A DNA stretch of 64,000 nucleotides. It comes from Streptomyces sp. P9-A4. GTDB taxonomy: Bacteria; Actinomycetota; Actinomycetes; Streptomycetales; Streptomycetaceae. Of the stretch, positions 1 through 64,000 are shown one piece after another; position 1 is the first letter of the stretch, and each line of letters starts with the position of its first letter. The position numbers and the translations under genes were made by a program. The stretch covers positions 2,862,501 to 2,926,500 of the forward strand of contig NZ_JAZIFY010000001.1 of NCBI RefSeq assembly GCF_036634195.1. The letters are read 5' to 3'. The notes below the pieces were generated by a model that was not told the DNA's origin, made no database searches, and worked only from the letters and a program-made list of their open reading frames with translations.

Positions 1-714
1 GTTCTCGGCGGTCTGCTCCGAGAGGTGGACGTGGAGGGGGGCCCCGCGGTCCTCCGCCCAGCGGGCCACCGTGGACAGCTGGTCGGCCGGGACCGCCCGT
101 ACGGAGTGGATCGCCGCTCCGACGCGTACGCCGTCCCGGTCCTTGAGGGCCGAGACGCGCTCCGCCCACTTCTCCGCCGTGCCGTCGGTGAAGCGGAGCT
201 GGTGCCGCTCGGGGGCGGCGCCGAAGCCGGAGGAGAGGTACGCGGTGTCGAGGAGGGTGATGCGGATGCCCGCCTCCCCGGCCGCCGCGATGAGCGCCTC
301 GCCCATGGCGTTGGGGTCGGCGTAGGGGGCGCCGCCGGGCGCGTGGTGGAGGTAGTGGAACTCTCCGACGGCGGTGATGCCGGCGAGCGCCATCTCCGCG
401 TACACCGCGCGGGCGAGCGCGAAGTAGCTGTCGGGGGTGAGGCGCTGGGCGACGTTGTACATGACTTCGCGCCAGGTCCAGAAGGTGCCGGAGCCGACCT
501 GGACGGTGCCGCGCAGGGCGCGGTGGAAGGCATGCGAGTGGGCGTTGGCGAGGCCGGGGACCGTCAGGCCGCGGAGGGCGACGGCGCCCGGCGGAGGCGC
601 CTCCACTCCCGTCCGTACGGCGGTGATGCGGCCGTCCAGCACGTCCAGGGCCACGCCCGGCTCGACGTTCGTGTCGAGCCAGGCGTGTTCCAGCCAGTAC
701 GTCGTCAGCGGCAC
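1..714 (-). CDS. hutF: formimidoylglutamate deiminase HutF, 3' part beyond window
   Basis: An amidohydrolase-fold enzyme that converts N-formimidoyl-L-glutamate to N-formyl-L-glutamate and ammonia in cytosolic histidine degradation. The visible 238 residues begin [15 protein letters not shown] and contain the metal-binding HxH motif in NAHSHAFHRAL, then WTWREVMYNVAQRL and a HVHLSEQ strand typical of the family. The GTG start at 714 overlaps the last 10 bases of the upstream M20 gene, so the two are probably translationally coupled. Roughly half of the usual 440-460 residues lies beyond base 1. It is the third visible gene of a hutU-M20-hutF operon. Confidence 0.88.
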   Translation of the reverse strand, partial: MPLTTYWLEHAWLDTNVEPGVALDVLDGRITAVRTGVEAPPPGAVALRGLTVPGLANAHSHAFHRALRGTVQVGSGTFWTWREVMYNVAQRLTPDSYFALARAVYAEMALAGITAVGEFHYLHHAPGGAPYADPNAMGEALIAAAGEAGIRITLLDTAYLSSGFGAAPERHQLRFTDGTAEKWAERVSALKDRDGVRVGAAIHSVRAVPADQLSTVARWAEDRGAPLHVHLSEQTAEN

Positions 715-1922
715 GCCAGCTCCTCCAGTACGTCGGCGAGTGCGAGGACCCCGGCCACGCAGTCGTCCTCGGCCGCGGACTCGGCCGGGGAGTGCGAGAC
801 GCCGGTGGGGTTCCGTACGAACAGCATGGCGGTCGGGATCGATTCGGACAAAATACCCGCGTCGTGGCCCGCGCCCGTGCCGAGGACGGGGACCTTGCCG
901 GTCGTCCCGAGGATCCGGGACAGCTCGTCGCGCAGGGCGTGCGAGAACTCCACGACGGGTGTGAAGGACTCCCGTACGACGGTGAGGTCGATGCCCTGCC
1001 GGGTGGCGTGCTCCTGGGCGGCCTTCTCGATGCCCGCGATCACGGTGTCCAGGGAGTCCTGGTCGGCGGCGCGGGCGTCGAGCCAGCCGCGGACCAGGGA
1101 GGGGATGGCGTTGACGCCGTTGGGCTCGACGGCGATCTTGCCGAAGGTGGCGACGGCGCCGGCCAGCTCGGCCTCGCGGCGGGCGGTGAGGACCGTCTCC
1201 GCGTAGGTGAGCATCGGGTCGCGGCGGTCGACAAGACGGGTGGTGCCGGCGTGGTTGGCCTCGCCCGCGAAGTCGTACCGCCAGCGGCCGTGCGGCCAGA
1301 TGGAGGAGGCGATGCCGACGGGGTCGCCGGACAGGTCGAGGGCGCGGCCCTGCTCGACGTGGAGTTCGACGAAGGCGCCGACGCGGGCGAGCCGTTCGGG
1401 GTCCGGGCCGATCCCCGAGGGGTCGTACCCGGCCGCCTCCATGGCCTGCGGGAGGCTGGTGCCGGTGGCGTCGCGGAGCTCGTACGCCTGCTCCTTCGTC
1501 AGCCGTCCGGCGGTGAGGCGGGAGCCGACGCAGGCGAGGCCGAAGCGGGCGCCCTCCTCGTCGCCGAAGTTGACGATGGCGAGGGGGCGCTTGAACGAGA
1601 CGCCGCGGGAGCGGAGTTCGTCGAGCGCGGCGAAGGAGGAGACGACACCGAGGGGGCCGTCGTAGGCGCCGCCGTCGGGGACGGAGTCCAGGTGGGAGCC
1701 GGTGACGACGGCATCGCCCGCGGTGGGGTCGCCGAGCCAGGCCCACTGGTTGCCGTTGCGGTCGGTCTCGACGTCCAGGCGGCGGGCCTCGGCCTGCATC
1801 CGGAACCAGAGCCGGCAGTCGGCGTCGGCCTCGGTCCAGGCGTAGCGGCGGTAGCCGCCCGAGGCGGCGCTGCGGCCGATGGGCCGCAGCGACCGCCACA
1901 TGGCGTGGAAGCTGTCGCTCAC
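705..1922 (-). CDS. M20 amidohydrolase (allantoate amidohydrolase / N-carbamoyl-amino-acid hydrolase type)
   Basis: A 405-residue M20/M28-type metallohydrolase that removes N-carbamoyl-like or other N-acyl groups from amino acids. Metal-binding signatures are visible in order: [15 protein letters not shown] (about residue 70), DEEGARFG (about 115), ELHVEQG (about 180) and GTGAGHDAG near the C-terminus. The GTG start at 1922 overlaps the hutU stop (GTGA), so it is read in the hut operon. Databases usually call such proteins allantoate amidohydrolase, but the position between hutU and hutF suggests it hydrolyses N-formylglutamate, the step normally done by HutG. That role is inferred; the fold is clear. 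Confidence 0.85.
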
Positions 1923-3595
1923 GCCGAGGCCTCTTCGTCGGAGCCCTCGCGCATCGGGACGCGGACGCCCTTCTCGTCGGCGACCCGCTCGGCGATGTCG
2001 TAGCCCGCGTCGACGTGGCGGATGACGCCCATGCCGGGGTCGTTCGTCAGCACGCGGCGGATCTTCTCGCCGGCGAGCTCGGTGCCGTCGGCGACCGAGA
2101 CCTGGCCGGCGTGGATGGAGCGGCCCATGCCGACGCCGCCGCCGTGGTGGATGGAGACCCAGGAGGCGCCGGAGGCGACGTTCACCATGGCGTTGAGCAG
2201 CGGCCAGTCCGCGATGGCGTCGGAGCCGTCGAGCATGGCCTCGGTCTCGCGGTACGGGGAGGCGACGGAGCCGCAGTCGAGGTGGTCGCGGCCGATGGCG
2301 AGGGGCGCGGCGAGGGTGCCGTCGCCGACCATGTCGTTGAACATGTCGCCGGCCTTGTCGCGCTCGCCCTGGCCGAGCCAGCAGATGCGGGCGGGGAGGC
2401 CCTGGAAGTGGACGCGCTCGCCGGCCATCTTGATCCAGCGGTGCAGCGACTCGTTCTCCGGGAAGAGGTCGAGGAGCGCCTTGTCGGTCTTGTGGATGTC
2501 CGAGGCCTCGCCGGAGAGGGCGGCCCAGCGGAACGGGCCCTTGCCCTCGCAGAACAGCGGGCGGATGTACGCGGGGACGAAGCCGGGGAAGGCGAACGCG
2601 CGGTCGTAGCCCGCGAGCTGGGCCTCGCCGCGGATCGAGTTGCCGTAGTCGAAGACCTCGGCGCCCGCGTCCATGAAGCCGACCATGGCCTCGACGTGCT
2701 TGGCCATCGACTCGCGCGAGCGCTGGGTGAACCCGGCCGGGTCCTTCGCCGCCGCGTCGGCCATGTCGTCGAAGGCGACGCCGACCGGGAGGTAGGCGAG
2801 CGGGTCGTGGGCCGAGGTCTGGTCGGTCACGATGTCGATCGGGGCGCCCTCGGCGAGCATCCGCGGGAGCAGCTCGGCGGCGTTGCCGAGGAGGCCGATG
2901 GAGAGCGGGCGGCGGGCGTCGCGGGCCTCGGTGGCGAGCTGGAGCGCGTGGGCCAGGTTGTCGGCCCTGACGTCCAGGTAGCGGTGCTCGATGCGGCGCT
3001 CGATGGCGCGCGGGTCGACGTCGATACAGATGGCGACGCCGTCGTTCATCGTCACGGCGAGGGGCTGGGCGCCGCCCATGCCGCCGAGGCCGGCGGTGAG
3101 GGTGATCGTCCCGGCCAGGGTGCCGTCGAACTTCTTCGCGGCGACGGCGGCGAAGGTCTCGTAGGTGCCCTGGAGGATGCCCTGGGTGCCGATGTAGATC
3201 CAGGAGCCGGCGGTCATCTGGCCGTACATGGTGAGGCCGAGGTGCTCCAGGCGGCGGAACTCCTCCCAGTTGGCCCAGTCGCCGACCAGGTTGGAGTTGG
3301 CGAGGAGGACGCGCGGGGCCCACTCGTGGGTCTGCATGACGCCGACCGGGCGGCCGGACTGGACGAGCATCGTCTCGTCCTGCTTGAGGGTGCGCAGGGT
3401 GCGGACCATGGCGTCGAAGGAGCGCCAGTCGCGGGCGGCCTTGCCGGTGCCGCCGTAGACGACGAGCTTGTCGGGGTGCTCGGCGACCTCGGGGTCGAGG
3501 TTGTTCTGGAGCATCCGGAGGGCGGCTTCCTGCTGCCATCCCAGGGCGCTCAGTTCCGTACCGCGGGCGGCTCGTACGGGGCGGGGTCCTGACAT
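1919..3595 (-). CDS. hutU: urocanate hydratase
   Basis: A 558-residue urocanase that hydrates urocanate to 4-imidazolone-5-propanoate using tightly bound NAD+, the second step of histidine breakdown in the cytosol. Family sequence is continuous from the N-terminus: [19 protein letters not shown], the glycine-rich [17 protein letters not shown]-binding loop (about residue 175), and the [15 protein letters not shown] region with the conserved catalytic Cys. Length is normal. A GGAGG box lies 8 bases before the ATG at 3595. It is first in a hutU-M20-hutF operon, preceded by a good promoter. Confidence 0.96.
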
Positions 3596-3630
3596 GGGGG
3601 TGCCTCCTCGGATGTCGTTTAGATATTCAC

Positions 3631-3659
3631 ATCCTGGCGCTATGAATAGTTGTAGTCAA
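3631..3659 (-). promoter_or_regulatory. hutU promoter, TTGACT-N17-CAGGAT
   Basis: On the minus strand a TTGACT hexamer (3659-3654) lies 17 bases before CAGGAT (3636-3631), close to the housekeeping consensus for Streptomyces. The start of transcription would fall about 25-30 bases before the hutU ATG. The short inverted repeat GTTGACTACAAC (3660-3649) covers the -35 box and could be an operator. Seen directly; activity is inferred. Confidence 0.6.
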
Positions 3660-3708
3660 CAGGGCGATGCCCCACACCCCCGCGAGTCGGGGTGATGGGA
3701 TGGGCCTC

Positions 3709-5025
3709 ATGGCCTCCTCCCGTCGCGATCTCGCCGTCCGAGCCACCGTCGATCAAGGACTCCTCTCCCCCGCAGAACCGGTCGTCGCACTGCTCGACAC
3801 CGCTGGCATCCGCGCCTCCGCCACCGCCCTGACCAGCGCCTTCGCCGCCGTCACCGACGCCCACGTCCTGCACGCCTTCGCCGTCAAGGCCTGCCCCCTC
3901 GTCCCCGTCCTGCGCCTGCTGCACGAGGCCGGGCTCGGCGTCGAGGTCGCCAGCCCCGGCGAACTCGCCCTCGCGCGCGCCGCCGGGATCCCGCCCGGCC
4001 ACACCGTGCTCGACTCCCCCGCGAAGACCCCGGCCGAGCTGCGCCAGGCCCTCGCCCTCGGCATCGCCGTCAACGCCGACAACCTCCAGGAGCTGGCCAG
4101 GCTGGACGCGCTCGTCGCCTCCGCGCCCACCGCCTCGCCCCTGGGCCTCCGGGTGAACCCGCAGGTCGGAGCCGGTTCCATCGGGGCGCTCTCGACCGCG
4201 ACCGCCACCTCCAAGTTCGGTGTGGCGCTCCGCGACGAGGGCGCCCGCAAGACCGTCGTCCAGGCATATCTGGAGCGGCCCTGGCTGACCCGGCTGCACA
4301 CCCACACCGGCTCCCAGGGCGTACCGCTCGCCCTGATGGCCGAGGGGGTCGGAGAGGCGTACGCGCTCGCCGAGGAGATCAACCGCGCGGCCGGCCGGCG
4401 GCAGATCGACACCCTCGACATCGGCGGCGGGCTGCCGGTGAACTTCACCTCCGACGAGGAGACCCCGACGTACGCGGAGTACGCCCGGCTGCTCGCCGGC
4501 ACCGTCCCCGGGCTCTTCGACGGCCGCTACCGGCTCGTCACCGAGTTCGGGCGCTCGCTGCTCGCCAAGCACGGCACCGTCCTCGCCCGGGTGGAGTACA
4601 CCAAGACCTCCGGGGGCCGGCCGATCGCCGTCACCCACGCGGGCGTCCAGCTGGCCACCCGTACGGTCTACGCCCCCGAGGCCTGGCCGCTGCGCGTCCT
4701 CGCGTACGACTCCGAGGGCCGGCCCCGCACCGGGGAGGAGGTCGTCCAGGACGTGGCGGGCCCCGCCTGCTTCGCCGGGGACCTGCTCGCCACCGGCCGG
4801 GCCCTGCCCCCGCTGCGGCCCGGCGACGTGGTGGCCGTCCCGGACACCGGCGCGTACTACTTCGCGCACCACTACGCGTACAACAGCCTGCCCCGGCCCG
4901 GCGTGCACGGCTTCACGGTGGCGGAGGACGGGGCGGTCACCTTCGCGACCGTACGGAAGCCGCAGACGCTCACGGAGATCGTCGCCGAGTCGGGCGGCGG
5001 GGAGGCGGACGCGCTGGTGCGGTAG
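3709..5025 (+). CDS. PLP-dependent decarboxylase, diaminopimelate decarboxylase (LysA) type
   Basis: A 438-residue fold-type III (alanine racemase-like barrel plus C-terminal beta domain) decarboxylase. HAFAVKACPL holds the Schiff-base lysine, THTGSQGVPL and DIGGGLPVNF the phosphate-binding glycines, VTEFGRSLLA a substrate-loop strand, and AGPACFAGDLLA the catalytic Cys of the second subunit. It may decarboxylate meso-diaminopimelate or a related diamino or ornithine-like acid. Genomes of this group usually have another true lysA elsewhere, so an accessory role is likely. The ATG at 3709 is preferred because conservation begins near MASSRRDLAVR; in-frame ATGs at 3667 and 3700 are possible. 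Divergent from hutU. Confidence 0.75.
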   Translation: MASSRRDLAVRATVDQGLLSPAEPVVALLDTAGIRASATALTSAFAAVTDAHVLHAFAVKACPLVPVLRLLHEAGLGVEVASPGELALARAAGIPPGHTVLDSPAKTPAELRQALALGIAVNADNLQELARLDALVASAPTASPLGLRVNPQVGAGSIGALSTATATSKFGVALRDEGARKTVVQAYLERPWLTRLHTHTGSQGVPLALMAEGVGEAYALAEEINRAAGRRQIDTLDIGGGLPVNFTSDEETPTYAEYARLLAGTVPGLFDGRYRLVTEFGRSLLAKHGTVLARVEYTKTSGGRPIAVTHAGVQLATRTVYAPEAWPLRVLAYDSEGRPRTGEEVVQDVAGPACFAGDLLATGRALPPLRPGDVVAVPDTGAYYFAHHYAYNSLPRPGVHGFTVAEDGAVTFATVRKPQTLTEIVAESGGGEADALVR

Positions 5026-5123
5026 CGGGGGGCGGGGGCAGGCACCTCCGGCCCCGGCCGGTCCGGACCCGGATCCCGCCCGTCGGGTAGCGCCCCGTCC
5101 CCGCCCCGGTTTGCATGGGAACC

Positions 5124-5603
5124 ATGACTGGAACCGCTACCGGCACCACCTCCGTCGTCGTCGAGCGCCGGGTCGCCGCCTCCCCCGGGCGGGTCTGGGA
5201 GTCGATCACCGACCTGCCGGAGATGCCCCGCGTCCTCTCGGGCGTCGAGAAGGTCGAGGTCCTCACCGAGGGCGGCTTCGGGGTGGGCACGCGCTGGCGC
5301 GAGACCCGGCGGATGCTGGGCAAGGAGGCCACGGAGGAGATGACCGTGACCGAGTCCGAGCCGCCCGACCGGTACGTCACGGTCGCCGACTCGCACGGCA
5401 TGCGCTACGTCTCCGAGCTGACCCTCACGCCGGACGGGACCGGGGCCACCACCCTGCGGATGACCTTCTCCGCCACGCCCTCCGCCGGCCGCACCCCCGG
5501 CGTCCTCGGCCGGCTGATGGCCCGCTTCGGCGCGAAGGCCGTGGCCAGGGCGCTCGCCAAGGACCTGTCCGAGATCGCCCGGGCGGTGGAGTCCCGGAGC
5601 TGA
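5124..5603 (+). CDS. SRPBCC (START-like) family protein
   Basis: A 159-residue protein of the polyketide cyclase/START-like helix-grip fold, which binds hydrophobic ligands. VVVERRVAASPGRVWESITDLPEMPRVLSG is the typical first strand and following helix, followed by antiparallel strands and a long C-terminal helix (LGRLMARFGAKAVARALAKDL). No catalytic residues are evident and no signal peptide is seen, so it is probably cytosolic. ATG 5124 is chosen; ATG 5115 is also in frame. Its last eight codons and stop are copied imperfectly in the DNA just downstream. Confidence 0.75.
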   Translation: MTGTATGTTSVVVERRVAASPGRVWESITDLPEMPRVLSGVEKVEVLTEGGFGVGTRWRETRRMLGKEATEEMTVTESEPPDRYVTVADSHGMRYVSELTLTPDGTGATTLRMTFSATPSAGRTPGVLGRLMARFGAKAVARALAKDLSEIARAVESRS

Positions 5604-5645
5604 CGGGCCTGCTCACGGGCGGTGGAGTTCCGGGGCCGACGGGCC
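5583..5645 (+). repeat. 27-bp direct repeat spanning the SRPBCC stop codon
   Basis: Bases 5583-5609 (gene end, stop TGA and six further bases) recur at 5619-5645 with 24 of 27 matches. All three differences are transitions, and the stop TGA of the first copy reads CGA in the second. Period is 36 bases. It looks like a tandem duplication of the gene's 3' end that has since drifted. Confidence 0.7.
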
Positions 5646-5779
5646 GGTTCCGGGTCATTCCCACCGACGACTGGCATGTTCCGATGGAAAATGCCAGAAC
5701 ACCTCCCCGGGGGCGCTGCGTTCAGTAACGTCACCGTCACTGCCGCACGTTCGCACGCCGCATCGGGAGAGGAATCCGC

Positions 5780-6172
5780 GTGCCCGGAATCGACGAGTGC
5801 CTGACGGAGGCCATGACCCTGCCGGGTGCCCGCGGTGCCTCCCTGGTCGACTGGACCAGCGGACTCGCCCTCGGGACGGCGGGCGAATCCCCCGTCGGGG
5901 ACCATGAGACGACGGCCGCGGAGACCGCCGAACTCGCCCGGTCCGCCGCCGAGTTCGACTCCTTCGTCGCCGAGGGCGAGACCCCCTCCGCCGGGCCGCC
6001 CGTCGAGGACCTGATCGTCACCACCCGGGCCGGCTACCACGTGCTCCGCTTCGTCGAGACCTCCTTCGACAGCAGCGTCTTCCTGCACCTCTGGCTCGAC
6101 CGCGACACCGGCAACCTCGCCCTCGCCCGCATCCGGCTCCGCGACATCGCCGAGAGGCTGGTCCTCGGATGA
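5780..6172 (+). CDS. Roadblock/LC7-like protein, first gene of signalling operon
   Basis: A 130-residue protein starting at GTG 5780 behind a GAGAGGA site. It is clearly paralogous to the last gene of the operon (7409-7780): both carry GA-(S/A)-LVD-(W/Y)-TSG-(L/M)-ALGT near residue 20 and end with a strand-helix segment containing NLALAR or NLAMAR. Predicted alternation of helices and strands fits a Roadblock fold, which usually forms dimers that bind small GTPases or scaffold proteins. Its stop overlaps the next ATG (ATGA). The precise role is unknown. Confidence 0.7.
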   Translation: MPGIDECLTEAMTLPGARGASLVDWTSGLALGTAGESPVGDHETTAAETAELARSAAEFDSFVAEGETPSAGPPVEDLIVTTRAGYHVLRFVETSFDSSVFLHLWLDRDTGNLALARIRLRDIAERLVLG

Positions 6173-6936
6173 GCGCGGTCGCCACCCCCGTCTCCCCCAT
6201 GCTGGTCCGGCTCGCCGCCGAGAAGGCCACCGGCGCGCTGCTCCGCGACCACGGCACGCTCTATCTCGTCGACGGCCGGGTGGTGCACGCCGAGAGCCCG
6301 GCGTCCCCCGGTGTCGACGTGCTCCTGACCACCGGCGGCCGGTTGCCCCGCGAGGGCTGGGACGAGGCCGTCGACCGGGCCGGGGCGCACCGCGCGGTCG
6401 GCCGGTTCCTCGTCGACAGCGGCCGGCTGCACGACGGCGAGCTGGAGATCTGCCACCTCGGGGCCGTCTTCGACGCCGCCTTCTTCGCGCTCTCCCCCAC
6501 CAGCGGACCGACCCGCTTCCGGTACGGGGTGGGGCACTGGTTCGGCACGGTGCGGCCGGTGTCCGCCGAGGCCGTCGAGCGCGAGACGGTACGCCGCCGC
6601 GAACTCCTCGACGCCGTCTGGCCGTACGCCGCCGTGGACACCGCCCCGGTCGTGCCGCGCCCCGCCGCCCCCGGGCAGACGGTGGGGGCCCGCCAGCGCG
6701 CCCTGCTCGCCGCCGCCGACGGGGAGCGCACCCCGGCGGAGCTGGCCCGGCTGCTCGGCCGGCCCGCCTTCCACACCCTCCTCGACGTACGGCGGCTGGC
6801 CGCCGCCGGGCTCGTCGAGACCCCGCTCGACACCGGCCCCGAGCCCTCGCCGGCCCTCTTACCGGTTCTGCCGGTGGCCGACCCCGACATCGCCCTGCTG
6901 CGCCGGCTCCGTGACGCCCTGGAGGCACACCTGTGA
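6169..6936 (+). CDS. PATAN/DUF4388-like protein with C-terminal winged-helix-like region; contains a TTA codon
   Basis: A 255-residue protein. Residues 1-120 resemble PATAN/DUF4388 scaffold domains (LAAEKATGALLRDHGTLYLVDGRVVHAES, then a small alpha-helical region with VGRFLVDSGRL). Residues about 170-215 (RQRALLAAADGERTPAELA...TLLDVRRLAAAGLVET) look like a winged helix. Codon 231, at 6859-6861, is TTA (Leu). This is the only in-frame TTA I find among the genes of the window, so full translation should need the bldA tRNA. It lies late in the reading frame, after the putative winged helix. Start is coupled to the preceding gene by ATGA. Confidence 0.65.
   Translation: MSAVATPVSPMLVRLAAEKATGALLRDHGTLYLVDGRVVHAESPASPGVDVLLTTGGRLPREGWDEAVDRAGAHRAVGRFLVDSGRLHDGELEICHLGAVFDAAFFALSPTSGPTRFRYGVGHWFGTVRPVSAEAVERETVRRRELLDAVWPYAAVDTAPVVPRPAAPGQTVGARQRALLAAADGERTPAELARLLGRPAFHTLLDVRRLAAAGLVETPLDTGPEPSPALLPVLPVADPDIALLRRLRDALEAHL
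6859..6861 (+). promoter_or_regulatory. in-frame TTA (UUA) leucine codon, bldA-dependent translation point
   Basis: TTA is codon 231 of the 6169-6936 gene, in the run GCC CTC TTA CCG GTT. In Streptomyces, UUA is read only by the bldA tRNA, which matures late in growth. Translation of this gene, and possibly of the two genes after it through polarity, may therefore be developmentally timed. Confidence 0.8.
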
Positions 6937-6977
6937 TGAGGCGTGCCCTGCGCCTGCGCGCCGAAAGGAAACAGCTC

Positions 6978-7379
6978 ATGACGGCAGAAGCCGAGGTACT
7001 CGGCGAGCTCAGACGGCTGCGGGCCCGGCTGCCCCAGCTGACCGGGGCGCTCGCGGCCAGCGCCGACGGACTCGTCCTGGCCCACGACACCGTGGACGGC
7101 GAGGCGGAGAGCGTGGCCGCGCTGACGGCCGCCGCGCTGGGCGTCGGGCAGCGGCTGACCGACTGCACGGGCCAGGGCCGCTTCCGTGAGCTGCTCGTAC
7201 GGGGGGACAGCGGTTACGTCGCCACGTACGCGGCGGGCGGCTCGGCCGTCCTGACGCTGCTGGCGGAGCCCCGGATCAATGTGGGCCGGCTCCATCTGGA
7301 GGCCCGGAGGTCCAGCGTCCGGATAGGCGAACTCGTCGACGGCGCGCTGGAACGCAAAGACCTGAACCGAACCGGCTAG
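6978..7379 (+). CDS. Roadblock/LC7 domain protein (MglB-like)
   Basis: A 133-residue protein. VLGELRRLRARLPQLTGALAASADGLVLA is a classical Roadblock start, followed by the helix with AALTAAALGVGQRLTD, strands with GYVATYAAGGSAVLTLL, and a C-terminal helix. Family members act as dimeric regulators of small Ras-like GTPases or as sensor scaffolds. ATG 6978 is chosen because GAAAGGAA sits 8 bases before it; in-frame ATGs at 6933 and 6936 overlap the end of the previous gene. No GTPase gene is next to it, unlike the conservon (cvn) operons. Confidence 0.8.
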   Translation: MTAEAEVLGELRRLRARLPQLTGALAASADGLVLAHDTVDGEAESVAALTAAALGVGQRLTDCTGQGRFRELLVRGDSGYVATYAAGGSAVLTLLAEPRINVGRLHLEARRSSVRIGELVDGALERKDLNRTG

Positions 7380-7408
7380 GAAATCGATCCCGTAAAGGAA
7401 GTACGACC

Positions 7409-7780
7409 ATGGCGAACACCGAGACCTCCCTCAAGGAAGCTGCCTCCATCGACGGCGCGATCGGCGCGGCCCTCGTCGACTACACGAGCGGCATGGCGCT
7501 CGGCACGATCGGCGGCGGCAAGGAGCTCGACCTGAACGTCGCCGCGGCCGGCAACACCGACGTCGTCCGGGCCAAGGTCCGGGCGATGGAACTGCTCGGC
7601 CTCAACGACGAGATCGAGGACATCCTGATCACCCTCGGCGGCCAGTACCACCTGATCCGGCTGCTCAAGGGGCGCGGCACCAACGGCCTGTTCCTCTACC
7701 TGGCCCTGTCGAAGGACCGCGCCAACCTGGCGATGGCCCGCCACCAGCTCAAGAAGATCGAATCCGAACTGGAGCTGTGA
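7409..7780 (+). CDS. Roadblock/LC7-like protein, last gene of signalling operon
   Basis: A 123-residue paralogue of the 5780-6172 product, with GAALVDYTSGMALGT near residue 20, EDILITLGGQYHLIRLL in the middle and KDRANLAMARHQLKKIESELEL at the end. It starts at ATG 7409 after AAAGGAAG. It follows the classical Roadblock gene by 29 bases and is the last gene before a bidirectional terminator. No catalytic motif is seen; a protein-protein adaptor is the likeliest role. Confidence 0.7.
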   Translation: MANTETSLKEAASIDGAIGAALVDYTSGMALGTIGGGKELDLNVAAAGNTDVVRAKVRAMELLGLNDEIEDILITLGGQYHLIRLLKGRGTNGLFLYLALSKDRANLAMARHQLKKIESELEL

Positions 7781-7781
7781 C

Positions 7782-7810
7782 GGCCCTGTTCGTCACTCGA
7801 CGAACAGGCC
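7782..7810. terminator. bidirectional hairpin between Roadblock operon and rpiR-type gene
   Basis: GGCC-C-TGTTCGT, a 6-base loop, then ACGAACA-GGCC gives an 11-pair stem with one bulged C. It lies 2 bases after the Roadblock operon stop and overlaps the last codons of the convergent regulator gene, so it can serve both directions. Confidence 0.65.
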
Positions 7811-8638
7811 ACGCGCCGCCGCCTTCGCGTCGAACTCCTCCAGGCGCGCCTGTGCGTCCGGGAGTTCGTCGGCCATGGTCTCCAGAAGGACCCGGCCGAG
7901 CAGCATCGGCGCGCAGGCGGTGTCGAAGGCGAGCCCGGTGCCGACGGCGGCCGGGATGAGCAGGTCGCTGTGGGCGGCGACGGGCGCGAACGCCGACTCG
8001 GCGACGGTCACGACCGTGAGCCCGGCCGCCCGCGCGTACTCCAGGGCCTCGACGACCTCCCGGGGGTGCCGGGGCAGCGCGAAGCACAGCAGGGCAGTGG
8101 CCCCGGCCCGTACGGCCGCGTCGACGCGGTCGGTGAGCATCGATCCGCCCTCGTCGAGGAGCCGGACGTCGGGGTGCACCTTCGCGGCGAAGTAGGCGAA
8201 GCCGCGCGCCTGCGAGGAGGCGGCCCGCAGTCCGAGGACGGGCAGCGGGCGGGAGCGGGCGAGCAGCCGGCCGGCCCGTTCGACGGGGGCGGGGTCGGCG
8301 AGCAGTCCGGCGAGGTGCCTGAGGTTCTCGATCTCGGCGAGGACGGCCTGCTGGTACTCGTTGAGCGTCTCGTCCCGGCCCTCGCCGGCGTCCGGCTCGG
8401 GGGGCGCGACCTCGCGCAGATGGCGGCGGAGCGCAGGGTAGCCGTCGAAGCCGAGGGCGACGGCGAAGCGGGTGACGGAGGGCTGGCTGACCCCGGCGAG
8501 TTCGGCGAGTTCGACGCTGGACAGGAAGGGCACGTCGGCGGCGCGGCGCACCATGCTGTGCGCGATCCGCCGTTGGGTCGGCGTCAGCCGCTGCCCCTCG
8601 AAGAGCGCCTGCAGCCGCCCGGCCGGGCTGTCGCTCAT
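7793..8638 (-). CDS. MurR/RpiR-family transcriptional regulator
   Basis: A 281-residue regulator with an N-terminal HTH_6 domain (LTPTQRRIAHSMVRRA...SSVELAELAGVSQPSVTRFAVALGFDGYPALRRHL, about residues 18-75) and a C-terminal SIS sugar-isomerase-like domain (about 115-260). Family members bind phosphosugars and repress or activate catabolic or amino-sugar genes. ATG 8638 is followed by a normal-length protein. A perfect 6-bp inverted repeat 36 bases upstream is a plausible autoregulatory site. Its regulon is not visible in the window. Confidence 0.85.
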   Translation of the reverse strand: MSDSPAGRLQALFEGQRLTPTQRRIAHSMVRRAADVPFLSSVELAELAGVSQPSVTRFAVALGFDGYPALRRHLREVAPPEPDAGEGRDETLNEYQQAVLAEIENLRHLAGLLADPAPVERAGRLLARSRPLPVLGLRAASSQARGFAYFAAKVHPDVRLLDEGGSMLTDRVDAAVRAGATALLCFALPRHPREVVEALEYARAAGLTVVTVAESAFAPVAAHSDLLIPAAVGTGLAFDTACAPMLLGRVLLETMADELPDAQARLEEFDAKAAARGLFVE

Positions 8639-8673
8639 GCCGCCCCCTCCACCTATTCACCCGCTGATGACTC

Positions 8674-8689
8674 TGCATAAGGATATGCA
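8674..8689. promoter_or_regulatory. palindrome TGCATA-AGGA-TATGCA upstream of the RpiR-type gene
   Basis: A perfect 6+6 inverted repeat with a 4-base spacer, AT-rich in a GC-rich region, 36 bases upstream of the regulator start. RpiR-type proteins bind inverted repeats of similar size. Function inferred. Confidence 0.5.
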
Positions 8690-9015
8690 GGCAGGTGGAC
8701 CCAGGGCCAGCCCACTCACAGGGGCGGGTGGACCCGGGCCTTCGGTCTCATCGGGGAAGTGTCGCGCGGGGACCGCCGCACCCCCGGAACCGGGGGGCGG
8801 GACGACGGCGGTCCCCGCGATGGACGCGGGCCCGGGTCAGAACCGGTCTCCGCGTCCGCGGCGTCGATGGAGACCCGGGAGCCGCTCCGGAAGTCCTTGA
8901 CGCCGACAAGGACCAATGTGCCGGACGCGTGTTAAGCGGGTGCTGCGGGTACGTGTCGCGCCCGTACCAGTTGTACGAACGGCTCCGCGCCGCCCGCGGC
9001 ACCCCGCTCCGCGTC
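8690..9015. other. non-coding spacer between rpiR-type gene and cbs
   Basis: No gene can be supported in this 326-base stretch. It holds a nested hairpin (8768-8816) and two related runs GGTGGACCC near 8694 and 8729. A minus-strand reading frame at 8916-8716 begins MVLVGVKDFRSGSRVSID and looks gene-like for about 25 residues, then becomes low complexity. It could be a gene fragment, but I would not call it. Confidence 0.5.
8768..8816. terminator. nested two-stem hairpin downstream of cbs
   Basis: The outer stem GGGGACCGCCG pairs perfectly with CGGCGGTCCCC (11 bp), and inside it CCCCCGG-AA-CCGGGGG forms a second perfect 7-bp stem. It lies about 200 bases past the cbs stop on the minus strand and probably ends cbs or rpiR-region transcripts. 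Confidence 0.5.
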
Positions 9016-10404
9016 CTACTTCCCGCCGCCGTTGGCCAGGAAGGCCAGCAGGTCCTGGCGGCTGACGACACCGGTCGGCTTGCCCTCGACCAGCACGATC
9101 GCCGCGTCGGCGGACTCGCCGAGGACGGCCATCAGGTCGGCGACGGGCTCGCCGGAGCCGACCTGCGGCAGCGGCGCGCTCATGTGGCGCTCCAGCGGGT
9201 CCTCCAGGGAGGCCTGCTTGGTGAAGAGGTGGTCGAGCAGCTCGCGCTCGACGACCGAGCCGACGACCTCCGCGGCCATGACGTCGGGGTGGCCGGCGCC
9301 GGGCTTCACGATGGGCATCTGGGAGACGCCGTACTCGCGCAGCACCTCGATGGCCTGGCCGACGGTCTCGTCCGGGTGCATGTGGACCAGGGAGGGCATG
9401 ATGCCCTCCTTGTGGCGCAGGACGTCCGCGACGGTGGCGGAGGTGGTGTCCTCCAGGAAGCCGTAGTCGGCCATCCACTCGTCGTTGAAGATCTTGGACA
9501 TGTAGCCGCGGCCGGAGTCCGGCAGCAGCACGACCACGACGTCGTCGGGGCCGAGGTCCTTGGCGACCTCCAGGGCGGCCACGACGGCCATGCCGCAGGA
9601 GCCGCCGACGAGCAGGCCCTCCTCCTTGGCGAGGCGGCGGGTCATCTGGAAGGAGTCCTTGTCGGACACGGCGACGATCCGGTCCGTGACGTTCCGGTCG
9701 TACGCGGTGGGCCAGAAGTCCTCGCCGACGCCCTCGACGAGGTACGGGCGCCCGGAGCCGCCGGAGTAGACCGAGCCCTCCGGGTCGGCGCCGACGACCT
9801 GCACGGAACCGCCGCTGGCCTCCTTGAGGTAGTTGCCGGTGCCGGAGATGGTGCCGCCGGTGCCGACGCCCGCCACGAAGTGGGTGATCTTCCCCTCCGT
9901 CTGCTCCCACAGTTCGGGACCGGTGGTCTCGTAGTGGGAGCGCGGGTTGTTCGGGTTGGAGTACTGGTCGGGCTTCCAGGCTCCGGGCGTCTCACGGACG
10001 AGGCGGTCCGAGACGTTGTAGTAGGAGTCCGGGTGCTCCGGGTCGACCGCGGTGGGGCAGACGACGACCTCCGCGCCGTACGCGCGCAGCACGTTGATCT
10101 TGTCGAGCGACACCTTGTCCGGGCAGACGAAGATGCACTTGTAACCCTTCTGCTGGGCCACGATCGCCAGGCCGACGCCGGTGTTGCCGGACGTGGGCTC
10201 GACGATGGTGCCGCCGGGCTTGAGCTCACCGCTCTGCTCGGCCGCCTCGATCATGCGCAGGGCGATCCGGTCCTTGACCGAACCTCCGGGGTTGAAGTAC
10301 TCGACCTTGGCCAGGACGGTCGCCTGGATGCCCGCTGTCACGTTGTTGAGCTTCACCAGCGGGGTGTTGCCGACGAGGCTGATCATCGAGTCGTGGAATT
10401 GCAC
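9016..10404 (-). CDS. cbs: cystathionine beta-synthase
   Basis: A 462-residue PLP enzyme condensing serine (or O-acetylserine) with homocysteine or sulfide; cytosolic transsulfuration. PGGSVKDRIALRM holds the PLP lysine, PTSGNTGVGLAI binds the substrate carboxylate, and GVGTGGTISGTGNYLKE binds the PLP phosphate. Residues about 335-460 form two CBS domains (PSLVHMHPDETVGQAIEVL and PLPQVGSGEPVADLMAVL), which commonly bind adenosyl ligands. The GTG start at 10404 (VQFHDSMISLVGNTPL) has GGAG upstream. Longer frames reaching back into the divergent hydrolase gene are not real. Confidence 0.95.
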   Translation of the reverse strand: MQFHDSMISLVGNTPLVKLNNVTAGIQATVLAKVEYFNPGGSVKDRIALRMIEAAEQSGELKPGGTIVEPTSGNTGVGLAIVAQQKGYKCIFVCPDKVSLDKINVLRAYGAEVVVCPTAVDPEHPDSYYNVSDRLVRETPGAWKPDQYSNPNNPRSHYETTGPELWEQTEGKITHFVAGVGTGGTISGTGNYLKEASGGSVQVVGADPEGSVYSGGSGRPYLVEGVGEDFWPTAYDRNVTDRIVAVSDKDSFQMTRRLAKEEGLLVGGSCGMAVVAALEVAKDLGPDDVVVVLLPDSGRGYMSKIFNDEWMADYGFLEDTTSATVADVLRHKEGIMPSLVHMHPDETVGQAIEVLREYGVSQMPIVKPGAGHPDVMAAEVVGSVVERELLDHLFTKQASLEDPLERHMSAPLPQVGSGEPVADLMAVLGESADAAIVLVEGKPTGVVSRQDLLAFLANGGGK

Positions 10405-10507
10405 CGTAATCTCCGGGGTCTCCGTAATGGTGTGGTCAGCGTATGCGTAGTCGGAGCGGGTTACGGGGCAGTTAGACCCTGAACGGCTTGAAGGAGGTGA
10501 CGGCCCC

Positions 10508-11509
10508 ATGTCGAGGGCGAGGGTGGCGCGGCGGATCGCGGCGGGTGCGGCGTACGGGGGCGGGAGCATCGGGCTGCTGGGAGTGGCCGCGGTGGGGGTC
10601 CTCGTCGCCGAGGTGCAGCTCGCGAAGCGGACGGTGGGCGGCGGGGCGGCCCCGCTGCCACCGGGGGCGGACGGTCTGTACGGCAGGGCGTTCGGCTCGG
10701 ACGACCCGCTGCGGCTGGCCCTTCTGGGTGATTCCACGGCGGCGGGCCAGGGGGTGCGCCGCTCGGGCCAGACGCCGGGCGCGCTGCTCGCCTCGGGGCT
10801 CGCGGCGGTGGCGGAGCGGCCGGTGGTCCTGCGGAACGTGGCGCTCTCCGGTGCCCGCTCGGACGACCTGGAGCGGCAGGTGTCGCTGCTGCTCGCCCAG
10901 CCGCTGGGCCCGCCGGACGTGTGCGTGATCATGATCGGCGCGAACGACGTGACGCACCGGATGCCACCGACCCAGTCGGTACGGCTCCTGGCGTCGGCGG
11001 TGCGGCGGCTGCGGACGGCCGGCGCGGAGGTGGTGGTCGGGACCTGTCCCGACCTGGGGACGATCGAGCCGGTCTACCAGCCGCTGCGCTGGCTGGCCCG
11101 GCGGGCCTCCCGGCAGCTGGCGGCGGCGCAGACGATCGTGGTGGTCGAGCAGGGCGGGCGGACGGTGTCGCTCGGGGACCTCCTCGGGCCCGAGTTCGCG
11201 GCGAATCCGCGCGAGATGTTCGGGGTGGACAACTTCCATCCCTCGGCGGAGGGGTACGCGACGGCGGCGATGGCCGTCCTGCCGACGATGTGCGCGGTGC
11301 TCGGCGTGTGGCCGGAGACCGACCGGATCGAGCCGGAGCGCCGGGAGAACGTGCTGCCGGTGGCGAAGGCGGCGGCCGAGGCGGTCCGGGAGGCGGGCAC
11401 CGAGGTGACGGGCGCCCGGGCGCCGTGGGCGCTGCTCAAGCACCGCCGCAGGCGTCGGCTGCCGGTCCCGGCGGAGGGCCCCGCGGCCACCGACGCCCCC
11501 CTCGCCTGA
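10508..11509 (+). CDS. SGNH/GDSL-type hydrolase, membrane-anchored or secreted
   Basis: A 333-residue esterase-fold protein. An N-terminal hydrophobic stretch (GGSIGLLGVAAVGVLVAEVQL, residues 18-38) is a signal anchor. LALLGDSTAAGQG (about 70-82) is block I with the nucleophile Ser, MIGANDVTH holds the block III Asn, and VDNFHPSAEGY gives the catalytic Asp-His pair. A strong GGAGGTGA site precedes ATG 10508. It is divergent from cbs with a 103-base gap. The C-terminal 80 residues are Ala/Arg-rich and probably disordered. Substrate unknown, probably a lipid or acylated polymer. Confidence 0.85.
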   Translation: MSRARVARRIAAGAAYGGGSIGLLGVAAVGVLVAEVQLAKRTVGGGAAPLPPGADGLYGRAFGSDDPLRLALLGDSTAAGQGVRRSGQTPGALLASGLAAVAERPVVLRNVALSGARSDDLERQVSLLLAQPLGPPDVCVIMIGANDVTHRMPPTQSVRLLASAVRRLRTAGAEVVVGTCPDLGTIEPVYQPLRWLARRASRQLAAAQTIVVVEQGGRTVSLGDLLGPEFAANPREMFGVDNFHPSAEGYATAAMAVLPTMCAVLGVWPETDRIEPERRENVLPVAKAAAEAVREAGTEVTGARAPWALLKHRRRRRLPVPAEGPAATDAPLA

Positions 11510-11621
11510 GCGAGCGCTTAGAAAAGAGGTCCGCATCACATGCCCCGCCCGGTGACCCCATGCGGTACGTACGGGTAACTTCCCTTTCAGTCCGCTCACT
11601 CCGCACCCTCATGGAGCCGTG

Positions 11622-12842
11622 ATGCCCGAAGCCGTGATCGTCTCGACCGCCCGTTCGCCCATCGGCCGGGCCTTCAAGGGCTCCCTCAAGGACCTGCGGC
11701 CGGACGACCTCACCGCGACCATCGTCCAGGCCGCGCTGGCGAAGGTGCCGGAGCTGGACCCGCGCGACATCGACGACCTGATGCTGGGCTGCGGTCTGCC
11801 CGGCGGCGAGCAGGGCAACAACCTGGGCCGGATCGTGGCCGTCGAGATGGGCATGGACCACCTCCCGGGCTGCACGATCACCCGCTACTGCTCCTCCTCG
11901 CTCCAGACCTCACGGATGGCTCTGCACGCGATCAAGGCGGGCGAGGGCGACGTCTTCATCTCGGCCGGCGTCGAGATGGTGTCCCGCTTCGTGAAGGGCA
12001 ACTCGGACTCCCTGCCCGACACGCACAACCCGTTCTTCGCCGAGGCCGAGGCCCGCACCGCGGCGGTCGCCGCCTCCGAGGGCGCGACGTGGCACGACCC
12101 GCGCGAGGACGGCATCGTGCCGGACGCGTACATCTCCATGGGCCAGACCGCGGAGAACCTGGCCCGCCTCAAGGGCATCGGCCGCCGGGAGATGGACGAG
12201 TTCGGCGTACGGTCGCAGAACCTCGCCGAGCAGGCCATCAAGAACGGCTTCTGGGCCCGCGAGATCACCCCCGTGACGCTGCCGGACGGCACGGTCGTCT
12301 CCACCGACGACGGCCCGCGCGCGGGCGTCACCCTGGAGGGCGTGGAGGGCCTGAAGCCGGTCTTCCGCCCCGACGGGCTGGTCACCGCCGCCAACTGCTG
12401 CCCGCTGAACGACGGCGCCGCGGCGCTCGTGATCATGTCGGACACCAAGGCCGCCGAGCTGGGCCTGACCCCGCTGGCCCGGATCGTCTCCACCGGCGTC
12501 TCCGGCCTCTCCCCCGAGATCATGGGCCTCGGCCCGGTCGAGGCGTCGAAGCAGGCCCTGAAGCGCGCCGGCCTGACCATCGGCGACATCGACCTGGCCG
12601 AGATCAACGAGGCCTTCGCCGCCCAGGTCATCCCCTCCTACCAGGAGCTGGGTCTGGATCTGGACAAGGTGAACGTCAACGGCGGCGCCATCGCCGTCGG
12701 CCACCCCTTCGGCATGACGGGCGCCCGGATCACCGGCACGCTCATCAACAGCCTGCAGTTCCACGACAAGCAGTTCGGCCTGGAGACCATGTGCGTCGGC
12801 GGCGGCCAGGGCATGGCGATGGTGATCGAGCGACTGAGCTGA
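11622..12842 (+). CDS. acetyl-CoA C-acyltransferase (thiolase)
   Basis: A 406-residue thiolase catalysing acetyl transfer between CoA thioesters, in beta-oxidation or acetoacetyl-CoA formation. [14 protein letters not shown] contains the nucleophilic Cys (about residue 91), [17 protein letters not shown] the catalytic His, and [14 protein letters not shown] the second Cys near the C-terminus. ATG 11622 has GGAG 5 bases ahead; the GTG three bases earlier is less likely. The C-terminal coding bases take part in a pair of competing hairpins. Confidence 0.92.
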
Positions 12843-12897
12843 GCCGCAGCGGAGGCGCAGCTCAGTGCGACAAGAAGACCGAGCGACTGAGCTGAGC
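12827..12897 (+). promoter_or_regulatory. two mutually exclusive hairpins made by a duplicated thiolase 3' end
   Basis: An 18-base sequence at the thiolase end (12827-12844, covering the stop) is repeated exactly at 12880-12897. Between them CAGCTCAGT (12858-12866) is complementary to ACTGAGCTG in both copies (12833-12841 and 12886-12894). The middle arm can thus pair with only one neighbour at a time, an attenuator-like arrangement. It may simply be a terminator with a duplicated arm. Confidence 0.5.
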
Positions 12898-13160
12898 GAG
12901 CGCGCCTGCTGACCGGGCTGCGGGAGTATCCGACGGGCGACCCCGTCAACCGCCTCGCGTCCGAGCCGTGACCGAATCTCCCCCAGGATGTGACCTACGT
13001 CCCGGGGGAGTTCGTTTTCCCAGGTCAGAGTGGTTTCGGGACTAAACACCCGGCACAAATACCTGTCCAATTCGTGACGTAATGCACTGACAGCGGGCCA
13101 CACCTCAGGACAAGCTGATGTAGGAAGTCGGGGGATCGACTCGGAATCGGGAGTACGTCA
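12898..13160. other. spacer before the 13161 gene
   Basis: No gene. It contains an inverted pair CTCCCCCAGG / CCCGGGGGAG around 12976-13009, and a relatively AT-rich stretch at 13040-13090 that likely carries the promoter of the next gene. I see no clear -35/-10 pair. Confidence 0.4.
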
Positions 13161-13994
13161 GTGAGCGCCATGCCTCTTGCCCTGCTGCTGACCACGGCCG
13201 CTGCCACGGCCGTGGGCGCTGCCGCCCTGCACGCCGTCCACGGTCTCCGCAAGCAGGTCACCGCCCTGCGGAGCGAACTGGCGGCCGGGCGCGGCATCAC
13301 CGTTCCCGCCGCCCGCGCCACGCCTGCCGCCGAGATACGGGCCGCCGTCGCGGAGGCGCTGGCCGAGGAGCGCGAGCGCGAGCTCGCCGAGGCGCGGGCC
13401 TTCTGGGCCGCGCAGGAGGCCCGGGACGCGGCCGACGCCCCGTCCCTGCTCGGCGGTCTCGGCGGCCCGGGCGACGACGGCGCCTTCTTCGTGCCGCGCC
13501 AGGCCGACTTCGTCGGGCTGGAGGCGATGGCCCTGGAGGCCATGGAGGCGGAGGCCGCCGCGCTCGACGGCGCCGACCCGCTCGACGCCTTCGACGAGTA
13601 CCCCGAGGACTCCGCGGAGCTGGCCGCGGCCCGCCGCCGCCACCCCTCGCACCCGGACTTCGTGCCGGTGCAGACGCCCGTCGTCACCGACCACGAGCGG
13701 ACCGTGGCCCGCCTCGAGGAACTGGCGGACACCCGCACGGCGCTGACCGACGTGCGCCCCGGCCCGCTCGGCACGCTCGACGTGTACGTCTTCGCGGACG
13801 GCACGACGCTCTGTATGACCCCGGGCCACCGCGAGACCGCGGAGCGCCTGGCGGAGGCCCTGCGCGCCGGCCGTACGCCGGTGCTGCTCGGCGGTTCGGG
13901 CGTCTCGGGCGCCTTCGCGCTGACCTTCTCGTACGGCGAGACGGACGAGGAGAACGTCTACATCCTGGCGGACCGCGTCATCGCGTCCCTGTAG
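13161..13994 (+). CDS. conserved hypothetical protein with N-terminal membrane anchor
   Basis: A 277-residue protein I do not recognise. Residues about 4-25 form a hydrophobic anchor (MPLALLLTTAAATAVGAAALHAV), followed by a charged helical stretch (AEIRAAVAEALAEERERELAEARAFW) suited to a coiled coil, an acidic linker (DPLDAFDEYPEDSAEL), and a C-terminal globular part with GPLGTLDVYVFADGTTLCMTPGH and ENVYILADRVIASL strands. GTG 13161 is chosen; ATG 13170 is an alternative. Composition matches neighbouring core genes. Confidence 0.7.
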   Translation: MSAMPLALLLTTAAATAVGAAALHAVHGLRKQVTALRSELAAGRGITVPAARATPAAEIRAAVAEALAEERERELAEARAFWAAQEARDAADAPSLLGGLGGPGDDGAFFVPRQADFVGLEAMALEAMEAEAAALDGADPLDAFDEYPEDSAELAAARRRHPSHPDFVPVQTPVVTDHERTVARLEELADTRTALTDVRPGPLGTLDVYVFADGTTLCMTPGHRETAERLAEALRAGRTPVLLGGSGVSGAFALTFSYGETDEENVYILADRVIASL

Positions 13995-14056
13995 GACCCC
14001 GGCGAGGACGGACCGGCAACGGCACGGAACCGTCCCCGCAAGCCCCCCACGGGCGG

Positions 14057-14386
14057 CTAGAGCCCCGAGCGCTCGGCCGCCTCACGTACCCATTCCACGG
14101 CCTCCGCCAGGTCCCCCTCACGGGAGTCGGCAGGGGCCGTTCGCAGGATTTCGGCCAGATCGTTCCCGGCGACGGCGAGCTGGTCGGCCACGGTGAAGAC
14201 GCCCGCGTCCGGCATGGTCCTCGGCTCCCGCTCCGGGTCCTCGACGCGCTGCGCGCGCGCCGCGAGCTTCCGGGCCAGGGCAAGTCCTTCGGCCGCCGCG
14301 CCCCGTTGGAGACGGCTCTGCGGGGCGGCCCGCAGCCGGTCGGCGAAGCGCTCGACGGCGGCGGTCAGTTCACTCGTATCACGCAC
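14057..14386 (-). CDS. small conserved hypothetical protein
   Basis: A 109-residue, mostly helical cytosolic protein starting at GTG 14386 (MRDTSELTAAVERFADRLRAAP). No known domain, signal or membrane segment is seen; Leu/Ala heptad-like spacing suggests a helical bundle. It is convergent with the 13161 gene (62-base gap) and has normal codon bias, so it is probably real. Confidence 0.65.
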   Translation of the reverse strand: MRDTSELTAAVERFADRLRAAPQSRLQRGAAAEGLALARKLAARAQRVEDPEREPRTMPDAGVFTVADQLAVAGNDLAEILRTAPADSREGDLAEAVEWVREAAERSGL

Positions 14387-14535
14387 CCCGCGACCCTACG
14401 CGCCGCCCCGGGCCCCCTGCCAACGGGCGCGGTCCTCGGCACGGTGACGGGAAGGAGTGCGAGGAGCGAACGACCTGCGGCGGGCGGCCCGCCGACTCCT
14501 CCGACCCGCCGCCCCCTGAGGGGGCCTGAACACGC

Positions 14536-14574
14536 GGAAGGGCCCGCCCGGCACGAAGCCGGACGGGCCCTTCC
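14536..14574. terminator. terminator hairpin downstream of the Bax-inhibitor-1 gene
   Basis: A stem begins GGAAGGGCCCG and is closed by CGGGCCCTTCC, with CCGGC/GCCGG inside and a 5-base loop. It lies 18 bases past the minus-strand gene's stop. Stem about 16 bp. Confidence 0.8.
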
Positions 14575-14592
14575 CCCCGAGTCGGGGATGCG

Positions 14593-15495
14593 TCAGTCGT
14601 CGCCCTGAAGGATCGACAGCAGACGCAGCATCTCCAGGTAGATCCACACCAGGGTCATGGTGAGACCGAAGGCGGCCAGCCAGGCCTCCTCGCGCGGCGC
14701 GCCGTAGGTCACGCCGTCCTCGACCTGCTTGAAGTCGAGGGCGAGGAAGCAGGCGCCCAGGATGATGCCGATGACACCGAAGAGGATGCCGAGACCACCG
14801 CTGCGGAAGCCGAGGCCGTCACCGCCGGCGAAGACGGCGAACAGCAGGTTAGTCACCATGAGGAGCATGAAGCCCATCGCGGCGGCCATCACGAAGCCGT
14901 AGAAGCGGCGGTTGACCCGGATCCAGCCCATCTTGTAGGCGATCAGGACACCGGCGAAGACCGCCATGGTGCCCAGGACCGCCTGGATGACCACGCCGTC
15001 GGCGATGTACGTCGAGACGGCGGCCGAGATCACTCCGAGGAAGACACCCTCGAAGGCCGCGTAGCCCAGGATCAGCGCCGGCGACGGCTTGCGCTTGAAG
15101 GACTGCACGAGCGACAGCACGAACGCGACCAGAGCGGCGCCGATCGCGATGCCGTAGGACTTGCCCAGGTTCGCCGGGTCGACCGGCAGCAGCAGCCAGG
15201 ACAGCACGGCGGTGAGCACGACCGTCCCGAGCGTCATGGCCGTACGGCTCACGACGTCGTCGATCGTCATCACGTTGCCGCGGGCCTGCTGCGGGGCGCC
15301 GAGCTGTGTGTCCTGCGGGGCGTACGGGTTGGTCGCGTACGGGTTCGTCGCGCCCTCGGCATACGGGTTGCCGGTGGCGTACGGGTTGGTTCCTACGGCG
15401 GGGCCCCCGGCCTGCGGCTGCTGGCCGTTGAAGCCCGCGGTGCCGTTGTCGCGGCTGAACCCCCGTCGCGAGAAGACCGGGTTGCTGCTCCTCAT
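14593..15495 (-). CDS. Bax inhibitor-1/YccA family membrane protein
   Basis: A 300-residue integral membrane protein with about seven transmembrane helices (residues 80-295), starting with MTIDDVVSRTAMTLGTVVLTAVLSW and ending with LAAFGLTMTLVWIYLEMLRLLSIL. The N-terminal 75 residues are cytosolic, rich in repeated NPYA (NPYATGNPYAEG, NPYATNPYAPQ). ATG 15495 is preferred because GGAGGAGTGAG precedes it. The family includes pH-sensitive calcium leak channels; the bacterial role is unclear. Confidence 0.9.
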   Translation of the reverse strand: MRSSNPVFSRRGFSRDNGTAGFNGQQPQAGGPAVGTNPYATGNPYAEGATNPYATNPYAPQDTQLGAPQQARGNVMTIDDVVSRTAMTLGTVVLTAVLSWLLLPVDPANLGKSYGIAIGAALVAFVLSLVQSFKRKPSPALILGYAAFEGVFLGVISAAVSTYIADGVVIQAVLGTMAVFAGVLIAYKMGWIRVNRRFYGFVMAAAMGFMLLMVTNLLFAVFAGGDGLGFRSGGLGILFGVIGIILGACFLALDFKQVEDGVTYGAPREEAWLAAFGLTMTLVWIYLEMLRLLSILQGDD

Positions 15496-15677
15496 CTCAC
15501 TCCTCCATGGCGTGCCGCACGTGGCGCGGCCTCCCGTCAAGAGTAATGCGTAGGCAAAAGAAACTCTCTAGTGCTCGGGGAGGATCTTTTCCCGTAAGTT
15601 TTCGATCTTCGTCGGCGCCGGAGGACCCCGCTCCGCGAGGCTCACCCGGACAGCACACCCCTTCCGCAGGAGAGCCG

Positions 15678-16292
15678 ATGACCACCGCACCGCACGAGAC
15701 CTGGCAGCTGCGCAACGGGACCGCGTGGGTGTTCACCGCGGGTGAGCGCCTCACCGGGCCCGTCGTCCTGGTCGGTGACGCCGGTACGGACCTGGCGGCG
15801 CTGACCGCGAGTCTGGAGGACGGCCCGTACCCGCTCCTCACCGAACTGCGGGCGCGTGGCCGCGGCTTGGTCCTGGTCGGCCTGCCGGCCGACGCCGGCA
15901 TCTCCGGCGACGGCGGAACCGTCCAGGAGGCCGTCCAGCGGGTGATCGCCGAGGTCCCGGACGACACCCCGCTGACCGTCGGCGGCACCGGCCGCGGCGC
16001 GCTCGCCGCCCGCTACGCCCTGGCGAGCATGGAGTACATGAGGCTGGACCACCGGACCGGGACGCACTTCTCGCACAACGGCGCGGTGCCGGACCTGGAC
16101 GAGGAGGCCGAGCTGATGCGTCTGGGCGGCAGGCCGCGGGCTCCGCTCTTCCTGCGCATGCTCGACGGGGGCGCCGCCGACGGCCTGGGCGAGGACGAGG
16201 CCGATCTGACGACGACCGGCGAGGCGGCCCCCGCCGGTTCGCTGTTCTCCAAGGAGTGCGGCTCCCGGCTGCTGGACAACCTGCCGCACTAG
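15678..16292 (+). CDS. alpha/beta-hydrolase-like protein lacking the nucleophile Ser
   Basis: A 204-residue protein starting at ATG 15678 after AGGAG. It resembles a Streptomyces hydrolase group: GPVVLVGDAGTD, then LTVGGTGRGALAARYALASMEYMRLDHRTGTHFSHNG. The nucleophile-elbow position reads G-x-G-R-G rather than G-x-S-x-G, so a classical catalytic Ser is absent in the visible motif. No signal peptide. It is shorter than typical secreted relatives. Function unknown; it may be a non-catalytic descendant. Confidence 0.65.
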   Translation: MTTAPHETWQLRNGTAWVFTAGERLTGPVVLVGDAGTDLAALTASLEDGPYPLLTELRARGRGLVLVGLPADAGISGDGGTVQEAVQRVIAEVPDDTPLTVGGTGRGALAARYALASMEYMRLDHRTGTHFSHNGAVPDLDEEAELMRLGGRPRAPLFLRMLDGGAADGLGEDEADLTTTGEAAPAGSLFSKECGSRLLDNLPH

Positions 16293-16300
16293 CGAAACCG

Positions 16301-16385
16301 TGGTGCCCGGAACCGGACTCGAACCGGTACGGCCCGAAGGCCAGCGAGGTTTAAGCTCGCCGTGTCTGCGTTCCACCATCCGGGC
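16301..16385 (-). tRNA. bldA: tRNA-Leu, anticodon UAA (bldA)
   Basis: An 85-nt class II tRNA with encoded CCA. Acceptor GCCCGGA (16385-16379) pairs with TCCGGGC. The anticodon stem GCGAG/CTCGC encloses the loop CTTAAAC, placing anticodon TAA over 16351-16353. The long variable arm is GGCC-TTCG-GGCC, and the T arm is ACCGG-TTCGAGT-CCGGT. In Streptomyces the only tRNA for UUA codons is bldA, whose loss blocks aerial growth and antibiotic production. It lies minus strand between a hydrolase-like gene and an ABC exporter operon. Confidence 0.95.
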
Positions 16386-16411
16386 GTCGCGAAGCTCCGC
16401 GTTGGCACATG

Positions 16412-16417
16412 AGCCTA
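16412..16417 (-). promoter_or_regulatory. candidate bldA -10 element TAGGCT
   Basis: TAGGCT on the minus strand (16417-16412) lies 26 bases before the mature tRNA 5' end and fits the Streptomyces -10 consensus. No good -35 partner is visible; CTGAAC 16 bases further upstream is the nearest. Confidence 0.4.
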
Positions 16418-16442
16418 TCGGGGCGCATCCCCCGTTCAGCGG

Positions 16443-16473
16443 AACATCGGCCCGATGTTGTCTTATTTTATTG
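16443..16473 (+). terminator. hairpin AACATCG-GCC-CGATGTT followed by a T-rich tract
   Basis: A perfect 7-bp stem (16443-16459) is followed by GTCTTATTTTATT on the plus strand, an unusual T-rich run in this genome. It has the form of an intrinsic terminator for transcripts running antisense across bldA or out of the 15678 gene. It may instead be an operator for bldA. Confidence 0.5.
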
Positions 16474-16770
16474 ACGTCTGAGGGTGCGTCAGTGCAGGTG
16501 GGGACGTTTTCGCCGAACTGTGACAGGGGTCGCAGGCGCAAAGCCGCACCCCCTGGAATGACGAAAAGTCGTCGCACGTCTGTCACGTCGGCCGAAGCCC
16601 GCCGTTCCGGCCCGTCTCAGGGACGCCGTCATACCTCAGGAGGAGGATCCGGCCCCCCGGTCCGACTCCAGGCTGCCCCGGGAACGGGCACAGGGGCGGA
16701 CGATCCGGACTCGAACGAACGACACGATGGAGGGGTTCCCGCAACAGCCCCGCAGTGACAGGAGTCCCTC
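16474..16770. other. leader region of the ABC exporter operon
   Basis: No gene is supported in these 297 bases. AGGAG just before GTG 16771 is the ribosome-binding site. CTGTGACAGG (16517) and CTGTCACGTC (16579) form inverted half-sites that could be regulatory. Confidence 0.35.
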
Positions 16771-17541
16771 GTGACCACCACCCCCACCGTGTCCCGTGCC
16801 ACCGCGGTGGCCGCCCGCGCCACGGATCTCTCGAAGGTCTACGGACAGGGCGAGACCCAGGTGGTCGCCCTCGACCATGTCACCGTGGACTTCCGCCAGG
16901 GCGAGTTCACCGCGATCATGGGCCCCTCGGGCTCCGGCAAGTCGACGCTGATGCACTGCGTCGCCGGCCTGGACTCCTTCTCCTCCGGCTCCGTCCGGAT
17001 CGGTGAGACGGAGCTCTCCACCCTCAAGGACAAGCAGCTCACCCAGCTCCGCCGGGACAAGATCGGCTTCATCTTCCAGGCCTTCAACCTGCTGCCGACC
17101 CTGACCGCCCTGGAGAACATCACGCTGCCGATGGACATCGCGGGCCGCAAGCCCGACAAGCAGTGGGTCCAGCAGGTCATCGACATGCTCGGCCTCTCCG
17201 CCCGGCTCAGCCACCGCCCCACCGAACTCTCCGGCGGCCAGCAGCAGCGCGTGGCCGTGGCCCGCGCCCTCGCCTCCCGCCCCGAGATCATCTTCGGCGA
17301 CGAGCCCACCGGAAACCTGGACTCGCGCTCCGGCGCCGAGGTCCTCGGCTTCCTCCGCAACTCGGTACGGGAACTGGGCCAGACCGTCGTCATGGTCACC
17401 CACGACCCGGTCGCCGCCTCCTACGCGGACCGCGTGATCTTCCTCGCGGACGGCCGGATCGTCGACGAGATGCCGCACCCCACCGCGGACGGCGTGCTCG
17501 ACCGCATGAAGGCCTTCGACGCCAAGGGCCGCACGAGCTGA
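16771..17541 (+). CDS. ABC exporter ATP-binding protein (MacB/LolD type)
   Basis: A 256-residue nucleotide-binding subunit. Walker A GPSGSGKST (51-59), Q-loop region FIFQAFNLLPTL, signature LSGGQQQR, Walker B IIFGDEPTGNLD and the H-loop VTHDP are all present. It powers the permease encoded 88 bases downstream. Such type VII ABC systems extrude peptides, drugs or lipids or act mechanically on envelope proteins. GTG 16771 is chosen on AGGAG. Highly similar to the ATPase at 59890-60678, including the last residues (GRTS). Confidence 0.93.
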   Translation: MTTTPTVSRATAVAARATDLSKVYGQGETQVVALDHVTVDFRQGEFTAIMGPSGSGKSTLMHCVAGLDSFSSGSVRIGETELSTLKDKQLTQLRRDKIGFIFQAFNLLPTLTALENITLPMDIAGRKPDKQWVQQVIDMLGLSARLSHRPTELSGGQQQRVAVARALASRPEIIFGDEPTGNLDSRSGAEVLGFLRNSVRELGQTVVMVTHDPVAASYADRVIFLADGRIVDEMPHPTADGVLDRMKAFDAKGRTS

Positions 17542-17549
17542 CCGACGGC

Positions 17550-17579
17550 GCCCGGACCGGACCCGAACCGGTACGGCCC
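17550..17579. repeat. near copy of the 3' half of bldA between the ABC genes
   Basis: Thirty bases here match 16305-16335 of the bldA gene with one deletion and one substitution. They cover the 3' acceptor strand, the T arm and part of the variable arm, in the same orientation as bldA, without CCA. The position is non-coding, 9 bases past the ATPase stop. It could be an old attachment-site remnant or a recombination scar. Confidence 0.55.
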
Positions 17580-17628
17580 CTCAACAGCCCGCCCCGCCCG
17601 CCGTCCCTCTTTCCTCCAGGACACACCC

Positions 17629-20160
17629 ATGTTCCGTACCGCCCTGCGCAACGTGCTCGCGCACAAGGCGAGACTGCTGATGACCGTCCTCGCCGTGATG
17701 CTCGGCGTGGCCTTCGTCTCCGGCACCCTCGTCTTCACCGACACCCTCTCCAGCGCCTTCCGCAGCCAGTCGGCGAAGAGCTACGACGACGTCGCCGTCG
17801 CCGTCGAGATGTACCCGGACGCCGCGGAGGCCCGTAAGGCCCCCGGCCTCTCCCAGCAGGACGTCGACAGGGTCGCGAAGCTCGACGGGGTCGCCTCCGT
17901 CACCCCGCGCGTCGACGGCTTCGCCGGTGTGCCCGACAAGAACGGCAAGCTGATCGGCAGCGGCTGGTCCAACAAGGGCACCAACTTCGCCCCCGGCAAG
18001 GACGGCAAGGACCGCGCGTACGCCTTCACCACGGGTACGGGCCCGGCCGGGGCCGGACAGATCGCGCTCGACAAGGACACCGCCGACAAGGGCGGCTACA
18101 AGGTCGGCGACACCGTCCGCGTCGCCACCAACGGCCCGGTGAAGGAGTACACCCTCTCCGGTGTCTTCACCACCGAGGACGGCGCCGTCAACGCCGGCGG
18201 CAGCCTGGTCGTCTTCGACACCGCCGTCGCCCAGCAGCTCTACCTGAAGCCCGGCTACTTCCGGAACCTGACCGTCACCGCCGCCCCCGGCGCCGACGAC
18301 GCCAAGCTCCTCGCCGAGGTCGTCCAGGTCGTCCCGAAGGCCGCTTCGGCGCAGACCGGGCAGGCCCTCGCCGACGAGCAGGCCAAGCAGATCGAGTCCG
18401 GCCTCGGCGCGCTCAACCAGATCCTCCTGGGCTTCGCGGGCATCGCGCTCTTCGTCGGGATCTTCCTGATCTCCAACACCTTCACCATGCTGGTCGCCCA
18501 GCGCACCAAGGAACTGGCCCTGATGCGCGCGGTCGGTGCCTCGCGCAAGCAGATCACCCGCTCCGTCCTCGCCGAGGCCGGACTGGTCGGCCTGCTCGCC
18601 TCCGCCGTCGGCTACGTCCTCGGCATCGGCCTGGCCGTCGGACTCCGCTCGGCCATGAGCGCCTTCGACATGAAGGTCCCGGGCGGCGACCTGGTCCTCG
18701 GCGCCACCCCGGCCGTCTCCGCCTTCGCCGTCGGCGTCCTGATCACGATGCTCGCCGCCTGGCTGCCCGGCCGCCGCGCCGCGAAGATCCCGCCGGTCGC
18801 CGCCATGAACAGCGTCCACGCCTCCGCGAGCACCAAGTCGCTCGTCGTACGGAACTCCATCGGCGCCGCGCTCACCGCCATCGGTGCCGTGCTGATCGTG
18901 CTCGGCGCGGGCCAGGGCGGCGACAGCGGCCGGATGCTCATCGCGGGCGGCGCGTTCGTCACCCTCATCGGTGTGATCGTGCTGATCCCGTTCCTGTCCC
19001 GGCCCGTGATCGCCCTGATCCGCCCGCTCTTCGTGAACTTGTTCGGCGTCTCCGGCAAGCTCGCCGGTCTCAACGCGGTCCGCAACCCGCGCCGCACCGG
19101 CGCCACCGCCTCCGCGCTCGCCATCGGCCTGACCCTGGTCACCGGCCTCTCGGTGCTCGGCGCCACCGTCGGCTCGTCCCTGGACAAGGCGACCACCGAC
19201 CAGGTCAAGGCCGACTACATGGTCTCCATGGCCAGCGGCGACAGCCTCAGCAAGGAGGCCCTGGCCGCCCTGGAGAAGGCCCCCGGCGTCACCGCGGTCT
19301 CCCCGCAGCAGGCCGGCGCCCTGGAGATCAAGGGCTCGTACGTCTCGGCCTCCGGCGTCACCCCCGGCGACATCGAGAAGGTCCTCAAGCTCCCCGTCGT
19401 GAACGGCTCGCTGTCCACCCTCGGCAAGGGCGGCATCGCCGTCGACGAGAAGGTCGCGAAGAAGCGCGGTCTGAAGGTCGGCGACACCGTCACGGTCGAG
19501 TACCTCGACAAGCAGAAGGCCGAGCTGACCGTCGGCGCGGTCTTCCAGGGCAACGAGTTCGTCTCGCCGGTCCTGATCGACCACAAGCTGCTCACCGCGC
19601 ACGAGGAGCGGGCGGAGATCCGTCAGATCTTCGTCTCGGCCGAAGGCGGCGCGAGCGCGGCCCACGAGCAGGCCCTGTCGAAGGCGATGGGCGACAACCC
19701 CGCCATCCAGGTCATGGACCACAAGGAGATCCGTGACACCTTCGGCGGCCCGATCAACCTGATGCTCAACATCATGTACGGCCTGCTCGGCATGGCCCTG
19801 ATCATCGCGGTCCTCGGTGTCGTCAACACCCTCGCGATGTCGGTCTTCGAGCGCCAGCAGGAGATCGGCATGCTGCGGGCGATCGGTCTCGACCGGCGCC
19901 GGGTGAAGCGGATGATCCGTCTGGAGGCCGTGGTCATCTCGGTGTTCGGCGCGGTCGTCGGCATCGGCCTCGGCACGTTCCTCGGCTGGGCGATCGGCGA
20001 GACCATGAAGAGCAGCCTGCCGGACTACGCGCTGGTCCTGCCCTGGGACCGGATCGGGCTCTTCCTGGTCCTGGCCGCCCTGGTCGGCGTCCTCGCCTCC
20101 CTGTGGCCGGCCCGGAGCGCGGCGAAGCTGAACATGCTCTCCGCGATCAAGGCCGAGTAG
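17629..20160 (+). CDS. ABC exporter permease, MacB/FtsX type (two FtsX domains)
   Basis: An 843-residue permease: an N-terminal TM helix (about 16-38), a periplasm-facing MacB_PCD-like domain (about 40-230), an FtsX domain with three TMs (about 255-385), two further TMs, a second extracellular domain, and a C-terminal FtsX domain (about 715-835). ERQQEIGMLRAIGLDRRRVKRMIRLEAVVI is the coupling-helix region. It pairs with the ATPase just upstream. Paralogous to the 57323-59893 product. Substrate unknown. Confidence 0.92.
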   Translation: MFRTALRNVLAHKARLLMTVLAVMLGVAFVSGTLVFTDTLSSAFRSQSAKSYDDVAVAVEMYPDAAEARKAPGLSQQDVDRVAKLDGVASVTPRVDGFAGVPDKNGKLIGSGWSNKGTNFAPGKDGKDRAYAFTTGTGPAGAGQIALDKDTADKGGYKVGDTVRVATNGPVKEYTLSGVFTTEDGAVNAGGSLVVFDTAVAQQLYLKPGYFRNLTVTAAPGADDAKLLAEVVQVVPKAASAQTGQALADEQAKQIESGLGALNQILLGFAGIALFVGIFLISNTFTMLVAQRTKELALMRAVGASRKQITRSVLAEAGLVGLLASAVGYVLGIGLAVGLRSAMSAFDMKVPGGDLVLGATPAVSAFAVGVLITMLAAWLPGRRAAKIPPVAAMNSVHASASTKSLVVRNSIGAALTAIGAVLIVLGAGQGGDSGRMLIAGGAFVTLIGVIVLIPFLSRPVIALIRPLFVNLFGVSGKLAGLNAVRNPRRTGATASALAIGLTLVTGLSVLGATVGSSLDKATTDQVKADYMVSMASGDSLSKEALAALEKAPGVTAVSPQQAGALEIKGSYVSASGVTPGDIEKVLKLPVVNGSLSTLGKGGIAVDEKVAKKRGLKVGDTVTVEYLDKQKAELTVGAVFQGNEFVSPVLIDHKLLTAHEERAEIRQIFVSAEGGASAAHEQALSKAMGDNPAIQVMDHKEIRDTFGGPINLMLNIMYGLLGMALIIAVLGVVNTLAMSVFERQQEIGMLRAIGLDRRRVKRMIRLEAVVISVFGAVVGIGLGTFLGWAIGETMKSSLPDYALVLPWDRIGLFLVLAALVGVLASLWPARSAAKLNMLSAIKAE

Positions 20161-20182
20161 TCGGCAGCCCTCGTACGACAAG

Positions 20183-20219
20183 GAAGGGCCGGTCTCCCCG
20201 CTCGGGAGGCCGGCCCTTC
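20183..20219. terminator. bidirectional terminator between ABC permease and cfa
   Basis: GAAGGGCCGG-T-CTCCC, loop CGCTC, GGGAG-G-CCGGCCCTTC: a strong stem 23 bases after the ABC stop and 13 bases after the convergent cfa stop. Confidence 0.8.
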
Positions 20220-20231
20220 GCATGTCCTTCG

Positions 20232-21542
20232 TCAGCCGGTCTTCTCGTTCCAGACGCGCGGGCGCAGCGCCGTGCCGCTCTTCCCCGAGACCGGGGTCTT
20301 CACGGCGAGGAACTGGTTCACGCCGATCCGGTTGCGCTCGAAGGAGACGGCGGAGGCCGCCATGTAGAGCCGCCAGATCCTCGCCCGGCCCGGCGAGGTG
20401 AACCGGACCGCCCGGTCCCACTCCCGCTCCAGGTTCGCCACCCAGTGGCGCAGGGTGAGCGCGTAGTGCTCGCGGATCGCCTCCACGTCCCTGACCTCGA
20501 AGCCGGCGTCCTCCAGGGTGGCCAGCGTGCGGCCCATCGGGGCCAGCTCGCCGTCGGGGAAGACGTACGCGTCGATGAACTCGTCGACCTCGTACGCCTC
20601 CTCGTCGGGCTCGGGGCGCCGCGAGATCTGGTGGTTCAGGAGCCGGCCGCCGGGCCTGAGGAGCCCGTGGAGGATGTCGGCGTACTCCCGGTACTTCACG
20701 GCGCCGACGTGCTCGGCCATGCCGATCGAGGAGATCGCGTCGTACGGGCCGTCCGTGACGTCCCGGTAGTCCTGGACGCGGATCTCGATCAGGTCGGTCA
20801 GGCCCTCGTCGGCGATCCGCTTGCGGGCGTACGCGGCCTGCTCGCGGGAGAGGGTGATGCCGACGACCCGGGCGCCGTACTCGCGGGCGGCGTGGAGGGC
20901 CATGGAGCCCCAGCCGCAGCCCACGTCGAGCAGCCGGTCGCCCTCCTTGAGGTTGAGCTTGCGGGCGATGAGGTCCAGCTTGTCCCGCTGGGCGTCCTCC
21001 AGGGTCGCGTCGGGGCCGTCGGAGGCCCAGTACGCGCACGAGTAGACCATCGACGGGCCGAGGACCAGCTCGTAGAAGTCGTTGCCCACGTCGTAGTGGT
21101 GACTGATCGCCTGCTTGTCCCTGCGCCTGCTGTGGCGGCCGCCGCTGCGGCCCCGCATCTCCTCGGCCGGCGGCTGCGGCGGCGGCAGCGGCCCGGCGAG
21201 GCGCAGCAGGCTGCGGGCGGCGGCGCGGAGCCTGGGGTCGCGCGCGGACGCGAGCAGGCTCCTGCTGTCGGCCTCCCGCTCCCAGAGCAGGCCCGAGAGC
21301 TCGTCCAGGAGGGCGTACAGATCTCCCTCGACGTCGAGTTCCCCGGCCACCCAGGCGCGGGCCAGGCCCAGTTCGCCGGGCTTCCAGATCATCCTCCGCA
21401 GGGCTCGGCGGTCGCGGACGATCAGGACGGGGCCTCCTGCGGGACCGGCCTCACTGCCGTCCCAGGCTCGCAGTCGCACCGGGAGCGGTCCTCCCAGCAG
21501 CTCCTCGGCGAGAGTCGTCAGCCGCGACGCGGCGTCGGCCAT
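20232..21542 (-). CDS. cfa: cyclopropane-fatty-acyl-phospholipid synthase family methyltransferase
   Basis: A 436-residue SAM-dependent enzyme that adds a methylene (or methyl) group across unsaturated phospholipid acyl chains at the membrane. AISHHYDVGNDFYELVLGPSMVYSCAYW (about 150) is the family hallmark; LLDVGCGWGSMALHAA (about 210) binds SAM; the catalytic region continues to AVSFERNRIGVNQFLAVK. The N-terminal 140 residues form the usual lipid-binding domain. ATG 21542 is chosen on GGAGGT at 7 bases; GTG 21551 is possible. Confidence 0.92.
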   Translation of the reverse strand: MADAASRLTTLAEELLGGPLPVRLRAWDGSEAGPAGGPVLIVRDRRALRRMIWKPGELGLARAWVAGELDVEGDLYALLDELSGLLWEREADSRSLLASARDPRLRAAARSLLRLAGPLPPPQPPAEEMRGRSGGRHSRRRDKQAISHHYDVGNDFYELVLGPSMVYSCAYWASDGPDATLEDAQRDKLDLIARKLNLKEGDRLLDVGCGWGSMALHAAREYGARVVGITLSREQAAYARKRIADEGLTDLIEIRVQDYRDVTDGPYDAISSIGMAEHVGAVKYREYADILHGLLRPGGRLLNHQISRRPEPDEEAYEVDEFIDAYVFPDGELAPMGRTLATLEDAGFEVRDVEAIREHYALTLRHWVANLEREWDRAVRFTSPGRARIWRLYMAASAVSFERNRIGVNQFLAVKTPVSGKSGTALRPRVWNEKTG

Positions 21543-21650
21543 GGTGCACACCTCCGTGATCTCGTGCCCCAGAAATGCTCGTCACCAAGGGAACACCGTC
21601 GGTAGGCGTTTGCACTCCCGCCGCAGCGCAACAAGTCGGCAAAACACACG

Positions 21651-21686
21651 AAGGGCCGTCCGCACCACGGATGGCGGACGGCCCTT
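21651..21686. terminator. terminator hairpin downstream of ndh
   Basis: AAGGGCCGTCCGC pairs with GCGGACGGCCCTT across a short loop, 35 bases past the ndh stop on the minus strand. Confidence 0.8.
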
Positions 21687-21721
21687 TCGGGTACTGCGGT
21701 GCTACGGGTACTGCGGGTGCG

Positions 21722-23101
21722 CTAGGAGGCCTTGGCCTTCTCCTGCGCCGGGGCGGCCGGCGCGGGGGCGGGCTTGGCGGCCTCGTAGAACTCCTCGCGC
21801 GGCGTCTCCATGGCGCCGAGCGAGACGACCTCGCGCTTGAGGAACATCGCGAGGGTCCAGTCGGCGAAGACGCGGATCTTGCGGTTCCAGGTCGGCATCG
21901 CCATGCCGTGGTAGCCACGGTGCATGTACCAGGCGAGGCGGCCCTTGACCTTGATCTTCATCTTGCCCATGACGATCATCGCGACGCCCTTGTGCAGGCC
22001 GAGGCCGGCGACGGCGCCCTTGTTGGCGTGGCTGTACTCGGCCTGCGGGAAGCCGCGCATGCCGGCCACCACGTTGTCGCCGAGGACCTTGGCCTGGCGC
22101 AGCGCGTGCTGGGCGTTCGGCGGGCACCAGGCGTTCGGGTTGCCCGCCTTGCGGCCGACCATGTCCGGGACCTGGGCGTTGTCGCCCGCGGCCCAGGCGT
22201 AGTCGAGGCCGTTGACCTGGAGCTTCTCGTTGCAGTCCACGTGGCCGCGGGGGCCGAGCGGCAGACCGAAGCGGGAGAGCGCCGGGTTCGGCTTCACACC
22301 GGCGGTCCACACGATCGTGTTGGAGTCGACCTCGAGGCCGTTCTTCAGCACGACGTGGCCGTCGACGCAGGAGTCCATGGAGGTCTCGAGGTAGATCTCG
22401 ATCCCGCGGGACTCCAGGTGCTCCTTGCCGTACTGGCCGAGCTTGGGGCCCACCTCGGGGAGGATCTTGTCGGCCGCGTCGACCAGGACGAAGCGCATGT
22501 CCTCGCGCGACACGTTCTGGTAGTACTTCGCGGCGTCGCGGGCCATGTCCTCGACCTCGCCGATCGTCTCGGCACCGGCGAAGCCACCGCCGACGAAGAC
22601 GAAGGTCAGCGCCTTGCGGCGGACATCCTCGTCGGTGGTCGAGTCGGCCTTGTCGAGCTGCTCGAGGACGTGGTTGCGCAGGCCGATGGCCTCCTCGATG
22701 CCCTTCATGCCGATGCCCTGCTCGGCGAGGCCGGGGATCGGGAAGGTACGGGAGACCGCGCCCATCGCGATGACCAGGTAGTCGAAGGGCAGGTCGTACG
22801 CCTCACCGACGAGCGGCGCGATCGTGGCGACCTTGCGGTCCTGGTCGATGGTGGTGACCCGGCCGGTGAGCACCTCGGCTCCGCGCACGACGCGTCGCAG
22901 CGGGACGACGACGTGGCGCGGCGAGATGCTGCCGGCGGCGGCTTCGGGCAGGAAGGGCTGGTAGGTCATGTACGACCGCGGGTCGACGACCGTGACGGTC
23001 GCCTCCGCGTAGCGCATCTTCTTGAGGATGCGCCGAGCTGCGTACAGGCCTACGTACCCGCCGCCTACTACGAGGATCCTGGGACGCTCCGTGGTGCTCA
23101 T
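21722..23101 (-). CDS. ndh: type II NADH dehydrogenase (NDH-2)
   Basis: A 459-residue single-subunit NADH:quinone oxidoreductase at the inner face of the membrane; it does not pump protons. ILVVGGGYVGLYAARRI is the FAD Rossmann motif, TFVFVGGGFAGAETIGE the NADH Rossmann motif, and YAWAAGDNAQVPD the second FAD motif. The C-terminal helical part (WTLAMFLKREVVSLG) is the membrane-docking segment; the Ala/Pro/Lys tail is probably disordered. ATG 23101 is chosen. A Rex-like operator lies about 310 bases upstream, so NADH/NAD+ control is plausible. Confidence 0.95.
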   Translation of the reverse strand: MSTTERPRILVVGGGYVGLYAARRILKKMRYAEATVTVVDPRSYMTYQPFLPEAAAGSISPRHVVVPLRRVVRGAEVLTGRVTTIDQDRKVATIAPLVGEAYDLPFDYLVIAMGAVSRTFPIPGLAEQGIGMKGIEEAIGLRNHVLEQLDKADSTTDEDVRRKALTFVFVGGGFAGAETIGEVEDMARDAAKYYQNVSREDMRFVLVDAADKILPEVGPKLGQYGKEHLESRGIEIYLETSMDSCVDGHVVLKNGLEVDSNTIVWTAGVKPNPALSRFGLPLGPRGHVDCNEKLQVNGLDYAWAAGDNAQVPDMVGRKAGNPNAWCPPNAQHALRQAKVLGDNVVAGMRGFPQAEYSHANKGAVAGLGLHKGVAMIVMGKMKIKVKGRLAWYMHRGYHGMAMPTWNRKIRVFADWTLAMFLKREVVSLGAMETPREEFYEAAKPAPAPAAPAQEKAKAS

Positions 23102-23471
23102 GCCATCGAGTATCCACCCCGCCCCAGGGGGGTGCTCGTGCGCCCCTTCACAAGGTCTCCGGGTACCTCTGCTACACTCCGCCGCCCACGTGATCCATGT
23201 CATGGTGCTGCAAAGGAACCGGAGTGCAGGGGCGAACGTTGTTCACCCCTTGTGAACTGGCCAGGAGAGCCTCCGTCAACGCTGAACCGGGGCACCCGTT
23301 CACACGATGGAAACATCGAGCGATTCGGCCTCCGCGCCTGCGAAAGGGCCCCGGCGCACCCCTCGAAGGGCCTAAAGACCCCCCTCGGACGCCATCAGGG
23401 CCCTTTTCCTTGTGAAGAACTTCACGAACTTCCCCGACGGAGTGTCGCCCGGGAGGCTCGATAGCCGCCCG
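23102..23471. other. ndh upstream region
   Basis: No gene in these 370 bases. It carries a perfect inverted repeat GTTCAC-N5-GTGAAC (23241-23257), another GTTCAC (23298-23303), CCTTCACAAGG (23145-23155), the Rex-like site (23410-23428), and complementary runs AAGGGCCC and GGGCCCTT flanking 23345-23407 that may end the ppx transcript. Confidence 0.5.
23410..23428. promoter_or_regulatory. Rex-like operator (redox repressor site)
   Basis: TTGTGAAGAACTTCACGAA matches the Rex operator pattern TGTGAA-N4-TTCACA in 11 of 12 specified bases. Rex represses respiratory genes, ndh among them in Streptomyces, when NAD+ is high relative to NADH. The site lies between ppx and ndh, nearer the ppx stop, which is farther from the ndh start than usual. 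Confidence 0.6.
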
Positions 23472-24386
23472 CTATGCCACGGATAGGGCGATCCCATCGA
23501 GGATGTCGTGCTCGCTGACGACGACCTCACGGGCTCCCACGCGTTCGACGATCTCCCTCAGGACCAGTGCGCCGGCGATGATCACGTCGACCCGGCCGGG
23601 GTGGATGACCGGGATCGCGGCCCGTTCGGCGTGGGTGGAGGTGAGCAGCCGGTCGGTGACCTCGGCGATCCGCTCGGCGGAGATCCGGGAGTGGTGGACC
23701 TTCTCGGAGTCGTACTCCGGGAGGCCCAGGGCGATGGCGGCGACCGTGGTGACCGAGCCGGCGAGGCCGACGAGGGTTTCCGCGGTGTCGATCGGCACGG
23801 TCTCGGCGGCCAGGTCGAGCGCGGCCCGGACGTCGGCGCGGATCGCGTCGGCCTCCTCGGCGGTCGGCGGGTCGTGCCGGACGTGCCGCTCGGTGAGCCG
23901 GACGCAGCCGATGTCGACGGAGCGGGCGGCCTCGACGTGCTTGTTGCCGGTGACGAACTCGGTGGAGCCGCCGCCGATGTCCACGACGAGGTAGGTCTCG
24001 GTGCCGTGGAGTTCGCCGGTGGCGCCGGTGAAGGAGAACGCGGCCTCCTGGTCGCCGGTGATGACCTCGGGCTCGACGCCGAGGATCTCCACGACCCCGT
24101 TCACGAAGTCCGCGCGGTTCTCGGCGTCGCGGGAGGCGGAGGTGGCGACGAAGCGGATCCGCTCCGCCCCCAGCTCCTTGATGACCTCGGCGTACGCGCG
24201 GCAGGCCGCGAAGGTCCGCTCCAGTGCCTCGGGGGCCAGCCGGCCGGTCCGGTCGACGTCCTGCCCGAGCCGGACGATCGTCATCCGCCGGTCCAGCTCG
24301 ATCAGCTCACCCGTCTCCGGGTGGACGTCGGCCACGAGGAGGCGGATGGAGTTCGTACCGCAGTCGATTCCGGCGACCCGGGTCAC
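23472..24386 (-). CDS. ppx: exopolyphosphatase / guanosine pentaphosphatase family (Ppx/GppA)
   Basis: A 304-residue ASKHA-fold phosphatase that hydrolyses terminal phosphates of polyphosphate and/or pppGpp. GIDCGTNSIRLLVAD is the phosphate-1 motif; ATSASRDAENR and ITGDQEAAFSFTG follow; LVVDIGGGSTEFV is phosphate-2; GLAGSVTTVAAI the adenosine-like motif. Short, without the C-terminal HD domain of E. coli GppA. GTG 24386 overlaps the stop of the DUF501 gene (GTGA). Part of a minus-strand operon running eno, divIC-like, DUF501, ppx. Confidence 0.92.
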   Translation of the reverse strand: MTRVAGIDCGTNSIRLLVADVHPETGELIELDRRMTIVRLGQDVDRTGRLAPEALERTFAACRAYAEVIKELGAERIRFVATSASRDAENRADFVNGVVEILGVEPEVITGDQEAAFSFTGATGELHGTETYLVVDIGGGSTEFVTGNKHVEAARSVDIGCVRLTERHVRHDPPTAEEADAIRADVRAALDLAAETVPIDTAETLVGLAGSVTTVAAIALGLPEYDSEKVHHSRISAERIAEVTDRLLTSTHAERAAIPVIHPGRVDVIIAGALVLREIVERVGAREVVVSEHDILDGIALSVA

Positions 24387-24922
24387 TTCTCTCCTTCTTC
24401 CTTGTCGGCGCAGGGGGTGACGCAGGCGCCCTTCGCCCACCACTCCGGCAGCATCGCGAGGGCCTCGTCGCCGAACGGGTTCACGCCGGGGCCCGCCGCC
24501 AGCGAGTGGCCGACGAGGACGTGCAGGCACTTGACCCGGTCCGGCATGCCGCCGGCGCTCGGGAAGCCCTCCAGGACCTCGATGGCGTCACGGCGGGCGA
24601 TGTAGTCCTCGTGCGCGGCCCGGTAGGCGGCGGCCAGCTCCGGGTCGGTGGCGAGCCGGGCCTGCATCTCCTTCATGACCCCGTTGGCCTCCAGCGTCCC
24701 GATGGCCGAGGCCGCCCGGGGGCAGGTCAGGTAGTACGTGGTCGGGAAGGGCGTGCCGTCGGGGAGCCGGGGCGCGGTCTCGACGACGTCCGGGTTGCCG
24801 CACGGGCAGCGGTGCGCGATGGCGCGCAGGCCGCGGGGCGGCCGGCCGAGCTGGAGCTCGAAGGCGGCGATGTCCTTCTCGGTGGGCTCGGTGCGTTCGG
24901 TCTGCGGAGGGGGCGTGTCCAT
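24383..24922 (-). CDS. DUF501 family protein
   Basis: A 179-residue actinobacterial protein with the DUF501 sequence (LGRPPRGLRAIAHRCPCGNPDVVETAPRLPDGTPFPTTYYLTCPRA). Conserved Cys residues in CPCG, LTCPRA and VKCLH could bind metal. It always sits between divIC/ftsB-like and ppx genes in this lineage, as here. No transmembrane segment. Function unknown. Confidence 0.9.
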   Translation of the reverse strand: MDTPPPQTERTEPTEKDIAAFELQLGRPPRGLRAIAHRCPCGNPDVVETAPRLPDGTPFPTTYYLTCPRAASAIGTLEANGVMKEMQARLATDPELAAAYRAAHEDYIARRDAIEVLEGFPSAGGMPDRVKCLHVLVGHSLAAGPGVNPFGDEALAMLPEWWAKGACVTPCADKEEGEK

Positions 24923-24951
24923 GTCTGCCTTGCTGTGTCGCGGAGGAGGGG

Positions 24952-25422
24952 TCAGGGACGGTCGGCGTGGTCGACGCCGTCCCAGAGGTTGTCGTACCAG
25001 GGGCGGTCCGCCGCGCCCTGGTCGGTGCGGGGCCGTTGCTCCGCGCCGGGGTCGTTCACGGTGAAACCGGTCTCGCCGGGCATCAGGTAGTGCAGGTGCT
25101 CGCGGGCGAGGCGGCGGACGTAGGCCGGGTCCTGGAGGCGGGCCTTCTCGTCCCTGAGTTCCTCGACCCGCCGGGCGGCCTCGGCGGCCTTGCGCTCCTG
25201 GTCGGCGATCTCGCCCTGCTGGGAGACGTAGCTCCGCATGGGGTAGGCGAGCGCCACGACGAGGGAGCAGACGACCAGTGCGAGGAAGGCCGCGCGGCCG
25301 GTGAGCCGGGAGCGGCGGGCCTGACGGCGGGTCTGGGAGCGGTAGACACGGGCGGCGGTCTGCTCGCCGAGCAGTCTGATCCGGGTCGCGGTCGAGAACC
25401 GGTCCCGGTCCTTCGCGGCCAT
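24952..25422 (-). CDS. septum formation initiator family protein (FtsB/DivIC-like)
   Basis: A 156-residue bitopic membrane protein of the division complex: basic N-terminus, one TM helix (about 45-63, AAFLALVVCSLVVALAYP), then a coiled coil (EIADQERKAAEAARRVEELRDEKARL) and the typical LQDPAYVRRLAREHLHYLMPGETGF. It would join FtsL and FtsQ at the sporulation septum. ATG 25422 is preferred over the earlier in-frame start at 25461. Lies 29 bases before DUF501 and after eno. Confidence 0.9.
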   Translation of the reverse strand: MAAKDRDRFSTATRIRLLGEQTAARVYRSQTRRQARRSRLTGRAAFLALVVCSLVVALAYPMRSYVSQQGEIADQERKAAEAARRVEELRDEKARLQDPAYVRRLAREHLHYLMPGETGFTVNDPGAEQRPRTDQGAADRPWYDNLWDGVDHADRP

Positions 25423-25450
25423 GTCGTGTCGCCTCCCCTGTTCACGCGGA

Positions 25451-25487
25451 CGTCCCCGCACACGGTACGGGACCGAGTGCGGGGACG
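25451..25487. terminator. hairpin between eno and the divIC-like gene
   Basis: CGTCCCCGCAC and GTGCGGGGACG pair perfectly (11 bp) around a 15-base loop, 25 bases past the eno stop. It may partly terminate or process eno mRNA. Confidence 0.65.
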
Positions 25488-25512
25488 GACGTATCTACAG
25501 CGTCGGGGCAGG

Positions 25513-27113
<1,601 letters not shown>

Positions 27114-27848
27114 TTACTTCAGGTGGAGCTGCTGGCCCGGGTAGATAAGGTCGGCGTTCTCGACGACGTCCTTGTTCAGCTCGAAGAGCTTGGCCCAGCC
27201 GCCCTTGACGCCGTGCGCCTGGGCGATCTTGCTGAGGGTGTCGCCGGCCGCGACCTTGTACTCGCCGTCGCCCTTCTTGACCGTCTTGCCGGCCGGGGTG
27301 GTGACGGTCTGCTTGGCGGCCTTCGGCGCGGCCTGCTGCTGCGCGGCCTTCTTCGGGGCCTGGCGCTGCTCGCTGCGGGTGGTCGGCTGCTCGGCCTTCC
27401 GCTCCTGCTTCGGCTGCTGGCGCGGCTGCTGGGTGGCGGTCTTCGGGGTGCTCTCGGCGGCGCCGCCGTCGTAGGAGGCACCGGAGAGGCCCACGCCACA
27501 GCTCGGCCAGGCACCCTTGCCCTGGCCCGCGAGGACCTTCTCGCCGATGGCGATCTGCTGGGACTTCGACGCCTGGTTGGCGGTCGAGGCGTAGGCGGTG
27601 CCGCCGTACGCGGCCCAGGTGGAGGCCGAGAACTGGAGGCCGCCGTAGTAGCCGTTGCCCGTGTTGATGGACCAGTTGCCGCCGGACTCGCACTGGGCGA
27701 CGCGGTCCCACTCGGAGACCGTGGCGGCCGAGGCGGTGCCCGCGGTCATCAGCGGGGCGGCGACGGCGACACCGGTGACGCCGACGAGCGTGGCGACCTG
27801 GGTGGCCTTGGAGGGACGACGGTGTTTGCCCTTACCGGAAAACAGCAT
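27114..27848 (-). CDS. rpfA: resuscitation-promoting factor with LysM domain (RpfA-like)
   Basis: A 244-residue secreted muralytic enzyme that cleaves peptidoglycan during spore germination and growth. A signal peptide (about 1-38, ending TASA) is followed by the transglycosylase-like Rpf domain (VSEWDRVAQCESGGNWSINTGNGYYGGLQFS; catalytic Glu in CESGG), a Gln/Lys-rich linker, and a C-terminal LysM (EYKVAAGDTLSKIAQAHGVKGGW...IYPGQQL). ATG 27848 has GGAG upstream. A c-di-AMP riboswitch occupies its leader. The symbol follows S. coelicolor synteny (next to eno, with riboswitch). Confidence 0.9.
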   Translation of the reverse strand: MLFSGKGKHRRPSKATQVATLVGVTGVAVAAPLMTAGTASAATVSEWDRVAQCESGGNWSINTGNGYYGGLQFSASTWAAYGGTAYASTANQASKSQQIAIGEKVLAGQGKGAWPSCGVGLSGASYDGGAAESTPKTATQQPRQQPKQERKAEQPTTRSEQRQAPKKAAQQQAAPKAAKQTVTTPAGKTVKKGDGEYKVAAGDTLSKIAQAHGVKGGWAKLFELNKDVVENADLIYPGQQLHLK

Positions 27849-27881
27849 GGAAATACTCCTCACCGACGCCTGTGAGGTGAG

Positions 27882-28060
27882 CTGTCGGGTTCGGGCCGGA
27901 AAGTTGCCCGGCCGCGTGTCCTTGCACGCGGCTTCACCCCAAGCCCGTCGTCGGCCGTCTTTCTCAACGGCCGGGACCGGCACTTACCTTGGGTCCCCCA
28001 CTCCTGCCTTCGGCGCTGACGCGACGACTGTTCCCATCGGCCGACGGCAGGATTCGGCGT
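27882..28060 (-). ncRNA. c-di-AMP riboswitch (ydaO/yuaA type) upstream of rpfA-like gene
   Basis: On the minus strand the leader has the hallmark strings of the class in order: CGCCGAATCCTGCCG (28059-28045), GTGGGGGACCCAAGG, GGCTTGGGGTGAAGCCG and a GC-rich stem CCGCGTGC/GCACGCGG-like arm, before a final stem ending about 27882. Ligand-bound forms switch such genes off, so c-di-AMP would limit cell-wall hydrolase expression. Boundaries are approximate. Confidence 0.85.
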
Positions 28061-28096
28061 TTCGGTCGACGGGGCCCGCGGTGGCGAGCGGTGACG

Positions 28097-28126
28097 ACCG
28101 TAGACACAGACCCACCGGAAGTTCAA
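28097..28126 (-). promoter_or_regulatory. candidate rpfA promoter TTGAAC-N18-TACGGT
   Basis: TTGAAC (28126-28121) and TACGGT (28102-28097) with an 18-base spacer would start RNA near 28090, just before the riboswitch. Inferred from consensus. Confidence 0.45.
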
Positions 28127-28283
28127 AGAGGCGTATTGCGGAAATATCGCCCCTGCTTGCCTTCCGGTTGGGGGCGTTTGTGCAGGTGAGAGGTAACGGG
28201 AGCGGATTTCTCGGACGAGACACGCCAGTTGGGGCGAAGAGACCCATGTCTCACTTGCCCAGAACCGGACATTTGACCCCGAA
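28127..28283. other. spacer between the two rpf genes
   Basis: No gene is supported. CTCGGACGAG and GAGACA/TGTCTC short inverted repeats (28220-28250) may end the upstream rpf transcript. Confidence 0.35.
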
Positions 28284-29351
28284 TCACTCCGCCTTCGCGA
28301 GCGGACCGTTCGTCAGGTCGAGGCTCTGACCAGGGAGGATGAGGTCCGGATCGATGCCGACGGTCCGGCGGTTGGCGTCATAGAGCGCCGTCCACCCTCC
28401 GGGGAGTTCGTTCTGCCGCGCGATGTCGGACAGGCTGTCACCCGGCCGCACGGTGTACGCGCCCGAAGTGCCGGAAGTGTCCGTTGCGCCCGAATTCTTC
28501 ATGGCGTCAGGCGTGGGCGCCGCCGCGGTGTCCCCCGCGAGCTCGACGCCGGTCGAGGCGTGTCGGCCCGATTCGGGCGAAGTGCCCGACTTCGTACCGC
28601 TCTCCGGAGCGGCCCCGCCCCGGTGCTTCCCGGTCCCGGGAGTGGCCGACGACACGCCATCGCCCGGCGCGCCGGGCGTGGCGGACGTGTCCGGCGTAAC
28701 GGATGTATCGGGCGTGGTGGGAGTGGTCGGAGTGCCCGGAGCGGTGGGCGTGCCCGGCGTCGTGGCCGCCGGGGGCGTCGTCGGCGCGGTGGGGGCCGCA
28801 GGGGCGGTCGGGGCGCCGGGAGCCGCGGGCGTGGCCGTACGGGCGTCCCGCTCCGCCGTCCGCGCCGCCTGGGCGGTGCCGGTGGACGGCAGACCCGAGG
28901 TCCGGTTCGACTCGGCGACCGGTCCCGCGGGGGCCTTCGGCAGCGCGGCCGGGCCCGGGTTCACGCCGGGGGCCGTGCCGTCGTTCTTCAGGCCGGCGAT
29001 CGGCGCGCAGGTGGCCCATTCCAGGGAGCCCTTCGCGAGCGCCTTCTCGGCCACCGCGATCTGCTGGGCGCGGCTGGCCAGGTCGGGGCTGGGCGCGTAC
29101 GCCAGGCCGCCGTGGCGCTCCCAGCTGTCCTGGGTGAACTGGAGGCCGCCGTACATGCCGTTGCCGAAGTTGGCGCTCCACTGGCCACCGGACTCGCACT
29201 CGGCGACCCGGTCCCAGGTGGCGGCGTCGGCGGCGGAGGCGGATCCGGTGGCGAGCAGCGGCAGCGCCATGGCGGATCCGGTCACGCCCGCGGCGACGAC
29301 GAGGGCGGGGGCCTGACGGGGGCGACGGTGTCGTCCGTTCCCGGAACGCAT
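28284..29351 (-). CDS. rpfC: resuscitation-promoting factor with LysM domain (RpfC-like)
   Basis: A 355-residue secreted paralogue of the adjacent gene. Signal peptide (about 1-40, TGSASA), Rpf domain (ATWDRVAECESGGQWSANFGNGMYGGLQFT), a long Ala/Pro/Thr-rich linker (about 125-290, with TTPTTPDTSVTPDTSATPG) that should span the wall, and a C-terminal LysM (YTVRPGDSLSDIARQNELPGGW...ILPGQSL). It lacks the riboswitch of its neighbour. ATG 29351 has AAAGG 8 bases ahead. Symbol by synteny only. Confidence 0.88.
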   Translation of the reverse strand: MRSGNGRHRRPRQAPALVVAAGVTGSAMALPLLATGSASAADAATWDRVAECESGGQWSANFGNGMYGGLQFTQDSWERHGGLAYAPSPDLASRAQQIAVAEKALAKGSLEWATCAPIAGLKNDGTAPGVNPGPAALPKAPAGPVAESNRTSGLPSTGTAQAARTAERDARTATPAAPGAPTAPAAPTAPTTPPAATTPGTPTAPGTPTTPTTPDTSVTPDTSATPGAPGDGVSSATPGTGKHRGGAAPESGTKSGTSPESGRHASTGVELAGDTAAAPTPDAMKNSGATDTSGTSGAYTVRPGDSLSDIARQNELPGGWTALYDANRRTVGIDPDLILPGQSLDLTNGPLAKAE

Positions 29352-29480
29352 AGGAGCGCCTTTCGCGTGACGGCTGAGACTGCGGCGAAACGTAGCCGCA
29401 TTCGAACGCTCATCACAAGTCGATGGCCGCACGATCACGCGAAGATCACAGTCTTGACGCTCCGTCAGTTCACCGTGGGC
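29352..29480 (-). promoter_or_regulatory. rpfC upstream region with repeated GTGATC
   Basis: On the minus strand GTGATC-N5-GTGATC (29446-29430) is followed by another GTGAT (29417-29413) before the start. Direct repeats of this kind are typical regulator sites; the regulator is unknown. Confidence 0.35.
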
Positions 29481-30845
29481 TCACGGGAGACGCGCGGATG
29501 GGGAGAACTCCACCGGAAGTGTGCGCAATCCACGCATGATGAGCCCGCCGCGCCACCGCAGTTCGCCCGGATCGGCGGCAAGTCGCAGGTCCGGAAGCCT
29601 GGTCAGCAGGGTGGCCAGCGCGGTCTGCCCTTCGAGGCGGGCGAGCGGCGCGCCCAGGCAGTAGTGGATGCCGTGGCCGTATCCGAGGTGCTGGTTGTCG
29701 CGCCGGGCGAGGTCGAGGACCTCCGGCCCTTCGAACCGCTCCGGGTCCCGGTCGGCGGCGGCGAGCACCACGAGCACGGGGTCGCCCGCCGGGATCTCCT
29801 GGCCGCCGACGGTCAGGTTCTGCGTGGCATACCGCCAGGTGGCCATCTCCACGGGCCCGTCGTACCGCAGCAGCTCCTCGATGCCGGTCTCCAGGAGTCC
29901 GGTCTCGCCGGCGGCGATCGAGGCCTGGAGGCGCTCGCGCTGCTCGGGATGCCGGAGAAGGGCGTAAAGTCCGTTTCCTATCAGATTTACGGTGGTTTCG
30001 AAGCCGGCGAAGAGCAGGATGAAGGCCATCGCGGCGGCCTCGTTCTCGGTGAGGTGCTCACCGTGGTCGGAGGCCTTGATGAGCCCCGAGATGAGGTCGT
30101 CCCCGGGCTCCTCGCGCTTGCGGTGGATCAGCTCGGCGAGGTAGCCGCGCATCTTCTTGACCGACCGGGCGACCCCGCCGCGCGGCCCGCCACCGTGCCG
30201 GATCATCATCCCGGCCCAGTCGCGGAAGTCGTCCTGGTCCTCCTCGGGCACCCCGAGCAGGTCGCAGATCGCGTAGATGGGGAGCGGGAAGGCGAACTCG
30301 TGGATGAGGTCCGCGCTCCCCTTCTCCACGAAGGAGTCGATGAGCCGGTCGGTCAGCTCCTGCACGCGCGGCGCGAACTCGGCGACCCGACGCGGGGTGA
30401 AGGCCTTCGAGACGAGCCGCCGCAGCCGGGTGTGGTCCGGCGGGTCGATGTTGAGCAGATGGGTCATCAGCTCGGCCTTGCGCTCGCCGGGGATGCCGGT
30501 CTTGCCCTTGGCGTGCGGGGACTCGTCGTGGTGCGCGGGGTTCTTGGACAGCCGCTGGTCGGCGAGGGCCTGCCGGGCGTCGGCGTACCGGGTCACGAGC
30601 CAGGCCTCGACCCCGCTGGGGAGCGTCGTGCGGTGCACGGGCGCGTGCGCGCGGAGCCAGGCGTACGCGGGGTACGGATCGCTCGCGAACTCCCAGGTGA
30701 AGAGCTCGGGCGCGGGGGGCCGCGCCCCGGCCGCGGTACCGCCGACAGGGCAGGAGGCGGGCGCGGAGGCAGGCGCGGAGGCGGGCGCGGAAGCGGGCTC
30801 GGAAGGAGGCTCGGAAGTGGGGCCGGTGCCGGGGGCGGTGCTCAC
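29481..30845 (-). CDS. cytochrome P450 (CYP107-like)
   Basis: A 454-residue cytosolic monooxygenase. The I-helix has LLFAGFETTVN (oxygen-activating acid-Thr), the K-helix EELLR (ExxR), and the haem loop LGYGHGIHYCLGAP with the Cys ligand; the usual first Phe is Tyr. Residues 10-35 are a repetitive Ala/Pro/Ser leader (EPASAPASAP). Next to rpfC, its position matches the S. coelicolor P450 CYP107U1, reported as needed for sporulation; assignment by synteny. Needs a ferredoxin partner, none nearby. Confidence 0.9.
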   Translation of the reverse strand: MSTAPGTGPTSEPPSEPASAPASAPASAPASCPVGGTAAGARPPAPELFTWEFASDPYPAYAWLRAHAPVHRTTLPSGVEAWLVTRYADARQALADQRLSKNPAHHDESPHAKGKTGIPGERKAELMTHLLNIDPPDHTRLRRLVSKAFTPRRVAEFAPRVQELTDRLIDSFVEKGSADLIHEFAFPLPIYAICDLLGVPEEDQDDFRDWAGMMIRHGGGPRGGVARSVKKMRGYLAELIHRKREEPGDDLISGLIKASDHGEHLTENEAAAMAFILLFAGFETTVNLIGNGLYALLRHPEQRERLQASIAAGETGLLETGIEELLRYDGPVEMATWRYATQNLTVGGQEIPAGDPVLVVLAAADRDPERFEGPEVLDLARRDNQHLGYGHGIHYCLGAPLARLEGQTALATLLTRLPDLRLAADPGELRWRGGLIMRGLRTLPVEFSPSARLP

Positions 30846-30918
30846 CCCCCGACCGTACAGGCAGCCCCGGAGGGCGGGACATGTGGAGATCCTGTGATCG
30901 CGGAGGGGGGTGGTGCCC

Positions 30919-30924
30919 TAGATT
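30919..30924 (+). promoter_or_regulatory. -10-like TAGATT just before the flavohaemoglobin start
   Basis: TAGATT ends 8 bases before GTG 30932, the distance expected if transcription begins at the start codon (leaderless mRNA). No good -35 hexamer is seen. Confidence 0.35.
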
Positions 30925-30931
30925 CGTGTCA

Positions 30932-32164
30932 GTGGATCCCCAGATGCTCAGAAGCACGTTCGCGGTCGTCGAGAGACGGGCCGAACACGCCGTCACCTTC
31001 TTCTACTCGCATCTCTTCTGGCACAACCCGGCCGTCCGCGAGCTGTTCCCCGCGGACATGCGGCCCCAGCGCGACCGGCTGTTCGCCGCGCTGACCCATG
31101 TGGTGGACCATCTGGAGGACCCGTCGCTCGCCGGGTACCTGGGCCGTCTCGGCCGCGACCACCGCAAGTTCCTCGCCTCCCCCGCCCTGTACGCGGCGGT
31201 CGGGGCGAGCCTGCTGGCCGCGTTCGCGCACGCGGCGGGCCCCGCCTGGACCCTGGAGGCCGAGAAGGCCTGGACCGAGGCGTACGGGCATGTGACCGAG
31301 CTGATGCTGGCGGGCGCCGATGAGTCCTCCGGGTCCGGGGAGCCGGCCTGGTGGGACGCGGACGTCGTCCGGCACGAGCGGTTCGGCGAGGACCTGGCCG
31401 TCCTCACCCTGCGGCCCCGGCGGCCCCTGCCGTTCCTGCCCGGCCAGTACGTCAGCGTCAGCTCGCTGCGGGTGCCGCGCGTCTGGCGCACCTACTCCCT
31501 CGCGGACGCGCCCCGCGCGGACGGCACGGTGGAGCTGCATGTGAGCCGCATCCGGGGCGGCGCGATGAGCACGGCGCTCGTCGAGGCGACGGGACCGGGC
31601 GAGACGCTGCGGCTGAGCGCGCCCGGCGGCGGTCTGGTCGCGCGGACGGAGCCGGGCGGACTGCGCACCTATATATGCGCGGGTACGGGCTGGGCGCCGG
31701 TGCGGGCTCTCCTGTCGGAGGCGGCGGAGGCCGAGCCGGAGCTGAAGGGCCGGCTGTTCGTGGTGGCGCGCGCGAAGGAGTACCTGTACGGGCGGCGGGA
31801 GGCGGAGCGCCTCAAGGAACGTCTCGGCGGGCTCAGCGTCACCTACATCACCTCGGCCCCCGGCCACCGCAAGGACCAGGCGACCGAGCGTCTCCTCCAG
31901 GCGCTGCGGGCCTGCGTCCACTGGCCGGCCCACGACGTGTACCTGGCCGGTCCGCCCGGTTTCCTGACGGAGGTCGCCGAGGCCCTGGTCGAGCTGGGCA
32001 CCGACCCGGACCGCATCCACCACGACACGCTGTCCCCGGTGGGCCCCTTCGGCATCCGCCCGAACACCGCCGCCGAGCGCCTCCTCGGCCCGCCCCCGCC
32101 GCTCTGGCACAACCCGGAGGCCCGTGCGCCGCGCGCGCGTGGAGAGGCTTTTCCTACGGCTTGA
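30932..32164 (+). CDS. globin-flavoprotein (flavohaemoglobin-like)
   Basis: A 410-residue protein: globin domain (1-130, FFYSHLFWHNPAVRELFP, proximal-His region GRDHRKF), FAD-binding barrel (about 145-245, RVWRTYSLADAP) and NAD-binding domain (about 250-380, YICAGTGWAPVRALL; YLAGPPGF). Such proteins oxidise NO to nitrate with NADPH and O2. The Pro-rich end is extra. GTG 30932 (VDPQML) is preferred; GTG 30926 is possible. Its 3' end overlaps the convergent mazG end by 11 bases. Confidence 0.85.
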   Translation: MDPQMLRSTFAVVERRAEHAVTFFYSHLFWHNPAVRELFPADMRPQRDRLFAALTHVVDHLEDPSLAGYLGRLGRDHRKFLASPALYAAVGASLLAAFAHAAGPAWTLEAEKAWTEAYGHVTELMLAGADESSGSGEPAWWDADVVRHERFGEDLAVLTLRPRRPLPFLPGQYVSVSSLRVPRVWRTYSLADAPRADGTVELHVSRIRGGAMSTALVEATGPGETLRLSAPGGGLVARTEPGGLRTYICAGTGWAPVRALLSEAAEAEPELKGRLFVVARAKEYLYGRREAERLKERLGGLSVTYITSAPGHRKDQATERLLQALRACVHWPAHDVYLAGPPGFLTEVAEALVELGTDPDRIHHDTLSPVGPFGIRPNTAAERLLGPPPPLWHNPEARAPRARGEAFPTA

Positions 32165-33119
32165 CGCCCTCGGCGGCGCGGATCGCGTCCCGGTACGTGC
32201 GGGCCGCCGCGCGCAGGGCGGCCTCCGGGTCCACTCCCCCGGCCTCCGCCCGTACCGCGAGGGCGAGGAGTTCGTAGCCGATGCCCTCGCCTTCCGGTAC
32301 GGCCACGTCGAGGCCCGCCGTCCGTGCCCGGCTGCCGAGCTTCGCCGCGAGGGCCAGTCCCGGCTGGCCGAGCGGCACGCCGTCGGTGACGGACTCCCGC
32401 TGCTTCTCGACGGCCTTGGTGCGCAGCCAGTGCTCCCGCACCTCCTCCGGCGTCTCGGCGGTCGCGTCGCCGAAGACGTGCGGGTGGCGGAGGATCAGCT
32501 TCTCGACGAGGGTGCCGGCGACGTCGTCCACGGAGAACGGCTCCTCCGGGTCCTCCTCGGCGATCCGGGCGTGGAAGACGACCTGGAGGAGGACGTCCCC
32601 CAGCTCCTCGCGCAACTCGTGCCGGTCGCCGTCCTCGATCGCCTCGACGAGTTCGTACGACTCCTCGATGGCGTACTTGGCGAGCCCCCGGTGCGTCTGC
32701 CGCGAGGACCAGGGGCATTCGCGGCGGATGCGGTCCATGATCTGCACGAGATCGAGCAGCCGGGCGCCGGGCAGGTCGTACGAACCGGGCAGCAGTTCCA
32801 GGTCCGGCATGGTCAGCCGGCCGGAGCCGGCGAGCCGGGCGAGGCCGTCGGTGAGGGCCCGGTCGCCCTCGCCGGAGGGCAGGACGAGGACCGTACGGCC
32901 TCCGGCGCAGGCGGCGACGAGTTCCTCGGCGGTGGGCCGCAGGTGCTCGACGGCGACCCCGGCCTCCCGCAGGTACGGCAGCTGGGGGTGGTGCTCGTCG
33001 GGGCAGAGCACCCGGTCCGCGGTGCGCAGCGCCTGCCAGGCGGGCCAGGACAGCAGTCCGGGCGCCACACGGTGGCTGGCGGTGAGCAGGACGATGCGGC
33101 CGGGGCTCTCAGTTGTCAC
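32154..33119 (-). CDS. mazG: nucleoside triphosphate pyrophosphohydrolase MazG
   Basis: A 321-residue house-cleaning enzyme hydrolysing NTPs/dNTPs to monophosphates. Residues 1-110 resemble a reduced tetrapyrrole-methylase-like domain; the MazG fold starts at CPWSSRQTHRGLAKYAIEESYELVEAIEDGD and continues EELGDVLLQVVFHARIAEE, giving the ExxE and ExxD Mg-binding acids. GTG 33119 start. In actinobacteria it commonly sits between the SurA-N lipoprotein and upstream genes, as here (19-base gap). Confidence 0.92.
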   Translation of the reverse strand: MTTESPGRIVLLTASHRVAPGLLSWPAWQALRTADRVLCPDEHHPQLPYLREAGVAVEHLRPTAEELVAACAGGRTVLVLPSGEGDRALTDGLARLAGSGRLTMPDLELLPGSYDLPGARLLDLVQIMDRIRRECPWSSRQTHRGLAKYAIEESYELVEAIEDGDRHELREELGDVLLQVVFHARIAEEDPEEPFSVDDVAGTLVEKLILRHPHVFGDATAETPEEVREHWLRTKAVEKQRESVTDGVPLGQPGLALAAKLGSRARTAGLDVAVPEGEGIGYELLALAVRAEAGGVDPEAALRAAARTYRDAIRAAEGVKP

Positions 33120-33138
33120 CCCTCGAACCTACAACGGC

Positions 33139-33783
33139 TCAGGTACCGGCCGGGACGGCGCCGGGGTCCTGGCTGAGCTGCCGCAGCCAGGGCGCGGTGG
33201 TGTCGGTGAGCCGGACCTGTGCGTCGTCCCAGGCGCCGTAGCGCGGGTTCACGTCGATGCCGAGGGACTTGGAGGCGGCCGAGAAGACCTCGGTCAGCTT
33301 CTTCTGGCCCTCGGGGCTGTCGGTGACGCCCAGCTTGGCGGCGATCTTGTTCATGAGGACGTTGCGGCGGACGAGGTCGTCGATCTGGCCGGGGGCCACG
33401 CCCTGCTCCTGGAGGAGGACGGCGGCGAGCCGCTCCTCGCCGCCGCTCTGGCGGACGAAGGCGGTCCGGGTCTGCTGGAGGTCGGCGCGGGTGGCGCTGA
33501 CGCCGTTGTCCGCGGCGACCTTGTCGACGACCTTGTCGAAGATCATGACGTTGAGCTTGCGGCGGGGCAGGTCGCCGGTGGCCTGCACCAGCTGGGCGGC
33601 CTGCGGGGAGCGGTCCTGCGCGGTGCGGACGTCCTCCACCTGTGCCTGGAGGCTGGAGACGTCGATCCGGTCGCCGCCGACGACGGCCGCCGCTCCTGGG
33701 TGGGCGTCACTGCCGCAGGCGGTGAGCAGCGGGGCCGCGGCGAGGAGCGCGGCGGTGACGGTGAGCGCGGTGCGGCGGTGCAA
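33139..33783 (-). CDS. SurA N-terminal domain lipoprotein
   Basis: A 214-residue lipoprotein. The N-terminal signal ends in a lipobox LLTAC at about residue 23, followed by a SurA/PrsA-like chaperone helix bundle (AAAVVGGDRIDVSSLQAQVEDVRTA...RKLNVMIFDKVVDKVAAD) without a rotamase domain. It should be tethered outside the membrane and help secreted proteins fold. The best start is TTG 33783, with GGAGG 5 bases ahead, an uncommon codon here. Confidence 0.85.
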   Translation of the reverse strand: MHRRTALTVTAALLAAAPLLTACGSDAHPGAAAVVGGDRIDVSSLQAQVEDVRTAQDRSPQAAQLVQATGDLPRRKLNVMIFDKVVDKVAADNGVSATRADLQQTRTAFVRQSGGEERLAAVLLQEQGVAPGQIDDLVRRNVLMNKIAAKLGVTDSPEGQKKLTEVFSAASKSLGIDVNPRYGAWDDAQVRLTDTTAPWLRQLSQDPGAVPAGT

Positions 33784-33862
33784 AGGAGCCTCCCGGGCGG
33801 TCGTGCGTCAGTGGAACGACCTTGCGGTGATCGATGGTAGGGAGTCGCCGGGGCCGGAGCCA

Positions 33863-34858
33863 CTACTTCGGTGCGACTGTTTCCCACAACGACTCACCCG
33901 TACGCCGGGTGTCGGCCCGCATCACGTCCGTCTCGTACCCCTCGTGGGTCTCCTTCACCAGGTAATGGGGGCGGCGCTTCACCTCGTAGTAGATGCGGCC
34001 GACGTATTCGCCGATCAGCCCGACCATCACCATCTGCACGCCGGCGAGGGCGGTGACGGCGACGAGGAGGGTGACGTAGCCGGGCGTGTCGACGCCGTTG
34101 ACCAGCGCGTCCCCGACGATCCAGGCCGCGTAGCCGAGGGCGACGAGGACGAGCAGGAAACCGAGGTGGACGGCGGCGCGGAGCGGCTTGTTGTTGAAGG
34201 AGAGGAGGCCGTCGAGGCCGTAGTTGAGGAGTTTGCCGAAGGTCCACTTGGAGCGGCCCTCCTCGCGGACGGCGTTCTCGTAGGAGAACGTCGTCGTCCG
34301 GAAACCGACCCAGGAGAACAGGCCCTTGGAGAAGCGGTTGTACTCGCCGAGGCCGAGGACCGCGTCGACGGTGCGGCGGGAGAGGAGACGGAAGTCGCCG
34401 ACGCCGTCGACCAGCTCGACGTCGACGAGCCGGTTGATCGCCCAGTAGTAGAGCCGGGCGGTGAGGGTACGGGTGACGCGGTCGCCCTCGCGGGTGCGGC
34501 GGGCCACGACCTGGTCGTACCCCTCGGCGTGCAGCGCGACCATGCGGTGGACGAGTTCGGGCGGGTGCTGGAGGTCGGCGTCCATGATGACGACGGCGTC
34601 GCCGGCGGCGTCGCGGAGACCGGCCAGCATCGCCGCCTCCTTGCCGAAGTTACGGCTGAAGGAGACGTACCGGACGTGGCGGGGGTCGCGCGCGGCGAGC
34701 TCCTGGAGGAGGGGGAGCGTCCCGTCCCGGCTTCCGTCGTCCACGTAGACGATCTCGAACTCGCCGTCGAGCCTGGCGAGTTCGTCGGTCACGTGGTCGT
34801 GGAAACGGGCGAGGACGTCTTCCTCGTTGAAGCACGGGACGACGATCGAGAGCAGCAC
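33863..34858 (-). CDS. family 2 glycosyltransferase (polyprenyl-phosphate glycosyltransferase type)
   Basis: A 331-residue GT2 enzyme, DPM/GtrB-like: LSIVVPCFNEEDVL, YVDDGSRDGT, MDADLQHPPE (DXD-like) and DGVGDFRLLSRR, then two C-terminal TM helices (about 250-300). It transfers sugar to polyprenyl phosphate at the membrane. GTG 34858 starts the conserved domain; in-frame starts at 34921 and 34984 would add 21-42 unusual residues. Divergent from the YfhO-like gene, possibly its sugar-lipid supplier. Confidence 0.88.
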   Translation of the reverse strand: MLLSIVVPCFNEEDVLARFHDHVTDELARLDGEFEIVYVDDGSRDGTLPLLQELAARDPRHVRYVSFSRNFGKEAAMLAGLRDAAGDAVVIMDADLQHPPELVHRMVALHAEGYDQVVARRTREGDRVTRTLTARLYYWAINRLVDVELVDGVGDFRLLSRRTVDAVLGLGEYNRFSKGLFSWVGFRTTTFSYENAVREEGRSKWTFGKLLNYGLDGLLSFNNKPLRAAVHLGFLLVLVALGYAAWIVGDALVNGVDTPGYVTLLVAVTALAGVQMVMVGLIGEYVGRIYYEVKRRPHYLVKETHEGYETDVMRADTRRTGESLWETVAPK

Positions 34859-34982
34859 GCGACCACGACAACGGAGTGCGGTGACCCGGCCGGTCCACAG
34901 GAGTGGCGCTGAGGCGACCATTGCGTGAACGGGGCCGCCGGGGGCGGATTTCCGTGCGGGACCGAGGCATATTCGGCGTGTC

Positions 34983-37529
34983 ATGCCGAACGCACAGCAC
35001 TCTCAGCGCCCTGTTCCCGGCCGCCCGGCGCCGGACGGGCCCGGCCTCGCTCCGGACGCTTCCGGCCCGGCCCCGGCCCGGCCCGGCACCGCTCCGGTTG
35101 TTCCCGGCCGCGCCCCGGACGCCGTCCGTCTCCTCGCCCCCGCCCTCGCCGCCCTGCTCTCCGTGGCCGCCGTCTGCGGTGGGGACGCCGTCGCCCGGGT
35201 CTTCCCCTTCGGGCCGCGCCACCGGGCCGTCAACGACCTCGCCAACCAGTTCGTGCCGTTCCACGCGCACCTGTGGGACCTGCTGCACGGCCGGGCGGAC
35301 GGCGGGCCGCTGCTCGACTGGCAGGCCGGCTGGGGGACGAGCTTCCTCCCCGACTACGGCACCTATCTGTCGAGCCCCCTCGCCCCGCTGGTCGCGCTCT
35401 TCCCGCGCGGGGACATCGAGTACGCCGTCTACGCGATCACCGTCCTCAAGACGGCGCTCGCGGCGGCGGCGATGACCTTCCTGCTGCGCCGTCTCGGCCC
35501 CGGGACCTGGTGGTGGGCGTCGGCGCTCGGCGCCTCGTACGCGCTGTGCGGCTGGTCGCTCGCGGAGGGCACGTACAACCCGATGTGGCTGGACGGCCTG
35601 ATCGCCTTCCCGCTGCTCTGTCTGGTGGGCGAGTGGGTGCGGGAGGGCCGCCGCCCGCTCCTCGGCCCCCTGCTGGTCGCGGTCTGCTGGACGGCGAACT
35701 TCTACACCGCGTACATGGCGACCCTCGGCGCGGCGCTGGTCCTCCTCGTCCGCCTGGCGCTGACGGACTCCTTCCGCGTCCGCACGGTCCTGCGGGCGGC
35801 GGTGACCACGGGCCTCGGGGTCGGGCTGGCCGCGCCCGTCCTGATCCCGGTGTTCCTCGGCTCGCGCCACGCCTACCCGGGCCTGGTCAGGGACTTCGAC
35901 CCGGCGCCGGCCACGGACGTGCTGGCCCGGCTGCTCCCGGTGACGTACAGCTTCTCGACGCCCGCGGCCTTCGTCAGCACGGCGGTGCCGCTGCTCGTGG
36001 GGACGCTGCTGTTCCGGCGGGACGTGCCCGGCCGGGAGCGGTGGTGGTGGGCGGGGCTGTGCGTGGCGGTGACGGCCTCGATGCAGTGGGGGCCGACGCA
36101 TCTGGTGTGGCACGCGTTCGCCACGCCGAACGGCAGCCCGTACCGGCAGACCTTCGTCCTCTCCGGCGTCCTCGTCGTCGCCGCCTGGACGGGCCTCGGC
36201 CACGGCCGCCCGGACCGGCGGGCGCTGCTCGGCGGGGTGGCGGTCGTCGCGGCGCTGGCGGCGGGGGCGCTCGCGAGCCCCTTCGTCACGTCCTGGGCGC
36301 TGCTGCTGACGGGGGTGGGCCTGGCGGCGGTGGTCGGCGCGCTGCTGCTGCCGGTCCGGGGGCGGTACGGGGTGCTCGCCGCGCTCCTCGTCGCCGGAAC
36401 GGTGCTGGGGCAGGCGGCGGCGACGACGGCGTACGCGGACCGGGAGCGGCTCGCCCGGCTCGACGACTACCCGCCGTGGGGCGCGGAGCAGGACCGGCGG
36501 GCGGCGGCGCTGGCGGCGGCCGACGGCTGGCCCGCCTACCGCACGGACGCGGGGCTGCCCCGGGTCGCGGGCAACGATCCGCTGCTGCTCGGCGGCCAGG
36601 GCGCCGCGTACTACAGCAGCCACACCCCGGCGGTCCTGACGGAGACGCTGAGCGCGCTGGGCGGCGGATGGACGTCACGGGGCCGGAACCTGCTGAGCCT
36701 GGACAACCCGGTGACGGACGCGCTGTTCGGGGTGGGGGCGCGGTGGCGGGACGGCGCGGTCGCCCGCACGGACCTGTACCTGCCGCTGGTGACGGTACGG
36801 CCGCCGGGCCCGGCCCCGGCGTACGGCCCGTCCCCGTTCCGCAACCAGGAACTCCTGCTCGGGGCGCGGGTCTACGGGTCCCCGCGCGCGGGCGCGTGCC
36901 CGGTCGGTACGGAGGTCTTCCTGTGGGCCCCGGAGGCGACGGGCACGGCCCGCCTGGGCGACCACGAGACGCACCTGCTGGGCGGCGGACCGAAACGCCG
37001 GGCGGCCCTGACGTCCCTGGGCGTCCAGCGCGTCCCCGGCCTGAAGCCGGTGCTGCCGGGGCCGGGCGAACTCGGCTGCCTGGACCACGACCGGCTGCGA
37101 GCGGCGGTGACGGCCCTCCGCGCCCGCCCGGCGACGTCGATCAAGGTCACCTCGGACGGTATCGCGGCCACGCTCCCCCCGGGCGCGGGAACGGCGGTCG
37201 TGGCGACCCCCCGCATCGCGGGCTGGCACTGCGAGGGCGCGGCGGCGGGGTCGTACGGCGGGCTGCTCGCGGTCCCGCTCAGCGACGCCCGGACCGAACT
37301 GTCCTGCGCCTTCCGGCCCCCGGGACTGCGGGCGGGACTGGGGACGGGGGCGCTGTCGGCACTGCTGCTCGTGGGGGTGGCCGTGGCCGGGCGCCGGGGC
37401 GTCGGGAACGGGGGTGGTCCCGAACGCGGGGCCGTGGCCGGGCGCCGGAGCGTCAGGAACGGGCGTGGTCCCGGACGCGCGGCCGTGGCCGGGCGCCGGA
37501 ACGCCGAGACCGCGCGACCGCCTCGCTGA
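34983..37529 (+). CDS. YfhO-family polytopic membrane protein
   Basis: An 848-residue protein with about 12-13 TM helices in residues 45-470, the long soluble loop after TM region (about 480-800), and a last TM (about 805-822). PFGPRHRAVNDLANQFVPFHAHLWDLLHG and YNPMWLDGLIAFPLL are typical of YfhO, which acts with a GtrB-like transferase in teichoic-acid glycosylation. Residues 823-848 are two imperfect 17-residue repeats (GRRSVRNGRGPGRAAVA) made by a 51-bp DNA repeat running past the stop. Confidence 0.88.
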   Translation: MPNAQHSQRPVPGRPAPDGPGLAPDASGPAPARPGTAPVVPGRAPDAVRLLAPALAALLSVAAVCGGDAVARVFPFGPRHRAVNDLANQFVPFHAHLWDLLHGRADGGPLLDWQAGWGTSFLPDYGTYLSSPLAPLVALFPRGDIEYAVYAITVLKTALAAAAMTFLLRRLGPGTWWWASALGASYALCGWSLAEGTYNPMWLDGLIAFPLLCLVGEWVREGRRPLLGPLLVAVCWTANFYTAYMATLGAALVLLVRLALTDSFRVRTVLRAAVTTGLGVGLAAPVLIPVFLGSRHAYPGLVRDFDPAPATDVLARLLPVTYSFSTPAAFVSTAVPLLVGTLLFRRDVPGRERWWWAGLCVAVTASMQWGPTHLVWHAFATPNGSPYRQTFVLSGVLVVAAWTGLGHGRPDRRALLGGVAVVAALAAGALASPFVTSWALLLTGVGLAAVVGALLLPVRGRYGVLAALLVAGTVLGQAAATTAYADRERLARLDDYPPWGAEQDRRAAALAAADGWPAYRTDAGLPRVAGNDPLLLGGQGAAYYSSHTPAVLTETLSALGGGWTSRGRNLLSLDNPVTDALFGVGARWRDGAVARTDLYLPLVTVRPPGPAPAYGPSPFRNQELLLGARVYGSPRAGACPVGTEVFLWAPEATGTARLGDHETHLLGGGPKRRAALTSLGVQRVPGLKPVLPGPGELGCLDHDRLRAAVTALRARPATSIKVTSDGIAATLPPGAGTAVVATPRIAGWHCEGAAAGSYGGLLAVPLSDARTELSCAFRPPGLRAGLGTGALSALLLVGVAVAGRRGVGNGGGPERGAVAGRRSVRNGRGPGRAAVAGRRNAETARPPR

Positions 37530-37635
37530 CGGCGTCCCGGCCGGACGCCGGAGCGTCAGGAACGGGGGTGGTCCCGGACGCGCGGCCGTGGCCGGGCGCC
37601 GGAACGTCGGGAACGGGCGTGGTCCCGGACCGCCC
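37381..37635 (+). repeat. 51-bp tandem repeats spanning the YfhO-like gene's stop codon
   Basis: CCGTGGCCGGGCGCCGG recurs at 37381, 37432, 37483 and 37586. The first three have exact 51-base spacing (17 codons), so the repeat extends the protein. After the stop the array is interrupted by about 50 bases and resumes in non-coding DNA. Copies differ by few substitutions. Confidence 0.75.
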
Positions 37636-37639
37636 GGCC

Positions 37640-38188
37640 CTACCGCGAGAGGCGGAAGCGGACCTCGCCGTCCTGTTCCTCGTCCGTCGGCGTGAGGCCG
37701 GCCGCTCGGGCCACGGCGGCGGAGGCCTCGTGGTCCGGGTGGACATGGGCCACGACCGTCCGTACGCCCTGCTCCACCAGCGCCGCCACCAGGCCCCCGG
37801 CCGCCTCCCGGGCGATCCCCCGGCCCTGCCACTCCGTGCCGGTCACCCACGCCACCTCCGCGACCCGGCCGCCGTCCGTGACCGTGGCCTGGACCGTGCC
37901 GGTCAGCCGGTCCTCGTCGCGGAGGCGGACCACCCAGTTGCACCAGACCGTCGCCGGGTCCGGCGAACCGGCGCTCAACCGCTCGTAGCGGGCCCGCAGT
38001 TCGGGTGCGGTGAGCGGCGCTCCGCCGATGAAGGTGTGCAGGGCGGGGTCGGCGAGGACCCGGGCCATCTCGTCCGCGTGCGCGACGGCGAGCGGTACGA
38101 GGTCGAGGCGACGGGTCCGTACCGTCATCGCCGCCACGCCGTCCGCCCGGTCCACGCCGTCCGCGCCGGTCTCACGAGCAGGGTCCAC
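37640..38188 (-). CDS. GNAT-family N-acetyltransferase
   Basis: A 182-residue acetyltransferase: TVRTRRLDLVPLAVAHADEM start, VAEVAWVTGTEWQGRGIAREAAGGLVAAL acetyl-CoA pyrophosphate loop (Q/R-x-x-G-x-A variant), and a HVHPDHEASAAVARAAGL C-terminus as in RimJ-like enzymes. GTG 38188 has GGAGG 5 bases ahead; ATG 38128 would trim 20 residues. Substrate unknown. Confidence 0.8.
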   Translation of the reverse strand: MDPARETGADGVDRADGVAAMTVRTRRLDLVPLAVAHADEMARVLADPALHTFIGGAPLTAPELRARYERLSAGSPDPATVWCNWVVRLRDEDRLTGTVQATVTDGGRVAEVAWVTGTEWQGRGIAREAAGGLVAALVEQGVRTVVAHVHPDHEASAAVARAAGLTPTDEEQDGEVRFRLSR

Positions 38189-38245
38189 AGTGCCTCCGGT
38201 AGTCGGTCGGGCCCCAGTGGGCCACGGCAGCAGTGGACCACAGCC

Positions 38246-38293
38246 TCACGCGCGGAGGTCCCAGACCCCCTGGTTGTCGCGCTTCCCGCCCAT
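38246..38293 (-). CDS. possible 15-residue small ORF MGGKRDNQGVWDLRA
   Basis: ATG 38293 follows a strong GGGGGAGG at 5 bases and reads 15 residues to TGA, 58 bases before the GNAT gene. It may be a leader or short peptide. No known family. The good Shine-Dalgarno site is the main support. Confidence 0.35.
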   Translation of the reverse strand: MGGKRDNQGVWDLRA

Positions 38294-38369
38294 CGTGACC
38301 TCCCCCGTCGTTCCACTGCTCGCCCCTACGGCCCTGCCGGCTCCCGGCCAGGGAGCCCGCGGCCCCAGC

Positions 38370-39377
38370 CTAGGAACCCACCGCCCCGCCGGGTGTGCGT
38401 GGAGCGCGGCCCTCCTTGATCTTCCGCGCACGGAACTCGCTGGGGCTCACCCCGTACGCCTCGCGGAACGCCCGGCTGAAGACGGCGGGGCCGCTGAACC
38501 CCCGCCGCGCGGCGATCTCCTGCACCGGGTGCGTGAGGAGTTCGGGCCGGGCGAGGTCGTCGCGGCACCGCTCCAGGCGACGGCGCCGGATGCGGGCCTG
38601 GACGGTCTCCCCCTCGCCCTTGAAGAGCTGGTGGAGCGTGCGGACGGACAGGTTGTGGTGGGCGGCCACGACGACGGGCGTCAGTTCGGGGTCGCCGAGG
38701 TTGTACTCGATGAAGGCGTGGATCCGGCGGAGCAGCGCCCGCGCCCGCACCTCGGCCGGAAGCTTCTCCACGGTGCCGGAGTGCTGCGCGAGACAGGCCG
38801 CCGCGAGGTCGGTCGCGGTGGCCCCGAGCCGGCTCAGCTCCTCGGGCGCGCACTCCCCGCCGTGGGTGACGAGCGACCGCAGGAAGTCGACGAGCACGGC
38901 CCCGATCCCGCTCCGTCCCGAGAGGCGCCGGGCGAGGACGCCGTCGAGCCGGTTGGTAGGCAACGGCAGTGCGTCGCGCGGAAGTTGGAGGATGACCAGC
39001 TGCCCGGGGTCGCCGTCGGAGACGTACCGCGCGTCGGAGGGCCGCGAGGTGTCCCAGAAGAGGAGGTCCCCCGCCTCGGCCTCGCAGTCGTTGCCGTGCT
39101 GGGAGAGGGTCATCGCCCCTTTGGTCACCAGTCCGAGCTGGTACTGCTCGGGGTCGCCGCGCCGGATGAGCGCGGGGGTGCGCCGCGAACGCAGCGGGGA
39201 GTAGGCGACCTTGGACACCTGGAGCCCGCCGAGGTCGAGAAGGGCGACATCGGCGGTGAACTCGGCGGACCGCTCACTGGTGAGCGCGGTGGGCATGACC
39301 TCCCGGGAGATCATGTCCGCGAACCATTCGAACCGTTCCTCGTCGGGCAGGTCACCCGACGACACCACTGACCACAT
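38370..39377 (-). CDS. AraC-family transcriptional regulator
   Basis: A 335-residue regulator with an N-terminal AraC-type ligand domain (about 1-190, GDLLFWDTSRPSDARY) and a C-terminal double helix-turn-helix (about 215-315, VVVAAHHNLSVRTLHQLFKGEGETVQARIRRRRLERCRDDL; EIAARRGFSGPAVFSRAFREAYGVSPSEFR). Similar regulators control catabolic or antibiotic genes. Divergent from a GNAT gene 176 bases away. Confidence 0.88.
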   Translation of the reverse strand: MWSVVSSGDLPDEERFEWFADMISREVMPTALTSERSAEFTADVALLDLGGLQVSKVAYSPLRSRRTPALIRRGDPEQYQLGLVTKGAMTLSQHGNDCEAEAGDLLFWDTSRPSDARYVSDGDPGQLVILQLPRDALPLPTNRLDGVLARRLSGRSGIGAVLVDFLRSLVTHGGECAPEELSRLGATATDLAAACLAQHSGTVEKLPAEVRARALLRRIHAFIEYNLGDPELTPVVVAAHHNLSVRTLHQLFKGEGETVQARIRRRRLERCRDDLARPELLTHPVQEIAARRGFSGPAVFSRAFREAYGVSPSEFRARKIKEGRAPRTPGGAVGS

Positions 39378-39553
39378 CGCGCGCTCCCCGGGGCCTGTCT
39401 TGTTCTCGGTGGCCAGAATGCAGTGACCGGTTCTCGATCACGGCAGCTTTCCCGCACTCAGCGTGGCGCCCGTACAAGCCCCGGAGCCACGGCCCGCATT
39501 CCCCGGCCGATATCCGTTTGCCGTCGGCCGTCGGAGTCGGATAGGAAACCGGC

Positions 39554-40096
39554 ATGCTGAGGGGCGAGAAGGTCGGGCTGCGGGCCCGCCACGACGAAGA
39601 CATCCCGGTTCTGCTGACCGAGCTCTACGACGACGTGGTCAACGGCGCGCGGTCCGAGGGCGGGCCGTGGCGGCCGATCACCCCCGGCTCGCAGGACCGG
39701 CGGCTCGTGGTGGACGAGACGAATCAGTCGACCGTCTCGTTCTCCGTCGTCGACCTGGACAGCGGCACGCTCGTCGGCACAGCGAACCTGTGGGGCATCG
39801 ACACCCACAACCGCTGCGCGCACATCGGCCTCGGGCTGCTGCCGGCCGCGCGCGGCAAGGGGTACGGCACCGATGTGGTGGCGACCCTGTGCCACTACGG
39901 CTTCGTCGTACGCGGCTTGCACCGGCTGCAGATCGAGACGCTGGCGGACAACACCGCGATGCTGCGCTCCGCCGAGCGCAACGGCTTCGTCCGCGAGGGC
40001 GTACTGCGGTCGTCCGCCTGGGTACTGGGCGAGTTCCTGGACGAGGTGCTGCTCGGGCTCCTGGCCCGGGACTGGAATCCGGACGCGAAGGTCTAG
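39554..40096 (+). CDS. GNAT-family N-acetyltransferase
   Basis: A 180-residue RimJ/RimL-like enzyme: LRGEKVGLRARHDEDIPVLL, HIGLGLLPAARGKGYGTDVVATLCHYGF (acetyl-CoA loop) and LRSAERNGFVREGVLRS. ATG 39554. Forms a two-gene operon with the next acetyltransferase (4-base gap). Confidence 0.85.
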   Translation: MLRGEKVGLRARHDEDIPVLLTELYDDVVNGARSEGGPWRPITPGSQDRRLVVDETNQSTVSFSVVDLDSGTLVGTANLWGIDTHNRCAHIGLGLLPAARGKGYGTDVVATLCHYGFVVRGLHRLQIETLADNTAMLRSAERNGFVREGVLRSSAWVLGEFLDEVLLGLLARDWNPDAKV

Positions 40097-40100
40097 TCCG

Positions 40101-40697
40101 ATGCCCGCCGAATCCCCCGTACCCCCTGCGCCGCCCGTACCCCCCGTACCCACCGCATCGCCGCCCCGGGTCGAGCTGAGCCCGCTCACGCTCGCCGACG
40201 AGGCCGAGTTCTGCGCGCTCGTGAGCGCCAGCGCCGAGCTCCACGGGCCGTGGATTCAACTGCCCGCGACGGCGGAGGACTTCCGGAGCTGGATGGAACG
40301 CTTCCGCGACGGCACCACCCTGGGCTTCCTGATCCGCGCCCGGGACACCGGCGCGGCCGTCGGCATGGTCAACATCAACTCGATCATCAGGGGCCGCTAC
40401 CAGGGCGCGTCCATCGGCTACGCGGCCTTCGCCCCGTCGGCGGGGCGGGGGTACATGACGGAAGGCGTCACCGCCGTCCTGGACCACGCGTTCACGGACC
40501 TACGGCTCCACCGCCTGGAAGCGAACATCCAGCCCGGGAACAAGGCGTCCCTGTCCCTGGTCCAGCGCCTGGGCTTCCGGTACGAGGGCCTGTCGCCCGC
40601 CTACCTCTTCATCGACGGCGCCTGGCGCGACCACGAACGCTGGTCCCTCACGGCACCGTCCCCCTGGACACCGGACCCTTCCCTTCCCGAGGTGTAG
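40101..40697 (+). CDS. GNAT-family N-acetyltransferase (RimJ-like)
   Basis: A 198-residue acetyltransferase: VELSPLTLADEAEFCALVSASAELHGPW, SIGYAAFAPSAGRGYMTEGVTAVLDHAF and SLSLVQRLGFRYEGLSPAYLFIDGAWRDHERW, the classical alanine/ribosomal-protein acetyltransferase layout. The N-terminal 24 residues are Pro-rich. ATG 40101 lies 4 bases after the preceding gene. Probably modifies a protein N-terminus or an antibiotic. Confidence 0.88.
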   Translation: MPAESPVPPAPPVPPVPTASPPRVELSPLTLADEAEFCALVSASAELHGPWIQLPATAEDFRSWMERFRDGTTLGFLIRARDTGAAVGMVNINSIIRGRYQGASIGYAAFAPSAGRGYMTEGVTAVLDHAFTDLRLHRLEANIQPGNKASLSLVQRLGFRYEGLSPAYLFIDGAWRDHERWSLTAPSPWTPDPSLPEV

Positions 40698-40807
40698 ACG
40701 GCCACAGCCGCCTGGGCGGCCACGCGAACCAGGCATCGGCCCCGGGCCTTCACCGCCGCCGAAGCGGACCCGGCCGCCCTCCGCCTCAAGTTCGACTTCC
40801 TGCCCTG

Positions 40808-40967
40808 AGACCGACCGGCAAATGGGGGGCGGCGTCGCGGGGCTGGGCACGCACATCTGCCGCGTTGTCGTCAATCACCATGGCTCCGCCATGCCTCAAT
40901 CCTCCGCCTCGCAGCTGCACGCACCCAGCCCCGCTCCTTCTTCCACCCCCCATTTGCCGGTCGGTCT
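40808..40967. repeat. 160-bp palindromic (MITE-like) element
   Basis: The ends are 22-bp perfect inverted repeats starting AGACCGACCGGCAAATGGGG (left 40808-40829; right arm ends 40967), followed inward on both sides by GCGGGGCTGGG. The core has the palindrome ATGGC-TCC-GCCAT. No gene is inside. The right end carries the stop codon of the LysR gene, so insertion or ancient co-evolution changed that gene's end. It looks like a small non-autonomous mobile or palindromic repeat. Confidence 0.7.
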
Positions 40968-41889
40968 AAGGCGCCTTCGCGAGCGCCGTTCTGAGGCGGT
41001 TCAGCAGCGCCCCCGCCGCCGGGGCCGTCGGGCCGTTCGTGCGCCAGGCCAGGGCGATACGCGCCCGGGGCTGCGGGTCCTCGAAGTGGAGGACCCGCAG
41101 CCCGAGGCCCTCCGCCACGCCCTCCGCGAGCCTCGGTACCGCCGCCACCCCCAGCCCGCGCGCGGCGAGCTGCGCGAGAAGGCGCGGGTCGGCCGCCTCG
41201 AAGACCACCCGGGGCCTGAACCCGGCGCGGGCGCAGGCCCGTTCGAGCACGCCGCGTGTCCCCGTACCGCGCGGCAGGCAGATCAGCGGCAGACCGTTGA
41301 GCGCCGCGACGCCGATCACCGGACCGGAGGCCTCCGCCAAGGGGTCGTCCGCCGCCACGGCGGCCACCAGCGGCTCGTCGATCAGGACGTGCAGCGAGAC
41401 GCCCGCCGGGGGCTCGTCCTCGGCGAGGCCGACGAGGGCGATGTCGAGTTCACCGCTCTGGAGCGCCGAGAGCATCCGCTCGGACGCCGCCTCGGTCAAC
41501 GTGACCTCGATACGCGGATGCCGGCGATGGAAGTCGGCGAGCACGGCGGCGAGATCGAAGGGGTGCACCGGGACGGCGGAGACCGCCACGCCCGCCGCCA
41601 CCCCGATCGTGACCCGCCCGCGCAGCAGCCCGCCGAACTCGTCCGCCACCTGCCGGACGCCCTCCACGGCGGCCAGCGCGGCCCGCGCGTACGGCAGCAG
41701 GGCCTCCCCCACCTCCGTCGGCGTCACCGTCCCGCCCGAGCGGTCCAGGAGGCGCTGGCCCAACTCCCGTTCCAGCTGCCGGATCTGGGCGCTCACGCCC
41801 GGCTGCGCCAGGTGCAGCCGGGCCGCCGCGCGCGTGAAGCCGCCCTCCTCCACCACCGCGACGAGGTACCGCAACTGCCGAAGCTCCAT
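40966..41889 (-). CDS. LysR-family transcriptional regulator
   Basis: A 307-residue regulator with the N-terminal winged HTH (MELRQLRYLVAVVEEGGFTRAAARLHLAQPGVSAQIRQLERELGQRLLDRS) and a periplasmic-binding-like effector domain (about 90-300). ATG 41889; its stop lies in the end of the palindromic element. It is divergent from the mycothiol-type protein gene with a 71-base gap, which it probably regulates. Confidence 0.9.
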   Translation of the reverse strand: MELRQLRYLVAVVEEGGFTRAAARLHLAQPGVSAQIRQLERELGQRLLDRSGGTVTPTEVGEALLPYARAALAAVEGVRQVADEFGGLLRGRVTIGVAAGVAVSAVPVHPFDLAAVLADFHRRHPRIEVTLTEAASERMLSALQSGELDIALVGLAEDEPPAGVSLHVLIDEPLVAAVAADDPLAEASGPVIGVAALNGLPLICLPRGTGTRGVLERACARAGFRPRVVFEAADPRLLAQLAARGLGVAAVPRLAEGVAEGLGLRVLHFEDPQPRARIALAWRTNGPTAPAAGALLNRLRTALAKAP

Positions 41890-41960
41890 AACCGGTGATT
41901 CTAGGGAGCAGAACAACTGGCTCTTGGACTTATGACCCCGGCCGCGACCACCCTGGTCGC

Positions 41961-42599
41961 ATGGGACACAGCACGCACACCCCCCAGTCGTTGACGGAGT
42001 CGATCGCGGCCGAGCGCCGCGAACTGGCCGACCTGCTGGACACCCTGCCCGCAGCGGCCTGGGACGCCCCCACCCTGTGCGGGGACTGGCGGGTGCGGGA
42101 GGTCGTGGCCCATATGTCGCTGGGGTTCCGGTACTCCCTGCCGAAGGTCGCCCTGGAACTCCTCCGGGCGGGCGGGCGGCTGCACCGGATGACGGACCGG
42201 TGCGCCCGCCGGGACGCCGCCGAGCACCCGCCGCGCGCGCTCGCCGCCGCGCTCCGGGACAACGCCCACCACCCGTGGACGCCACCGGTCGGGGGGCGGG
42301 TGGCGGCCCTCGGGCACGATGTCGTCCACGGTCTCGACATCTCGGTCGCCCTGGGGCTCGGCCGCGTGGTCCCGGAGGACCGGATACGGGTGCTCCTCGA
42401 CGCGGTCGACCGGCGCACGGTCCGCTTCTTCGGCGCGAACCTCGACGGCATACGGCTCGACGCGACCGACACCGACTGGTCCTTCGGCACCGGGTCCCCG
42501 GTCACGGGCACCGGCCAGGACCTGCTGCTCCTCGCGTACGGCAGGAGACTGCCTGCGGGCCGGCTGAACGGCGAGCACGCGGGACGGTTCAGCGGGTGA
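41961..42599 (+). CDS. maleylpyruvate isomerase / DinB-like mycothiol-dependent family protein
   Basis: A 212-residue helical-bundle protein: SLTESIAAERRELADLLDTLPAAAWDAPTLCGDWRVREVVAHMSLGFRY and HDVVHGLDISVALG match the mycothiol-dependent metalloenzyme fold, with a likely metal-ligand triad H-x3-D/H-x. ATG 41961. Regulated probably by the divergent LysR protein. Substrate unknown. Confidence 0.8.
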   Translation: MGHSTHTPQSLTESIAAERRELADLLDTLPAAAWDAPTLCGDWRVREVVAHMSLGFRYSLPKVALELLRAGGRLHRMTDRCARRDAAEHPPRALAAALRDNAHHPWTPPVGGRVAALGHDVVHGLDISVALGLGRVVPEDRIRVLLDAVDRRTVRFFGANLDGIRLDATDTDWSFGTGSPVTGTGQDLLLLAYGRRLPAGRLNGEHAGRFSG

Positions 42600-42807
42600 G
42601 GGGTGGGGCGGGGCGGTGACCGGATCCTGGGGAGCTGGGTCCGGGCGGCCCGGATCCGGTACGCCGAGCCCCGGGCCGCCGAGATCCGGCGGAAAGATTT
42701 CCGGGGCGGGTCGCAACCTCCGGGGGTGACGCACGTCTGGTGGGTTGAAGGCGCCCTTCAGCTGATCCACCAGACCGTGTTTCCGTCCCACTTCCTCGGG
42801 AGATCTC

Positions 42808-43170
42808 ATGTCCGTCCACTCCAAGCGGAACCTCCGCCGCCCCCGCGTCCTGGGTGTCGCCGCCGGTGTCGCGCTGCTCCTCGGCGGCGGTTTCGCCGCG
42901 CAGGCCTTCGCCGACTCCGGAGCGAAGCCCGCCCCGGCCCCGGTGCCGGCCACCGCGCCCGGCACCGCCTCGGCCCCGGTGCCGGCCACCGCGCCTGACG
43001 CCGCCCCGGCCGTGTCGAAGCCCGGTGCCGCCCCGAAGGTCGTCTCCCCGGGCAAGGGGACGAAGCCGACCGCCTCCACCCCCACCACCCCCACCACCCC
43101 CACGACAGTGGCAGCCCCGGCCAAGAACGCGCCCCGGGTGATCTCGCCCGGCACCGGCGCCGGTAAGTAG
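42808..43170 (+). CDS. small secreted Ala/Pro/Thr-rich protein
   Basis: A 120-residue protein with a signal peptide (about 1-37, LGVAAGVALLLGGGFAAQAFA) and a low-complexity tail with APVPATAP repeats and TTPTTPTT. No domain. ATG 42808 after GGGAG. Probably cell-surface or wall-associated; relatives seem confined to Streptomyces. Confidence 0.7.
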   Translation: MSVHSKRNLRRPRVLGVAAGVALLLGGGFAAQAFADSGAKPAPAPVPATAPGTASAPVPATAPDAAPAVSKPGAAPKVVSPGKGTKPTASTPTTPTTPTTVAAPAKNAPRVISPGTGAGK

Positions 43171-43189
43171 CGGCGAGCGGTATCACCAC

Positions 43190-43223
43190 GGGGTGGCAGG
43201 GCCGGGCCCGGTCCTGCCACCCC
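43190..43223. terminator. strong hairpin after the secreted protein gene
   Basis: GGGGTGGCAGG pairs perfectly with CCTGCCACCCC, and the inner GCCGGGCCCGGT can extend it. It lies 20 bases after the stop. Confidence 0.8.
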
Positions 43224-43259
43224 TCCCGCGACGGATCGACCGAGGACCGTACAGAGGAC

Positions 43260-43937
43260 GTGCAGTTGTCGTACGCCATATCCAGCCTCCGCCCCGGCCC
43301 CGGCCCCGCGCCGTCGGCCTGGTGGTCACGGCTGCTCGCCCGCGTGTCCCGGGCCGCCGACGAGGCGCCGGTACGGGGGCGGGAGCGCGGCCGTCACCTC
43401 CGGGCGGTCGGACCGTCGTACGAGGACGAGCCGGCGTACGGCCACGAACCGCCGCCCACCCTCACCGAGCTGTACCGGGCGCGGCGGCTCGACATGGTGC
43501 GGCTCGCGCTGTTCCTGGTGGACGACCTGCACACCGCCGAGGACGTGGTCCAGGACGCGTTCACCGCGCTGTGCCGCACCCATGGCACCTCGCTGGGCGG
43601 GCTCCAGGACCCGGGGGCGTATCTGCACACCGCCGTGGTCAACGCGGCCCGTTCCGTACTGCGCAGGCGCCGTACCGCGCGCGCGTACACCCCGCCGCAC
43701 CCGGGCGCGGGGGCGCCGGTCGACGAGGGGCTGCTGCTCGCGGAGGAGCACCGGCATGTGCTCGACGCCCTCGCGCAGCTGACCCGGCGCCAGCGCGAGG
43801 TGCTCGTGCTGCGCTACTGGTCGGAGCTGACGGAGGAGCAGATCGCGCGGACGCTGGGGCTTTCGCGTGGCACGGTCAAGTCCACCGCGAGCCGGGCGCT
43901 CGACGCGCTGGAGAAGAAGCTGGAGGCGGGCCGATGA
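43260..43937 (+). CDS. ECF (SigE-type) RNA polymerase sigma factor
   Basis: A 225-residue sigma-70 group 4 protein. Region 2 has MVRLALFLVDDLHTAEDVVQDAFTALCR (about 75-105); region 4 has LTRRQREVLVLRYWSELTEEQIARTLGLSRGTVKSTASRALDALEKKL (about 175-222). The first 60 residues are not part of the sigma core. GTG 43260 is chosen. Followed by an overlapping gene (ATGA) for a small membrane protein that may be its anti-sigma factor. Confidence 0.88.
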   Translation: MQLSYAISSLRPGPGPAPSAWWSRLLARVSRAADEAPVRGRERGRHLRAVGPSYEDEPAYGHEPPPTLTELYRARRLDMVRLALFLVDDLHTAEDVVQDAFTALCRTHGTSLGGLQDPGAYLHTAVVNAARSVLRRRRTARAYTPPHPGAGAPVDEGLLLAEEHRHVLDALAQLTRRQREVLVLRYWSELTEEQIARTLGLSRGTVKSTASRALDALEKKLEAGR

Positions 43938-44299
43938 GACCGCAGACACCGTCCGCCGGGGACCACGGGTCCCCCGTCGAGGAGCGGCTGCGCGCCGCGC
44001 TGACCGCGCGCGCGGCCCTCGTCACGTACCGCGAACTGCGCCGCGACGAGCCGCCGCGGGGGCGTGCCTGGGGGACGCGCCGGGTGCGGGGGCTGGCCTT
44101 CGCGGGGCTCGGGGCGGCGGCGGCCGTGGCGGCCGCGTACCTGCTGGGGGCATCCCCCGGCGGCGTACTGAGCCCGGCTCCGGAACCGCCCGCGCGCCCG
44201 CCGGGCATCGTCATACGCCCGAAGCCCGCGACGACCCCGCTGCCGAGCGCGGGCCCGGTCACCCCGTCCGTGGAGAGCGACGGCACCCCGTCGCGCTAG
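43934..44299 (+). CDS. small membrane protein, possible anti-sigma partner
   Basis: A 121-residue protein with a charged N-terminal cytosolic part (VEERLRAALTARAALVTYRELRRDEPP), one TM helix (about 52-72, GLAFAGLGAAAAVAAAYLLG) and a Pro-rich extracellular tail. It overlaps the sigma gene by 4 bases, so coupling suggests an anti-sigma role, but no zinc or ASD motif is visible. Confidence 0.7.
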   Translation: MRPQTPSAGDHGSPVEERLRAALTARAALVTYRELRRDEPPRGRAWGTRRVRGLAFAGLGAAAAVAAAYLLGASPGGVLSPAPEPPARPPGIVIRPKPATTPLPSAGPVTPSVESDGTPSR

Positions 44300-44408
44300 G
44301 CCTGTCGTCGGACTCCGGCGGGCGCGGGGTCCCGCCGGGCGGCCGTCGTCGTACCTCCGGCGGGCCGACGGGCGGCCGGTTGTCGTACCCCCTCCGTACG
44401 CTCGGCCC

Positions 44409-44813
44409 ATGAGTGTCTCCCTGTACTACTCCGCAGACCGGGCGTTGCCGCTGACGGCCGCCGAGAAGGCCGCCGTCGAGAGCATCGTCGCCGCGCACAT
44501 GTCGTCGTTCCCGTACGAGGACACGGAAAGCCTCGACCTGTACGAGAACGACGGCAGCGAACCCGACCGGATCGTGGCCGGGTCGACGAAGATGCCGCTG
44601 GATCCCGGGCAGTTGATGCCGGTGATGATCCACGTACTGGACTCCGTCACCGACCTGCGCCGCGCGCTGCCGGGCGCGGAGTGGCACGTCCACATGGACG
44701 ACCTCGACGTCCCCTGGGACGAATCCGAGGGCTACGGCTTCCCGGGCATGCGCGACCCGGCCCTCGCGGCGGAACTGGACCGCGCGTCGGAGTGGGACCC
44801 GGCGTCGGAGTGA
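44409..44813 (+). CDS. hypothetical protein
   Basis: A 134-residue soluble acidic protein (SLYYSADRALPLTAAEKAAVESIVAAHMSSFPYE...WHVHMDDLDVPWDESEGYGFPGM). No family recognised. ATG 44409. Downstream, 12-base units CTGGCGGGGACC recur two to three times (about 44840-44870). Confidence 0.65.
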   Translation: MSVSLYYSADRALPLTAAEKAAVESIVAAHMSSFPYEDTESLDLYENDGSEPDRIVAGSTKMPLDPGQLMPVMIHVLDSVTDLRRALPGAEWHVHMDDLDVPWDESEGYGFPGMRDPALAAELDRASEWDPASE

Positions 44814-44912
44814 CCTGGTCCGGCGGGGACCGGGCGGGGGCCTGGCGGGGACCTGGCGGGGACCGGGTTTCCCCGTTCGGCGGACCGGGTGACATCACCG
44901 GTTCGTTCGGGA

Positions 44913-45407
44913 TCAGGTGTCGTACTCGCCGTCCCAGGGGGCGGAGAAGCCCAGGCCGTCGGGGTAGAACTCGGCCCACACGCCGAGCGCTTCCCCGTCC
45001 TCCCCGCCCTCGTCGGCCCCTTCGTCCTCGCGGCCCTCCACGACCAGGCCGAACAGCACTCCCTCGCACCGTACGGTGAACGGCGCGATCGCGATGTCCT
45101 GGTACCGCCGCTCCGGCAGCGCGTCCAGCCACTCGTCGAGCAGCTTGGACGCGGCGTCGATCACCCTTCTCTCGCCGTCCGCCGACGTGCCGGTGAACTC
45201 GATGCGCGAGTCCAGATGCCGGCCCGCCCCGTCGAACCGGTGGAGCACCGCGCACCAACGCCTCCGCTTCTCCCAGTCGCCGTCGGTCCAGCCCTCGGAG
45301 AAGGCTCCGGTGACCGAGGCGAAGAACTGGCCGCCACGCCACCGCCCGATGGTCCTCGTGCGGTAGTCGGGCTCGTACTTGACCGGAATGACCTCGGGAA
45401 CGCTCAT
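44913..45407 (-). CDS. hypothetical protein
   Basis: A 164-residue protein beginning MSVPEVIPVKYEPDYRTRTIGRWRGGQFFASVTGAF. Mixed alpha-beta, with Trp-rich EGWTDGDWEKRRRWCAVLHRFD and an acidic stretch (EGREDEGADEGGEDGE). No signal or known domain. Convergent with the 44409 gene; 100-base gap. Confidence 0.65.
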   Translation of the reverse strand: MSVPEVIPVKYEPDYRTRTIGRWRGGQFFASVTGAFSEGWTDGDWEKRRRWCAVLHRFDGAGRHLDSRIEFTGTSADGERRVIDAASKLLDEWLDALPERRYQDIAIAPFTVRCEGVLFGLVVEGREDEGADEGGEDGEALGVWAEFYPDGLGFSAPWDGEYDT

Positions 45408-45476
45408 GGCCGCACCGTAGGCGTCGCCTCTGACAACGGCCCTTCGTCTGCCCGAGAGGCGCCCCCGGGCATGGAA

Positions 45477-45508
45477 GAAGGGCCGGAACCCTGGGGTTCC
45501 GGCCCTTC
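45477..45508. terminator. terminator after the LppU-like gene
   Basis: GAAGGGCCGGAACC, a 4-base loop, GGTTCCGGCCCTTC: a perfect 14-bp stem, 23 bases past the minus-strand stop. Confidence 0.8.
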
Positions 45509-45530
45509 CTCGACTGGTCTTCGCGCGCGA

Positions 45531-45911
45531 TTACTTCGCGGCGACCTCTTCCAGGCAGAGGACGAACTTGTCCGAGTCCAGCTGCTGCGCCAGCGCGGAG
45601 AGCTTGTCGCCGCACTGGTTCACGTCGAAGGTGTTGTCGATGACCTTGACGACCTTGAACAGGTCCGCCTTCCCGGAGGAGCAGTCCGTCGTGTCGACCT
45701 TCGGGTCGTTGTCGGGACCGGTCACGGTCACGCACTCGCCGGCCTTGGCGTGGACCGGGGCGTCACCGGTGAGGTAGGGCAGGCCCAGCTTCACGGCCAC
45801 GGCCACGATGATCGCGACGACGACTCCGCCGACCTTCTTCAGGAGGGCGCTGCCCTTCTTCGCGGGAGCGGCGGGCTGCTCGGGGGTGAAGGGCGCGGAC
45901 GGCGTCGTCAT
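45531..45911 (-). CDS. LppU-like membrane-anchored protein
   Basis: A 126-residue protein with a Pro-rich cytosolic start, one TM (about 25-48, GGVVVAIIVAVAVKLGLPY), and an extracytoplasmic domain with four Cys (GECVTVTGPDNDP, TTDCSSGKADLFKVV, NQCGDKLS, FVLCLEEV), as in SCO3897/LppU family proteins. ATG 45911 has AAGGAA at 7 bases; an upstream ATG 45938 is possible. Function unknown. Confidence 0.8.
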   Translation of the reverse strand: MTTPSAPFTPEQPAAPAKKGSALLKKVGGVVVAIIVAVAVKLGLPYLTGDAPVHAKAGECVTVTGPDNDPKVDTTDCSSGKADLFKVVKVIDNTFDVNQCGDKLSALAQQLDSDKFVLCLEEVAAK

Positions 45912-46033
45912 GAGGGATTCCTTGGGGGACGCGGACATGATCAGACGCGAACGCTACATGCGCCAAAAGCGGCAAAAAGGATCAGGAGGATCCACTCCTC
46001 GATCAGATGCCGAGTCGTGACCCTGGCATCACG

Positions 46034-47647
46034 TCAGGAACGCGGTCCCAGCTGCCTCTGGTGCTCCAGAACCCGCCGCAACTCCACCGGAAGCGGGTGA
46101 TACGGACCGTACGCGCGCTCCGCGTCGAACAGGAGCCGCTGGAGCCGGTCCTGCCCCTCCCCGTGCTCACCCGTCGCCACGAGCAGCAGCCCGATCCGCT
46201 GCCGGATGTCGAACGCCCGGGCCTGGTCCCCCTCGTGCTCGAAGTACGGCAGCACGGCACGGAACTCCGCCAGCGCCTCCGCCGTCTCCCCCAGCTGCTC
46301 CAGACACAACGCCGCGTCATAACGGAATTGAAGAACCTGCGGATCCGCGGGGCCGGCCTCCGCCTCGCGGTCCGCCGCCAGCCGCCGCAGCTCCGGCAGC
46401 GCACGCCCGTACCGGCCGTCGTCCATCAGCGTCGACGCGTACTGCTTGCGCAGGATGCGGACGACCGGCGACCGCTCCCCGTGCTCGGCCTCGGCCGTGG
46501 GCAGGATGCCCCCGAGGATGTCCACGGCCTGGGTGAGCGAGCCCTCACCCAGCAGCCGCTTCACCTCGTCGACGGCGGCGGCCACATCGGCGGTACGCGG
46601 CGGGTGGGGCGGGCGCGTCACGGCCGCCACCGGCGCGTACGTCCTCGGGTCCGCCGGAGCGGACACCCCGGCCGGTACCACCGGTGCCACCGGCGTCGCC
46701 GGGGCCGAGGTCCGGGCCGCCGCCGCCTGCCCCGGCGCCCGGTCCGGCCACGGCGCGTGCGGGCGGAGGAACGGCCGGGTCGGGTCCATCGGCCCCACCG
46801 GCGCCCCCCGCGCGGGCAGCAGCGGCGCCAGGTGCTCGTACACCTCGTGCGCGCCGGACGGCCGTTCCCTCGGGTCCTTGGCGAGCAGTCGCAGGACCAG
46901 CGCTTCGAGGGTCTCCGGGACCTCGGGCCGCAGCCGGCGGAGCGGCAGGGGCGGCTCGTACAGATGGCGGTGGAGGACGCCGAGCGCGGTGGATCCGGCG
47001 AACGGCACGTTCCCGCTGAGGAGTTCGTGGAGGAGCACGCCGAGCGCGTACAGGTCGGTGGCCGGGCCCACGGCGCCGCCCATGGCCTGCTCGGGCGCCA
47101 TGTAGGCCGGGCTGCCGATGGGGGAACCGGTGTGCGTGAGGCGGGTGGTGTCGGAGTCGAGGACGGAGGCGACGCCGAGGTCGAGGACGACGACCGCGCC
47201 GTCGTGGCGGACCACCACGTTCCGCGGCTTGAGGTCCCGGTGCACGATCGGCACCGCGTGCACGGCGGCCAGCACCCCGCACAGCTGGGCGGCGACGCAT
47301 ACCGCCCACTCCCAGGGGTACGGGTCGTGCTCGGCCAGGTGGTCGGCGAGGTCCGCGCCCTCCACGTACTGCATGACGAGGTACAGGTCCTCGCCCTCGC
47401 TGCCCGCGTCGTGCACGGTGACCAGACCGGGATGGCCGACCTGCGCGGTCACCCGGCACTCCCGCACGAAGCGGCGCCGCAGCTCGTCGGCGGCGGTCTC
47501 CGGGCCCGACAGGGTGGCCGGGCGGAGCAGCTTCACCGCGACCCGGCGGTCGAGCCGACCGTCGTACGCCGTCCAGACCTGCCCCATGCCGCCCTGCCCG
47601 ATGACGGTGGCCAGCTCGTAACGGCCGCCGATGACACGGCCGTTCAC
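46034..47647 (-). CDS. Ser/Thr protein kinase with C-terminal TPR-like helices
   Basis: A 537-residue soluble kinase. P-loop IGQGGMGQVW (about 17-26), ATP Lys in VAVKLL, catalytic HRDLKPRN (about 135), DLG in place of DFG, GSPAYMAPEQ activation end. After a Pro/Ala linker (about 280-365), helical repeats (LPELRRLAADREAEAG, ALAEFRAVLPYFEH) resemble TPRs. GTG 47647 overlaps the stop of the membrane-protein gene (GTGA), so they are co-expressed. Substrates unknown. Confidence 0.9.
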   Translation of the reverse strand: MNGRVIGGRYELATVIGQGGMGQVWTAYDGRLDRRVAVKLLRPATLSGPETAADELRRRFVRECRVTAQVGHPGLVTVHDAGSEGEDLYLVMQYVEGADLADHLAEHDPYPWEWAVCVAAQLCGVLAAVHAVPIVHRDLKPRNVVVRHDGAVVVLDLGVASVLDSDTTRLTHTGSPIGSPAYMAPEQAMGGAVGPATDLYALGVLLHELLSGNVPFAGSTALGVLHRHLYEPPLPLRRLRPEVPETLEALVLRLLAKDPRERPSGAHEVYEHLAPLLPARGAPVGPMDPTRPFLRPHAPWPDRAPGQAAAARTSAPATPVAPVVPAGVSAPADPRTYAPVAAVTRPPHPPRTADVAAAVDEVKRLLGEGSLTQAVDILGGILPTAEAEHGERSPVVRILRKQYASTLMDDGRYGRALPELRRLAADREAEAGPADPQVLQFRYDAALCLEQLGETAEALAEFRAVLPYFEHEGDQARAFDIRQRIGLLLVATGEHGEGQDRLQRLLFDAERAYGPYHPLPVELRRVLEHQRQLGPRS

Positions 47648-48261
47648 TTCTCCCCCTCCTTCCCCTTGCGGAGGAGATCGCTCAGCTCGTCGAGTTCGGC
47701 CCGGACCTGGTCGATGCGGGGCGGGTACGGGGGCAGGGGCGCCTGGTTCGCGGGGAGCGGCGGGGCGCAGGTGTACGGGTTCGGGGCGCCGGCCTGGTCC
47801 GGTCGCGTGACGACGGTGGGCGGGGTGCCCGGGGCGCCCTGGGTGTAGACGTGCCCCATCGGGAGGTACGGCGGCGGGGGCGGTGCCATGACCACGATCG
47901 GCGCGCGCTGGTGGTGGCGGATGTCGACGACCAGGAAGTAGAAGGTCACGATCGCCATCTGGACGAGCAGGACCACCATGCCCGCGGTGTTCATCCAGGT
48001 GTCCGCGAACCGCTCCTCCAGCGGCACCACACAGCCGATGTTCAGGACCAGTTGGGCCCAGAAGAGCGCCCAGTCCCGCCCCGAGCGCCGCATGATCGCG
48101 ATCCGGAGCATGGCGACCCAGGCGAGGAAGCCCAGGGACAGCAGGACCAGGACCGTGATCAGCACCCGGACCGTGATCGTGGCCGCCGAAGGGCCGCCCG
48201 CACGCGCGGGCGTGGGTGCCCCCGTGGGCGTGGGTGCGGGTGTGGGCACCTGACCGTACAT
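47644..48261 (-). CDS. membrane protein with two TM helices, kinase partner
   Basis: A 205-residue protein: Pro-rich N-terminus (TPAPTPTGAPTPA), TM at about 30-50 (VRVLITVLVLLSLGFLAWVAML), a second/third hydrophobic segment (about 65-115), and a Pro-rich tail. ATG 48261 has GGGGGAG ahead. Coupled to the kinase by GTGA overlap; probably a sensor or anchor for it. Confidence 0.72.
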   Translation of the reverse strand: MYGQVPTPAPTPTGAPTPARAGGPSAATITVRVLITVLVLLSLGFLAWVAMLRIAIMRRSGRDWALFWAQLVLNIGCVVPLEERFADTWMNTAGMVVLLVQMAIVTFYFLVVDIRHHQRAPIVVMAPPPPPYLPMGHVYTQGAPGTPPTVVTRPDQAGAPNPYTCAPPLPANQAPLPPYPPRIDQVRAELDELSDLLRKGKEGEK

Positions 48262-48322
48262 GCGAACGCTCCCCCAGAACGGATGATCACCCGATGATCC
48301 GGCTATGAGGGTATGCCGGTCT

Positions 48323-50371
48323 TCACTCCGGCTCCACACTTCCGTCGGCGAGACCGTCGTACAGCCCCTGCACCAGCTGCTCGCCGAGCCGCGAGGCCAG
48401 CCGCAGCGCCTCCTCGAACTCGGCAAGCGACTTGAAGTGGGCGCCGTGGCGGCGCTGGTCCGCGAGGGGCAGCCGGGGCAGCTGGAGACGGCGCACGTCG
48501 AGCCGGGTCGCGGTCGAGGCGAAGCTGCTCGCCTGCCGGTTGTTGGCGGTACCCCGCAGGAATCCGGCGAGGAACCAGGGGTCGAGGGCGGCCGGGGCGG
48601 GGCGCAGCAGCTGGAGGTTCCGGCCGAGGGCGGCACCCGCCGTGGCGGCGTCCACCACCCGGGCGACGGAGCCGCCGCCGAGGACGGGGACGACGACGTC
48701 GCCCTCGACGACGAGGACCGGTTCCTCGGCGGGGGCGCCGGCGGGCAGGGTGCCGGAGGGCGCGCCGCCGGACAGCACGTCGTGCTCGGTGAGCACCGGG
48801 ACGACGGTGTCCCCGGCCGGTGCGGTGCCCGAGCCGCCGGTGCGGAGCTGGAGGGCGCCGGTACGGGCGAGTTCGCCGACGGTCGTGAGGGGGCGGGGTC
48901 CGGGGCGTGCGGGGACCGGGGTCGGGGCGAGGCCCTGGGTGCGGCGCAGGGATTCGTCCAGGCGGTCCCGTACGGCGGCGAGTTCGGGCGCCGTGCCGCC
49001 GGCGGCGGGGGCCGTGAGGTAGCGGGCGGGCGCGAGGTCGACCTCGTCGTCGAGGAGTTCGACGACGGGGACGGCGCGGGCCACGGACTCGTCGCCGCCG
49101 CGTCCCGCCCAGGCGTCGAGAACGGCGTTGCGCAGGGCGGTCCAGGGGAGCTTGTCGCGGCCGGCGTCGGGGACGAGCCCGGCCGTGTCCACGAACAGGG
49201 TCTCCGCCGGGGGCCGCTGGTCGGCGGCCGGCCTGACGAGGACCCAGAGGTGGAGCGGGATGCCGTACGGGGGCGCGGCCCCGGCGGGCAGGGCCACGAC
49301 CGCGCGGAGCGCGCCGCGGCGCAGCAGGTCGGCGCGGATGCGGCGGCCGGAGCGGCGGGAGGCGACGGCGGGCGGCATGAGGAGGACGGCGGTGCCGCCG
49401 TCGCGGAGCCGCGCGAGGGCGTGCTGCACCCAGGCCAGTTCGGATTCCGTACGGGCCGGGAAGCCGTACTCCCAGCGGGGGTCGTAGGCGAGTTCGTCGT
49501 GGCCCCAGGCCCGCTCGTTGAACGGGGGGTGGCAGAGGACCGCGTCGGCGGCCAGGCCCGGGAAGGCGTCGGCGCGGAGGGTGTCGGCGGCGGCGGCCCG
49601 GATGTCGGCGTCGCCGTGGAGGGCGAGCCGGAGGGCGGAGAGCGCGGCCAGGTCGGGGTCGGCGTCCTGGGCGTAGAGCGCGGTGGGGTGCGGGACGGCG
49701 CGCAGCAGGCCGCCGGTGCCGGAGGCGGGGTCGAGGACGGTGGCGGGGGGCCGTCCCTCGGGCGCGGCGGCGACGGCGAGGGCCGCCATCAGCTCGGCGA
49801 GCGGGGGCGGGGTCAGCGTGTACTGGCGCGGGTTGGCGTCCAGGTGGCGGCCGAGCAGGAACTCGAAGGCCTGGCGGGCGCCGCCCAGCTCGACGGCCAG
49901 CTCGACGGCGGCGCGGAGCAGGGGGACGGCGGGGACGGTCTCGGCCGGGGTGGGGGTGCGCACGGCTCTCGGTGCGCCGAAGCGGACGGTGAGCACCTCT
50001 TCGAAGACGCTGGGCAGCAGCTCGGCGAGCCGGGCGTCGGGCAGGGCGGCCAGCTCGGTCCACGCGCCGGGGCGCGCGCGGAGGAGGAGCAGGACGCAGC
50101 CGGTCTGTACGAGGCCGGCGACGGTGCCGGAGGGGTGGCCGGCGAGCTGCTGCCAGACGCGCTCGCGGAGCGGGACTTCGGCGAGTTTCCCCTGGTCGCG
50201 GAGCCACTGCTCGATGTCGGTGAGGGAGAAGGACGGGCTGGTCTCGGTGCCGCCGACGGGCTTGGGGAAGTCGGCGTGGCGGCGGCGCCAGTTGCTGACG
50301 GCGGCCCTGCCGACGCCCGCGAGCCGGGCGATGCCGGCGGCGGTGACCTCTGTCGTGCTCTCTTCGGGCAC
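48323..50371 (-). CDS. solitary N6-adenine DNA methylase with HTH and HsdS-like C-terminus
   Basis: A 682-residue protein: N-terminal HTH (TAAGIARLAGVGRAAVSNWRRRH), an HsdM-like methylase core with SAM motif LDPASGTGGLL (about 212), and motif IV reading LCHPPFNE: the catalytic Asn of the usual NPPF is His here (one-base change, AAC to CAC). The C-terminal 200 residues resemble a type I specificity subunit (LDVRRLQLPRLPLADQ). No restriction subunit is nearby. GTG 50371 has GGGGAG at 5 bases. Confidence 0.8.
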   Translation of the reverse strand: MPEESTTEVTAAGIARLAGVGRAAVSNWRRRHADFPKPVGGTETSPSFSLTDIEQWLRDQGKLAEVPLRERVWQQLAGHPSGTVAGLVQTGCVLLLLRARPGAWTELAALPDARLAELLPSVFEEVLTVRFGAPRAVRTPTPAETVPAVPLLRAAVELAVELGGARQAFEFLLGRHLDANPRQYTLTPPPLAELMAALAVAAAPEGRPPATVLDPASGTGGLLRAVPHPTALYAQDADPDLAALSALRLALHGDADIRAAAADTLRADAFPGLAADAVLCHPPFNERAWGHDELAYDPRWEYGFPARTESELAWVQHALARLRDGGTAVLLMPPAVASRRSGRRIRADLLRRGALRAVVALPAGAAPPYGIPLHLWVLVRPAADQRPPAETLFVDTAGLVPDAGRDKLPWTALRNAVLDAWAGRGGDESVARAVPVVELLDDEVDLAPARYLTAPAAGGTAPELAAVRDRLDESLRRTQGLAPTPVPARPGPRPLTTVGELARTGALQLRTGGSGTAPAGDTVVPVLTEHDVLSGGAPSGTLPAGAPAEEPVLVVEGDVVVPVLGGGSVARVVDAATAGAALGRNLQLLRPAPAALDPWFLAGFLRGTANNRQASSFASTATRLDVRRLQLPRLPLADQRRHGAHFKSLAEFEEALRLASRLGEQLVQGLYDGLADGSVEPE

Positions 50372-50543
50372 CTGTCCGTCTCCCCTCGTACGTGTGTGAA
50401 CACAGCGAGCATAGCGCTCACACCCGTTCACGGCGTGAGCGAATCTGTTTCCCGTGAACCCTGTTGACTCGGTTCACAGGTTCTGCTGTGATTACTCCAT
50501 CGGAACACGAAGTCCCCACAGCGCCACGGAAGGTGCCACAGCC
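50372..50543. promoter_or_regulatory. divergent control region with four GTGAAC motifs
   Basis: GTGAAC or its complement occurs at 50396, 50426, 50454 and 50472. Two perfect 7-bp inverted repeats, CGCTCAC/GTGAGCG and GTGAACC/GGTTCAC, link them. TTGACT (50464-50469) could be a -35 box for the plus-strand gene. Confidence 0.55.
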
Positions 50544-51251
50544 ATGTCTCAGCAGCAGCAGCGCAACTGGTTCGCCCGCCACAAGGTCCTCACCGCCGCC
50601 GGTGCGGTCGTCGCGGTCGTCGCGATCGGCGCGGCGATGGGAGGGGGCGGCGACGGCGGCTCCCCCAAGGCAGGCGACCGGCAGGAGCAGCCCGCGAAGC
50701 AGGGCGGCGACAAGAAGGCCCCCGAGTCCAAGGCCCCGGCCGAGAAGAAGGTCGTCACGATCGACGGCGACGGCGACTTCGAGGTGGGCGCGGACGCGAA
50801 GCCCGGCCTCTACCGCTCCACGGGCAACAAGGACGCCGGGTGCTACTGGGAGCGCGCCAAGAACGCCTCCGGGGACACGGACTCGATCCTGGCCAACGAC
50901 AACGTGACGGGCACCGGCTACGTCGAGATCAAGGCCACGGACAAGCTCTTCAAGTCCTCCGGCTGCGGGAAGTGGGAGGCCGTCGACGCCAAGGCGACCG
51001 GCACCCCCAAGAGCACGCTCAAGGGCGACGGGGGCATGTTCAAGGTGGGCGTCGACATCGCCCCCGGCACGTACAGGTCGACGGGGAACAAGGACGCGGA
51101 GTGCTACTGGGAGCGGTCGAAGGACGCGAGCCACAGCACGGACGCGATCCTCGCCAACGACAACGTGACGGGCACGGCCATCGTGAAGGTCACCGCCTCG
51201 GACGGCTTCTTCAAGACCTCGGGCTGCGGCGACTGGACGAAGACGGCCTGA
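50544..51251 (+). CDS. membrane-anchored protein with two tandem repeat domains
   Basis: A 235-residue protein: basic start, one TM/signal anchor (about 15-32, VLTAAGAVVAVVAIGAAMG), a charged linker, then two about 75-residue repeats sharing VGxDxxPGxYRSTGNKDAxCYWER, ILANDNVTGT and FKxSGCGxW, each with two Cys. Probably displayed outside the cell. ATG 50544 after GGAAGG. Confidence 0.78.
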   Translation: MSQQQQRNWFARHKVLTAAGAVVAVVAIGAAMGGGGDGGSPKAGDRQEQPAKQGGDKKAPESKAPAEKKVVTIDGDGDFEVGADAKPGLYRSTGNKDAGCYWERAKNASGDTDSILANDNVTGTGYVEIKATDKLFKSSGCGKWEAVDAKATGTPKSTLKGDGGMFKVGVDIAPGTYRSTGNKDAECYWERSKDASHSTDAILANDNVTGTAIVKVTASDGFFKTSGCGDWTKTA

Positions 51252-51300
51252 GCCGACGGCACGACCCGGCCCAGAACGGCCCGGGCGCGGAAACGGCCGG

Positions 51301-51328
51301 AGGCCGCCGCCCCGAAGGGCAGCGGCCT
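51301..51328. terminator. bidirectional hairpin between repeat protein and GNAT gene
   Basis: AGGCCGC-C-GCCC, loop CGAA, GGGC-A-GCGGCCT: an 11-bp stem with one mismatch, 30 bases before the convergent gene's stop. Confidence 0.65.
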
Positions 51329-51357
51329 CGGCGGCGGGCGCCCGGCTTCCGGTTCCG

Positions 51358-52110
51358 CTACGGAACCAGGCTGTGGCGGACCCAGACGTTGGGCTCGACG
51401 TAGACCGCGTAGCCGCGGGTGGCCTCGCAGTGGACGGGGACGAGGGCGCCCTCGACCTCGACCGGGCCGTCCGTGTCGAAGGGGAGGCCGGTCCACTTCC
51501 GCCACTGCTCGACGGAGCCCGCGACCGTCATCGACGCCGGCGCCACCGCCTCGACCGCACCGCCCGCGCGCACATGGACGCGGAGCCACGCGTCGTGCGG
51601 CAGGCCGTCGGACTCGCGGGTACGGAAGGCGTACTCGTGGATGGAGGCCTCGGCCTCCAGGTGCTTGCCGTTGGGGCGGACCGGGGCGACCAGCTCGGAG
51701 AAACCGCGCGCGGCGACGTTCTCGCGCATCGCGGCCAGCATCCGGTGCGAGATGCCCTGGCCGAGGGCGCTCGTGTCGACGGTGATCTCGATGGCGCTGA
51801 CCGTGTCGGCCTCCCGGCCGTGCTTCAGGTCCGAGAACGCCCAGAGCAGGACCTCGTCCCAGCCACGGGCCGGCAGCTCGCGGCGGCCGTCCACGTCCAG
51901 CCGGAAGGGCACGCTGAAACCGCGCGCGACGACCTTGCCCTCGCCGTCGGTGGCGACGAGGACGTACTCCGGCAGCTGCCGGACGATCTGCCCGATGTTC
52001 GCCCAGCCCACCGGGTCGTACATCATGAACTCGGGCCAGAGGTCGCGCATCCCCCACATCGGCCCCTCCAGTTCGGGGCGCTCGGCAAGGGTCGTGATGT
52101 TCAGTTCCAT
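51358..52110 (-). CDS. GNAT-like acetyltransferase
   Basis: A 250-residue protein; the N-terminal half has GNAT features (VVARGFSVPFRLD, SAIEITVDTSALGQGISHRMLAAMRENVAARGF with the LGQG acetyl-CoA loop). The C-terminal half (HEYAFRTRESDGLPHDAWLRVHVRAGG...) is a beta-rich extension of unknown role. ATG 52110. Confidence 0.75.
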   Translation of the reverse strand: MELNITTLAERPELEGPMWGMRDLWPEFMMYDPVGWANIGQIVRQLPEYVLVATDGEGKVVARGFSVPFRLDVDGRRELPARGWDEVLLWAFSDLKHGREADTVSAIEITVDTSALGQGISHRMLAAMRENVAARGFSELVAPVRPNGKHLEAEASIHEYAFRTRESDGLPHDAWLRVHVRAGGAVEAVAPASMTVAGSVEQWRKWTGLPFDTDGPVEVEGALVPVHCEATRGYAVYVEPNVWVRHSLVP

Positions 52111-52170
52111 GCGGTCAGACTAAAGATCATCTTTCGGGTGCTCAAACGTTTTTTCCGATACGCCGGAGCC

Positions 52171-52857
52171 TTACGGGAGCTTCTGCTGCGGGCAGCCTTC
52201 GAGGACCCGCTTCATCGCGTCCCGCTCCCCGTCCGTCACCCACACGCCGTACTTCTTCTTCACCGCGACCTGCCGGGCCACATAGGTGCAGCGGTACGCC
52301 TTGTTCGGCGGCAGCCAGGTCGCCGCGTCCCCGTCGGACTTGCGGCGGTTCGTGGCCGAGTCCACCGCGAGCAGGTTGAGCGGGTCGTTGGCGAAGCGGC
52401 GCCGGGTCTCCCCGTCCCACTTCTGCGCACCCTTCTGCCAGGCGTCGGAGAGCGCCACGACATGGTCGATGTCGACCTTGCTGCGCCCCCGGACGTAGGT
52501 GACGGTGGTTCCGGTGTACGGGTCGTCGGTGAGGGTCCCGGAGGCGACCTTGCAGTGGCCGTCCGTGAACCGGACGCCGGTCAGATCGCGCTTGAGGATG
52601 TCGTCGCGGGTGCCGCAGCCGTTGCCGTCGACGTCCACCCAGGCGCGGCCGAACTTGGCCCGCTCGTAACCCGTCTTCGGGGCGCGGCCCTTGACGGTGA
52701 GGGTGTCCACGGCGGCGAGGGCGGTACCGCGCGCGGCGGGTTTCCCGGCGGAGCCGCCACCGGAATCCGGGGTGTCAGCTCCGGGTGAGCAGGCGGTGGT
52801 TATGAGGGCGGCGACGGCAAGTGTCGAGGCGGCCAGGGTCCTTCGGTACGTCAGCAC
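52171..52857 (-). CDS. HNH-family (DUF1524/GmrSD-like) secreted nuclease lipoprotein
   Basis: A 228-residue protein with a lipobox (LITTAC, about residue 23) and a C-terminal HNH nuclease domain: YVRGRSKVDIDHVVALSDAWQKGAQKW (DH pair), FANDPLNLLAVDSATNRRKSDGDAATWLPPN. Cys residues in the core suit an extracellular fold. GTG 52857. Probably degrades extracellular DNA for nutrients. Confidence 0.85.
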   Translation of the reverse strand: MLTYRRTLAASTLAVAALITTACSPGADTPDSGGGSAGKPAARGTALAAVDTLTVKGRAPKTGYERAKFGRAWVDVDGNGCGTRDDILKRDLTGVRFTDGHCKVASGTLTDDPYTGTTVTYVRGRSKVDIDHVVALSDAWQKGAQKWDGETRRRFANDPLNLLAVDSATNRRKSDGDAATWLPPNKAYRCTYVARQVAVKKKYGVWVTDGERDAMKRVLEGCPQQKLP

Positions 52858-53164
52858 CCTGGAATCCTAGGCCGGACGACAACGCGCCCTTCGTACCGTT
52901 GGTCCCGAAACGGACGGGTCCAAGGCCCCGCCGGGGCAGACACGAGGGGCGACGGGCCCTGCCGTTCGACACGGAGCCCGCGGACGCGAAGCCCGCCGGC
53001 GGGGAAGCCCCCGGCCCGGGGACGCGGCCTCACGGCCTGGGGACGCGGCCTCACGGCCTGGGCGTCACCGACCGGAGGCCCCGCCTCACGGCCGCCTCAC
53101 GACCGGCTCACGACCACCTCACGACCGCCTCACGACCTGAGCGTCCCCGTGCCGGGGCCCCGCC
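52858..53164. repeat. intergenic minisatellites before mfd end
   Basis: No gene in this 307-base gap. A 21-bp unit starting GGGGACGCGGCCTCACGG is present twice (53018-53059), followed by five 11-bp units of GCCTCACGACC type (53083-53137). A further copy, GCCTCACGACC, sits at 53162-53172 across the mfd stop codon. Confidence 0.75.
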
Positions 53165-56100
53165 TCACGACCCCAGGATCGTCGTCAGGAACTCCCCGGT
53201 CCACCCGAGCAGTTCACGCCCCACCACCGGCTTCCCGCCGATCTTGCCCGCCGTCGGACGCGGCACCAGGATCTGGTGGACCGCCGGCTTGATGACCGTG
53301 CGCGGGTAGAGCCGCTTGAGGCGCAGCTCCTGCGACTCCCTCAGCTCCACCGGGGCGAAGCGGATGTTGGGTCCCTGGAGGACGATCTCGCCGACGCCGC
53401 AGGCGCGCGCCAGCATCCGCAGGCCCGCCACGAGCAGCAGGTTCTCGACGGGCTCGGGCAGCTTGCCGTAGCGGTCGGTGAGCTCCTCGCGCACCGCCCT
53501 GATGTCCTCCTCCGAGTTCGCGGAGGCGATCGAACGGTAGGCCTGGAGCCGCAGCCGCTCGCCCGGCGCGTAGTCGTGCGGCATGTGGGCGTCGACCGGC
53601 AGCTCGATCTTCACCTCAAGGGGCGCCTCCTCCTCCGCGCCGCCCTCCATCTGCGCCCGGTAGTCCGCGACCGCCTCGCCGACCATCCGTACGTACAGGT
53701 CGAAGCCGACGCCCGCGATGTGACCGGACTGCTCGCCGCCGAGCAGGTTGCCCGCGCCGCGGATCTCCAGGTCCTTCATGGCGACGTACATGCCGGCGCC
53801 CATCTCGGTGTGCTGGGCGATCGTCGCGAGCCGCTCGTGCGCGGTCTCCGTCAGCGGCTTCTCCGGCGGGTACAGGAAGTACGCGTAACCCCGCTCGCGG
53901 CCACGGCCGACACGACCGCGCAGCTGGTGGAGCTGCGAGAGGCCGAAGTTGTCGCCGCGCTCGACGATCAGCGTGTTGGCGTTGGAGATGTCGATGCCGG
54001 ACTCGACGATCGTCGTCGAGACGAGCACGTCGAACTTCTTCTCCCAGAAGTCGACGACGACCTGTTCGAGGGCGCTCTCGCCCATCTGGCCGTGCGCCGT
54101 CGCGATCCGCGCCTCGGGGACGATCTCGCGGAGCCGCGCCGCCGCCCGGTCGATCGAGTCGACCCGGTTGTGGATGTAGAAGACCTGGCCCTCGCGCAGG
54201 AGTTCACGCCGGATCGCGGCGCCGATCTGCTTCTCCTCGTACGGTCCGACGAAGGTGAGGACCGGGTGCCGCTCCTCCGGCGGGGTGGTGATCGTCGACA
54301 TCTCGCGGATGCCGGTGACGGCCATTTCGAGCGTACGGGGGATGGGGGTGGCCGACATCGTCAGCACGTCGACGTTGGCGCGGAGCTTCTTCAGCTGCTC
54401 CTTGTGCTCGACGCCGAACCGCTGCTCCTCGTCGACGACGACCAGGCCCAGGTCCTTGAACTTCGTCTCCGAGGAGAACAGCCGGTGGGTGCCGATGACG
54501 ATGTCGACGGAGCCCTCCCGCAGACCCTCCAGGGTCGCCTTCGACTCGGTGTCCGTCTGGAAGCGGGACAGCGCCCGCACCTTCACAGGGAACTGCGAGT
54601 ACCGCTCGCTGAACGTGCCGAAGTGCTGCTGCACCAGCAGCGTCGTGGGCACGAGGACCGCGACCTGCTTGCCGTCCTGGACCGCCTTGAAGGCCGCGCG
54701 TACGGCGATCTCCGTCTTGCCGTAACCGACGTCGCCGCAGATCAGACGGTCCATGGGGACCGTCTTCTCCATGTCCTCCTTGACCTCCGCGATCGTCGAG
54801 AGCTGGTCGGGCGTCTCCGCGTACGGGAAGGCGTCCTCCAGCTCCCGCTGCCACGGGGTGTCCTGGCCGAAGGCATGGCCGGGGGCCGCCATCCGCGCCG
54901 AGTACAGCTTGATCAGGTCCGCCGCGATCTCCTTGACGGCCTTCTTCGCGCGCGCCTTCGTCTTCGTCCAGTCGGCGCCGCCGAGCCGGTGCAGGGTCGG
55001 GGCCTCGCCGCCCACGTACTTGGTGACCTGCTCCAGCTGGTCGGTCGGGATGTACAGCCGGTCGCCGGGCTGGCCGCGCTTCGCGGGGGCGTACTCGACG
55101 AGGAGGTACTCGCGGGTCGCGCCCTGCACGGTCCGCTGGACCATCTCCACGTACCGGCCGACGCCGTGCTGCTCGTGCACGATGTAGTCGCCGACCTCCA
55201 GGGTCAGCGGGTCGATCGTCTTGCGGCGCTTGGCCGGCATCCGCTGGCCGTCCTTGCCGGCCGCCTTCTGGCCGGACAGGTCGGTCTCGGTGAGCACGGC
55301 CAGCTTGAGCGCCGGGTCGACGAAGCCGTAGTCGATGGAGCCGGTCGACACGTGCACCAGGGACGGCGAGATCTCCGCGAGGTCCGCGTCGAGGCGGGCG
55401 GCGATGCCCTCGCCGCCGAGGACCTCGGCCGTACGGGAGGCGGGGCCGTGCGCCTCCGTCACATAGACCGTGCGCCAGCCGTCGGCCAGCCAGCCCTTGG
55501 TGTCGGCGAGCGCGCGGGCGGTGTCGCCGCGATAGGACTCGGGGGCGCGCATGCCGAGGGTCACGGTGTCCCCCGACACGGTCTCGTCCGCGGCGAAGGG
55601 CGACACCGACCACCAGGCGATGTCCAGCTCGCGGGCCCGGTCCCGGACGTCCGCGATGCCCCACAGGGAGGCCGCGCCGACGTCGATCGGCGCCTCGCCG
55701 CCGCCCGCCGTGGCCGCCCAGGAGGCCTGCAGGAACTCCTGGCTCGTGGCGACGAGGTCGGCCGCGCGGGTCCTGACCCGCTCGGGGTCGCAGACCACCG
55801 CCATCGCGCCCTTGGGCAGCACGTCGAGCAGCAGTTCCATGTCGTCGACGAGGACCGGCGCGAGGGATTCCATGCCCTCGACGGCGATGCCCTCGGCGAT
55901 CTTGTTGAGGAGTTCGCCCAGCTCCGGGTGGGCCTCGGCGAGCGCCGCCGCCCGCTGCCGTACGTCCGGCGTCAGCAGCAGCTCACGGCAGGGCGGGGCC
56001 CACAGGCCGTGCTCGGCGACTTCCAGGGACCGCTGGTCGGCGACCTTGAAGTAGCGGATCTCCTCGACGTCGTCGCCCCAGAACTCGATCCGGAGCGGGT

Positions 56101-56695
56101 GCTCCTCGGTCGGCGGGAAGACGTCCAGGATGCCGCCGCGCACGGCGAACTCGCCGCGCTTCTCGACCAGCTCCACGCGCGCGTACGCGGCGGCGGCGAG
56201 GCCTTCGACGATCTCGTTCAGGTCGGCGCTCTGCCCGCTCCTGAGGGCCACCGGCTCCAGATCGCCCAGGCCCTTGACCTGTGGCTGGAGTACGGAGCGG
56301 ATGGGCGCCACGACCACGCTGACGGGGCCGGCGGCCGGGTCGTCGTCGCGGGGGTGGGCGAGGCGGCGCAGTACGGCGAGACGGCGGCCGACGGTGTCGG
56401 AGCGGGGCGAGAGCCGCTCGTGCGGGAGCGTCTCCCAGGAGGGGTACTCGACGACCCGGTCCGGGTCGAGCAGGGACCGCAGGGCGGCGGCCAGGTCCTC
56501 GGCCTCCCGCCCGGTCGCGGTCACCGCGAGCACCGGCCGCCCCGAGTCCCGGGCGAGCGCGGCGACGGCGAAGGGCCGTGCCGCCGCGGGCCCGACCAGA
56601 TCGACGTGCGGGCGGTTCCCGTCGGCGGCGGCCTTGACCGCCTCGGCGAGGGCCGCGTCCTTGACGACGACATCGAGCAGACCGTGCAGGCTCAT
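53165..56695 (-). CDS. mfd: transcription-repair coupling factor
   Basis: A 1176-residue ATP-driven translocase that removes stalled RNA polymerase and recruits UvrA. UvrB-like N-terminus (residues about 30-330), RNAP-interaction domain (LTLEVGDYIVHEQHGVGRYVEM), RecG-like motor: CGDVGYGKTEIA Walker A, DEEQRFGVEHKE DExQ box, MSATPIPRT motif III, STTIVESGIDIS, RGRVGRGRERG motif VI, and C-terminal TRCF domain. ATG 56695. Full-length, core gene. Confidence 0.97.
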   Translation of the reverse strand: MSLHGLLDVVVKDAALAEAVKAAADGNRPHVDLVGPAAARPFAVAALARDSGRPVLAVTATGREAEDLAAALRSLLDPDRVVEYPSWETLPHERLSPRSDTVGRRLAVLRRLAHPRDDDPAAGPVSVVVAPIRSVLQPQVKGLGDLEPVALRSGQSADLNEIVEGLAAAAYARVELVEKRGEFAVRGGILDVFPPTEEHPLRIEFWGDDVEEIRYFKVADQRSLEVAEHGLWAPPCRELLLTPDVRQRAAALAEAHPELGELLNKIAEGIAVEGMESLAPVLVDDMELLLDVLPKGAMAVVCDPERVRTRAADLVATSQEFLQASWAATAGGGEAPIDVGAASLWGIADVRDRARELDIAWWSVSPFAADETVSGDTVTLGMRAPESYRGDTARALADTKGWLADGWRTVYVTEAHGPASRTAEVLGGEGIAARLDADLAEISPSLVHVSTGSIDYGFVDPALKLAVLTETDLSGQKAAGKDGQRMPAKRRKTIDPLTLEVGDYIVHEQHGVGRYVEMVQRTVQGATREYLLVEYAPAKRGQPGDRLYIPTDQLEQVTKYVGGEAPTLHRLGGADWTKTKARAKKAVKEIAADLIKLYSARMAAPGHAFGQDTPWQRELEDAFPYAETPDQLSTIAEVKEDMEKTVPMDRLICGDVGYGKTEIAVRAAFKAVQDGKQVAVLVPTTLLVQQHFGTFSERYSQFPVKVRALSRFQTDTESKATLEGLREGSVDIVIGTHRLFSSETKFKDLGLVVVDEEQRFGVEHKEQLKKLRANVDVLTMSATPIPRTLEMAVTGIREMSTITTPPEERHPVLTFVGPYEEKQIGAAIRRELLREGQVFYIHNRVDSIDRAAARLREIVPEARIATAHGQMGESALEQVVVDFWEKKFDVLVSTTIVESGIDISNANTLIVERGDNFGLSQLHQLRGRVGRGRERGYAYFLYPPEKPLTETAHERLATIAQHTEMGAGMYVAMKDLEIRGAGNLLGGEQSGHIAGVGFDLYVRMVGEAVADYRAQMEGGAEEEAPLEVKIELPVDAHMPHDYAPGERLRLQAYRSIASANSEEDIRAVREELTDRYGKLPEPVENLLLVAGLRMLARACGVGEIVLQGPNIRFAPVELRESQELRLKRLYPRTVIKPAVHQILVPRPTAGKIGGKPVVGRELLGWTGEFLTTILGS

Positions 56696-56967
56696 GGAGC
56701 TTCCATCCCGGGTTCGGACGACGGGGGCGGGCAACGCGAACAGCCCGACACGTCGAACGGGCCGGGTGGTCCCGGGCGCGCACGGCCCGGTCGCCCCCAC
56801 CCTACGACGTACGCCCGCCACCCGCCCGAAGGAAAGGGGCCGCCCGGGAGGGTGACGGAACGGGCCGCAGGTCGGCTTGTCGCACTACGCTTTAGTCCAG
56901 TACTCGGTCCACCCGGCACACTCAGCACACACTCAGCTGTGAGCCCTCCCCACTGTGAGAGGCCGCT
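56696..56967. other. spacer between mfd and antitoxin gene
   Basis: No gene in these 272 bases. ACACTCAGC recurs at 56917 and 56929, near an AT-richer stretch that likely carries the antitoxin promoter (TTTAGTCCAG, 56890). Confidence 0.35.
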
Positions 56968-57213
56968 ATGGCAGCAGCCCGGCAGTACAGCGCCGACGAG
57001 GCGCAGATCCACTTCTCCAAGATCCTGGAAGCGGTCGCCACCGGCGAGGAGGTGATCATCAGCAAGTCCGGCGAACCGGTCGCGAAGGTGATCCCGCTGG
57101 CCGGCAGGCCCCGCCGGGGCGATTTCGGCGCGCTCAAGGGCCGTATCCCCGCATCCGACGACTTCGACGATCTCCCCGAGGCCTTCGACGAGGCCTTCGG
57201 GGACGACGAGTGA
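56968..57213 (+). CDS. orphan Phd/YefM-type antitoxin
   Basis: An 81-residue protein: YSADEAQIHFSKILEAVATGEEVIISKSGEPVAKVIPL is the Phd/YefM DNA-binding and dimer domain, followed by an acidic C-terminus that would wrap a toxin. No toxin gene follows: 18 bases later is a terminator and then a convergent ABC permease. ATG 56968. It may be solitary, or the toxin has been lost. Confidence 0.88.
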   Translation: MAAARQYSADEAQIHFSKILEAVATGEEVIISKSGEPVAKVIPLAGRPRRGDFGALKGRIPASDDFDDLPEAFDEAFGDDE

Positions 57214-57231
57214 CTTTCCGGAGCAGCACGA

Positions 57232-57267
57232 CGGCCCCGGTGGACCTGGCAGGGTCCACCGGGGCCG
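57232..57267. terminator. strong terminator after the orphan antitoxin
   Basis: CGGCCCCGGTGGACC, a 6-base loop, GGTCCACCGGGGCCG: a perfect 15-bp stem 18 bases past the stop. Confidence 0.85.
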
Positions 57268-57322
57268 CGCTCCCCCGTTCCGTCCCGCGACCGTCACCCG
57301 CTCACGATCGCGTTCGGGACGA

Positions 57323-59893
57323 CTACTCGCTGGCGATCGCGTTCAGTACGTTCATCCGGCCCGCCCGGAACGCCGGGACCAGGGCGGCGAAGAGGCCCAC
57401 GAAGGCCGAGCCGATGAAGACCGTCAGGATCGTCGGCCAGGGGATCTCCAGGACGCCGAGGCCCTCCAGCGCCAGGAGCTTCTGGGCGGACGTGCCCCAG
57501 CCCATGCCCAGGCCGAGGCCGAGCAGCGCGCCGAAGAGGGCGATGACCACCGACTCCAGGCGGATCATGCGGCGCAGCTGGCGGCGGGAGAGGCCGATGG
57601 CCCGCATGAGGCCGATCTCGCGGGTCCGCTCGACCACCGAGAGCGCCAGGGTGTTCACGACGCCGAGCACCGCGACGACGATCGCCAGGGCGAGGAGCCC
57701 GTACACGATGTTGAGCAGCTGGCCGACCTGGTCCTGGAGTTCCTTCTTGTAGTCGGCCTGGTTGCTGACCTTGTACTGCGGGTACGGCGCGAGCGCGTCC
57801 TTGAGCGCCTGGTAGGCCTGGGTCTCCTGGCCGTCCTTCGCGCCGGCGAGGATCAGCAGGCTCTGCGGCATCCGCTCGGCGGGGAGGTTCTCGGCGAGGG
57901 TGGAGACGTTGATGTACATCGCCCCCTTGTCGACCTGCCCGGTGTCCGCGGTGATCGCCGCGACCTTCAGCTTCGCCTTCTCGCCGCCCTTGAAGGCGAG
58001 GGTCAGCACGTCGCCGACCTTCACCCCGTGCTGGGTGGCGTAGTCGCTGCCGACGGACATCGCGCCCTTGCCGTACGCGTCGGCGAGGGTGCCGGCCGTG
58101 GTCTCGCGGCGCAGGTCCTTCATGTACGACGGTTCGGTGGCGGCCAGATCGGCGGTCGTGGTCCTCCCGCGCGGGTCGGTGACGGTGGCGTCGACCCACC
58201 GGTACTCGGTGACGTGGTCCAGGCCCGGCGCCTTCTCCATCGCGGCGGCGGCCTGCGGCACGATCGGCTGCCCCGTACCGGACTGCACGATGAAGTCGGC
58301 GCCGACGGACCGGTCCAGTTCGTCCGTGGCCGAGGCGACCATCGAGGAACCGACCACCGACAGACCGGCGACGAGCGCGAGGCCGATCATCAGGGCGGCG
58401 GCGGTGGCGCCGGTGCGGCGCGGGTTGCGCAGCGCGTTCCGCTCGGCCATCCGGCCGACCGGGCCGAAGATCCGCAGGACGACGACGCCCAGGGCGCGGA
58501 CGACGGCGCCCGCGAGGAGCGGGCCGACGACGACGAAGCCGAGGAGGGTGAGGACGACGCCGAGGCCGAGCCAGAGGGAGCCGGGACCGGCCTCGTCGGC
58601 GCGGGCCGCGGCCAACAGCGCCGCCGCTCCGGCGGCCGTCATGGCCAGGCCGATGCCGCCCCGCACCCGGCCCGCCCTGCCGTCGGCGGGGGTGCCCGCG
58701 TCGCGGAGGGCGGCCATCGGGGAGACCTTCCCGGCGCGGCGGGCCGGGATGTACGCGGCGAGGACGGTGACGACGATGCCGAGGGCGAGGCCGACGGCCG
58801 GGGTCGTCCACTTGACGGTGAGGTCGCGGGTGGAGAGTTCCATGCCGACCGCGGACATGAGCTTCATGAGGCCGACGGCGAGGCCGACGCCCGCGGCGAC
58901 GCCGGCGACCGAGCCGAAGAGGCCGAGGAGCAGCGCCTCGACGAGGACGGAACGGTTCACCTGCTTGCGGCTGGAGCCGATCGCCCGCATGAGGCCGATC
59001 TCGCGGGTGCGCTGGGCGACCAGCATGGAGAAGGTGTTGACGATGAGGAAGATGCCGACGAGGAAGGCGACGAAGGCGAAGCCGAGCATCGCGTACTTCA
59101 TGACGTCGAGGAAGCCGGCGACGTCCTCGCGGCCCGCGTCGGCGGCCTCGGCGGCGGTCTGGAGCTTGTAGCCGCCGCCGATCGCGGCGGCGATGTCCCG
59201 CTTGAGGACGTCGTCGCTGACACCGGGCTTCGCGTCGGCCGCGATCTGGGTGAACAGGCCTTCCTTGCCGAGGAGTTCGCGCTGCGCGGTGGCGGTGTCG
59301 AAGTAGACGACGGTAGCGCCCGGGTTGGTGACCTTGAACTCGACGATGCCGGAGATCTTCGCGGTGAAGTCACCGGTGACGGAGATCGTGCGCAGCGTGT
59401 CGCCGAGTTTGAGGCCGTGCTTCTCGGCGGTGGCGCCGTCGACGACGACCTCGGTGGGGCCGCGCGGCTCGTGGCCGGAGGCAATCTCCACCGAACGCAG
59501 CTCGTTGGGGCTCCAGTTGACGGCGAGGGTCGGGGCGCCGCCGGTGGGCCCGACGTTCTTGTTCTTCGCGTCGACGACGGTGACGCCGGTCGAGACGACC
59601 GCGCCCTGCACGGACTGGACGCCGTCGACCTTCCTGACCTGCTCGACGAGCGAGGCGGGGAAGGACTCGGGGCGGCCGGTCCGCGGGGTGTCGCCGTCGG
59701 AGGAGGCCTTGGGGCTGACGGTGACGTCGGACGCCGTCGACGCGAAGAGCTTGTCGAACGTCGTGTTCATCGTGTCGGTGAAGACCAGGGTCCCACTGAC
59801 GAAGGCGACGGAGAGGAGGACGGCGACGGCGGACAGCGCCATCCTGCCCTTGTGCGCGAAGAAGTTGCGCAGCGAGGTCTTCATGACGCTCAT
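57323..59893 (-). CDS. ABC exporter permease, MacB/FtsX type
   Basis: An 856-residue paralogue of the 17629-20160 protein with the same domain order: TM1 with VAVLLSVAFVSGTLVF, MacB-like extracytoplasmic domain, FtsX TMs, second extracytoplasmic domain, and ERTREIGLMRAIGLSRRQLRRMIRLESVVI coupling helix near the C-terminus. ATG 59893 overlaps the ATPase stop (ATGA). Substrate unknown. Confidence 0.92.
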   Translation of the reverse strand: MSVMKTSLRNFFAHKGRMALSAVAVLLSVAFVSGTLVFTDTMNTTFDKLFASTASDVTVSPKASSDGDTPRTGRPESFPASLVEQVRKVDGVQSVQGAVVSTGVTVVDAKNKNVGPTGGAPTLAVNWSPNELRSVEIASGHEPRGPTEVVVDGATAEKHGLKLGDTLRTISVTGDFTAKISGIVEFKVTNPGATVVYFDTATAQRELLGKEGLFTQIAADAKPGVSDDVLKRDIAAAIGGGYKLQTAAEAADAGREDVAGFLDVMKYAMLGFAFVAFLVGIFLIVNTFSMLVAQRTREIGLMRAIGSSRKQVNRSVLVEALLLGLFGSVAGVAAGVGLAVGLMKLMSAVGMELSTRDLTVKWTTPAVGLALGIVVTVLAAYIPARRAGKVSPMAALRDAGTPADGRAGRVRGGIGLAMTAAGAAALLAAARADEAGPGSLWLGLGVVLTLLGFVVVGPLLAGAVVRALGVVVLRIFGPVGRMAERNALRNPRRTGATAAALMIGLALVAGLSVVGSSMVASATDELDRSVGADFIVQSGTGQPIVPQAAAAMEKAPGLDHVTEYRWVDATVTDPRGRTTTADLAATEPSYMKDLRRETTAGTLADAYGKGAMSVGSDYATQHGVKVGDVLTLAFKGGEKAKLKVAAITADTGQVDKGAMYINVSTLAENLPAERMPQSLLILAGAKDGQETQAYQALKDALAPYPQYKVSNQADYKKELQDQVGQLLNIVYGLLALAIVVAVLGVVNTLALSVVERTREIGLMRAIGLSRRQLRRMIRLESVVIALFGALLGLGLGMGWGTSAQKLLALEGLGVLEIPWPTILTVFIGSAFVGLFAALVPAFRAGRMNVLNAIASE

Positions 59894-60678
59894 GAGGTCC
59901 GCCCGCGCGCGTCGAAGTCCTTCATGCGGTCGAGGACGGCGTCGGCGGTGGGCCGCAGCATCTCGTCCACGATCCGGCCGTCGGCGAGGTAGAGGACCCG
60001 GTCCGCGTAGGAGGCGGCGACCGGGTCGTGGGTGACCATGACGATCGTCTGGCCCAGCTCGTCCACGGACGTACGGAGGAAGCCGAGGACCTCGGCGCCG
60101 GCCCGGGAGTCGAGGTTTCCGGTCGGCTCGTCACCGAAGATGATCTCGGGCCGGGCGGCGAGCGCGCGGGCCACGGCGACGCGCTGCTGCTGGCCACCGG
60201 AGAGCTCGTTCGGCCGGTGCTTGAGCCGCTCGGAGAGGCCGACGGTGTCGACGACCCGGCGCAGCCACTCGGCGTCCGGCTTCCGCCCGGCGATGTCCAT
60301 CGGGAGCGTGATGTTCTCGATCGCGCTCAGGGTCGGCAGCAGATTGAACGCCTGGAAGATGAAGCCGATCCGGTCCCGGCGCAGCTGCGTCAGCTTCTTG
60401 TCCTTGAGGCCGGTGATCTCGGTCTCGTCGAGGAAGATCTGCCCGCTGGTGACGGTGTCGAGGCCGGCGAGGCAGTGCATCAGGGTCGACTTGCCGGAGC
60501 CGGAGGGCCCCATGATCGCGGTGAACCGGCCGCGGGCGATGTCGACGTCGACGGAGTCCAGGGCGACGACCCGGGTCTCCCCGGAGCCGTACGCCTTGAC
60601 GACCTGACGCGCCCGCGCCGCGACGGCCGTGCTCCCTTCGGTACCCCCGTGCCTGGGGATGGTCACAGCCGTGGTCAC
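59890..60678 (-). CDS. ABC exporter ATP-binding protein
   Basis: A 262-residue ATPase paralogous to 16771-17541: Walker A GPSGSGKST, LSGGQQQR, IIFGDEPTGNLD, VTHDPVAASYADRV, ending MKDFDARGRTS. GTG 60678 has AGGAG upstream. Two-gene operon with the permease; divergent from the MFS gene with about 200 bases between. Confidence 0.93.
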   Translation of the reverse strand: MTTAVTIPRHGGTEGSTAVAARARQVVKAYGSGETRVVALDSVDVDIARGRFTAIMGPSGSGKSTLMHCLAGLDTVTSGQIFLDETEITGLKDKKLTQLRRDRIGFIFQAFNLLPTLSAIENITLPMDIAGRKPDAEWLRRVVDTVGLSERLKHRPNELSGGQQQRVAVARALAARPEIIFGDEPTGNLDSRAGAEVLGFLRTSVDELGQTIVMVTHDPVAASYADRVLYLADGRIVDEMLRPTADAVLDRMKDFDARGRTS

Positions 60679-60878
60679 GATTTTCTCCTAGCGATGGCGC
60701 GAAGCGGCAGGTGGCTTTGTAAGTTCAAGTTAAGAAGCCGGTACGGCACTTCACCTCCTCCGCCGGGACGAACCACCCCTGGCCCGTATGGGGGAGATGC
60801 CCCTAGGGGTTCTCCCCCCGTGGTCCTGGTGGGACCCTGACCCCGCACATTTAGGTGTACGAAGAAAGGAATGCCGCG
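60679..60878. promoter_or_regulatory. divergent promoter region of ABC and MFS exporters
   Basis: No gene in these 200 bases. A perfect palindromic hairpin (60790-60818) lies nearer the MFS gene; AT-rich GTAAGTTCAAGTTAAG (60720-60735) lies nearer the ABC gene and probably holds its promoter. Confidence 0.45.
60790..60818. promoter_or_regulatory. cruciform-like palindrome upstream of the MFS exporter
   Basis: GGGGGAGA, TG, CCCCTAGGGG, T, TCTCCCCC: an outer 8-bp stem around a perfect 10-base palindrome, 61 bases before the GTG start. It resembles a regulator-binding site or attenuator rather than a terminator (no T run). Confidence 0.5.
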
Positions 60879-62417
60879 GTGACGGAGCCGTACGTGAAGG
60901 GGGTCGCGACAGCGGGCCCGACCACCCCAGCCGCCCGCCGCGGACCCGTAGTGGTCGCCCTGATGCTCGGCATGGGGCTCGCCGCCATCGACGGCACGAT
61001 CGTCTCCACGGCCGTGCCCCAGATCGTCGGCGACCTCGGCGGACTCTCCGTCTTCTCCTGGCTGTTCTCCGGCTATCTGCTCGCCGTGACCGTCACCCTC
61101 CCCGTGTACGGGAAGCTCAGCGACACCTTCGGCCGCAAGCCGGTCCTCGTCACCGGCGTCGTCCTCTTCCTCATCGGCTCCCTGCTGTGCGCGGGCGCCT
61201 GGAACATGGCCTCGCTCATCGCCTTCCGCATCGTCCAGGGCTTCGGCGGCGGCGCGCTCCAGGGCACCATCCAGACGATCGCCGCCGACCTCTACCCGCT
61301 CAAGGAACGCCCCAAGATCCAGGCCAAGCTGTCCTCCGTATGGGCCGCTTCCTCGGTGGCCGGCCCCGCCGCCGGCGGACTCCTCGCGGGCTACGCCGAC
61401 TGGCGCTGGATCTTCCTGATCAACCTGCCGGTGGGGCTCGTCGCCCTCTGGATGATCGTCCGGCACCTGCGCGAACCGGAGCGGCCGGCCCCCCGCGCCC
61501 CCGGCACACGCGTACGGATCGACTGGGCGGGAGCCCTCGCGATCTTCGCGACCGGGGCGCTGCTCCTCACCGCGCTCGTCCAGGGCGGCGTCGCCTGGCC
61601 CTGGCTGTCGGCGCCCTCCCTCGGCCTCCTGGCCGGGGCGGCCGTCCTCGGCGCGGTCACGGTCTTCGTCGAGCGGCGCGCCGCCGAACCGATCATCCCC
61701 GGCTGGGTCTGGCGCCGCCGCACGATATCCGCCGTCAACCTCGCCCTCGGCGCGCTCGGCCTGCTCATGGTCGCGCCGACGGTCTTCCTGCCGACGTACG
61801 CCCAGTCCGTCCTGGGCCTCGGCCCGATCGCCGCCGGGTTCGTCCTCTCGGTGATGACCCTGAGCTGGCCCATCAGCGCGGCGTTCTCGAACCGGGTCTA
61901 CGGCCGGATCGGCTTCCGCCTCACCGCCGTCATCGGCATCTCGCTCGCCCTGCTCCTGCTGCTCGCCTTCCCGTTCCTGCCGTTCCCCGGGGAACCCTGG
62001 CAGCCGGCACTGATCATGCTGCTCCTGGGCGCGGCCCTGGGCCTCTTCCAACTGCCGCTGATCGTGGGCGTCCAGTCGACGGTCCCGTACGAGGAGAGGG
62101 GCACGACCACCGCGTCGGTCCTCTTCTGCCGACAGGTCGGCCAGAGCGTCGGCGCGGCCGTCTTCGGCGCCGTCGCCAACGGCGTCCTCGCCGCCCGCCT
62201 CGGCGGCGGCGACCTGGACACCCTGGCCCGCGCGCTCGACGACCCCGGCTCCCTGACGGCCGGGGCGATGGACGGCCTGCGGCACGCGGTCGACGCGGCG
62301 GTCGACCACGTCTTCGTGGGCGCGGCGGGCGCGGCGGCCCTCGCCCTCGTGGTCCTGCTGACCCTGGCACCCCGCCGCTTCCCGGTCCTCAAGGAGGCGG
62401 CGGGGGCCGACGACTGA
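60879..62417 (+). CDS. MFS exporter (DHA2, EmrB/QacA type)
   Basis: A 512-residue membrane protein with about 14 TM helices: GLAAIDGTIVSTAVPQIVGDLGG in TM1 (D34-type acid), LPVYGKLSDTFGRKPVLV motif A, RIVQGFGGGALQGTIQTIAADLYPLKERPK (motif C region), and VPYEERGTTTASVLFCRQVGQSVGAAVFGAV. Proton-driven drug export. GTG 60879 has GAAAGGAA at 8 bases; an upstream GTG 60855 is in frame. Confidence 0.9.
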   Translation: MTEPYVKGVATAGPTTPAARRGPVVVALMLGMGLAAIDGTIVSTAVPQIVGDLGGLSVFSWLFSGYLLAVTVTLPVYGKLSDTFGRKPVLVTGVVLFLIGSLLCAGAWNMASLIAFRIVQGFGGGALQGTIQTIAADLYPLKERPKIQAKLSSVWAASSVAGPAAGGLLAGYADWRWIFLINLPVGLVALWMIVRHLREPERPAPRAPGTRVRIDWAGALAIFATGALLLTALVQGGVAWPWLSAPSLGLLAGAAVLGAVTVFVERRAAEPIIPGWVWRRRTISAVNLALGALGLLMVAPTVFLPTYAQSVLGLGPIAAGFVLSVMTLSWPISAAFSNRVYGRIGFRLTAVIGISLALLLLLAFPFLPFPGEPWQPALIMLLLGAALGLFQLPLIVGVQSTVPYEERGTTTASVLFCRQVGQSVGAAVFGAVANGVLAARLGGGDLDTLARALDDPGSLTAGAMDGLRHAVDAAVDHVFVGAAGAAALALVVLLTLAPRRFPVLKEAAGADD

Positions 62418-62446
62418 CCGCGCGGCGTGTACAGACGGCGGCTGTA

Positions 62447-62695
62447 CTACTCCGCCGAGGCGAGCCCGACGAACCCGGCCCACGCGTCACGCGAGAGCCG
62501 GAGGGCCGGCCGGGCCACGTCCTTGGAGTCCCGGACGTGCACGGCTCCCGCGCCGGTCGCGACCTCGATGCACTGGCCGCCCTCAGTTCCGCTGTAGCTG
62601 CTCTTGAACCAGGCGAATGCGACCTCGACGCAGTCGCCGCCGTCACCGCCGCTGTAGCTGCTCTTGAACCAGGCGAGGGGCTCCGCGCTGTTCAT
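62447..62695 (-). CDS. DUF397 protein with duplicated N-terminus
   Basis: An 82-residue small protein. Two copies of AWFKSSYSG (residues 8 and 28) arise from a 60-bp in-frame tandem duplication, then the DUF397 end (CIEVATGAGAVHVRDSKDVARPALRLSRDAWAGFVGL). DUF397 proteins usually act as small partners of XRE regulators. ATG 62695 overlaps the preceding regulator's stop (ATGA). Confidence 0.88.
   Translation of the reverse strand: MNSAEPLAWFKSSYSGGDGGDCVEVAFAWFKSSYSGTEGGQCIEVATGAGAVHVRDSKDVARPALRLSRDAWAGFVGLASAE
62591..62676 (-). repeat. 60-bp in-frame tandem duplication in the DUF397 gene
   Basis: The 26-base run at 62591-62616 recurs exactly at 62651-62676. The period of 60 bases adds 20 residues to the encoded protein. 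Confidence 0.85.
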
Positions 62696-63603
62696 AGCTC
62701 TCCCAACAATTTCTCGATCAACCTCAGTGACTCTCGCGGGCTGAGAGCCTGCGACCGGATGATCCCATAGCGGGCTGCGGCGAGAACCGTCTGCTTGGGA
62801 TCGGTCTCCAGGGCACTGGTGCTCTGGGCTTCGGCGTAGACGAACCTCTTGCCGTCCTCGCGAGTGACGACCGTGAACGGCCCTTCCAAGCCCGCGTTCT
62901 CCTCGCAGTCGAGCGGCATGACCTGGATCTCGACATTCCTCTGCTGGCCGATGAGGAGGATCTGCTCCAGCTGTCCGCGCAGCACCTCCCTGCCACCGAC
63001 CTTCCGCCGCAGCACGGATTCGCACATGACGAAGCTGAGGAAGGGCGCGGGGCGTCGGTCGAAGATGGCCTGTCGGGCCAGCCGGGCGGTCACGCGCTGC
63101 TCGATGGTCTCGGCGTCGAGCGGCGGACGCCTGTTGCTCAGCACCGCCCTCATGTACTCCTCGGTCTGCAACAGCCCCTTGACTGCCAGAGTGTCGTACG
63201 CCAGCAGCTCTATCGCCTGCTTCTCCAGCTGTGCCATTCCCCGGAAGAACGCCGGGTACTGCGCCCTCTCCAGCTGGTCCTTCCACACCGAGAGCAACCC
63301 GCCCGCGTCCAGCACCTCGTCCGACTGGTCGACCGCACGCGGCGGCGGGATTCTCCGGCCCTGCTCGAAGGAGGCGATGGTCGACGCCGAGTAGCCCAGC
63401 CGCTTGCCCAGCTCCTCCCGTTCCATCCCCGCCCGCACCCGCAACGTTTTCAGGCTCTGCCCGAACCCGGCCACCACACCTCTGCCGGACTTCTCCACTG
63501 CCTGGCCCACCTCGGCCTCAGGCCCTTCCTCCGCCACGCGCCCCGCCTCTCGTACCGGCACCGACACCCCACGTACAAGGCCATCGCGTCGGTGCGTCAC
63601 CAC
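62692..63603 (-). CDS. XRE-family regulator with DUF5753 domain (WhiJ-like)
   Basis: A 303-residue regulator: HTH (LKTLRVRAGMEREELGKRLGYSASTIASFEQGRRIPPPR, about 50-90) and the C-terminal DUF5753 domain (YPAFFRGMAQLEKQAIELLAYDTLAVKGLLQTEEYMRAVL...LLIGQQRNVEIQVMPL). GTG 63603 gives a 45-residue leader that may be too long; later starts are possible. Forms a trio with DUF397 and a divergent ATPase gene, as in the whiJ/abaA-type clusters. Confidence 0.85.
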   Translation of the reverse strand: MVTHRRDGLVRGVSVPVREAGRVAEEGPEAEVGQAVEKSGRGVVAGFGQSLKTLRVRAGMEREELGKRLGYSASTIASFEQGRRIPPPRAVDQSDEVLDAGGLLSVWKDQLERAQYPAFFRGMAQLEKQAIELLAYDTLAVKGLLQTEEYMRAVLSNRRPPLDAETIEQRVTARLARQAIFDRRPAPFLSFVMCESVLRRKVGGREVLRGQLEQILLIGQQRNVEIQVMPLDCEENAGLEGPFTVVTREDGKRFVYAEAQSTSALETDPKQTVLAAARYGIIRSQALSPRESLRLIEKLLGEL

Positions 63604-63639
63604 TGGTCACGCTACGCCACCAAGAGGAGTGTGGGAGCC

Positions 63640-64000
63640 ATGACGAGCAACAACCTCAGCCCCACCGACACCACCCAACTCTCCGGTGTCTCGCCTTACT
63701 TGGAGAGCGGGCTTTTCAGCATGCGGTTCACCTCGACGCCCCGGGGCGCCCGGCTGGCCCGGCGGCTCGTCGCCGTACGGCTGGACGAGTGGGGTGTCCC
63801 GTACGGGACCGGGGCGCACGAGACCGTCGTGCTCGTCGCCGCCGAGCTGGCGACGAACGCGGTGCGGCACGGGCACGTCCCGGGGCGGGACTTCCGCATC
63901 TCGCTGCGCGTCACGGAGGGGACCGCGCCGGTCGCGCGGATCGAGGTGAGCGACACCCGCGCGGAGCGCGTACCGCCCCGGCCCGGAACGCTCCCCGGCC
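63640..64000 (+). CDS. ATP-binding protein, histidine-kinase-like ATPase (truncated by window end)
   Basis: The visible 120 residues, from ATG 63640, show the HATPase/anti-sigma-like fold: FTSTPRGARLARRLVAVRLDEWG, then VLVAAELATNAVRHGHVPGRDF (N-box) and RIEVSDTRAERVP. Such proteins usually act as anti-sigma or signalling kinases and are divergent to XRE-DUF397 pairs in Streptomyces. The 3' end lies past 64000. Confidence 0.85.
   Translation, partial: MTSNNLSPTDTTQLSGVSPYLESGLFSMRFTSTPRGARLARRLVAVRLDEWGVPYGTGAHETVVLVAAELATNAVRHGHVPGRDFRISLRVTEGTAPVARIEVSDTRAERVPPRPGTLPG

Follow-up and report, generated by a model that had tools for sequence, protein, structure and literature searches.

Genes that contain a TTA codon have long been established as targets of bldA. 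The question raised by this locus is whether one such codon, in a gene encoding a DUF4388/PATAN-like protein, places a small operon of Roadblock-type genes under bldA control and, if so, which of the gene products would be timed by it. The reading that we favour, and hold to be fairly probable, is that three genes of the operon (designated hereafter as RB1, PAT and RB2) form a unit under a selectively favoured bldA/UUA checkpoint, which may be carried by any one of them.

In-frame TTA codons in the window

The window, that is, the whole stretch of 64,000 nucleotides of Streptomyces sp. P9-A4 DNA analysed here, contains at positions 6859–6861 of the forward strand a TTA that is in frame as codon 231 of the 255 codons of PAT (6169–6936, +). 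When each TTA and TAA in the window was compared with 56 called coding sequences (17,910 codons), no second in-frame TTA emerged, which confirms an initial description of this codon as the only one of its kind in the window; the 56 coding sequences are our own calls based on GC frame rather than a curated annotation, and AT-rich genes could have been missed. At the frequency that neighbour genes show in the relatives (8 TTA per 204,085 codons), about 0.7 TTA codons are expected in the window, and about 1.1 from the published proportion of approximately 2% of genes with TTA (PMC11836424). With about one expected anyway, the solitary status of the codon was rejected as an argument against chance, and the statistical weight therefore rests on homologues. 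PAT is presumably translated, judging by the conservation of its reading frame across the genus, and would thus share with bldA-dependent genes an in-frame TTA in a translated gene.

Gene order and protein families of the operon

PAT is the second of four genes, all on the forward strand, in the order RB1-PAT-RB2-RB3. RB1 (5780–6172, +), which has a GTG start, encodes a small Roadblock-like protein of 130 amino acids with weak similarity to LAMTOR5 and Robl_LC7 below the cut-offs (12.6 bits for PF03259 against a cut-off of 23). RB2 (6978–7379, +), encoding 133 amino acids from the ATG at 6978, is a Roadblock/LC7 protein by its match to PF03259 (E 2.1e-17; 63.1 bits against the same cut-off), and its matches in the PDB were Robl_LC7, cvnB5 and MglB. 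RB3 (7409–7780, +; 123 amino acids) had no match to PF03259 or to any other Pfam family and no convincing relative in the PDB by sequence; it is a paralogue of RB1 (approximately 35% identity), and in its structure model (pLDDT 90) the element order H-EE-HH-EEE-H resembles that of the Roadblock fold.

The assignment of PAT is kept at 'DUF4388/PATAN-like' because its match to PF14332 (E 0.0015; 19 bits against a cut-off of 25) lies below the cut-off, as does a match to HTH_20 (E 0.034), and helices at residues 174–212 or so weakly match the helix-turn-helix family. Among the 120 PAT homologues listed, one (P0095) bears the PF14332 label; in the source records the homologues are mostly annotated as transcriptional regulators. 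The nearest named relative by this protein is Streptomyces sp. Root1304 (98%), and no PDB relative was found by sequence at E values up to 1. The structure model of PAT is weak (mean pLDDT 66) and was used to locate the linker only; codon 231 lies between the helices at about 174–212 and a C-terminal helix (residues 239–253), in a stretch of low confidence (222–243) at that helix. Directly upstream of RB1 is an SRPBCC/polyketide-cyclase-like gene (5115–5603, +), which in the stretches read was present in few relatives, and there usually farther off.

TTA codons in relatives of the operon

A PAT match was found in 256 of 295 genomes drawn from the genus. The loci used were 30 from this draw and the stretches around 119 further listed matches, to which a second collection contributed 63 named loci; removal of duplicates left 192 distinct loci, 187 of them with hits for all four genes, including one fragment (L093). 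The named loci were chosen by similarity to the window and hence lean to its clade, and the genus draw alone still under-samples the most distant homologues. Because the sequences are related, p-values based on counts overstate independence. Wherever the surrounding stretch was read, the gene order was conserved, and RpiR and decarboxylase genes often lay close by.

Carriers of TTA in this set amounted to 47/192 for RB1, 64/192 for PAT, 35/187 for RB2 and 0/189 for RB3, and at least one of RB1, PAT and RB2 contained the codon in 116 of the 187 Streptomyces operons. When only the genus draw was considered, the counts were 37/143, 42/143, 35/141 and 0/142, respectively, with at least one TTA in 89 of 141 operons. 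TTA was absent from the flanking RpiR (0/118), decarboxylase (0/83) and CBS (0/16) genes, and 6 of 609 neighbouring genes in the relatives had one. As a control for the protein class, 40 other Robl_LC7 loci of five genomes were examined, in which TTA occurred in 7 of 182 genes and in none of the 40 Roadblock genes; the 114 of 427 genes with TTA here differ from this at p 1e-12, a value to which the caveat on relatedness applies.

Several counts go against the checkpoint. No TTA in RB1, PAT or RB2 was found in 71 of the 187 operons, which include a large clade as well as those of S. gardneri and S. narbonensis, both near the window. Of the 116 carriers, 27 have TTA in two or three genes, so that there is no clear mutual exclusion; a rule of strict compensation, with exactly one TTA per operon, is not supported, given these and the TTA-free operons. 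The exemption of RB3, complete in Streptomyces, was broken at 1 of 29 loci of other genera of the family. RB1, PAT or RB2 had a TTA at 13 of 30 loci of these genera (PAT was unreadable in two and RB2 was not found in one).

Turnover of TTA sites

In a codon alignment, TTA occupied 43 columns, 22 in RB1, 18 in PAT and three in RB2. When gains were counted by parsimony on a four-gene tree, RB1, PAT and RB2 required 35, 24 and 8 at equal costs and 28, 22 and 8 at a gain:loss cost of 4:1, a range of 58–67 overall. The same codon is kept within clades only, and other codons are used elsewhere: codon 231 of PAT is TTA in 16 of the 24 members of the window's own clade (one of them the fragment L093), where the neighbouring residues vary, codon 247 of PAT in 20 of 21 members of another clade, and codon 14–17 of RB2 in 26 of 28 members of another. 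Strains that have the TTA in PAT include relatives of S. zaomyceticus or S. exfoliatus. The first-pass annotation had taken absence of the TTA from homologues as evidence against bldA control. Retention holds for most of the window's clade; beyond it the site is not kept, and six of the eight non-carriers within it are without TTA in all three genes, so that the objection applies in part.

These six, which count against the checkpoint, now read CTA, GTA, TTC and, in three cases, CTG at the site. Altogether 13 lineages have lost the usual TTA of their clade; seven of them have another in the operon and six, all in the window's clade, do not. One of the seven (L036) has its TTA in the adjacent column, which may reflect a shift in the alignment, and the clades for this analysis were chosen as having at least 60% carriers, one of them being weakly supported (0.47).

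Many gains fall in a variable loop of RB1 and in the PAT linker. In the RB1 loop, the limits of which were set after the columns were seen, 25 of 75 leucine codons are TTA, none of them in the window. By position, the last tenth of the gene holds 8 of 24 gains in PAT, whereas all eight in RB2 lie within the first quarter; in RB1 the middle half accounts for 23 of 35. With gains spread over the ends and middles of genes, a 3'-end rule for TTA was rejected, and the suggestion that a TTA near the 3' end signals strong dependence found no support. One leucine that never varies in RB2 (alignment column 30, codon 14–17) is encoded by TTA in 31 of 187 operons and by TTG in 32, and another genus (L254–L257) also has TTA at codon 14. 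Two readings fit: an ancient TTA with many subsequent losses, or a site at which TTA is gained repeatedly.

TTA compared with other rare codons

The main rival to selection for a bldA checkpoint is relaxed codon usage, by which weakly expressed, fast-evolving signalling genes would tolerate the rarest codons and TTA would have no regulatory role. Judged against GC3-matched neighbour genes, TTA in RB1, PAT and RB2 was observed 155 times where 8.6 were expected (18-fold). At the level of the operon, TTA is kept in orthologues beyond background (89 of 141 in the genus draw). CTA, although one mutation nearer to the common CTG and CTC, reached 1.2-fold (55 observed, 47 expected), and the median of A/T-ending codons was 1.1-fold. 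TTA was the strongest outlier among all synonymous codons, and its excess held for PAT and RB2 whatever the GC3 bin, and for RB1 in all bins except a small one of five genes. In favour of relaxed usage, and against the checkpoint, ATA (Ile) and AGA (Arg) were also enriched, at 5.1-fold and 2.9-fold; relaxed usage would also suit the many gains in the variable loop and linker and the 71 operons that manage without TTA.

Counting distinct columns, the ratio of TTA to CTA was 41:29 in RB1, PAT and RB2 and 0:17 in RB3 and the flanking genes (Fisher p 4e-6; p 0.007 against RB3 alone), and at the conserved leucine of PAT codon 247, TTA in nearly all of one clade, the column of 187 rows holds one TTG and no CTA. 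Both results are difficult to reconcile with general tolerance of rare codons. Persistence after gain was less discriminating. Tips held per gain were more numerous for TTA than for CTA (p 0.03 over all sites and 0.06 over conserved ones), and TTA was retained longer than a pool of nine codons (p 0.016 and 0.03, respectively); against pooled ATA, AGA and CTA the difference was not significant (p 0.21 at all sites, 0.19 at conserved sites). Longer retention than other rare codons thus fails as an argument, and this result, too, goes to relaxed usage. Weighing the specificity of the excess for TTA against these points, we regard relaxed usage as unlikely, while taking it seriously. The excess of ATA and AGA is an observation in its own right, as other rare tRNAs may matter too.

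A special sequence context of TTA was also considered and rejected. In the operon genes of the Streptomyces loci, the next base is C after 92% of TTA, 89% of GTA, 86% of CTA and 44% of ATA codons, a general xTA context that perhaps reflects avoidance of TAG/CTAG and is not specific to TTA.

Translation starts and polarity

According to the initial proposal, the TTA of PAT sets the timing of PAT and, through polarity, that of all the Roadblock proteins made downstream; we now consider this improbable. The gene order is tight, and the ATG of PAT overlaps the stop codon of RB1 (ATGA), an overlap of exactly four bases in 116 of 187 operons, which makes it likely that RB1 and PAT are translationally coupled. 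A start codon at most 10 nt from the PAT stop and open into RB2 was present in 119 of 187 operons; in the window, RB2 could start by coupling at an in-frame GTG (6933) or ATG (6936), both of which overlap the stop codon of PAT. In S. coelicolor, moreover, UUA in polycistronic messages cuts downstream products in a bldA mutant, as for SCO6638-6637 and SCO0381-0401 (PMC2000904). Against a polar effect on everything downstream, RB2 and RB3 have Shine-Dalgarno-like motifs of their own in 171 and 184 of 187 operons (PAT in 50), represented in the window by the putative ribosome sites AAAGGA at 6964–6969 (+) and 7394–7399 (+), and they start at a median distance from the previous stop of 41 and 68 nt, respectively. 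In one clade many members have TTA in RB2 alone, which would leave RB1 and PAT untimed, and the absence of TTA from RB3 in all 189 Streptomyces loci suggests that RB3 lies outside the timed unit. A polarity effect of the TTA is accordingly possible for RB2 and less likely for RB3.

Two further readings are very improbable: horizontal transfer from a donor of lower GC content, which is regarded as among the origins of Streptomyces TTA genes (PMC10327506), and a role of the TTA in a DNA or RNA motif rather than as a codon. PAT has a GC3 of 0.96 in the window and occurs widely in the genus draw, the gene order is conserved in the loci read, and TTA stands at 43 different columns, for which the sole shared context, a C as the next base, accompanies GTA and CTA almost as often.

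The bldA gene in the window

ARAGORN identified a tRNA-Leu gene with anticodon TAA, that is, bldA, at 16301–16385 on the reverse strand, 9.4 kb from the TTA of PAT and within the window. The genome thus has a tRNA-Leu(UAA) gene, and among its 67 tRNA matches none of the nine other tRNA genes of similar length reads UUA. This gene, together with the recurrence of TTA above the matched background, supports the link between the operon and bldA that was drawn at first from the single codon. A match to the bldA stretch approximately 9–10 kb from the operon was also found in four further genomes (G025, G249, G268 and G270); in three others (G054, G269 and G199) the operon lies 2.3–2.8 Mb from the match and PAT still has its TTA. 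In these genomes bldA was scored as a DNA match to 185 bp of the window, and not by individual anticodons. Linkage to bldA as a necessary mechanism was rejected on the basis of the three distant cases.

A model for bldA control of the operon

The tRNA encoded by bldA accumulates late (PMC11836424). If so in this strain, ribosomes translating the operon early in growth would be held up at UUA codons, and one or more of the RB1, PAT and RB2 proteins would be made late. Were the three proteins to act jointly, a UUA in any one of their genes would be enough, and this would allow the codon to wander among the variable loop of RB1, the linker and C-terminal helix of PAT and the N-terminal end of RB2. 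RB3, which has a ribosome site to itself, would stay exempt. For the PAT of the window, stalling at codon 231 would mean loss of the linker and the conserved C-terminal helix. The position of the codon, its recurrence in relatives, the specificity for TTA, the exemption of RB3 in Streptomyces and the presence of bldA were observed directly, whereas selection as the cause, joint function of the three proteins, timing and any effect on RB2 are inferred. The model draws on the TTA counts in relatives, the 18-fold excess, the 41:29 ratio of columns and the 58–67 gains, to which we add the TTA-rich loop of RB1, the 7 of 13 lineages with another TTA in the operon, the control for the protein class, the bldA gene in the window and published precedents.

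A bolder version of this model is conceivable, if on balance doubtful: selection would act on the operon and not on the site, most lineages keeping a UUA somewhere in RB1-PAT-RB2 and disordered landing pads (the RB1 loop and PAT linker) allowing it to be re-created once lost, with RB3 kept free of UUA so that this protein is already there when development begins. In that case, bldA would change the make-up of a Roadblock complex, from one with only RB3 to one with RB1, RB2 and RB3 together with PAT.

Comparison with known TTA-containing genes and conservons

No description of the RB1-PAT-RB2-RB3 operon was found in the open-licence literature searched on the operon and TTA. To the TTA genes already known as bldA targets it would add a TTA kept at the level of an operon with turnover of the site. 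In the analysis of Chater and Chandra 2013, adpA stands alone in having TTA in every streptomycete examined (PMC4255298). This master regulator (bldH) has a single UUA between the coding segments of its two domains (PMC4255298), and the codon in the window likewise lies in a linker, before the C-terminal helix of PAT; whereas the TTA of adpA is universal in the streptomycetes analysed, here both presence and place shift between clades and genes. The operon behaves like certain clusters of Table 2 of that review, for example SCO0381-0383 and SCO0683-0685, which were included as one or another gene often has TTA (PMC4255298). Table 2 names no Roadblock or DUF4388 gene, a comparison by names in which an S. 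coelicolor orthologue could be among the entries without function, and neither site turnover nor a TTA-free fourth gene is described in the review's sections on TTA genes (PMC4255298). As here, SCO6638-6637 and SCO0381-0401 have a UUA in the upstream gene of a probable polycistronic message; there the loss in a bldA mutant was measured, whereas the present operon is known from its sequence (PMC2000904).

In a study of 213 species, most Streptomyces TTA codons were poorly conserved; for 18 orthogroups, half or more of the species had a TTA, and 11 TTA sites were conserved, one of them in a DUF742 protein (PMC10327506). Poor conservation reads as flux, but the operon suggests that regulation may be kept while the codon moves between subunits. 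If true, surveys made site by site would undercount bldA targets, and counts of TTA at the operon level would find more. Close relatives with and without TTA offer natural experiments.

The conservons cvnABCD encode a kinase-like protein, a Roadblock protein, a DUF742 protein and a GTPase. None of the seven genes between 3,667 and 8,638 of the window shows the GTPase (CvnD) or kinase-like (CvnA) family, so that the locus does not qualify as a conservon. Both systems are based on Roadblock signalling, and conservons often have TTA in one partner, as in cvnC13 (PMC4255298, Table 2) and a DUF742 protein (PMC10327506). Here, unlike in conservons, the Roadblock genes themselves bear TTA, against 0 of 40 in the other Roadblock loci. 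All seven TTA genes found near those 40 Roadblock genes (loci L288, L313 and L319–L323) encode short neighbours of 85–125 amino acids, which are probably cvnC/DUF742; in conservons it thus seems to be the partner, rather than the Roadblock protein, that carries the TTA.
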